A DNA stretch of 64,000 nucleotides from Unio delphinus (lineage: Eukaryota; Mollusca; Bivalvia; Unionida; Unionidae), in the NCBI GenBank assembly GCA_029339505.1, contig JAQISU010000096.1:6247501-6311500 (forward strand), in the 5' to 3' direction. Shown in pieces: positions 1 through 64,000 of this stretch (positions within the stretch are counted from its first letter, which is position 1; each line of letters opens with the position of its first letter). The translations under genes were made by a program, and so were the position numbers. The notes below the pieces were generated by a model, which searched no databases, had not been told where the DNA came from, and was given only the letters and a program-made list of their open reading frames with translations.

Positions 1-168
1 AACTGCTTTGATTGTAGTATTAGTAACTAATGACAAGCAAGAAAAACATTTCTTTCTATACTTTAAACAATTGAAAAATCACATATGAATAAAAGTGTTC
101 TGGGGGATTGTTAAGTCTTTCAGCTGCATAAAACTGATAAGCCAAAGAAAGTTGCTTTTGAGGTTAAA

Positions 169-217
169 GTATATATATATATATATATATATAGATAGAG
201 AGAGAGAGAGAGAGAGA
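169..217. repeat. (TA)n(GA)n microsatellite
   Basis: A pure TA run passes directly into a GA run. Confidence 0.95.
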
Positions 218-576
218 TTAACTTCTATACATTTTTTTTACATTTTAAACTTTTGAACAAAGATATAACTCTGTAACAACAAAAATTAAAACTTACTTGT
301 AGAAAGTTAGCAACCGATTATAATCGATTATCAGTAAGTTGTGTGCAACCGATGATCGATTATGAACTTCTAACCGATTCCCATCACTAACAGCAGCATT
401 GATAAACATGAATGAAACAGAGTGGCCTATTTACTCATGTTTATGCTATTTTTGGAAGGATTATATGCTATTTTTGGAAGGATTATAATCACCTAATGCT
501 ATGGAACTGTAATCTTACTAGTCACTATATCTAAACATATTGATGCATAGTTTCCCTGTACAATTACTGCCTAGAG

Positions 577-772
577 CAAGGGTACACAACCTTTTTCAGC
601 CAAGGGCCAGATTGCACTTTTAAGACCACTTGAGTGCTGCAAACACCAATTTCTTTCATATAATAACTGTTCATGGGCCAGATTTATGTGTTGTTTTAAT
701 TTTCCCTGAGGGCTTGACAGAACATTTAAGTGGGCCAGATCCATTCCATGGGCCAGTGGTTGTGCACCCCTG
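577..772. mobile_element. hAT-type MITE with 8-bp target duplication
   Basis: The ends are CAAGGGTACACAACC and, inverted, CAGGGGTGCACAACC, the terminal pattern of hAT transposons. The flanks GCCTAGAG (569-576) and GTCTAGAG (773-780) match at 7 of 8 positions, as expected for the 8-bp hAT target duplication. Internal GGGCCAGAT repeats are typical of these short non-autonomous elements. No transposase is present. Confidence 0.8.
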
Positions 773-1824
773 GTCTAGAGGGATTGTAGTAATTCCTCAA
801 AATCTGGTACTCTCTTTTTTACAAATTAAATTTGTATTGCATGAAAATCAAAGAACCATTTTATCTGTAAATACTAGCCTAGAGGGCATGCTTAATGAAT
901 GAATACATCCAATTACTTGAGTGCTTAATAAGATTTCTAACGCATTGGTGTGTGCACAGAGAATGATGGCTGTAAAATGCAGATGAAGAAGCAGGTTATA
1001 CATATATGATGGCAAAACCTTATTCAAAACAAATTAAAATGTGATCACCTGTGACAGAATCTATGATCCAAAGCATACTTCATTATATACGATTTATTAT
1101 GTTAAATTATGATCACCCGTGACAGTATCTATAAATATATATATATTTATTTGTAATGTCAGTTAGTTCTTACCTGTTTTACTAATCAGTGCAATTAAAA
1201 TAATTTATTTATGTATTTCTGTAGATGAACAGTGTCAAGAAAATAAATGGTTTAATGTTGGTTTAAATGTGTTTTCTGTGTGTGTGTGTGGGGGGGCGAT
1301 TTCATGAAACTTTGATTTAGAACTGAAGAGAACAAGGCTACACATAATCCACAATCTTAGGTAACATGCATTCTCAGTCCAGGATAGATAGAAAGAGCTT
1401 ACAGTACTTTTTCTGACTAATGACACACACCTCTCCCCAGTGACTGCATCCAGAATTTAAATTATTATTTTTATCTACTCATTCAAGTGAAACATCAATG
1501 TTCCCATCAAAATGCATCAACTCACCAAATTTCATGATTTCTGAAATAACTGTATGTATACAGCATGCAAAAGTGAGCCAAATGCAAATATTTTATGAAG
1601 AATATGCAAATAATGTACATGTTTGTAAAGAGATAGCACTTGCCCAAGGCATAGATGAAATACAATAAGAATGTACATATGATAAATGTGAACATTGCAA
1701 AAGTTTCTCTGTCCTTCCTATAGGAAACCAACTAAAAAATGATAGCATACAAAAGGAAATAGAACAAAATAAAATGTTTTCAACAAAACTATAAACATGA
1801 CAAAAAGAATCAATCAGAACTTAC

Positions 1825-24306
<22,482 letters not shown>

Positions 24307-24567
24307 TTTGGCCGCTAATTACGCTCACAAATTAAAAGAACCTCTCCCTTATATTTTCCCCAGCTTGCACGAAAATAGGTAACTTTCATTTAAAACGATT
24401 ACAACATTTAAATAATTATATCAAATAAAGTTTTTATAACATTAGTGTTACTAAAGCAAAGCAATACGTACTCTTTATGAGAGTCTAAATTATGGTTACT
24501 TTTGACAAAATGTATTTAAAAAGAAAAAGTATTTAAGACTTTAAGTACGTTCTCATGCCGTTTGAAT
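24307..24567 (-). promoter_or_regulatory. AQR 5' flank with TATA-like element
   Basis: On the minus strand a TATA-like AAAATATAAGG lies at 24347-24357, about 45 nt before the AQR start codon, which would imply a very short 5' UTR. No other core promoter motif is clear. Assignment is tentative. Confidence 0.3.
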
Positions 24568-24881
24568 TGGTCGTTGTTGGGTGACAATTTGGAATGAGAC
24601 TCTTCTCGAGAAATTAAATGCAACAAGTCGTAGTTCCGAATCGCTACACTCTTTCTCGAGAAAGTGCATGCTAACGTTTTCGGATCTTGCAGGGCAAAAC
24701 TTATCAATGTACACACGATGTAAATCTCTAACGATACTTTCTGACCAAGTTTCACTCAAAAACAATCAAAAACCCGCAGCATGCGATTTCTTGAGAAAGA
24801 GCACAACACTTTGAAATTACGACTTCTTGGAAAAAGAAAATCTCGAGTAGAGTCTTTTTCCAAAGTGTGTTGTAACTGACC
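24568..24881. mobile_element. Foldback/MITE-like element with about 100-bp imperfect inverted repeats
   Basis: The left arm (TTTGGAATGAGACTCTTCTC, AAGTCGTAGTTCC, ACTCTTTCTCGAGAAAGTGC) pairs with the right arm read in reverse (CTTTGGAAAAAGACTCTACT, AAGTCGTAATTTC, GCTCTTTCTCAAGAAATCGC). The arms extend over about 100 bp each with about 70-75% identity and end near GGTCGTT/GGTCAGTT. The element begins about 260 bp upstream of the AQR start codon. Confidence 0.65.
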
Positions 24882-25689
24882 ACTCGGCCCATATCAGAGT
24901 CGACCCATAGTGTTCTCGGCCTACAAAAATCGGCCCATAACGTATTCAGTCCTCATAACGTTACGTACTCAGTCCATTTACGTAATCGGCACTCGTCCTT
25001 TCTGTCAACAATTTGTATAAAAGTCATTTGTTCAACGTCCATTTCATGTCTTGTTAGTTTTACGTTTCTTTTGCAAAAGAAATACAGTAGAGCAAAAATC
25101 ATAATCCCAGATTAATTAAATTATTTACTGCATAATCAACATTATCAAATACCCTTGTCCAGCCGATGATATGTGTTAACTGAGTTTAAGGTAGCACATG
25201 TCTACTCTACTTCTAGTGATTGTAAACATGTATTGACACCTGTAATCTGATTATAGTTGTACTCCCCATTCGTGTACCGTACATTTTGCATGACCAATCA
25301 ATAGTTTCCGGTATTCTAAATTGAAAACGTCTCTATCCATGTAAGGCCGCTATGTCAACTGAGTTAAATAGATATTATCTTTTTTCAACAACAAAAAACA
25401 ACAAAAAAAAGACAAACATAAGCACAGATACAAAACAAACATTTCACATTTTTATGTATTTATTTTTTGTACAAGCTTTGTATCGTTGCTCGTCTTTGTC
25501 CTGTCTTATTCCTTCTCTCAGTACTAACAATAATTATGTTCGACGTTCTCTTATCTTGACTCAATAGTCACTGTAAAAAGTCCATCAGATAAACAATATT
25601 CGTCTGGAAGATTTTGATGACATTTAAGTTGCTGAGCATTCAGCACTCAATATTTCATTAATTTGAATAAGATGTATAAATATTAATAT
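24882..25689. other. Intergenic, with a CpG-bearing short repeat stretch
   Basis: From 24883 to 25000 variants of TCGGCCCATAACGT and CTCAGTCC...TTACGTA recur every 20-25 bp as a degenerate array. The rest shows no recognised gene or element. Confidence 0.4.
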
Positions 25690-25930
25690 TTTATGTATAT
25701 CTAACTTACATTGTTTGTTAGTTGGGTACTTGTTTTTTAATATATTTTTTTATTTCTATTTCATTACTTGCTATTGAATGTAACATTGTATGTTGGGCTT
25801 GACTTTGTCCAAAGTTGAATTCATTTCTGCTTGACCCAAATTGAGTTTTAAAATTTTATTAATTGTATTAAACAACAAATACATAGCTTAATTATTCTCT
25901 ATGTGTAAAGGATTAAAATCATTATTATTA
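25690..25930 (+). repeat. Dispersed repeat, copy 2 (plus)
   Basis: This is the inverted partner of 22098-22290, with AATGTAACATTGTATGTTGG, GACTTTGTCC and TGCTTGACCC in matching order. It ends at AAAATCATTATTATTATG, a tail like those of non-LTR elements. Confidence 0.65.
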
Positions 25931-28900
25931 TGAATTAAAGTAAATATGTTTATTTGGGTCTTGTGTCTCTTTTGTGGGATGGACATCCATCTTGGCATAA
26001 TCGTACAATATCTTTGATATACGTGGTAGTATAGTATGTACCGATGCTACACCATCAATAATGAGAGCATTGAAGACATGCTTACTGTTTACAATGATCA
26101 CCAAAGCTTAAAGAACGGCAATCGGCAGAAATTCTTATCATAAGGAACAAAGCTTCTTATTGATATTCAAACCGACAGATACGGATTGGTTTTTATGCCA
26201 GAAGAATTCATGTAGGTAACTCTGTTTTGGCAGCAGACGAAGGGTTGATGAAACAGGTGACAGCATTTCTTCGGTGTCTTTTGATTGGGGTGGTTGGAAA
26301 TGGTTACCTGTTTGAAGAATACAACATTGCTCTACTTGACGGATTGATAGAACATGCATTCACCATCACTTTCAGGCTACTGCTCTCTGTCTCCTCCTTT
26401 GTAATGTGTTACAATATCCTTGGTATCTAAAGCAACCATGTCGCTTGACTTTTCAACCAAAGGTATACGCATGTCCTACATTGCTATGGTAATAATCGTT
26501 CTGTTTTTCCATGATATCTGCCGGTCTCTGTTGCATTATTAGGCCCTGATGCTGTCTCAAAGTTAGCAACTAGTTTGCTCACTTCTGAACCAGCTGCTAT
26601 ACACCTTCTAAGTGCCGAGGGATTCTCAGTCTCGACAAAGGCCCCTACTTGGCCTCTGATGACTTGCCTCCTTTTGTCAGTCTTATTAATTGCTATTCAT
26701 GCTATTTTCTATCAGATTTGTGAACAACATAGTTTCCTACGGGAAATCCGTTTGCCACTTGTGAATGTTGATGAGGTAACAGAAATGCCATCATGCATAA
26801 TTCACATTGTTGTTGGAAAAAAATACAGCATAAATTCTGACAGCGCCTCACATTACAGAACAAAGTTTCATTTTCTATATGATCGTATCAGTGTGAAAGC
26901 TATCAACTGCATTATCAACACAAAATTCCAGAACTGGAACTGCAAACCCTGCTGGAGTCTGTGTAATAAAAACTGACGATGTCTTCAGAACGCACAGCTG
27001 AAGTATTCAGCGTATGCTGCCTTAGTACGCATGTAAAGAATGTATGATTTTATCTGACGAGCTTGATATGTTTTGTCATGCTTGATGATGACAGGAAAGA
27101 TTCTGCAATACCAGGCGAGGCTACGCTTGCCTCAACAAGGGTGCTTGTCCAACCGCTGTCTTGACGCAGATTTCTAATTGACCTCAGCTGCCAGCAAACA
27201 GTTAAGACTGACCGTTAATGTTATGGGTTCCCGCGAACGTGGTAAAGCTATCTTACAGGCCCAACAGGCTTCAGAGTAGTGCCACCACAACGGGCTTTAC
27301 ACAAAAGTTTGCACCACTGCTCCAACCTACGCTCGAAACTGTTTAATTCAGTGATTTACTTGTACAAATAGTACATAGTACAAATATATTGTAACACCCC
27401 GTGTGTTTTTTCGAAAAGACCAAGAGTTCAGGAATAAAAATGCTTTTTATAAATAATAAAGGTGAGATATAACATACTTTCCAATATCGCAAATCGACTT
27501 TACATAAACACAGTGTCCGTCACAACACTATCAACTTGTGAGAATATATAGTAGACTTGGTTATCTAAATGTCAAAGGAACGTTATAATATACAATAGTT
27601 AGGTTAAATTAATGGTATTCTTTTTTGGATTTTAAAGTACCAAAGTTAATATCGGTTATGAAAATTACGAAAGTGATAATTTTAGAATACAAGGCCGAAA
27701 TTCTTTTCTATTTAAATGTTCATACTTTGTCGCTCTGACAGCTATCTGCCAGTGCACTGTCTGCACTCGTATTTATAGACTCCTATTCACGTCACATGAC
27801 CTTAGTTAGCCAATCAATGTTTGTCCTTCTCAGGGCAAGCCATGGCGGTAACCAAGTCAACTGTTCAAACTGTAAGAAAAATCCCTGTGAACATGCAATT
27901 TAGACGGACTTAAGTTGTCCTCACAATGTCCGTGGTGTGCGTTTTTACTATTAATCTTATAAATATATTCATACCTATGATTCCGTATAACTGAAAGAAA
28001 CGGACATGTAAATTTCAATGCGAATCGAGTGAAAGTACAATGTACTGATGATCCAATGAGTCGTAATACGGTTAGAAATAGTCCCTATCAACTGCATACT
28101 ACATGTATTTTGCACACTAAGTAACACAACAATTTCTACATAACCAAAAACTTTCAATAATGAACAGTAACACTAGTTCTAACTTATTGTCCAACGAAAG
28201 TCTGACAAGAAAAATGTGATTCATCGGCTGGGCACATTGATTCCATCAATATCCTGCATCTCTGCTGTTCTAGTAATAAAACTCCACCGAATGGCTGAAT
28301 TCAATAGTTTATGGGCTAACATAATTTTTCTCGCTTTGATATTCCAAAATCTTGGAAGGTAAGATAATTCATTTCCTAAACTATTCATGTCAAATTCCAG
28401 CACGACACACGTATAGTTCAACATGGAATGACTATGGCACAGTAACTGCGAACATGCGAACTTGTTTCTACTTAATATTTGTGTCCCAGTTTGTAGAACT
28501 GTTGACGTCTTTAGATGACTTCCTTGATGAATTCGTTAATACTCATGATAACAGCATGACACTTTGGACCAGGGCAAGGTTTTACACTCACATTTAGTAT
28601 TAGACGTAGGGTACACATTTATAAAAGATGCAGACCGTGATCTAAACGATGGTGGTTGGGGGGCGTACATTCAGGAACGGAAGAAGTAATTCACACACGA
28701 TAAACGTTTTCAGTCAGATCAAATAAGCCAAAGTCTCGTAGTTCATCATCATCTCACATCTCAACGTTGAACATCAAATAATCTTGACACATTAATATTA
28801 ACTGGACGATGTGCATGCAAAACTCCATTCACAGTACCAATAAGGTGTTACAACATAGTGAACTGCCTCATGTTTTCTGACTTTGTTTCATGTTTTTACA

Positions 28901-29290
28901 TGATCATTATTAGTATTACTATTGAAAAAGGATTATAGTTCTTAAGAAGTATTTTGGTTTGTTGAGCTAGGTATTACAATATGAACTTTACGTGTAGGAT
29001 TCTCTTTTATAAATCAAGGCTGAATAACCAGGTCAAGTCAACAACTATTTCGGTCAAGTGCACCACGCATTTAGTTTGATTGGAGGTCACGAAAATATCA
29101 TGTGAAACTATGACTGATCTGGTCTTGTACAGCTATCATGCACACCCTAATTGTTGATTGGCTCAATAAAAGGAGACTATTGAGTTATTTCAAAATAATA
29201 TCGTATACAGTGCTCAAGAATGTTTTAGTGATTAAGAGTTTGTTTGTTTTATGCTATATAAGAGAATTAAATGTACCATATTATGATTTT
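25931..29290. other. Intergenic, no recognised gene
   Basis: Apart from the doubtful frame at 26575 I see nothing assignable. The interval 26100-27340 is less AT-rich than its surroundings and may be a decayed mobile element, but I could not identify it. Confidence 0.4.
26575..26976 (+). CDS. Unrecognised 133-codon open frame
   Basis: This is the longest unexplained open frame in the intergenic region. It begins MLTSEPAAIHLLSAEG and has one hydrophobic stretch near residues 28-45 (LMTCLLLSVLLIAIHAIF). I do not recognise the family. No promoter, splice or polyadenylation context supports it, and neighbouring frames (26138-26430) look like decayed sequence, possibly an old transposon. The call is doubtful. 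Confidence 0.15.
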   Translation: MLTSEPAAIHLLSAEGFSVSTKAPTWPLMTCLLLSVLLIAIHAIFYQICEQHSFLREIRLPLVNVDEVTEMPSCIIHIVVGKKYSINSDSASHYRTKFHFLYDRISVKAINCIINTKFQNWNCKPCWSLCNKN

Positions 29291-29452
29291 CAGCTATGCC
29301 AGCTTTGTAACAGAGTAACTAGTAATGTTGATAATTTATCTTATCATAGGCTCCTCAAAATAGTTTATTGCAAGATTTGTTCAGATCTTTATACTGAAGC
29401 CCTAATGTATAACGAAAATATTAAGGTTGGAGGGTCTCCAATGTCCGTGTGA
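29291..29452 (+). CDS. Possible terminal exon with paired CxxC motifs
   Basis: After the acceptor-like TATGATTTTCAG (ends 29293) the frame reads LCQLCNRVTSNVDNLS and later YCKICSDLYTEAL before a TGA at 29450-29452. CQLC and CKIC are two CxxC pairs 23 residues apart (first Cys to first Cys), a possible zinc ribbon. An AATAAA lies at 29458-29463, just after the stop. I do not recognise the protein, and no upstream exon was found. It may be chance. Confidence 0.2.
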   Translation, partial: QLCQLCNRVTSNVDNLSYHRLLKIVYCKICSDLYTEALMYNENIKVGGSPMSV

Positions 29453-30176
29453 CCAAAATAAAATGAAAAAGATATATTATTTGTAAGCAATGCTGTCTAA
29501 AGTAATGGATAGTAACTTTCCTGGCAAGCAAGTTAATGTAAAATATAAAGTACTAACTTTCTAAAAAGTGCAGGGTACTCTTTTCCGTGAAAACAATCCA
29601 TTTGGAATTTTAAATAACAGAAATATATATGGACTTTGTAGCGTAAACTGCATTTGCCTGAAGCCGTTTCCACATACGATTCTCACTCCTGCTGATGTTA
29701 TAATTGCGGTAGCAGTTACTGTAAATGCTGCCGTCGGCATGTCAGTTGTGGTAATGAACATGTTTGTAGACTTGTAACAAAATGACCATTTTGTTTCACT
29801 CTCTATATGTTCAACGTTGTCTCCTCTCCTCCTCATCCTTTCCTTTTCCTCTTCTATCTTGACCTTGCTAAAAGTTTCCAATTCTTACTTCTGTTTTTGT
29901 TATTTTTATCTGAAATCGTCACTGACTGGTAATGATGGAAATGGAAGTGAAGGTAAGAAATTACAAAAAACCAAATTGAAGTTTAGGCACAAGAAGTATA
30001 AATTTCACGCGCATCACAATACAGCATCTTCATTTCATTTATTAGATCATGATAAATGGCAGATCAGCTAACGCGTGTTCGCTTCATTCTGATTGTAAGT
30101 TTGACAACACACCTTGATTGACTTATGTTAAATGCATTTTGTTTGTTAGAACTTCCCTTTTTCTTTCGATCCAGTC
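29453..30176. other. Intergenic, nothing recognised
   Basis: Short frames on both strands (29561-30071) have no recognisable similarity and no supporting signals. Confidence 0.4.
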
Positions 30177-30873
30177 ATATTGTTGGATAGTATGTGTGGG
30201 ATTTCGGTCAATTCACATTGTTGGATGGTATGTGTGGTATTTCGGTCAATTCACACTGTTGGATGGTATGTGTCAGATTTTGGTCAATTCACATTGTTGG
30301 ATAGTATGTGTGGGATTTCGGTCAATTCACATTGTTGGATGGTATGTGTGTGATTTTGGTCAATTCACACTGTTGGATGGTATGTGTCAGATTTCGGTCA
30401 ATTCACATTGTTGGATAGTATGTTTGGGATTTCGGTCAATTCACATTGTTGGGTGGTATGTGTGGGATTTCGGTCAATTCACATTGTTGGGTGGTATGTG
30501 TGGGATTTCGGTCAATTCACATTGTTGGATAGTATGTGTGGGATTTCGGTCGATTCACATTGTTGGGTGGTATGTTTGGGATTAGGGTCATTTCACATTG
30601 TTGGATAGTATGTGTGGGATTTCGGTCAATTCACATTGTTGGGTGGTATGTGTGGGATTTCGGTCAATTCACATTGTTGGGTGGTATGTGTGGGATTTCG
30701 ATCGATTCACATTGTTGGGTGGTATGTGTGGGATTTCGGTCGATTCACATTGTTGGGTGGTATGTGTGGGATTAGGGTCATTTCACATTGTTGGATAGTA
30801 TGTTTGGGATTTGGGTCATTTCACATTTTTGGAAATTATGTTTGGGATTTGGGTCATTTCACATTGTTGGATA
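30177..30873. repeat. 38-bp minisatellite, about 18 copies
   Basis: The unit contains GATTTCGGTCAATTCACATT and GTTGGATGGTATGTGTGG, with a period of 38 bp. Variants (GGATAG/GGGTGG; GATTTCGGTC/GATTAGGGTC) form sub-patterns. Because 38 is not divisible by three and the unit lacks stops, plus-strand frames stay open for up to 155 codons. These are satellite frames, not genes. Confidence 0.95.
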
Positions 30874-33800
30874 GTACTCAAAAAGCTGGTGTTTTTGTGT
30901 TAGCTATGTAAATATTGGACAATACACGTGGCATGTTGGGTAGTAAATAACTTTGGTAGTGGATAGTAGATATCTAGACATCAAGTGCCATTTTTGTCAA
31001 GCATTTATTGAACAAACAAGAAATCTTGTGTTGAAAATAAAAATGACAATTCCCGTAGACACCCCAAGTGCCGTATATGGCTACAATCATGGTGACTATT
31101 TAAAGTTGTTGCATGAGACCTGCATATCATTAATCGGACTTTAACCCTTAAATAGACTTCTTTTTAAAGAGACTGTTCCTATGTCCCCTATAAGTCGTAT
31201 TTAAAGCTTTGAAAATAATCTGATTATAGTATTTGTTATACAACAGTCTGATCTGGTGCATAGCATTTATTATACAATAATCTGCTGTGTGTCGTTTGTT
31301 ATTTAGCAATTTGATGTGCAGAAATAGACATAAAAAGAAACATTTTCATTTCTTATATGCTACTTACATGTTTTGACAACAAAGAGTATACTATCTTTGT
31401 TAACTACATCTTTAAATTGTTTTTTTTTTTATAAATCTTACACTGAATTTAAGAGTAAACATGATCACATGTAGTACAATATGTTTAAAAATTGTTTACG
31501 ATATTTTGGGATTTATTTATCTATTATGTAAGTCTTTTTCAATATAGCAAATAAAAATATCAATATAAACAACAAAATTTAAGATAAATACCAGGAAATC
31601 AATATGTGTATATAATCATAATCTTTTTTTTTCTTGTTGCACACCATCGAATGACCTCCTTTATACAGTAGTAATATATACATACATGATTAACATCATC
31701 GTCCAGTAATCTCTTCATTCAAATGTATATGTATTATCTAAACAATGTTTCCAAGCTTGTGCAAAATGACCATGATTCTCTTTTGTTCCTAAGAAAGCCA
31801 CCTTATAATTTACAGAAGTGTAGTATACGGTGATTCTGCATGTACCTTTATGTAATGGGTCCTTATTCCCATTTGATGCAATATGATTAAAGCATATAAA
31901 TTACTACAATAGGTCGATTGTAATTATAGCAGATGCAATATTTATATTTATGCTTTTCATTTAAAATGAATTCCATAAAACGATTATCTTAACGAGTTCT
32001 TTTAGGATAAAACTGTCCCATTTAATATAAATCTTTAGGTCACAAAACCCAGCACAATAAATGAAGCAGCTGCATTTTGTCAATATTGCATAAAACAAGA
32101 CAGCATTATCATTAAATCCTGCTGCTAACAATATCATGTTTTGATCTTGAGTGCAACCATTACATCTCAGACACAAAAGATCAATAAATTAATAACAGTG
32201 CTATACCTAGTTGAATACGTCACTGTTCGTATCAACAAACTATAACAATTCAACGGAGCACGAAGTTAGATCTCAGAACCAATAAAAAAACATGAAGCAT
32301 GAAATGTAGCCTGCCCACTGTGTTGATAAGTGGTTAAGTTGCGATATATACTACGCTAGGAACAAAATCTTTATATATTGAAGTGGGCGGTTTTGCTCAC
32401 AGAATGTAAGAAAACAATTAAATATAATTAATATATCTTACATATTTAAACAATACTTAGTGAATGTATAAATTGTCAACGTTTCACAAACTATTTATAT
32501 TTATACTTCCCACTCATCTTATGTCCCTTGGGGCTTAGTTGCCGTGAGATCAGACACAACTGAAAAGCATACTATGTATATATAAACACATGTGGGGTGT
32601 GGTTCCAATCCCCCCCCCCCCACACACACACAATCAAATAAGTAGTCCATCCTGTGGGCATAAACCCATCGAGTATGCCTTGTTGGCCAAACCGACGTAA
32701 ATTAAAGACAAGAATGTAAGTAAGCTGTTTTGGTCACTATTACATTCATTTTTCAAGTTTACTTTTTTTTTATTCAGGGCTGTGAGACGTCAAACAAGCA
32801 ACATAAAAGCACCAATTGCATAGTGTTTCGACGTCTGGAGATCTGTTGCTAGTGAATTCGGCCTGGAAGATGTCGATTCTGCCTGAATGTACTGGAGTTT
32901 TCTTTTGGATACTGAAAACCCCCTTTAAAAATGTATATTAGTCTTTTTAAAATCTTATTTGATCCTTTACATCCCTTTACATCAGCGTATACGTAAGGAA
33001 CCGGGATTACATCTTCATTGTGGTATTTATCCCCACCGAGCGTCTTATTGCAATACAGGCTGTATCAAATTAGTGCGTGGATGGTTTCGATCCCCACTCA
33101 TTTTAAAATCAATACTGTTGCCTGGTGTTTTATTGTCCGAAAATCCGACATAAGAAGCACACGCTGTGTGCTTAAACGCTTGAGGGAAAAGGCTCTCTTT
33201 CCTTCACCAATATCTCGTGTATTGTAAGAATAAACTATTCGCACTTGCCCATAAATAACATTATTTATATCTACTGTATAAGTGATGCTTAACTGTGTTC
33301 AAGTTGAAAACATATATTAGTGTTCCAGAATCCCCCCCCCCCGCCCCATTATGACTATTATTGAGCTCTCCTATTAAAAGCTGCCGTCTCTTGCCTAGTG
33401 GAAATTGCAAGCCAACCAAAAAGTCATTTTTTTTTTCAATGCACAGTGTCAGTGAAGCACCACGAGCAGATGTTATAAACTATATAGTTTACGATCATCT
33501 TGTGTCCGTTATTATTGTGAAACTTCCAGTCCCCAATTACATGACCTAGACTACTGAAGGTGCATACATAGTTGAAAAATTCCCTATCATGTGAATGCTA
33601 GTACAATTACATCTACGTCCACTGAATCATCTAACAAAAAATACACACATTAGTGGTCATTAGTGGATTTTACTTCTGACGTAATCAAGCTATCAATGAA
33701 AAGCAGTTGCAATCTATATATTTGCATTGGTTTTAATGGGAGTGGCTGCATGAACACGAAACCAATTCTGTATAATAACATGTTATTGGATTTATTCAGA

Positions 33801-34329
33801 TGAAATCTACCTCACTGTGGGACCTACAAATGTCTATACAAATTTATATTTTCCTCTCAATTTCAGCGATAAGATTTCTTTCATGAGTAATAAGCCACGC
33901 TGTTAACTGTAAAAAATATATTGATTGATAAAAGCATGCTGGCTCCTGATTAAAGTGAGCCTACCACATTAATCATCTACCTGTAATAATATCAAATGTC
34001 ATCTATTGTAAAATAACTTGTGTCAATGCAGTTGTCACGTGTGTAGACATGCTGCTGTCGGCAAGTTCTGTCCGAGCATAGCTGGGGGACCGATTTTCTA
34101 TCTCTGCGAACAACAGACTACAGCAGTGTATTCGATACTCGTAAATTTATTTTGCATAATCCTCTTTTTTTAAATCTAAGATTTGCTTCTAGGAGAAACA
34201 GTTGCAGACAAGTAGGTATTTTGAACTTCGTACAAAAAATGCAAATACAATTTTGTCCGTATGCGATTCTAGAAAAATAAATGCAAGATGAGTCACTGCT
34301 GATAATCCCCATATGTACATTAATGATTA

Positions 34330-34331
<2 letters not shown>
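30874..34331. other. Intergenic, nothing recognised
   Basis: AT-rich sequence with short homopolymers (a C run at 32610-32621 and another near 33331). No gene, SINE or transposon end was recognised. Confidence 0.5.

Positions 34332-34392
<61 letters not shown>
34332..34392. repeat. (TA)n microsatellite
   Basis: A pure TA run. Confidence 0.95.
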
Positions 34393-34394
<2 letters not shown>

Positions 34395-34542
34395 ATATGT
34401 TTTCTTCAGTAGTTTGTGTCAGTAATTTAATCTTGAATTGAATTTATTGATATAATTACATGATTTCATGTTTGTGACAAAATGAATCCAAAAATTTTTG
34501 TTTAAAATTTAATTTACAATTTCGTGTATTACAATTGTTTGT

Positions 34543-34793
34543 TCGATCTTAGGTTTAACGCCATTTTTTAGCGCACAATAGCCTATACATGGCGGCCAGT
34601 AATTGGTGGAGAATAAACCTGGGAAACCCCGGTAAGAACCAGCGACTCGCGGGAAGTTACATGTACTATCAAGCTTTCTCACACATATTCATACTGGCCT
34701 AGCATGTCTGTCGAATCCACGTCGACAGAGGTGAGACGTCAGTGATCAGAAGTCAAGTGCATTTTACTACTCGAATACCCGGGGTCCCTATGA
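34543..34793 (-). mobile_element. tRNA-derived SINE, family 1
   Basis: The 3' end GGTTTAACGCCATTTTTTAG (plus-strand view) and the body ATAGCCTATACATGGCGGCC and AAGCTTTCTCACACAT match the family. The tRNA-like head lies at the right end, reading on the minus strand. It is more diverged than the copy at 57119. Confidence 0.8.
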
Positions 34794-37318
34794 CAAATAT
34801 ATTTATATTTTTGAACCTTTGATTCCATTTTTGACACTTAAATGCCAGCATGGCGGTCGAATTCGATGTTATGAAAAATATTCAAAGCAAATCCAACTTT
34901 TGCCAAAATTTTGGATTTCAATAAGAAATGAAATGGATTTTTGTTTACGTTATGTACTAGTGTATGTGAATGTATCAAGTGCGTGTTTTCCTTTGAAAGA
35001 ACGAGAACAATCCTAGGATCTTCCAGTTTCTCTTTTTATCTGCCCGAATTTCACTTAATGTCTCTTGTTCACTAAATATTACTTTAATATATAGTAAATT
35101 GTAGGCTGCAGTGTCAACACTACGTTGTTTTATCAACCAGCTTTGTAAAATAAGCACAATGTCGTTTTACGGGGTATCAGGTAAAGTTTTACCTTAATCA
35201 CCCTACTCTAGGTACAGTTTTTAGATAACATCTAATATATAAACATCAATACAGACATAACAAATTCATCCACCATATGATACTGATCATTTAGTTTTCT
35301 TTGAGTGGCTTGCTTTTTGTTTAGTGCATAGATATTTTATTTTCTCGGATACTTCGAGATAATAAACGTTTGACAAATGATAGAATGAATATTACATGGT
35401 GTTAGTTTGCTTTTAGTCGGAGCAAGATAGTTTTTCCAGCAAAGCAAGAGCCGGAAATATACTGTAATAAAGTTGGAATATGTGCATTTGATAGCGCCCC
35501 GTTTTAATGAATTCTTCTAGTTGCTTGATTACTTGTGTGATTGTTAGAATTCGGTACAATGGAAATATCCTTAGCCCGAAATAACTAGACAATGTTACTA
35601 GGAGCAAACGTCACGCAGTAAAAAGTTGGTGAGTTTCCATGATGACATGGTTGACTAGTAATGAAGCCTGGCCAAAACCGAATGAATGTCCCTGTGTAAC
35701 GTAGTCCTTATTAAACTGTATTGGTGTACATTGGTGGTGCAACGGCAGTGGCATTATTATTATTGTAGAAAACCGGTAAATTACTTACACTAAGGAATAT
35801 ATAAGAAGGGACTCGGCAGATACCGTTTATGTCTCAAGGGTAACAAATATGGTGCAGTTATACTGGCTAAGTGGCCTGGAAACCATACATTAACTGGCGG
35901 AGGTTAAAATAGTTCCATGTTATGGGGAGAGTTGTATAGTTTATACGGTGTGAACTGGTAGCGGTACGGAAACCAGACGAAGAGAAATCATGCAGATGTG
36001 TGAGTTATACATATTTGGCAGGTTTGAGATCTATGGTCTTGCATTGATTATAGTTATATTTATGTATAAATCGGATACGTCAGTCTTTCTAATTTACAAA
36101 TTAAGTTGTATGGAAAACTTTGGACATTTTGGGTTAACTTAAGACTTCTAGGGTCAATCGCGCCAGGGCTTGACAGCCGCTCGATCAAGTAAACACCCCT
36201 GGCTTTTAACAATAACAATCAAAACTCCTATGTTACTGCCCTATAAAATTATAATTTTGGTCCCAAATATAAATGTTGTATATCGTTATACTTGTCGCGG
36301 TACGTTACAAATACTGCGGTATACCATGGTACAAACTTTGTACTCATCTCTAAAATATATAATAAACACCAAAAATGAGTTTGTCTCAGCTTAATATAAA
36401 ATACCTTCCAGTACATAAATCAGATTTTAACAATCTTAATGATCAGTTTCCAAACATGCTGTCGTACTTATCAACTTTAATTACCACCCTACACATTGGG
36501 CTGCAAAGATATCAACTGAAGAGGAAATAGAATAGAAGTTCTTGTTTGAAAACAAATCGTTGTCTTTTTAATGATAGGTCGTGTATCGACCATCATCATA
36601 CTACATTATCATATTCGTCATTAGATATGATCATATGCAATCCATGGATTGTACTCGATTTTCGTTTGTGAACACGTCTGTGGCATTGACCTCTTTTCAA
36701 TATATTTAGGAAGTAATACTAAAAACACCAATATATAGGCCTATTAAAATACTTAACGATAATGATATCGGTACAATACCAACATCATCGGCTATCTGGA
36801 AGCCTCTTACAATATGTGGGTATATACTTACTTATATACTCCATGTAACGCTGACATTCTGACACGTAATCAAATTCGTCCTCTTTAGAATAGTAAACAG
36901 ACATGTCCTATTTTCATGATTTTGCTAGTGGCTTGCCTCATCGACATTATAGAATCTGTTGCACAATTTGTAATCAGTAATAAAATATAAAACTACCTGC
37001 AAGATGAATATATAGCTTATATGTCTGTAGGATTAAGGCCAAGAATTCCAATTTTTGACAGAACTATCCTTCTAAATTTTCTTTCTACTTGTCGGAATAC
37101 ATCAATATTGCCTACATCTTGTTGCATCCATACGTGAGAGAAACCAGTGTTTCTACTAGTTCTTTAATTCTTTAAGATACACAGTATTTGGCGGTATATA
37201 AGACAAATGTATACAGACACGTTTTTAGTGCAAACATCGATTCCATTAGTTGACCTGATATTGTTTTTCAGCTTTGCAAATCAGCCACCAGTCATAAAAT
37301 CTGAGTGATTTGTATTTT
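34794..37318. other. Intergenic, nothing recognised
   Basis: No element or gene recognised. A TATATAAG near 35798 precedes a stretch with short frames but no coding similarity. Confidence 0.45.
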
Positions 37319-37550
37319 TAACGTAGCTTTAACGATTCTTCGGTCATATCGTCCCGATATCTGCATTGTGGCAGTTTATAGTGATGCCTAGCACTGGGAC
37401 ATCGTGTAGCAGACATGTAGCATGATGTCTCACCCAATCACATTATCCTGGCGCCAGGCCGACCAGTTCTAGCACTATCTCTTAATGCCGAGCGCATACC
37501 GACGAAGCTGTTAGCACCATTGTGGTGTGTCGGTTTGTTATGGTTGGCGT
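37319..37550 (-). mobile_element. tRNA-derived SINE, family 2 (head lost or diverged)
   Basis: GCAGTTTATAGTGATGCCTA, CATGTAGCATGATGTCTCAC and CACATTATCCTGGCGCCAGG match the family 2 body at 57392 in the same orientation. The A/B-box head at the right end is not recognisable. Confidence 0.75.
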
Positions 37551-37839
37551 TGGGTGCTACCAATATATTATCTAAATTATTATATCAGTCTCACACGGGA
37601 TCTATTTTGTTGGAAGTAAAAGTAAAAAGGTAAAGCTCCGAGCCCCCAATCAGCAATGCCAATAGTTAAATTATTGAGTACACAAAAGGTAAAATTCAAA
37701 TGAATAACAATTTAATAAAATTCAAGTTAAATAATAATTCCCCCATCACTCTTATTCCTCTTGACCAAGTCATAGCCTATTGCATCATTTGATTTATAGT
37801 GTGTGATGGCTTTTCCACCGGTTCTTGTTTGCTACTCAA

Positions 37840-38046
37840 CTATCCATCAAATGCCTCATCTCCTTCAGATTTTCCTCCTAACTCTTCCTCCTTGACTGCT
37901 TCTCCAATTTCTCCTTCTAGACTTCTTTTCCGATTAGCCTTCAATTCACAATCAACTTCTCCACTAGTCTTTGACACTTGATCTAAATTAGCACATAACA
38001 AGTCTGATCTCTTGCAGACCCATATATAATATACATTTTTCTTCTT
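37840..38046 (-). CDS. Unrecognised 68-codon open frame after an acceptor-like site
   Basis: Following GAATTTCAG on the minus strand the frame reads KKKNVYYIWVCKRSDLLCAN, then a charged C-terminal half rich in Glu, Lys and Gly (EAVKEEELGGKSEGDEAFDG) to a TAG. The strong charge bias looks coding-like, but I do not recognise a family. It lies near SINE and LINE remnants and could be a fragment of a mobile element. Confidence 0.2.
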   Translation of the reverse strand, partial: KKKNVYYIWVCKRSDLLCANLDQVSKTSGEVDCELKANRKRSLEGEIGEAVKEEELGGKSEGDEAFDG

Positions 38047-38368
38047 CTGAAATTCCTAACTATTTTCAACAACCTGATGACCATACCAACATGGCTGACT
38101 CCAAATGCCAGAAACAGTTACTTTATCAACAAATGTTTTGTTAAAGACCGGATATACTGCTGTGGCAATTAGTTTTTAACATTAATACCAAATCATGTGT
38201 CAGTTGTTCACATATTTCAAAATTATTTAGGTTGATAACAATATTATCTATTTAAAATTAAGCGCATTTGTAACTGTTCTAAAAAATTCTGCTAATGTTT
38301 TTCATTTCACCTGCAGGCAACATATATATAAATAAAACAGCCGGACGGAGGCTGGGGTTTTCCAGGGC

Positions 38369-38370
<2 letters not shown>

Positions 38371-38412
<42 letters not shown>
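38371..38412. repeat. (CA)n microsatellite
   Basis: A pure AC/CA run of 42 bp. Confidence 0.95.
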
Positions 38413-38414
<2 letters not shown>

Positions 38415-39183
38415 AGTGATTTGTCATTTTAAATTTGACCAAAAAATTTGTTGGCGCAGGTTTATTCCATCATTATGCACACCTTGAGTAAATAAAAACA
38501 CAGACTATTGATTCGGTGCCCATTAAAAAAAAAAAGTCTCAGCCTTTTTGAAATTTCGAAGACCTACCCTTTCCAAATCCCATCGACATAATTGACCTGA
38601 TCCAGCCTTGAGAAAGGTATCTACATATACCAAATATATACAACACAATGATTTGTAAAACATATTCGGTTCAACAACGATATATGAGCTAATTGTATGT
38701 AAAAAGACTACGTAATCTATGAACCTTTACTGTTCCTAATATTTAATTCGCAAACACATTTAACATGTTCCAATACCGATTCATAAATTTGTCAATTTGC
38801 AAAATTCCAAACGTGTATAACGATATTCATGGACATCCCTATGGTCCTTCGATGCACGTGGAATGTGACAATCACTAAGGTCATTATCAGCTACCAGATA
38901 TGATCTTTACCGGCCAGGATGAAGTCTGGGACAGTGCTCGTTTGTGCATTGAAACCCACAACTGAAAAACAAATTTCATTATCTCACTTTTACTACATAT
39001 GTTAAAATACTTATTATATCATCAACACTACCATAAATAAAATTATAACTCACCTTTAATTGAGTATAGCACTCGATTAAGCGACCCCACCCACCCGTTA
39101 GAAATTGTTTTTGGGGTGATGAGAAATTAAAATTGGTAACCCTTGTATCTGATAATTCCAAGTTTCTATTAATAATATAATTT

Positions 39184-39281
39184 TCCCTTCAATAAATCAT
39201 GCAATTCTGGTAGTTCCAACTTCTTTGTGGATTTTGTAAGAAGTCCTCTGATGTTCCATAAGGTTAGCATTAAATGAATTA
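39184..39281 (-). pseudogene. LINE endonuclease N-terminus, remnant
   Basis: On the minus strand the frame gives TLWNIRGLLTKSTKKLELPE then LHDLLKGK before a stop. A start like (N/W)NxxGLxxK...xLxxLL is the usual beginning of APE-type endonuclease domains of non-LTR retrotransposons. The QET motif expected next is missing, so the copy is broken. Similarity is short, hence moderate confidence. Confidence 0.4.
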
Positions 39282-39640
39282 AGTATGCCATCTCCATTTT
39301 TTCCCGTACCTGAGTAGCATTACCATCTTCCTAAGCCCAACTATACTGAGAACCTCCATGTTGAGAGCATTACTTCTCTGCCATTTGGGGGCAGCTGGTT
39401 TTTAGAAGCACCTTGAATAGTATTATATCAGTTTTTCACACTAACGCTGTATAGCAGTAGTTTTTTGTTTAATTGTACGTGCGGGACTTTGTACACATCT
39501 CTTGTTAGCAACCTGCCTCTCATGAGAAAAAAATCGTATTCTGTGAATAAAACCGTACTTTTTCCTACTCCCAGCAGAGGTAGAAAATGTCACCTAACAC
39601 CTGCTAATATATTCTCATTTAGGAAAATTATTTTTTATAA

Positions 39641-39784
39641 TGTTGTTGTAAAAAGGCTCAACGCCATTTTTCAGCACAAGATAGGCTATACATGGCGGCC
39701 AGTATAAATGCTGGAAGAAGAACCCGGGAAAACACCCCGGAATGAACCATCTACCCCAACTACCCTCGAGAAGATACTGGCAAG

Positions 39785-39788
<4 letters not shown>
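39641..39788 (-). mobile_element. SINE family 1, head replaced by a microsatellite
   Basis: CTCAACGCCATTTTTCAGCA, TAGGCTATACATGGCGGCCA and ACTGGCAAGCTTTCACACAC match the family. The tRNA-like head is missing; in its place is the CA/TA array at 39789-39850. Confidence 0.8.

Positions 39789-39850
<62 letters not shown>
39789..39850. repeat. (CA)n(TA)n microsatellite seeded in a SINE
   Basis: The array begins exactly where family 1 copies read CTTTCTCACACA, so the CA run probably expanded from the SINE itself. Confidence 0.9.
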
Positions 39851-39853
<3 letters not shown>

Positions 39854-40391
39854 TATGGGAATTTGTAGTGATTTAGCATTTCTTGACCGCAACTTGTCTC
39901 CAAGGGGTAAACATTCGATTTCTGAAATTGGGTTTGTAATATTGTAGACGACAAATACAATCTACTTTTATTGACGCAGCTTCTAAATTGTAATTTTTCA
40001 TTTCTGCGGCAGTTTGTTCTCGAAGCAAGTCTTAACTCCTGAATGTTCTGTCCAGGAAAACTAAATTTGGCAAAGATCGAACTCACTGCTATAAGTGGGT
40101 TTCATATTCGAATATCTAATGTAAAATATCGAACCCGTTGCTAACTTCACACACATCCTTACCGGTAGGCATTATTTATCTGGTGAATGCAGAGCAGATT
40201 ACGTCTCGAGTACAATCGCCTGTGGAACCAATATCACTGTTTACGTCTTTCTCACGGATGCAAACTCTCGAGCTCGGAACTATCTCTCCTGCTTTGAGCT
40301 AGAATATAAGGCTTCCGAGTGGAAGAAAAGGAATATACCAGAATGAACCAGTGCTAGTGTTGTTTTCCGTCGCAGTACTTATTCAACTGAT

Positions 40392-40418
40392 ATGGAAGCA
40401 AGTTATTTGATCTATCAG
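40392..40418 (+). CDS. Candidate first coding exon (speculative)
   Basis: ATGGAAGCAAGTTATTTGAT CTATCAG encodes MEASYLIYQ and runs directly into a consensus donor GTAGGTA. A TATA-like AATATAAGG lies at about 40302-40310, in a locally CpG-richer stretch (40190-40380). No downstream exon was recognised, so this may be chance. Confidence 0.2.
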
Positions 40419-40477
40419 GTAGGTAAAATTAATTAAAGCTACTTCTTTAATAGCAAGCACGTTTCAAACTGCATTTA

Positions 40478-40479
<2 letters not shown>

Positions 40480-40541
<62 letters not shown>
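40480..40541. repeat. (TA)n microsatellite
   Basis: A pure TA run. Confidence 0.95.
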
Positions 40542-40545
<4 letters not shown>

Positions 40546-41432
40546 AAAGCTAGGCATTGAAAACTACAGTTACGGTGAATCTGAAGCTGAAATCGGATAA
40601 ATGTCACAATTTCATAACTAACTGATTTTTTAAAAAAAAATCTAATAACACAGATATCTGATTATTATTTTCCATTGTATTGTCTCATCTGCATAATAAG
40701 GCAACATGGAAGTGTAAGCTTTTTCGTGGCGTCAGTAGTGATGTCGTTGAAAATGTTAAAGTTTTAAGGTAAAAAAGATTGAAGGCCCAAATCATTTACA
40801 TCATTTATTGAATTAGCGTGAAAGTTATTGATAATGTCTATAGGTATAATGTGTACGCTAGTAATGGTCTTACCTGTATCGTCTGCTCATACAACATTAT
40901 GGCATGGTTTTGATTAACCGGTCGATTTAATTTATCAATTATTAAAACAATTTGTTAGAAAATTATAAAAATTATTGATTTTCCCAAAATTGCAGCATCC
41001 TTTAAACAGATAGTTTGCAGTTTATCATAAGAATTTGATACATTTTCGATCGTATAAAGTGGCAAATCTGTTCATACCTGGTTTCTTAAACAAAAGCAAA
41101 CTAAATGGATGTGAACAACTTGATTCGACTATTAAAGCAAAGAGAAAGAGTTCCAGTTTGGGATCTAACGCATATTTGTCACATTATTTTGGGCATTGTA
41201 CATTTACGTGTTTTATTAACTCGAATTTGAGTCTACCCCAAAGTCCAGACACATGCCAGAGTCCATCCTAAAAGCTGCCACGGTTCAAAAGTTCTCCAAG
41301 GCAAAGGTCACATTTAGATGACAAATGCTGGCTAACACTTAAACGAGACTTAATCTAATGAGCTTAGTTTTTCTAACGTCATTTATAATAACAATTTTTT
41401 ATAAATTTCATTGGACATTGCTGATTTAGGGG

Positions 41433-41822
41433 TCATGGTAGTACAATATTCTGCATGTATTCCTGTCATAAAGGCTGATACAGGACCATACAGATACGAG
41501 TCTCTGTATATATTCCTGGCCTAAAGGCTGATACATGGCCAGTCAGGTACAAGATTCTGCATGTATTCCTGGCCTAAAGGCTGATGCAGGGCCATACAGG
41601 TACAATATTCTGCATGTATCCCTGGCCTAAAGGCTGATACAGGGCCAGACAGGTACAATATTCTGCATGTATTCCTGGCCTAAAGGCTGATACAGGACCA
41701 TACGGGTACAATATTCTGCATGTATTCCTAGCCTAAGGGTGGATACAGTACCATACAGATATGAGTCTCTGTATATATTCCTGGCCTAAGGGTTGATAAA
41801 GGGCCATACAGGTACAATATAA
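41433..41822. repeat. 53-bp minisatellite, about 7 copies
   Basis: The unit contains TACAATATTCTGCATGTATT and CCTGGCCTAAAGGCTGATAC, with a period of 53 bp. Two units carry GAGTCTCTGTATATATTCC in place of the usual start. Confidence 0.92.
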
Positions 41823-44671
41823 ATTCCACCTAGCTCATAAATTGTGTTATATTAATAAATGTGTTTCAAATTTAACTTAAAATATACACTAAAATCAATG
41901 AAATATGTTTTGTCAATTACTAAATTATCACAGATAATATTTTTACTTTTTATTGACTTTATTTACATTACAAATATTTGGTGGAGAATTTGTGTTAAAT
42001 TCCTTTTTTCTTTTATAGCTGATTTCAAACATACGAATATGACATCCTGTGACAGTTCTCATTAGTATCTTCGTATTGATAAAAGCGAATATTACATTTC
42101 TTTTTACAGAATAACAGAATTAATTAACTAATTATTGTCGCACCAGCAGACATAGATAAATAATAAAGAAATACAATAATTTTCAAGAACATTTCTTTGA
42201 AAGTGTTAAGGGAAATGTATCTAATTTAGTTCCTACATTTAAAAAACAGCTCATTCATGAAATATATATGTTCTGATTTATTATTGATTGCATTGAGCCA
42301 TAAAGATGTTTGGCACATAATTCATTTCGGATTTTCCAAAGTGATATAAATATTTAAGTGTTAAAAAAACTGTGTGCCATAATATCATGAAAATCTAATG
42401 GAAAAATGTATCAGTCTATATCTGAAGAGTTCTGGCTTTATCGGATGTACGATCTGTTACTACAGAAATTGAATGAATGGAAAATTATTGAAATTAATTG
42501 CACTGCGATCTGGTAGAATACATCATTACGAACATGCGTGTTCCATGTAACTTGGACCACATCAAATATTTCTGACACAACTAAGATGCAATCGAAACCC
42601 TTAAAGTTCTGTAATAACGAATTACATTAATTTTTGATTAATTTTCCGAAGTGGTGTCGTGATCACCAATATAAATTTTCAAATCGAGCTCCAGTTGAAA
42701 TTATTCCTTTACAAAAATATGGAGGCCTGCGTTGGTGTCTGTTATTACCTACCTGCCTTTTAATCACCGACTTACTATCCGTTGAATAACGACCACTATA
42801 GTATATCCCAAAACTATATTCGGATATCACATAAAAAAGGCACATTCCAATTAATTTCAGAAGCATTATGTTAACAAGTCTCTAATACAAACATCAGCAC
42901 GCGGAGCACAAGCTAATAACAAATGACAGCCATTAAACACTTAAACCATTAATAAATCCATGGATAGCGTCAAATCAGTAAAAACTATTATAACGGTGGT
43001 AAACACTGCATTAAGCTCCCAAAGGTAACGGAATTCCAAGAAATAAAAGATACTGAAAGCGAGAATCAATTTGAAGTATTTGCAAACCACTGTGTTTTGT
43101 ACCACGCATGTTCACACTAGCATCCATTCTGGACACATCATACATATAGGCACGAACGATCAATAAATTTATATGTATATTAATATCACAGTATGGCGAT
43201 CATGATTGCTAGGTCACGTCATTATAAGCGTTACAAAATCCAAATCATCACAATGCACGAAGCATAGCCTGACCATAAATAAACTACACGATATTCAAAG
43301 TTATCTCGTAGATGTTTAACACGAACATTATTTACGTGTATGATTGTAAATTGAAAATCATATTCATGTGATTTTTTTCTTCTAATTATGTCTGTAGAAA
43401 TGCTGACATTTGCATACATGGGTATTGCATATGTTTGTTTGTGTACCTTTTGACTAATGAAGTTCAATCCTTAATATAACCTGTAAATAAGCTGGTGGAT
43501 CATATGGCAAAACTGTCTTGAATGACCAAATGTGTTATACCCCTTAAACAGATTTATAATAAAAATTCTGGCAAAACCTAAACGACCACAACAGTCAAAG
43601 ATGAATGATGGATATTGAATTTCTGTTGAGCAGCTAAATTTCCAAGACAAATGTATTTAACGTGTGATATGTGCTATTGTATTTATTGCTTATACATTTT
43701 TGTAAAATGTCCAACTTCGGTGAACAACGTTTTTAAAGTACAATAATGGCAAAGTAGTTTAATACATAATTCCAGATTATCAGGAAATTATTCCATAAGG
43801 AATAATTTTTTTAAATCCAAATATCATTGCATTATGTTTGTACCGAACAACATTTAATCTGAGCAGACATTATAGATAGCCATTTGAAAGCTAAACCCAA
43901 AAATAGATTTTACCAGATAGCATCCGTCGCTTCATATTAAAGTAAAGGTGAATACTAACAATACACTGAGAGACATTTGGGCAAAATTGCAGAAAACATC
44001 ACAATATCTTATGTAAGTGGTAAGTTTTCTGTTTTAATGACAATAACGTTTTCCTGACATGCAAAAATATATGGATACTTGATTTAGCTGTAACAAATAT
44101 GATTGAGAAAGGTATAATGCATTATATAAATTTAGAAAACTGGTTTCAGGATATACGGGGTATAAAGTCATACCGATTGCATCATATGCCAAACATTTAG
44201 AATACCATTTGATTCACGCTGATATATCGTTGTCACCTGTATATTAACGCTATAAAAAAATTTCAGACATGACAGTGTGTGATATCCCAAACCAAGAACT
44301 TCAGCCCAATTTTGTACAGTCCACGAGTCCTTTAGAAGCAACTGTGCAATAGTTAGTGATACGAATAACAAAAAAATTAAATATTTTCTTTTATGACTAT
44401 ATCTCTGGAAAGAGAATTTCTTTATATAGGAGCTAATAAAATGCAAACAAATCTCACGATTGACTTTCCCTCAATGAGTGTAGAGGGCGTTTTGATATTG
44501 TGCAGAATGGTTGGAGAAATCAATCCAGAATTGATTTTCAATTCAGCAATAGAAAATATAATTATGGAAGGTATGCAAAATGTAGGCTGTTCCTATGGTT
44601 TCTAATTCAGTTTCCAGACGGCGAAAATCACGATGTGATTTTATTAACAATACAAGAACACATATATGAGA
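41823..44671. other. Intergenic, nothing recognised
   Basis: AT-rich with no gene, repeat end or structured element that I could identify. Confidence 0.5.
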
Positions 44672-44726
<55 letters not shown>

Positions 44727-45170
44727 TAGACTTTTACAACTCATAAAAACATACAACGACAAGATTACAAGAACAAACACATTGAAATTCTAAAACAAAA
44801 TATACTAACAATAATTAGGTAAGTAAACATTATACAGTTTTTTAAGTCTCTTCTGGAAGTAGAATAGGTGCGTTTGAAGAGCACTCTAAAATGAGATCTC
44901 GGTGTCTTCTCAGATCTATTTGCAATTTGTTCCACGTAGCTGGGCCCTGCAACGCAAAATAATATAGTCCACATGACTTCGTTTTAACAGTGGGAACGAT
45001 GAGAATGCGATTGTCGAAAGAGGAGCTAAAGTTCCAAAATCGGATGTACACATGCGTGAGGTCAGATGCAACAGTTCGATAACATTATTTACCTTCCTTG
45101 AAGAGTATCTGCAAGGAGATAATTCCTGCAACGCGCATCCACCGGTCACTTCCGGGAAGCAGTGTAACTC
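44672..45170 (-). pseudogene. LINE 3' end with (AAT)n tail, remnant
   Basis: Minus-strand frames contain a PTVKTKSCGLYYFALQGPAT block followed by WNKLQIDLRRHRDL, resembling the C-terminus of L2/CR1-like reverse transcriptases (VPxxRTKxxGxxxFxxxGPxxWNxLPxxLR). The element ends at the pure trinucleotide tail at 44672-44724. Frameshifts separate the upstream part. Confidence 0.5.
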
Positions 45171-48100
45171 TTAACTATTAAATCTGACATAAAGTTTATA
45201 CGGGTATACCTGGGTAATACTTGACACGTCATCATGATATTAACATTAAAAAAACGTGTCATAATTTGTTTTTTTCTATGCATACAAACGTAAAGAATCA
45301 TAAATACTTCAATAGGTATTGAAATGAATGTTTGTTTAACAGTCTTAAACGTTTCTGGTTGCTAGGACACAGGATCGAGATTTTTCTGACATCACAACTA
45401 CTGTACAAACAAAAGCCTCCTTAATTATGTACAGAAAATGAATCGAAATGTATTTATCTAATTGTACAGACGTTAAGGTAGACGAATCGGTTAAGTGCCG
45501 AAATTATTTCAATTACCATCTGATGCTAGAGTGGTCAGATCTTTTAATTGCTTTGTCGAAGACACTAGTTTTTTTATTATTATTATCAGATATACATGAT
45601 CAAAAAGTTAACTCCCTTCATCAGAAAATGAAGTTAAAGTTTGTATGATATCATCGCATTTCTTTTCCTTGACTTTGCTAACGCAATTAATTTCCATCAA
45701 TGATAAATTGAACATAACAATGGATTCTGGGAAATGTCCGCGTTGATACGTTATCACTAAGGTACTATTTTAGAAATTACTGCATGTTTTCTCTTCACGA
45801 CTTTGTCACTCAGTGATACGTTATTGTACCCGCTTACGTTGCGGAATGTTAAATGTTCATCAGTTTCGACATAGCCATTAAACTCGCTGTAATAAAATCG
45901 CACAAAAAATCTCATTATTCAATATTCAAAACCCGGATAAGACCAATGTCGAACATTTCAGACGCAAGCTCAGTAAAGCACAATTGTCATTTGATACATT
46001 TCACATTGGGGTCTTAGGACGACAATTCGATATTTCTAAACAGGTCATAAAAACTAGAAATAGCATTTTCTGAGAGATATACATATTCTTCGTGAAGAAT
46101 TCGTTGCTATCTCATCATAAAAACTGTATTTAAATGTATTTATATGAGCGTAGAACTATATAAATAACAACTTTCTACATCAATGATAACAACTTTCTAC
46201 AACTATAATAACAAATTTCTGCAACTATGATAACAAATTTCTACAATATAACAATACTCGAAAAACTATTGCAGACAAGCTTTTATGCGGTAAATTCCAT
46301 AACTTAAAGGTCGCAAAACTCATCATATTGGTGGTTTATTATAGAACTATCTGATTATAACTTATATATTTCTTTGAGTCATCTATTACAGGTATGTGCA
46401 ATTTAGGTTGCTATAAATGCAATTTATATGCATGTAATTCTACATTAATGATATTGTGAAATTTCCCTTCCGATGGGCTTTCTTTCAAAGAATCCTGAAA
46501 GTAACATTGGAATTGTCTTAAAGGTTAACCTTTTTCATCTTGATTTTAGTTTTCCAATCTGTATCCAAAAGAACAATTAATATTCATATTAAATATGAAA
46601 TAAAATCAAGTAATTCAAATAGTTTTTGCATAATAATGCATTAACCGAAGTAAATTTGTCTCAGCTTTTGATATGCATTCTTGCCTATGTTCATTACATG
46701 TTGGTGTAATAACAGCGTGACACATTGGTTTCGTATTGACTGTAAATTTAATGTGTGCATTGTGCATCCTATAAAATTCTCAATGACTGTAAATATATTT
46801 ACTTAGCAAATAAAAGAAGAAAACAACTTGAATTTTGTCGAACGTATACAAATGTAAAATAACTCTGAAATTCTGAAGGTTCATTTACATGTATATAATG
46901 ACTGCCCTCATTATTCTATTTAACTGTAGCAATGAACGTTACGAATTAACGATCGTACTAGAATGAATCACCGCTTAGTCTGGTTTACATATTATTTGCA
47001 CTATGTGAGCCATTGCATTTTCTAATAATAGACTGAGAAGTTGCGTCAAGTTGAGAGCGTTAGTGCATTTGGTATCCCCTGTTCTTTACTCTTTTATCTT
47101 CGGTGAGTTTTGAATACTACAACTAAAGCTTTTTTTTTAAAATCTAATATAGTAGTTGTAAAATTTAAAATATCACAGAGTCTGACTGATACAATAATTT
47201 CAAATGAGTGTTAGCTAATGGTTTTCGTTGTCTGGTTTGGTTAGTATGTTTTCTGTCTTTTTCTTGTGTGTGAACAAAAAATCCACGAGTCTTTATGGAC
47301 CTGTATCTTTTTTTTCTTTATTTTTTTTCGTTTTTACGTTCTCTAATCTTTCACAAGATGGTGATATTCTAATGTATGAGTGGTCAAATTTTTTTTTTTT
47401 TAAAAATGTTTTTTTTTTATCCCCCATTTTATTTTACATTTTAAAGATCTCTTATCTGTATACAGAATGTGTACAATTAAAAAGAAATAAGAGCGATCGA
47501 CCAATCGTAATTTATTTGCTACTTGTTTAATTCGTTTGAAATTATTTTTGCCTATTTTATTTGCGATGGTCGATATTAGAATTCAAGTAAATGAAGGGGC
47601 TTAACACATTTTCTTGGATGGAGGGTTTGATGGAAGTAAAATAAGATATCTGTATTTTGGGTAAACATCGACAATTCCCATCGGCAACAAATTATAATAG
47701 CAGTAAAGTTAACAGCCATATTAAAAACCCCACATGGACGAGGAAATACCAATGTTTGTAAACCTAGTGTATTTAAAGCAGTTATCGATTTCCTTACAAA
47801 ATCAAACTATACCCGATAAAGGGATGTTTTAAAAGTGTCTCAGTGATTGCGAAAACAACCGATATTGTCCCAGTGAAATATATAATCAAAGATGAGTACA
47901 TAAGCTGTAAAGGATACGGTTAACATACAACAATACAACGATTGAAAAAAAATATGTCACTTGAAAGTCTGTGAAGCTAAGAGTTTTCAATATCCTATGT
48001 TGTGACTGTCCTTTTGCATACAACAATACTCCCATATACTTAGTTACATATTTAGTAAGTCAATGAAAACAATAGGACTCACGGTGTTGATGCAAAATAG

Positions 48101-49618
48101 CAGTTATCCAGGAAGATAATACGGCATTCAGATGGATATTTAGTCTTGTGTAATTTATCATGGACGCATATAACACAAAAGTTAAAACATTAAAACAAAA
48201 TTTTGAGCTTTATAACAAGAAAATGCATAATCAGATGTGGATGCAGTTTTAGCAACATGCAACTTACTTTCATTGGTTTCTATTTATTGCTAGCGATACA
48301 GAGACAGAGGAAATTTCAAACGGATAATAAATTACTTGCTCATTGAACAATTTATAGAATAAGATAATGGTATCTTTATTCTGTATACTAAAATATAAAG
48401 TGAACAAGTTCAGTAATAATAAATGAGTTTTATCAAAAAAGTATCTTGCGGTATAAAAGTAGACCACAGAAACCCAACCTCATTTAAAGATTATTAGTTA
48501 AAATTCTCCGAAAGACATGAATCTTTTATTTAAAAAGAAAAAAATATCAAATGAAAACGGATTCTCCATGTCCCCGGTGAATAATACACATATTGAATCC
48601 CGACACTCTTTTCGAACATGTTCAGTACGTCTTTCCTAGCCGCACTGTCTTATGCATTTGCAGCTGATAAAGGCATTGCGTAGTACATTGTAAGTAAATA
48701 TTTCTAAGCAGTGTATGTAAAACAGAAAATACTGAGTGATTTCATTTTAAAAGATGAATGTTTACAGCTTGGAAAGCTATGACAGACTTTGTTTGATTTC
48801 CATCAATTAAATAACATTGCTGCTCTCACCTATTCGTTTTTAGGAAATTGCTTTTTACTGCCTCCAGTGCAATTTCTAATTTCTACAATAATCAATATTC
48901 GCAGCATTACAGAAGTGCGTAATACATTATGCATGCGCACGACAGGAGAGAGATAATTATTACTGCTAATTTAACATTTCCTGGTACACTTCTGAATCCC
49001 ACGCTATCAGCGTGTTAGCTATGGATCCCCGTGCACTGTATTTTCGTTTCTTAGCACGATATACTGTCATGTGATGTTACGAAAGGTTTAAATCATAACA
49101 AAACTAAATGCAGAATGAAAGTAACCATTATGATTGAGCTTTCAAAGAAAGAAGGCAAGAACTATGTGAATCTGTTCGTAACATTTTTGAATACGTGCGT
49201 AATGTATCGGTACAACTCAATCCGAGTCCGAAACAGAGAGTTTATACTTTTGATGCCAACACATTATTTTCGATGGAAATACAAAGGTATCAGGAATAAA
49301 AACAGCAATGATATAAAAGCAGCCATAAGCTCGTACATAAAAGCAGCCATAAGCTCGTACAATTGATAGTATGTGGGAATCAACCGGAACCTGAAGGTAT
49401 CAAGCGATCCCAAAAACAGAGCTTAAGTTGTTTAGTCCTCCTCTCTAATACCGTTTTACATGCGTAACATTAGACAGAGGAATTTGATAACGCTTTCTTT
49501 CCATTTCGATTATCAGTAGACAAACTGAATGTTTTAGCATCATTGAAACAAAAAAAAAAACAAAACAAATGAACGGTTAATTCATTTTGGTATGAAACTG
49601 GTAAAATCGTTCATCAAA

Positions 49619-49621
<3 letters not shown>
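45171..49621. other. Intergenic, nothing recognised
   Basis: Only small features appear: a 24-bp repeat (TAACAAMTTTCTRCAACTAT, four copies, 46160-46246) and an AAAAGCAGCCATAAGCTCGT duplication at 49315-49360. T-rich frames at 47228-47530 are low-complexity. Confidence 0.5.
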
Positions 49622-49666
<45 letters not shown>

Positions 49667-49687
49667 ACACACACACACACACACACC
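49622..49687. repeat. (CT)n(CA)n microsatellite
   Basis: A CT run passes into a CA run. Confidence 0.95.
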
Positions 49688-50473
49688 ATCAAGTTAACAA
49701 ATTATCATATAAAGTAGTATGAACTAAATGAAACAGACTGATTTGAACTGCAGTTTTTCAGCTTCAAAATAAAATATTTACAATAAATATGGCCTCTGCG
49801 TGCTATTCACATGAACAGAAAATAATTTAGCTGGAGCTCAAGGAAGTTACTTGACCTAAGGATGGGTTGATCTCACCCCTAATATCCCCAAACATATCGT
49901 GACCTGGACTAATTCCAACATTTGTAGTGGGATGCTCCCAGCATAATCCTTCTCTAAATCTGCTGACCACCGAAACTGAACGGGAGAGATTAATCCCCAA
50001 TCACTAACTTAGTAGGTAAACAAGTATGAGAATTGGTGGTAAAACCGATGTCTTTTTTCAGAGCACCCCGCTAACGGACGGCAATATGCACTAGACATTT
50101 TGTTCTGTTATTTGTTTGTATCATAAAACGACGGCATAGTAAAACAAAGCTGAGATGCTGTCTGACTGGTGTGACGATGGGGTTTAGGGGTATGATGGAA
50201 TTTTAAGTAGTTTTCCCTATTCATAACGTTTTTTTTTTTTTAAATTTAGGTTTCGTGAGGCCTGGATCCAGATGATCGCTATTAAATAATTCCGAACGCA
50301 ATGGCGCATTGTTTTGTGTTAAACCAATTTTATTTTTGAAAACTTGTATGGAGTGGTCAAAGCTTTGTGACGTCATATGAGGGAGATCTAAGTTTTTGTT
50401 ATGAAATCTGACGACGGGTTAGGGGTACAGAATATGCTTAAATTGCGTGACTTCGTATAGGGATGGCTGATGA
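49688..50473. other. Flank of the viral module, unidentified repeat-like DNA
   Basis: At 49850-50010 two overlapping minus-strand frames are open together (one reads FREGLCWEHPTTNVGISPGH); the family is unknown. At 50175-50470 GGGTTTAGGGGTAY and GTGACKTCRTAT elements recur every 70-80 bp as a diverged array. This ends where homology between the two viral copies begins. Confidence 0.4.
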
Positions 50474-50760
50474 CATACAGCAGCAGGGGGAGAAGGGCGA
50501 ATCCTACATTTGCCCGTAACATCATTTGCTCTAAATCTAACAAACATCTCGAGAGAATTAATTCGAATCCTTTTTTTTCAACCCAAAAAAAAAAGAAGGA
50601 TTACTTGCTCGAAACATAAGTTTTTCGCAAAATCATACTCCAAGACCGTTTTCATCGTTTAGTCAAAATACGGTCTCGTCGTGATGTCATCGCCCTTCTC
50701 CCCCCCCCCCCTGCTGCTACAGGTTAATAATTTATTTCAACCAAATATTTGATCAAGTCT
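50474..50760 (-). terminator. 3' flank of minor capsid gene, copy 1: nested palindromes
   Basis: Three inverted repeats lie between the gene end and the left limit of homology with copy 2. They are outer arms GCAGCAGGGGGAGAAGGGCG (from 50477) against the reverse of CGCCCTTCTCC...CTGCTGCT (50691-50720), an A/T hairpin (50566-50602, AATCCTT...AAGGATT), and a perfect AGACCGT/ACGGTCT stem (50643-50649 with 50670-50676). The last lies 85-118 nt after the mCP stop. A role as transcript end or element terminus is inference. Confidence 0.45.
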
Positions 50761-52087
50761 TTAGGACTTTACAAACAAACTAATCGCTAACACCTCACCT
50801 TGTAGATCAATCAAATTATTTGATTGGTCAGTTGAGTCGGAAATTAATTCTCGTTAGCGAATTATTATGGCATCGCATGTAAACAGGATTAATTGGGTTT
50901 TCAATAATTAGGAATCCTGGAGGAGCTGTTGGTGCAAGCGAATAAAGAATATATCCTTGCTGTGCTTGATTTGATTGCTCTAGATTAGTTTGATAGCTTC
51001 CTTCAATTGCATCACATGTTAAATTGAGCGCAATCACCGTTGAAATATTCACATTGTGCGGGGTAATATGCCTACCGCCACCATCTGGATCATTATTATA
51101 TTTGAGGAGGACAGTTGAATCTAGTGTTTGTAATACCTTGATATTGTTTCTAACAATTTTTTTTAGTTCCTCGGCGTTGTATCCGGGAAACTTGAAATTA
51201 CGCAGATCGGCTTCTGTGATATTGTAACCGGTTAGGAATCGTTGTTTATTGTCGCTGTTGTCATTAATTATTGTTTGAATAATTAGTTCATTGATATATT
51301 CCATGTCAGATACAAGCTGATTTAGTATTTCAACGTGTTTTTGTGAGTTTGTTTGCCGTAGTTGTTCTAGTTGTGTTTTATGCAATTAATTAATTTCATT
51401 AAAATAACCAGTGATGTCAGTTGGCGTAAATGAAATAGTAACAGATGAGTCGGCTGTTCTTTTAATAATAAAATCCCATTGCATAGTGTTATTGTTGGTA
51501 AATATAAATCTATCGGCGATTTTTCCTTTTTTTATATCAGATAAATTATCTCGATACATGGGATTGATTTCGTGATATGATTGTACGTCTGTGGTTAAGT
51601 CGGCGGTGGCTCCGGCTGGTTTTTCAGGCCATCCTAACACTGTTCTTAACGAGCTGTTATAAATATCTACAGCGTATTCCTCTGTGCTTATTTCGATCGA
51701 CGACGAGAGCGTCGGTTCATGAACTTTAATAGCTATTTTTGATTCTTTTCCAGTGATTGATTTTATTCTAAGCTGAATTTCAGCATCGATTTGCTCAATT
51801 TGGTACGACCCAGTTGGTAACGAAACATTTTCCCAGGCTGGAGTACCATCGGGTTTATTCTTATACGAGGACACCAGTGCGTTATTTGGTTGCTGACCGC
51901 CAAATGCAACCGATCTGATATTAGGCCAGCTATGATATACTCGTAATTTTGCCAGCGCGATCTCGCGCACTGGAATCGGAGAAAGGAAGTTCACACTAAA
52001 TTGTGGGTTTGTTGATGTTATTGATATCATGCTTGTTCGTATCGGAGTGGTATTCTCCGCGATTCGTTGAAGCAGTTCGAGTGACAT
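50761..52087 (-). pseudogene. Penton-like minor capsid protein (mCP), copy 1, broken
   Basis: Begins MSLELLQRIAENTTPIRTSM. It carries the signature GSYQIEQIDAEI followed by a downstream (V)LGWPEKP block, in the position of the S(L/V)LGF motif of Polinton/adintovirus penton-like proteins. The C-terminus (NPVYMRCHNNSLTRINFRL) is followed by a D...LIDLQGE-type strand typical of these capsid proteins. The role is the fivefold vertex of an icosahedral virion. Two breaks are visible against copy 2: an in-frame stop at 51386-51388 (CAA there, TAA here) and a one-base insertion at about 50830-50834 near the end. The start overlaps the end of the membrane-protein gene by 92 nt in another frame. Confidence 0.75.
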
Positions 52088-52595
52088 TATTGTTAACGCT
52101 GTCTTCAGTTTCCAATTTCAACATCGCGGAGTTATACAACTGGGTCATCGTGGAAAATTCAACATCGGATATGAACGAATTTTCTATCGACAGCGAGATC
52201 AACTCGGATAATTTCGAGTACGCGTCAAATACCACCCGGTACCGAGCTGTATAATCGCTGATTTTTTTCTGAGAACACGATGATAACTTTTTAGTTATCG
52301 CGGTGGCGACTGCCGCGATTGTTGTTGCCGCGGAGATAGCGATTGGAACTGCAATCGGAGCCATCATGGTCACCGTCGACAAAATAACCCCGGCGCTGGC
52401 TATCACACCAGACACCGAGTACACGGTGATGTCGATGATTGCTACGCTGCGTCGGTATTTTTTCATTTTTTCACGATAACGCTCAGAAAGTGATTTCAAA
52501 TTCGCGGAAAATTCTTTCACGGTATCATATCGATATCGATGCGATTGTGATACCTCTGGGATTATTATAGGTTCAATTGATTTCATCGATGTCAT
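51996..52595 (-). CDS. Two-helix membrane protein of the virion module, copy 1 (intact)
   Basis: A 199-residue protein. Residues 23-50 are a basic helical segment with YREKMKKYRR. Residues 51-100 form two hydrophobic Ala/Ile/Val-rich helices (VSGVIASAGVILSTVTMMA and PIAVPIAISAATTIAAVATA). The second half is predicted helical and includes ISDVEFSTMTQLYNSAM, like the (I/S)SDEEF helix of a protein often encoded beside capsid genes in Polinton-like elements. Its function is unknown; a virion-membrane or entry-related role is possible. ATG at 52595 follows an AATTGAAAAC motif by 21 nt. The last 92 nt overlap the mCP start. This copy is open; the copy at 59455 is frameshifted. Confidence 0.7.
   Translation of the reverse strand: MTSMKSIEPIIIPEVSQSHRYRYDTVKEFSANLKSLSERYREKMKKYRRSVAIIDITVYSVSGVIASAGVILSTVTMMAPIAVPIAISAATTIAAVATAITKKLSSCSQKKISDYTARYRVVFDAYSKLSELISLSIENSFISDVEFSTMTQLYNSAMLKLETEDSVNNNVTRTASTNRGEYHSDTNKHDINNINKPTI
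52108..52117 (-). promoter_or_regulatory. Promoter-like motif before mCP, copy 1
   Basis: AATTGGAAAC on the minus strand, 20 nt before the ATG at 52087, inside the upstream gene. Start context TAACAATAATG. Confidence 0.5.
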
Positions 52596-52616
52596 TGTTA
52601 TTTTAAACCCGCTGGT

Positions 52617-52626
52617 GTTTTCAATT
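52617..52626 (-). promoter_or_regulatory. Promoter-like motif before membrane protein, copy 1
   Basis: AATTGAAAAC on the minus strand, 21 nt before the ATG at 52595. Confidence 0.55.
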
Positions 52627-52672
52627 ATTCGCCATCGTTAAGGGGAATTGCTGGCCTATAGGTATAGTAGCT

Positions 52673-54648
52673 TCAGCCGGAAAAATTATCTACAAGTTCT
52701 ACACACCAGGCTATTTTTGATCTAATGGTGGAGCTATCAACCGCGACGAAGTGAAAGCTTTGTGTTTTGCCAGTCTCGATAATTAACGTCGCGACGACAC
52801 CAGAGTAGGTTCTATTATCGTCCATGATCATATTAAATTGATGAATAGAAGCCCACGTTAACCTGTAGATACCATCGACCTTCGCTTCCTCCCCCCACAA
52901 GAGATTGACGGTAATTCTATGATAATTGTCGTCTCTTGTCCAATCAACGATTCCATGATTGATCGTATACACGATATTTTTAATGCCTTTGTGCGGAATC
53001 CTTACCTTTTCAAAGGCTGCTTTTAGTTTAAGAATATCCGTGTAAATATCGAGATAATTTACCTTAATTTCGTTAGAATTAATCGTCCTCCTCTCCTCCT
53101 TGTTAAAAAAGAATGAATTCAGAAGGGTTTCGAATCTAGGCCGTGATTGGTTTTTAATATACCAGTCGATGTTAGAAAATGTTGTCGTGATATCTTGAGG
53201 TTTACTGCCCTCAAAGAACTTTTTAACAATTTCTTTGGTGGGCTTTTGTTCGTCAATAGCTTTTTTACTTTCATCGATAGCCGCTTTAATTTCAGCGAGA
53301 GTCATGACATCCACAAGTGAGGTTCCAAAAAACTTACCAACGACGTCGTTAGTGGGTTTTTGTACCCTTTCAAAATTTTCTTTTAGTTTAAGAATATCAT
53401 TGTAAATATCGAGATAATTTGCCTTGATTTCGGCAGCCGTCATTATCCCCCCATTCTCCGTCTTCATAAAGAATGGAATCAGAGCCCTTCTGATTTCAAG
53501 CTGTGTTTTGTCTTTAAAATACCGGTCGATGTTAGAAAATTTTGTCGTGATATACTGGGGGTTACTGCCCTCAAAGAACTTATTAACAATTTCGCTGGTG
53601 AGCTTTTGTTCGTCAATAGCTTTTTTAATTTCAGCGAGGGTCGGGCCTGTCAGAGATGTGGTTTCAGATTCACGTGTTCTCCCCAAAAAATTATCCACGA
53701 TGGTATTAAGTGTTGCTTGTCTCACCATAAACATATTAATATCTTTGAGAGTAGTCATCGTAGATGTAGTCGGGGCACCGACGAAATTATTAGCGACGTA
53801 GGCATTGTGACTATGCTTGCCAATAAACTCGCTAATTTCAGTGAGGGTCGGGCCTGTCAGAGATGTGGTTTCAGATTCACGTGTTCTCCCCAAAAAATTA
53901 TCCACGATGGTATTAAGTGTTGCTTGTCTCACCATAAACGCATTAATATCTTTGAGAGTCATCGTAGATGTAGCCGGGACACCGAAGAAATTATTAGCGA
54001 CGTAGGCATTGTGGGTATGCCTGATAATAAACTCGCTAATTTCAGCGAGAGTCGAGTCTGCCACATGCGGGGACCCAAAAAACTTACTACCGACGTCGTT
54101 GGTGGGTTTTTGTACCTTTTCAAGATTTTCTATTATTTTAAAAATATCCGTGTAAATATCGAGATAATTTGCCTTGATTTCATTTTCATTCATCATCCTC
54201 CCCGCCTCCTTGTTAAAAAAGAATAAAGATTCAGCGAGAGTCATGCCAACCACTAGCGGGGTTCCAAAGAATTTATGTACGACATTTTTGCGAAACTATT
54301 ATAACCTCGTATATAATCATCCAGCTCACGGCCGTGGGCGGCAATCGCGTCGGTGATCGTAGACACAAGTGCGCCTGGTTTAAGTCGTCCACCGCTGGAA
54401 TACAGCGCAATAGAGTTTTCAACGGCATCGCTCTGCCGTATCAAAATGTCATCCGCGGATATATTACTGCTTTTCAATTTACCCTGGCGATCTTGAAATA
54501 CAACTATTTCGTTCGGGTCAACACGTGCTAAATTTAACGTCTCAGCGATTTCATCTTCAATTATTTTTTTTACATCTTCGATAGAACCCGCAGATGTTTC
54601 CGCGGTGGGTTTCAACATTGACAGAGATCGTCCCCAAATATCAATCAT
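52673..54648 (-). pseudogene. Modular fibre-like protein, copy 1 (one frameshift)
   Basis: The start MIDIWGRSLS is at 54648. The N-terminal domain (about 118 residues, with SIEDVKKIIEDEIAETLNL and VVFQDRQGKLKSSN) matches copy 2 closely. A one-base deletion at about 54289 shifts the frame, after which the frame is open to 52673. The long middle consists of three segment types. A contains EIKANYLDIYTDI and ends KFFGTP..MTLAEI. B contains HTHNAYVANNFFG and TLNTIVDNFLGRT. C contains KFFEGS...ITTKFSNIDRY. Their order here is A-B-B-C-A-C-A. The last roughly 110 residues (from VRIPHKG) form a distinct head that is poorly conserved with copy 2. Tail-shaft-head layout and position between protease and penton suggest a receptor-binding fibre, but this is inference; no family is recognised. 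Confidence 0.6.
53631..54045 (-). repeat. Tandem duplication of segment B within the fibre-like gene
   Basis: About 207 bp is repeated nearly identically (starts at 53631 and 53838 on the plus strand), encoding two B segments in a row. One copy has an extra Thr codon (TMTTLKD against TMTLKD). High identity indicates a recent in-frame duplication. Confidence 0.9.
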
Positions 54649-54667
54649 TATTGTTAGCGCAGCTCGT

Positions 54668-54677
54668 GTTTTCAATT
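54668..54677 (-). promoter_or_regulatory. Promoter-like motif before fibre-like gene, copy 1
   Basis: AATTGAAAAC on the minus strand, 19 nt before the ATG at 54648. Start context TAACAATAATG. Confidence 0.55.
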
Positions 54678-55110
54678 TATTAATTCTCTAAAATTACCTT
54701 GTAATTTCCCACTCGTGTATTTATTTACAACCAGATGAGGTGGTTTCTGTGACGATGAAATCTCCGCGAGGACATTTAATACTTCACGGCCACATATCGG
54801 TGGATCATTTAATTGTTGTGCTGGCAGCGTGGAATAAAAAATCGGAAACTCTTTGAGTTTCATCGAAGAATTTATATACCGCATAAACTCGTTCGGTGGG
54901 GCTAGCCCATAATGAATCGAAATAAACAATCCCACGCGGATCGATCGCGTATGCAACCCAGTGAGTTCCCGATCCGTTACTGTTATCAAGATTGATGATA
55001 CCGGTTTCAACGCGTTTAGGTTTTCTCGGTAATTGATCTCTCATAAAAAAACCTCTGAAGCTTTTTATCGCTAGTTTTTTAGCAGCATCAATTAAATCAA
55101 AATTGGACAT
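54672..55110 (-). pseudogene. Adenain-like maturation protease, copy 1 (frameshifted)
   Basis: The start MSNFDLIDAAKKLA is at 55110. The catalytic His context GTHWVAY and the FDS acidic context are present, but one extra T at about 54905-54908 shifts the frame right after FDS. The second half, including PPICGREVL with the catalytic Cys, continues in another frame to 54672. The intact relative is at 61626-62063. The family is the C5-type cysteine protease of adenoviruses, adintoviruses and Polintons, which cleaves virion proteins during maturation. Confidence 0.85.
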
Positions 55111-55122
55111 AGGGAGAATTGG

Positions 55123-55130
55123 GCTTTCAA
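55123..55130 (-). promoter_or_regulatory. Promoter-like motif before protease, copy 1
   Basis: TTGAAAGC on the minus strand, 12 nt before the ATG at 55110. It supports starting the protease at MSNFDLI, not at the upstream Met (55176). Confidence 0.4.
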
Positions 55131-55198
55131 CTAATAAACCGTTCCTGGTATTCACAGACCCTTCCCGCTGTACCATGCATACGGGGTTCCTGGTAGTC

Positions 55199-55594
55199 TT
55201 AAACCCTTTCCCTTTTTTTATATCCTTTCCCAGTTGCCTTTTTCAACGCCATCCCTGCCGCGGTCCCAACGGCTCCCAACGTCGCCGCTTTCGCCACCGC
55301 TGGGGCAGCCGCTGTAATCAATGCTGGTATTGCAGCTAACAATGGAAACATACCACCTGATTTTATCATGTTGGCGACTGCAGCCTTTGAAAATACAATT
55401 TGAACCCCTCGCTTATTCTTCAGCGCATCATTGAAATGTTTTATTTGATGATCCGTCAATGATATTTTATGTGTACCGCCGGACATCTGCGCTGGTTTTA
55501 ACGTTATTGTTGTTCCACATTCTTTAGCGGATTTTGATCGCAATTTCTTGACCTGACCATCAGTCAGCTTGACACTAAGAACACTATATGTCAT
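55199..55594 (-). CDS. pX/pVI-like minor core protein, copy 1
   Basis: A 131-residue basic protein starting MTYSVLSVKLTDGQVKKL. Two tandem LT(D)xQ half-repeats (SVKLTDGQVKKL...TITLKPAQM and KISLTDHQIKHF...VQIVFSKAAV) precede GGMFPLLAAIPALI, an Ala-rich amphipathic/hydrophobic stretch, and a basic KKATGKGYKKRER tail. This layout is characteristic of the small core/membrane-active protein of Polintons and adintoviruses, related in arrangement to adenovirus pX/pVI. It probably acts in condensing DNA or in membrane disruption during entry. AATTGAAAGC precedes the ATG by 20 nt. The C-terminus is 15 residues shorter than in copy 2, owing to changes near the stop. Confidence 0.75.
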   Translation of the reverse strand: MTYSVLSVKLTDGQVKKLRSKSAKECGTTITLKPAQMSGGTHKISLTDHQIKHFNDALKNKRGVQIVFSKAAVANMIKSGGMFPLLAAIPALITAAAPAVAKAATLGAVGTAAGMALKKATGKGYKKRERV

Positions 55595-56292
55595 TTTATT
55601 GTAAAACTATTTATGCTTTCAATTGATCTAATTGTGAATCGTTTACATATTTCCACTGGTGCATCAACGATTCTCATTCGTCCGCCAGCCCCTTCTAACA
55701 ACATTGATTTGTCGCTGAGAATGACAGCAACCGCTCTATAATCAACACCACCAGGAGCTATACGAGCCCTAAAATGTATGTCAACGACGGATTGCCTTGT
55801 TAAATCAAGATGCTCCAGCGAAAAGTAATATATCGGATATAGGTTTTTAAAATCAAGTTGCGATATTTGCAAACCAGTATCAACATTTTGATCACGGCCC
55901 ATAAATGACAGCATCCGATGATACACACGTGCTATATGGTTGTTTTCGTAATTAAGCTGTATATCCTCAGATGGTTCTTGTTGTCCGTTTATTCTCAGTG
56001 AACCCTCCTTGACTCCTAATCGATCAAATATCATATGACTGCGTTCTTGGGAGCCTAATCGATCCCGATTCTGCAGCACTATAAATATATGACGTGGAGC
56101 TGAAACGCCTTATTTTGATGTCAGGTGCCATGTAAATGTATGAGCAACATTATCCTCTTTGGCATCAGTTGTTGTTGTTAGCCAACTTATCAATGATTTG
56201 CCACCAGTGTCCATAAATGAAAGTAGCCGCTCTTCCGTGGTAATTGATGGGGTCATTACTGGCATCCACGATACTATTTTACTCAAAACAAC
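55591..56292 (-). pseudogene. Major capsid protein, copy 1: C-terminal part only
   Basis: The region encodes the last roughly 235 residues of the double-jelly-roll MCP found complete to the window edge in copy 2. Shared blocks are SHMIFDRLGVKE, NGQQEPSEDIQLNY, VYHRMLSFMGRDQNVDTG and FHFRAR-type strands (VDIHFRARIAPGGVDYRAVA). A stop replaces a Gln codon at 56110-56112. Homology with copy 2 ends sharply at 56292 in unrelated DNA, so the 5' half is lost. The C-terminus also differs: a short deletion removes the stop used in copy 2 and lets the frame run into the next gene's leader. Confidence 0.85.
55615..55624 (-). promoter_or_regulatory. Promoter-like motif before core protein, copy 1
   Basis: AATTGAAAGC on the minus strand, 20 nt before the ATG at 55594, overlapping the 3' end of MCP. 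Confidence 0.5.
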
Positions 56293-57118
56293 ATGTGATA
56301 AGAATCCGAAGCTAGGGAAAGGAGCAATCAGGAGGTGAAACTCCTTCACAATTCAAGAAAATAAATAATTATTCTTTATATTAGTATAAATGTAAGTGTT
56401 CCAGCAGGAAAGAAAAAGAGGGGTAATTCACTGTGATCATGAAATAGTCTGCTCCTCTGTCAGGTCCACTGTATGCTCCTCTTTAATCACATGTCTCTCT
56501 GCTTTTTCACACTTTAAAATTAGCAACTTTATCAACAGTTATTTTCAAAAACCCTGTTAGCTGAATTGGTGGTTTTCATTTTTGGGCTCAATTTTAGGGA
56601 TTTGCATATATGGAAAAGCATTTTCGTGAGTACTTAAATTCGTAATATTGCCTGTCAAAGTTTGCATATTAGTAGTTATTTTAATTTCATGGTTTAACCT
56701 CTACAAATACCAAAATAAAGAATAAAAAAGAATAAAACTATGCCGATGCAAATGACAGTCACATTAATGTTTAAAACAATACTAACACCTATATGAGTAG
56801 AAATCAAAGACATGGCAAGTTCAATACTTAACCAGTGCTTTTGACCAAGTGAATAACATGAGTCAATGCCAATGCAGCCAACAACACTAAAACAATACTT
56901 CCATCTCCATGAGCATAAATAAAACACCTGTCAAGATGAATCAGTTTTGCCATGTTTTTGTTTGAGTGTTCAACACCAAAATAAGCCAATGCAGCCAACA
57001 AAACCAGACCAATCAGTTATTAAAGTACATATGAATGATCTCTAACTTAAACCACTGTCCATCTAGTTGCACCATCAGTACTTTCTGACTATCATGGTGT
57101 TAACACAGTGGCTTAAGA
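56293..57118. other. Spacer between viral copies, unidentified
   Basis: Non-viral AT-rich DNA. A phrase CCAATGCAGCCAACA recurs at about 56869 and 56985 within a diverged duplication. A hydrophobic minus-strand frame (56694-56927) is not recognised. Confidence 0.45.
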
Positions 57119-57365
57119 GTGGTTGTTGTAGGGTTTAATACCATTTTTCAGCACAAAATAGGCTATACATGGTGGCCAGTATTTAAATGGTGATGAACCT
57201 GGGAAAACTCTGGAAAGAACCACTGACCCACGAGAAGCTACTGGCAAGTTTTCTCACAAATGTACATTGGCTGGATCCGAGACTCCAACCCACACAGACA
57301 GAGGTGAGATGGCAGTGATCAGTAATGGAGAGTGCTTTAGATCATTCAGCCAGTCAACGCCCCCT
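57119..57365 (-). mobile_element. tRNA-derived SINE, family 1
   Basis: The copy is complete or nearly so: GGGTTTAATACCATTTTTCA at the 3' end (plus-strand view), body TAGGCTATACATGGTGGCCA, and a tRNA-like head with TGATCTAAAGCAC and GGGTTGGAGTC on the minus strand. Confidence 0.82.
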
Positions 57366-57391
57366 TAAGAGTGGTTTGTTTGATTAGGATT

Positions 57392-57692
57392 TTTACCGTA
57401 ACTTTAACAAGTTTTCAGTCATATTGCTACGATGTCTGCAGTGAGGCAGTTTATAGTGATGTCTAGCATGGAGACATCATGCCATTGACATGTAGCATCA
57501 TGTCCCACCCAGTCATATTATCCTGACACCAGGCTGACCAGTCCTAACACTAACCTCTTAATGCTGAGCGCCAAGCGAGGCAGCTGTAGTACCATTTTTG
57601 TAAGTCTTTGGTATGACTCGGCCAAGGATCAAAAGCCATGACCTCCCACTTCCGCGGCAAATGCTCTAACCACTATGCCACCAGAGCGGTTC
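57392..57692 (-). mobile_element. tRNA-derived SINE, family 2 (with intact A box)
   Basis: On the minus strand it begins GAACCGCTCTGGTGGCATAG TGGTTAGAGC, with a perfect A box and a B-box-like CTTTTGATCC, followed by the family body (AGGTTAGTGTTAGGACTGG, TAGACATCACTATAAACTGC). It abuts the family 1 SINE. Confidence 0.82.
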
Positions 57693-57718
57693 AAAGGGTA
57701 GCACTAGGGTACAAAGGT

Positions 57719-58005
57719 ATCTATCTATCTATCTATCCCTTAGTCTTGCCGACCATTGGGGCACCACTGATGACCTGACAACCAGCTTCCTCCATTCCAA
57801 TCTGTTCTCTGATAATCTCACTGTGTCACTCGGCTTCAGTCCTGTCCTCTCTGAGATGTTATCCTCCCATCTTTTGCTCTGTCTTCCTCTCCTTCACCCT
57901 CCCTGCACAGTACCTTGCATGACTGCCTTAGCAAGCCCTGTTGATCGTGTGACATGTCCATACCATTTCATTTTGCCTTTCTTCACAATGGTCAATAGCT
58001 CTTCA
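57719..58005 (-). pseudogene. LINE reverse transcriptase C-terminus with (GATA)n tail
   Basis: The minus-strand frame reads ELLTIVKKGKMKWYGHVTRS, later GRQSKRWEDNISERTGLKPS and KLVVRSSVVPQWSARLRD before the stop. This is the classic C-terminus of a widespread LINE endonuclease-reverse transcriptase. One in-frame TGA replaces an Arg codon. The tail is GATA repeats at 57719-57736. The fragment is interrupted on its 5' side exactly where homology of the second viral copy begins. Confidence 0.85.
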
Positions 58006-58217
58006 TAAGCAGCAGAGAGGGTGAACCCTACCTTTTTAGACAAAATAAGCCTTCCTACGAAATCTCATTTAACCAAAAAAAATAAGTCTCCATTTAGCAA
58101 ACGGAGACTTTACGATTTTTTAATCAATTTTGGTCGCAACTATGTTGTCATCCATCCTCTCTGCTGCTATGGGTTAATAATTCTTTTACGATTTCAACCA
58201 AATATTTGATCCAGTCT
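58006..58217 (-). terminator. 3' flank of minor capsid gene, copy 2: nested palindromes
   Basis: Arms AGCAGCAGAGAGG (from 58009) and the reverse of CCTCTCTGCTGCT (58156-58168) frame an inner perfect hairpin AAGTCTCC/GGAGACTT (58084-58091 with 58103-58110). Layout matches copy 1 although the stem sequences differ. Confidence 0.45.
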
Positions 58218-59546
58218 TTAGGACTTTACAAACAAACTAATCGCTAACACCTCCTCTTGTAGATCAATTAAATTATTTGACTGGTCGGTGAGTCGGAAAT
58301 TAATTCTCGTTAACGAATTATTATGGCATCGCATGTAGACAGGATTAATTGGGTTTTCAATAATTAGGAATCCTGGAGGAGCTATTGGTGCAAACGAATA
58401 AAGAATATATCCCTGCTGAGCATGATTTGATTGCTCTAGATTAATTTGATAGCTTCCTTCAATTGCATCACATACTAAATTGAGCGCAATCACCGTTGAA
58501 ATATTCACATTATGCGGGGCAATATGCCTACCGCCACCATCTGGATCATTATTATACCCGAGGAGGACAGTTGAATCTGGTTTTTGTAGCGCCTTGATAT
58601 CGGTTCTAACAATTCTTGCTAGTTCATCAGCGTTGTATTTGGGGAACTTGAAATTATGCAGATTGTCTTCTGTGATATTGTAACCGGTTAGGAATCGTTG
58701 TTTATTGTCGCTGTTGTCATTAATTATTGTTTGAATAATTAGTTCATAGATATATTCCATGTCAGATATAAGTTGATTTATTATTTCAACGTGTTTTTGC
58801 GATTTTGTTTTCCGTAATTGTTCTAGTTGTGTTTCATATAATTGTTTAATTTCATTAAAATAACCACGGATGTCAGTTAGCGTAAATGAAATAGTAACAG
58901 ATGAGTCGGCTGTTCTTTTAATGATAAAATCCTATTGCAATGTGTCTTTGTTGGTAAATATAAATCTATCGGCGATTTTTCCTTTTCTTATATCAGATAA
59001 ATTATCTCGATAACTGGGATTGATTTCATGAAATGATTGTACGTCCGTGGTTAAGTCGGCAGTGGATTTTTCCGGTGGTTTTTCAGGCCATCCTAACACT
59101 GTTCTTAACGAGCTGTTATAGATATCTACAATGTATCCCTCTGTGCTTATTTCGATCGACGACGAGAGCGTCGGTTGATGAAGATTAATAGCTATTTTTG
59201 ATTCTTTTCCAGTGATTGATTTTATTCTACGCTGAATTTCAGCATTGATTTGCTTAATTTGGTACGACCCAGTTGGTAACGAAACAGTTTCTCACTCTGG
59301 AGTACCATCGGGTTTATTCTTATACGAGAACACCAGTGCGTTATTGGGTTGCTGACCGCCAAATGCAACCGATCTGATATTAGGCCAGCTATGATATACT
59401 CGTAATTTTGCCAGCGCGATCTCACGCACTGGAATCGGAGAAGGGAAGTTCACACTAAATTGTGGGGTTGTTAATGTTATTGATATCATGCTTGTTCGTA
59501 TCGGAGTGGTATTCTCCGCGATTCGTTGAAGCAGTTCGAGTGACAT
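58218..59546 (-). pseudogene. Penton-like minor capsid protein (mCP), copy 2, two nonsense changes
   Basis: One frame runs from MSLELLQRIAENTTPIRTSM at 59546 to LAISLFVKS at 58218. It shows that the two frames of copy 1 belong to a single protein of about 440 residues. Two Trp codons are now stops: TGG to TGA near 59292 (after NKPDGTPE) and TGG to TAG near 58933 (after NKDTLQ). Conserved penton signatures (GSYQIKQINAEI, LGWPEKP, RINFRLTDQSNNLIDL) are present. Start overlaps the membrane-protein gene as in copy 1. Confidence 0.78.
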
Positions 59547-60038
59547 TATTGTTAACACTGTCTTCAATTTCCAATTTCAACATCGTAGAGTTATACAACT
59601 GGGTCATCGTTGAAAATTCAACATCGGATATGAACGAATTATCTATCGACAGCGAGATCAACTCGGATAATTTCGAGTATGCGTCAAATACCACCCGGTA
59701 CCGAGCTGTATAATCACTGAGTTTTTTCTGAGAACATGATGATAATTTTTAGTTATCGCAGTGGCGACTGCAGCAATTGTTGTTGCCGCAGAGATAGCAA
59801 TTGGAACTGCAATCGAAGCCATCATGGTCACCGTCGACAAAATAACCCCGGCGCTGGCCATCACACCGGACACCGAGTACACAGTTACATCAATGGCGGT
59901 AATTCTTCTGCGGTATTTCTTTATTTTTTCACGATAATGCTCAGAAAGTGATTTCAAATTCGCGGAAAACTCTTTCACGGTGTCGAATCGATATTGCGAT
60001 GAAGGCGTCATCGATGGCGAAGCCATTGATGCCGTCAT
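59455..60038 (-). pseudogene. Two-helix membrane protein, copy 2 (frameshifted)
   Basis: Starts MTASMASPSMTPSSQYRFD at 60038. Its N-terminus differs from copy 1 before the shared TVKEFSANLKSLSE. The two hydrophobic helices are conserved. A one-base deletion in a T run near 59745-59750 breaks the frame after TAITK; the C-terminal half continues in another frame to 59455. Confidence 0.7.
59567..59576 (-). promoter_or_regulatory. Promoter-like motif before mCP, copy 2
   Basis: AATTGGAAAT on the minus strand, 20 nt before the ATG at 59546. Confidence 0.45.
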
Positions 60039-60062
60039 TGTTGTTATTTTAAACCTGATAGT

Positions 60063-60072
60063 GTTTTCAATT
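60063..60072 (-). promoter_or_regulatory. Promoter-like motif before membrane protein, copy 2
   Basis: AATTGAAAAC on the minus strand, 24 nt before the ATG at 60038. Confidence 0.5.
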
Positions 60073-61603
60073 ATCCTATTATTGAAATGGTTTTAGGATC
60101 GGATGAGGGGATACCGGATACAAATTCTATTATCCAGGGTAATGACTCCCTAATTACAGACTCGTCGGAATTGTTTATAGTAATCGTAAGCAGGATTGGT
60201 ATAGAGGGTGGAGGTGGTGGTATTTTCTCTAGTATATACATCAATGTGTTAACACCGCTGATATTTGTGTTGCTGAATCCCAAATCAAATTTACGGTGAT
60301 GTATTATTGTAAGTCGGTAGCAACCTGGTACACTAGTATGTCTGTGGCCAACACGAAGATAATTTTCTTTTCCTCGGATCCAATCAAAGGTTCCACTATC
60401 AACCGTGTACACGATGTTATTAACGGCACTTACACTATGTGGAATTTTTACCTTATTGATGGCCGCGCTAATTTCCGCGAGGGTCGGACCTGTCAGTGTG
60501 GTTTCAGACACAGGTGTTCTCCCTAAAAATTTATCCACGATGGTATTCAGTGTTGTTTGTCTCACCATAAACATATTAATATCTTTGAGAGTCATCGTAG
60601 ATGTAGCCGGGACACCAAAGAAACTATTAGCGATGTAGGCATTGTGAGTATGCTTGCCAATAAACTCGCTAATTTCAGCGAGAGTCATTCCTGCCACAAG
60701 CGGGTTTCCAAAGAACTTGCCAACAATGTCGTTAGTGGGTTTTTGATCTTCTTTTAGTTTAGAAATATCATTGTAAATCTCGAGATAATTTGCCCCGATA
60801 TCGGCGGAAGTCATCATCTTCCCATCACTCTTGAAAAAAAGTGTAGACAAAAGTCTATCAAACTGTGATTGGAGTCTAAAGTAAGTTTCGATGTTAGAAA
60901 GTTTCATCGTGATATTTTGGAGTGTAATGCCCTCAAAGAACTTATTAGCTACGTCGCTGGTGATCTTTTGTCTGTCAAGCGCGCGCTTAATTTCAACGAG
61001 AGTCATGTCTGCCACAAGCGAGTTTCCAAAAAACTTAACAACTACGTCGTTTGTGAGTTTTTGTACCTTCTCAAAATCTTCGCTTAGTTTAAAAATCTCG
61101 AGATAATTTGCCTTGATTTCTGAAGCAATCATCATCCTTCCAGCTTCCTTGTTAGTGAAGAATGAATTCAACAAGTCTTTAATTTCAGCTAGAGTCATGC
61201 CAACCACAAGCGGGGTTCCAAAGAATTTATGTACGACATTTTTGCGAAAACTATTATAACCTCGTATAAGATCATTCAGCTCACGCTCGTTGGTAGCAAT
61301 CGCGTCGGTGATCATAGACACAAGTGCGCCTGGTTTAAGTTGTCCATCGTTGGAATACAGCGCAATAGAGTTTTCAGCGGCAGCGCGATGCCGTATCAAA
61401 ATGTCATTCACGGATATATTACTGCTTTTCAATTTACCCTGGCTATCTTGAAATACAACTATTTCGTTCGGGTCAACACTTGTTAAATTTAACGTCTCAG
61501 CGATTTCATCTTCAATTATTTTTTTTACATCTTCGATAGAACCCGCAGATGTTTCCGCGGTGGGTTCCGACATTGACAGAGATTGTCCCCAAATATCAAT
61601 CAT
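60071..61603 (-). CDS. Modular fibre-like protein, copy 2 (intact, 510 residues)
   Basis: The ATG at 61603 begins MIDIWGQSLSMSEPTAET. Layout: N-terminal domain 1-118; linker with KFFGTPLVVGMTLAEI to 141; segment A 144-205; segment C 206-257; segment A 258-310; segment B 311-378; C-terminal head 379-510. The head keeps only scattered anchors with copy 1 (KxxIPH, NNIVYT, DWxR, YRLT, SGV, ExV) and includes a Pro run (IPPPPPSIP, 461-469). No signal peptide or membrane helix is seen. The A-C-A-B order differs from copy 1. The likely role is a virion spike or receptor-binding fibre; alternatives include another structural or tape-measure-like protein. No database family is recognised. Confidence 0.6.
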   Translation of the reverse strand: MIDIWGQSLSMSEPTAETSAGSIEDVKKIIEDEIAETLNLTSVDPNEIVVFQDSQGKLKSSNISVNDILIRHRAAAENSIALYSNDGQLKPGALVSMITDAIATNERELNDLIRGYNSFRKNVVHKFFGTPLVVGMTLAEIKDLLNSFFTNKEAGRMMIASEIKANYLEIFKLSEDFEKVQKLTNDVVVKFFGNSLVADMTLVEIKRALDRQKITSDVANKFFEGITLQNITMKLSNIETYFRLQSQFDRLLSTLFFKSDGKMMTSADIGANYLEIYNDISKLKEDQKPTNDIVGKFFGNPLVAGMTLAEISEFIGKHTHNAYIANSFFGVPATSTMTLKDINMFMVRQTTLNTIVDKFLGRTPVSETTLTGPTLAEISAAINKVKIPHSVSAVNNIVYTVDSGTFDWIRGKENYLRVGHRHTSVPGCYRLTIIHHRKFDLGFSNTNISGVNTLMYILEKIPPPPPSIPILLTITINNSDESVIRESLPWIIEFVSGIPSSDPKTISIIG

Positions 61604-61621
61604 TATTATAAAGACTCTAGT

Positions 61622-61631
61622 ATTTTTAATT
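61622..61631 (-). promoter_or_regulatory. Degenerate promoter-like motif before fibre-like gene, copy 2
   Basis: AATTAAAAAT on the minus strand, 18 nt before the ATG at 61603; weaker than the copy 1 site. Confidence 0.3.
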
Positions 61632-62063
61632 TATTGATTCTCTAAAATTACTTTGTAATTTCCCACTCGTGTATTTATTTACAACCAGATGAGGTGGTTT
61701 CTGTGACGATGAAATCTCCGCGAGGACATTTAATACTTCACGGCCGCATATCGGTGGATCATTTAATTGTTGTGTTGGCAGCGTGGAATAAAAAATCGGA
61801 AACTCTTTGAGTTTCATCGAAGAATTTATATACCACATAAACTCACTTGGCGGAGCTAACCCATATGAATCAAAATAGACAATTCCACGTGGATCAATCA
61901 CGTATGCAACCCAGTGAGTTCCCGATCCGTTACTGTTATCAAGATTGATGATACCGGTTTCAACGCTGTTTGTTTTTCTCGGTAATTGATCTCTCATAAA
62001 AACCCCTCTAAAGTTTTGTATCGCTAGTTTTTTAGCAGCATCAATTAAATCAAAATTGGACAT
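61626..62063 (-). CDS. Adenain-like maturation protease, copy 2 (intact)
   Basis: A 145-residue cysteine protease of the adenovirus/adintovirus/Polinton family. Catalytic residues by motif are His50 (GTHWVAY), Asp65 (VYFDSYG), Gln99 as oxyanion residue (TQQL) and Cys106 (PPICGREVL). The Gln-Cys spacing of seven equals that in adenain. It would cleave core and capsid precursors in the assembling particle. The start was chosen at MSNFDLI (62063), because TTGAAAGC lies 12 nt upstream and copy 1 agrees from there. The frame is open upstream to 62132 but that part is the tail of the core-protein region. Confidence 0.9.
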   Translation of the reverse strand: MSNFDLIDAAKKLAIQNFRGVFMRDQLPRKTNSVETGIINLDNSNGSGTHWVAYVIDPRGIVYFDSYGLAPPSEFMWYINSSMKLKEFPIFYSTLPTQQLNDPPICGREVLNVLAEISSSQKPPHLVVNKYTSGKLQSNFRESIN

Positions 62064-62075
62064 AGGGAGAATTGG

Positions 62076-62083
62076 GCTTTCAA
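62076..62083 (-). promoter_or_regulatory. Promoter-like motif before protease, copy 2
   Basis: TTGAAAGC on the minus strand, 12 nt before the ATG at 62063, as in copy 1. Confidence 0.4.
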
Positions 62084-62109
62084 CTAATAAACCGTTCCTG
62101 GTATTCTTC

Positions 62110-62550
62110 TTAGACCATTTCTGCTGTACCATGAATACGGGGTTCCTGGTAGGTACAACCCCTTTCCCTTTTTTTATATCCTTTCCCAGTTGCCTTTTTC
62201 AACGCCATCCCTGCCGCAGTCCCAACGGCTCCCAACGCAGCCGCTTTTGCCACTGCTGGGGCAGCCGCTGCAATCAATGCTGGTATTGCAGCTAACAATG
62301 GAAATATACCACCTGATTTTATCATGTTGGCGACTGCAGCTTTCGAAAATTCTTTTTGAACTCCTCGCTTATTTTTCATTGCATCATTGAAATGTTTTAT
62401 TTGACGATCCGTCAATGATATTTTATGTGTACCGCCGGACATCTGCGCTGGTTTCAACGTTATTGTTGTTTCACATTCTTTAGCGGATTTTGATCGCAAT
62501 TTCTTGACCTGACCATCAGTCAGCTTGACACTAACAACACTATATGTCAT
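62110..62550 (-). CDS. pX/pVI-like minor core protein, copy 2
   Basis: 146 residues from MTYSVVSVKLTDGQ. It has the same two LT(D)xQ half-repeats, GGIFPLLAAIPALI hydrophobic core and basic KKATGKGYKKRER tail as copy 1, plus a C-terminal extension (GCTYQEPRIHGTAEMV). An upstream in-frame Met at 62610 is possible, but the ATG at 62550 matches copy 1 and the motif spacing. Its place between MCP and protease is the usual neighbourhood of this protein. Confidence 0.77.
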   Translation of the reverse strand: MTYSVVSVKLTDGQVKKLRSKSAKECETTITLKPAQMSGGTHKISLTDRQIKHFNDAMKNKRGVQKEFSKAAVANMIKSGGIFPLLAAIPALIAAAAPAVAKAAALGAVGTAAGMALKKATGKGYKKRERGCTYQEPRIHGTAEMV

Positions 62551-62571
62551 TTTATTGTAAAACACATTTAT

Positions 62572-62581
62572 ACTTTCAATT
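62572..62581 (-). promoter_or_regulatory. Promoter-like motif before core protein, copy 2
   Basis: AATTGAAAGT on the minus strand, 21 nt before the ATG at 62550. Confidence 0.5.
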
Positions 62582-62627
62582 GATCTAATTGGAAACTCTT
62601 CAAGTTTCATTTACATATTTTTGAAAA

Positions 62628-64000
62628 TCATAGATTTTCCACTGGTGCATCAATAAGTCTCATTCGTCCGCCAGCCCCTTCAAGTAGCATTGATTTATCA
62701 CTGAGAATGACAGCAACCGCTCTATAATTAACACCACCAGGATCTATACGAGCCCTAAAATGTATGTCAACGACGGATTGACTTGTTAAATCAAGATGGT
62801 TCAGCGAAAAGTAATAAATTGGATACAAGTTCTTAAAATCGAGTTGCGATATTTGCAAACCAGTATCAACGTTTTGATCACGACCCATATATGACAGCAT
62901 CCGATGATACACACGTGCTATTTGGTTGTTTCCGTAATTAAGCTGTATATCCTCAGATGGTTCTTGTTGTCCGTTTATTCTCAGTGAAACCTCTTTTACC
63001 CCTAATCGATCAAATATCATATGACTGCGTTCTTGGGAACCTAATCGATTCCGATTCTGCAGCGCTATAAATATATGACATGGAGCTGAAATGCCTTGTT
63101 TTGATGCCAGGTGCCATGTAAATGTACCAGCGACATTATCCTCTTTGGCATCAGTTGTTTTTGTTAGCCAACTTAGCAATGATTTGCCGCCTGCATCCAT
63201 AAATGAAAGTAGCCGCTCTTCTCTGGTAATTGATGGGGTCATTACTGGCATCCACAATACTATTTTACTCAAAACAACTTTACCATCAGCGGCACCAGTA
63301 CGCCAAATTGCATCATTGTCATTGCCTTTTCGCACTAACGCGATTGTGTGTTTGGCTCCATAGATGACTTTTCTGACATTTCTGCAGAATCCAAATATGT
63401 GATGGAGTGGAATCGCACATGAAAAATATCGTTGTGGTCTTTGCAATGCTGCTACTCGTGTTGCAAACCCTAGATTGAAATTACCATTAACTTCTTTTAT
63501 AATTTCAAACGCAGCTCCGGGTCTAGCTCGACGTTCTGGATTAGCTGCTTCTTGTTGATCGGCTTCTGCATTATCTCTTGCTGTTAAAACATTAATGTAT
63601 TGAAGTTGGTCAGCGTTATCAGAGGTATCCTTTGCAAACATCATAGATGGACCAGCCGACCTTGTATAATCATCAGAATATCTTGCTAGCCCGATTATTG
63701 TTGTTGCAACATCAACTTCACGGTCTATTGATTCAATTTCTTTTCCATCAATGAGATATCTTGCACTTTCAAATAACGCCATGATGCCATTGTTGACGAA
63801 ACCAACTCGGATATTTGGATCATTTGCATATGGGGTATCAGCTGCAACATTTGTTACGAGTTTTCCATCGATTTCAATAAATGCTTCACATGGCAAAAAG
63901 TATTTACTGGTATCTTGAACTTGAAGTTCAATTCGCGATCGTAGGTCGGGTTGTATTGCATGATAGGAATAGTATTGATAATCGCGGACGGAATTGTCCT
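62628..64000 (-). CDS. Double-jelly-roll major capsid protein (hexon-like MCP), copy 2, 5' end outside
   Basis: The frame is open from the right edge to the stop at 62628 (456 residues visible, no Met needed within the window). Diagnostic blocks are RIELQVQDTSKYFLPCEAFI, IEIDGKL, NNGIMALFESARYLIDGKEI, DVATTIIGLARYSDDYTRSA, and later VYHRMLSYMGRDQNVDTG. The DTSKYFLPxxAFIxIDGKL ... NNGIMxLFxxxRYxxxGxEIE ... ATTxxGLxxYSDDY ... KDT pattern is that of the MCP of animal Polintons/adintoviruses, which forms the pseudo-hexameric capsomers. Upstream, IQPDLRS is still part of the first jelly roll, so perhaps 20-100 residues are missing. Confidence 0.88.
   Translation of the reverse strand, partial: DNSVRDYQYYSYHAIQPDLRSRIELQVQDTSKYFLPCEAFIEIDGKLVTNVAADTPYANDPNIRVGFVNNGIMALFESARYLIDGKEIESIDREVDVATTIIGLARYSDDYTRSAGPSMMFAKDTSDNADQLQYINVLTARDNAEADQQEAANPERRARPGAAFEIIKEVNGNFNLGFATRVAALQRPQRYFSCAIPLHHIFGFCRNVRKVIYGAKHTIALVRKGNDNDAIWRTGAADGKVVLSKIVLWMPVMTPSITREERLLSFMDAGGKSLLSWLTKTTDAKEDNVAGTFTWHLASKQGISAPCHIFIALQNRNRLGSQERSHMIFDRLGVKEVSLRINGQQEPSEDIQLNYGNNQIARVYHRMLSYMGRDQNVDTGLQISQLDFKNLYPIYYFSLNHLDLTSQSVVDIHFRARIDPGGVNYRAVAVILSDKSMLLEGAGGRMRLIDAPVENL

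What the first reader, a model, noticed from the sequence alone, without database searches (positions are those of the whole stretch)
52673..61603. Fibre-like viral gene with shuffled segments and a hypervariable C-terminal head
The two copies share a well-conserved N-terminal domain but differ in the order and number of three internal segment types (A-B-B-C-A-C-A in 52673-54648; A-C-A-B in 60071-61603). They end in heads that keep only scattered anchor residues, while neighbouring genes (core, protease, penton) remain close. Conserved base, repeat-built shaft of changing length and fast-diverging tip is the evolutionary pattern of receptor-binding spikes. It would be a fibre-type protein in a Polinton/adintovirus-like lineage that I cannot match to a described family. 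The segment order is seen directly; the fibre role is inference.
Basis: partly seen in the sequence, partly recalled or inferred. Interest (0 to 1): 0.9.

Follow-up and report, generated by a model that had tools for sequence, protein, structure and literature searches.

The report
Viral fibre gene with exchangeable heads
A virus-like element present many times in an animal genome, probably a freshwater mussel's, carries a gene for a likely attachment fibre whose tip exists in a few very different versions that were swapped between otherwise similar copies, which suggests that these elements recombined as infectious viruses do.

Summary
Both window copies show the stated segment orders, and segment number and order vary across the 40 genome copies I fetched (one is window copy 2). 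The tip does not drift fast; it is exchanged. Of the 40, 21 carry the head of window copy 2 (H1), 18 a distant homologous head (H2), one a variant nearest to window copy 1's head (H3). Against copy 2, H2 copies keep median protein identities of 83-93% in capsid, core, protease, base, shaft and last gene, but 33% in the head. Synonymous divergence jumps too (1.47 against 0.13-0.20), while heads of one type are as conserved as base and shaft. Head types are scattered over trees of both flanks. The head models as an eight-strand beta domain without a convincing structural match; the shaft is probably helical, built of modules of 31 to about 80 residues. Best reading: a virion attachment fibre of a Polinton-like element, with conserved anchor, length-variable shaft and a set of heads exchanged by recombination. 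The fibre function is inferred. Copy 1's gene is broken into two frames. The sample was drawn with an H1 query, so type frequencies are biased.

The parts
61241..61603 (-). fibre copy 2, conserved base (aa 1-121), N-terminal M-I-D/N-I-W-G motif and two similar motifs ending G-K/Q-L-K
   Evidence: 84-89% aa identity among four copies of this genome (both window copies, L033, L045); 58-74% from copy 2 to 10 outside relatives (56-76% from the four copies), P0001 being nearer at 83-92%
60452..61240 (-). fibre copy 2, modular shaft (A-C-A-B), modules bounded by an F-F-G hinge
   Evidence: helical in the low-confidence model
60071..60451 (-). fibre copy 2, head type H1 and stop codon
   Evidence: eight strands, mean pLDDT 74
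54253..54648 (-). fibre copy 1, N-terminal piece (base); the frame is broken after it
   Evidence: 82% aa identity to copy 2 over 121 aa
53006..54253 (-). fibre copy 1, shaft piece A-B-B-C-A-C-A, in another frame than the base
52673..53005 (-). fibre copy 1, head type H3
62628..63998 (-). double jelly-roll major capsid protein, copy 2 (runs off the window end)
   Evidence: PF21738 E 4e-19; 64 relatives at E 0.001
62110..62559 (-). core-protein-like gene, copy 2
61626..62132 (-). adenain-like protease, copy 2
   Evidence: PF00770 E 0.11, below cut-off; a His/Asp/Cys pattern typical of the family is recalled, not tested
59658..60038 (-). hydrophobic gene directly after the fibre, copy 2 (shorter frame than copy 1)
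   Evidence: SLATT_1 E 0.012, RTX E 0.001, both below cut-off
58218..58760 (-). last gene of the block, copy 2, unknown
51996..52595 (-). hydrophobic gene, copy 1
51386..52087 (-). gene at the penton position, copy 1; penton identity not shown
   Evidence: no family match above cut-off
50828..51385 (-). last gene of the block, copy 1

Best explanation
The gene encodes a virion-attached cell-attachment fibre of a Polinton-like DNA virus that is integrated many times in this genome. Shown: a conserved N-terminal base, a mid part built from repeated modules whose number and order vary between copies, and a C-terminal compact beta domain that exists in at least three diverged types on similar backbones, the exchanged tract being the head, often with the distal shaft. 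Inferred: the base anchors the protein to the capsid vertex through its N-terminal motif, the shaft is a mostly helical rod of adjustable length, the heads bind a host surface ligand, and head types were exchanged by homologous recombination between related elements sharing a cell, with base/shaft and the downstream genes as homologous arms.
For: Best-match aa identity to window copy 2, medians over 18 H2 copies: capsid 84 (n=17), core 91 (n=17), protease 85 (n=17), base 83, shaft 88, head 33 (range 22-62, median coverage 0.75), last gene 93 (n=16); 20 further H1 copies have 89 in the head (range 83-100). dN/dS within H1: base 0.64, shaft 0.46, head 0.43; within H2: 0.63, 0.62, 0.53. Between H1 and H2: head dN 0.75, dS 1.47 (32 pairs), shaft 0.098/0.203 (32 pairs), base 0.088/0.134 (70 pairs). 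Eight pairs with different heads were aligned: 85-92% up to the end of the shaft or its rearranged part, and 91-95% again from within about 120 nt of the stop codon in seven of them; in the eighth (L045/L033) the heads are partly alike and homology resumes inside the head at 89.5%. Head types on flank trees: 6 changes for 4 labels on 39 rows upstream, 7 on 35 rows downstream, 3 being the least possible; well-supported branches alone force 2 and 3 for H1. AU tests against one clade: H1 p 0.013 upstream and 2e-16 downstream; H2 0.049 and 0.011. Shaft architectures vary, base-to-head distance 939-1860 nt. The head models alone; conservation is higher in strands, 0.40, than in loops, 0.24. 14 of 40 copies keep one frame from base to head. 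Virion-gene context.
Confidence: 0.7

Rival explanations
1. The head diverges quickly by point mutation under positive selection (classical hypervariable receptor tip), without exchange of cassettes.
For: Heads share only scattered anchors and 11 representatives are 24-61% identical. H2 and H3 are 67% identical in DNA, a possible intermediate distance.
Against: Synonymous divergence jumps together with amino-acid divergence (dS 1.47 against 0.13-0.20) and heads of one type are as conserved as base and shaft. None of the 40 loci bridges H1 and H2. H1 is not one clade on either flank.
Confidence: 0.08
2. A capsid-surface or capsid-cementing helical protein (the 'Cah' class proposed for adintoviruses, adenovirus IX being the named example), whose terminal domain varies for reasons other than receptor binding, such as escape from host defence molecules.
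For: Helix-rich middle in the model; the class is described for adintoviruses (PMC11071296, passages).
Against: A separate, swapped, compact beta domain at the tip on a shaft of variable length fits an attachment fibre better (inference); nothing here excludes a cementing role for the base.
Confidence: 0.15
3. The mosaic arose after integration by gene conversion between copies in the host genome and has no meaning for virus biology.
For: Many copies in one genome and tandem copies in the window give templates for conversion.
Against: Conversion moves existing heads but does not make them. Open frames carry both H1 (10) and H2 (4) heads (L032 lacks the start of its head, L046 ends differently), pairwise dN/dS is below 1, and outside relatives have still other heads, so several heads were functional before integration. 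Conversion may add to the shuffling.
Confidence: 0.15

Closest known systems
Modular fibre proteins of protist Polinton-like viruses (PMC12220804, passages read)
   Same: Fibre gene in a Polinton-like element; repeated modules; inferred attachment role; SLATT-type membrane genes reported in the same viruses
   Different: Those carry named domains (S74 chaperone, laminin G3, collagen, adenovirus-type fibre, phage tail repeats); the window protein matches no Pfam family above cut-off. No head-type exchange on a constant backbone appeared in the passages read
Adenovirus fibre (tail, repeat shaft, knob; general knowledge)
   Same: Three-part plan with conserved base, repeat-built shaft of variable length, C-terminal beta head; gene in the late block
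   Different: No sequence match; shaft models as helix rather than beta-spiral, at low confidence; no knob stood out in the fold searches, which excludes nothing
'Cah' proteins of adintoviruses (PMC11071296, passages read)
   Same: Capsid-surface candidate with helical middle in the late gene block; diverse between species
   Different: Cah is named from a generic helical fold; exchangeable beta heads were not described in the passages read
Recombination of exposed capsid parts in human adenoviruses (PMC6010623, abstract and outline read)
   Same: Recombination between co-infecting viruses exchanging an exposed virion part, which the abstract states for a penton base loop
   Different: Here a whole terminal domain, often with adjoining shaft, seen as integrated copies in one animal genome

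Membership tests
Polinton/Maverick-type element | double jelly-roll major capsid protein | tested here: met
   PF21738 E 4e-19, 69.4 bits against cut-off 27
Polinton/Maverick-type element | A32/FtsK-type packaging ATPase | tested here: met
   PF04665 E 4.2e-11, above cut-off, in the neighbouring stretch L050; that it belongs to the same element is assumed from position
Polinton/Maverick-type element | retrovirus-like (rve) integrase | tested here: inconclusive
   PF00665 E 1.8e-4, 22.2 bits against cut-off 32.6; frame only 161 aa
Polinton/Maverick-type element | protein-primed PolB | tested here: inconclusive
   the replication gene matches SF1 helicase (AAA_19, RecD2) in its C-terminal part; no PolB family matched; its N-terminal part is unassigned
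Polinton/Maverick-type element | adenain-type cysteine protease | tested here: inconclusive
   PF00770 E 0.11, below cut-off
Polinton/Maverick-type element | penton (single jelly-roll) protein | tested here: inconclusive
   gene at that position has no family match above cut-off; not folded
Adintovirus (definition quoted from PMC11071296) | PolB with OTU-like domain, hexon recognisable by BLASTp, integrase with chromodomain | not tested
   reference sequences not at hand
Adenovirus-type fibre | knob fold | tested here: inconclusive
   only weak beta-sandwich matches; a missing match excludes nothing
Adenovirus-type fibre | homotrimer with N-terminal tail bound to penton base | not testable with these tools
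   only single-chain prediction offered
Protist PLV modular fibre | named fibre domains (PF13884, PF13385, PF01391, PF06536, PF12789, PF18338) | tested here: not met
   at E up to 1 the window protein (copy 2) matches only PF09278, E 0.019, below cut-off
Cah class | predicted helical, particularly coiled-coil, capsid-surface protein | tested here: inconclusive
   helical but pLDDT under 50 in most of the shaft; weak heptad signal

The most novel reading that the evidence does not exclude
An animal Polinton-like virus lineage has a polymorphic set of fibre heads (in effect entry types) on one backbone, kept by selection and exchanged during co-infection, so that one host genome holds a fossil record of an infectious virus switching attachment heads. 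This would be genomic evidence that these elements spread as virions using a receptor, and not only as transposons.
Probability: 0.45. Interest if true: 0.75.

Novelty: new variant of a known kind. Interest (0 to 1): 0.62.

Why it matters
[quoted passage not shown] A swapped, constrained set of tip domains on one virion backbone is what an attachment protein under shifting receptor or immune pressure would leave behind, and is hard to explain for an element that only transposes (inference). Many copies in one genome make the exchange history traceable, and the heads, 110-130 residues, are small enough to express and test.

Tried and rejected
Rejected: rapid point divergence of the head as the whole story (dS jumps too). 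Rejected for the fetched stretches: a shufflon-like store of silent heads; one search lists entries that do not have exactly one head place (places over 100 nt apart), and only the whole window, with its two heads, is listed. The counter that the same script prints ('42 43') tests nothing and is not used. Not supported: capture of a host C1q domain; no such match for the window protein at E up to 1, nor among the 25 of 33 families shown for 24 members.

Rows dropped: of 19 long frames, L009 (no label) was not counted and six (L026, L030, L032, L045, L047, L048) gave no head boundary, so shaft and head rest on 8 H1 and 4 H2 frames. Trees used 39 and 35 of 41 rows, the rest lacking 80% of a gene.

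Literature: among titles and abstract starts listed (capped lists) I saw no paper on this fibre; PMC11071308 and PMC8097293 hold none of the terms searched in them; PMC10294476, passages, names Mavericks in molluscs only as a transposon class. Not done: an unbiased census of head types, because genome search did not complete. The label H4 in scripts is L045, a broken copy whose head is nearest to H3 (71% nt).
Full report
What is there. The window is a 64 kb stretch of one contig of a 2.5 Gb genome. Its right end holds two tandem blocks of virion-type genes on the minus strand, in the order capsid protein, core-like, protease, the gene in question, a hydrophobic gene, a gene at the penton position and a last gene. 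The capsid protein matches the double jelly-roll family PF21738 at E 4e-19; its nearest relative that bears an organism name is from the freshwater mussel Sinanodonta woodiana, 70% identical over 70% of the query (taxonomy), so the host is probably a unionid mussel, which I did not test further. The adjoining stretches carry an HNH nuclease, an SF1 helicase-type replication gene, an integrase-like frame below cut-off, a phospholipase A2-like domain and an A32-type packaging ATPase. I call this a Polinton-like element; no PolB match was obtained.

Check of the observation. Copy 2 is one 510-residue frame; copy 1 is split over two frames and therefore damaged. Between the two copies the DNA is 89.3% identical from the capsid gene into the first part of the shaft and 91.1% identical from the stop codon of copy 2 onward, but no match listed covers the head.

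Same base, other heads, in one genome. A search of the window's genome with the 510-residue protein gave 215 matching stretches, a lower bound. I fetched 40 copies with flanks, about 6 kb each (L009 is window copy 2). Twenty-one carry head H1, eighteen H2, one (L045, broken) a head nearest to that of window copy 1, H3. In DNA, H1 and H2 share only a patch of about 46-80 nt near the first strand; H2 and H3 are 67% identical over 294 nt. Against window copy 2, the 18 H2 copies have median best-match protein identities of 84, 91, 85, 83, 88 and 93 in capsid (n=17), core (17), protease (17), base, shaft and last gene (16), and 33 in the head; the 20 other H1 copies have 89 in the head. The loci came from the top of a search with an H1 protein, and 38 further picked places could not be fetched (35 of them with an H1-head match), so the proportions are not frequencies.

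Exchange, not fast drift. Pairwise NG86 estimates were made on 19 long frames, fewer where no head boundary was found. Within H1, dN/dS is 0.64 for the base (45 pairs), 0.46 for the shaft and 0.43 for the head (28 pairs each); within H2 0.63 (21 pairs), 0.62 and 0.53 (6 pairs each). Between H1 and H2 the head has dN 0.75 and dS 1.47 (32 pairs), the shaft 0.098 and 0.203 (32 pairs), the base 0.088 and 0.134 (70 pairs). Selection on amino acids alone would not raise dS seven- to elevenfold in one domain; separate ancestry does. The ratios of integrated copies also hold neutral decay, which pushes them upward. Eight pairs with different heads are collinear on both sides, with one partial exception, L045 against L033, whose heads are partly alike. 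On a tree of core, protease and base (39 of 41 rows) the four labels need 6 changes, on a tree of penton-position and last gene (35 of 41 rows) 7, where 3 would do; well-supported branches alone force 2 and 3 for H1. Unlike heads are joined at high support, for example L016 (H1) with L044 (H2) upstream at 99 and window copy 1 (H3) with L019 (H1) downstream at 100. AU tests reject one H1 clade on both sides (p 0.013; 2e-16) and one H2 clade downstream (0.011), upstream only marginally (0.049). The labels are also more clustered than in shuffles, so exchange has been occasional, or many copies are close kin.

Older depth of the heads. Proteins from other records share the base (58-74% identity to copy 2 for ten of them; P0001 is nearer, 83%) and have other shafts and, where the record reaches that far, other heads. 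Eleven head representatives are 24-61% identical; H1, H2 and H3 of this one genome are 30-44% identical to each other, little or no closer than to the eight outside heads compared (24-42%), while the bases of the four copies of this genome that were compared are 84-89% identical.

Anatomy. The base has an N-terminal M-I-D/N-I-W-G motif and two similar motifs ending in G-K/Q-L-K. The shaft repeats a unit beginning with an F-F-G hinge; hinge spacings are 31, 37 and 60-81 residues, apart from a few extra motif hits, and base-to-head distance runs from 939 to 1860 nt over the copies in which a head motif was found. The patterns miss decayed modules, so single architectures in that list are minimum estimates. 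A K-I-P-H motif commonly marks the shaft-head junction. The full-length model is poor except for the head. The head alone gives eight strands, mean pLDDT 74, pTM 0.67; conservation is higher in strands (0.40) than in loops (0.24). Fold searches find no convincing relative.

How it most likely works. Shown: modular gene, constrained parts, head exchange. Inferred: the base anchors to the vertex, the shaft sets reach, the head binds a ligand, and recombination in shared flanks moves heads between co-resident elements. The hydrophobic gene next to it weakly resembles SLATT proteins, which PMC12220804 calls putative pore-forming and reports in protist Polinton-like viruses (passages); here the match is below cut-off.

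What is known. Modular fibres are described in protist Polinton-like viruses (PMC12220804, passages), helical capsid-surface 'Cah' proteins in adintoviruses (PMC11071296, passages), and recombination of an exposed capsid part in adenoviruses (PMC6010623, abstract). In the ten paper searches named under Tried and rejected I saw no description of this protein family or of fibre heads exchanged between copies of an animal Polinton. I file it as a new variant of a known kind.

Noticed in passing
L050:1599-1937 (minus), same contig as the window: Small gene with a phospholipase A2-like domain (PF08398, E 3.6e-12), a type known from parvovirus capsid proteins (recalled), beside a Polinton-like gene block.
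   Followed up: no
L049:5762-7276 and L050:2-346 (plus): Replication gene with a C-terminal SF1 helicase (AAA_19, RecD2-like) and an unassigned N-terminal part; no PolB family matched. Could be a helicase-polymerase fusion.
   Followed up: partly
L049:3731-4222 (minus): HNH endonuclease (PF13392, E 7.6e-16) between early and late genes; such genes can promote recombination nearby (recalled).
   Followed up: no
window 59658-60038 and 51996-52595 (minus): Hydrophobic gene directly after the fibre with weak RTX (both copies) and SLATT_1 (copy 2) similarity, below cut-off; copy 2's frame is shorter than copy 1's.
   Followed up: no
L047 and L048: Two copies with a short shaft (A-C-A) and H1 head also differ strongly in the hydrophobic gene (70-71% nt over 55%), as if the exchanged tract ran further downstream.
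   Followed up: no
L016, L029, L032, L035: Capsid gene only 72-73% identical to copy 2 while the other genes, heads apart, are 81-97%: the capsid gene too may have been exchanged.
   Followed up: no
G000:C121, C555, C563, C903: Fibre matches with nearly equal scores, on C121 spaced about 107 kb apart and on smaller contigs, suggesting large duplications or unresolved haplotypes.
   Followed up: no
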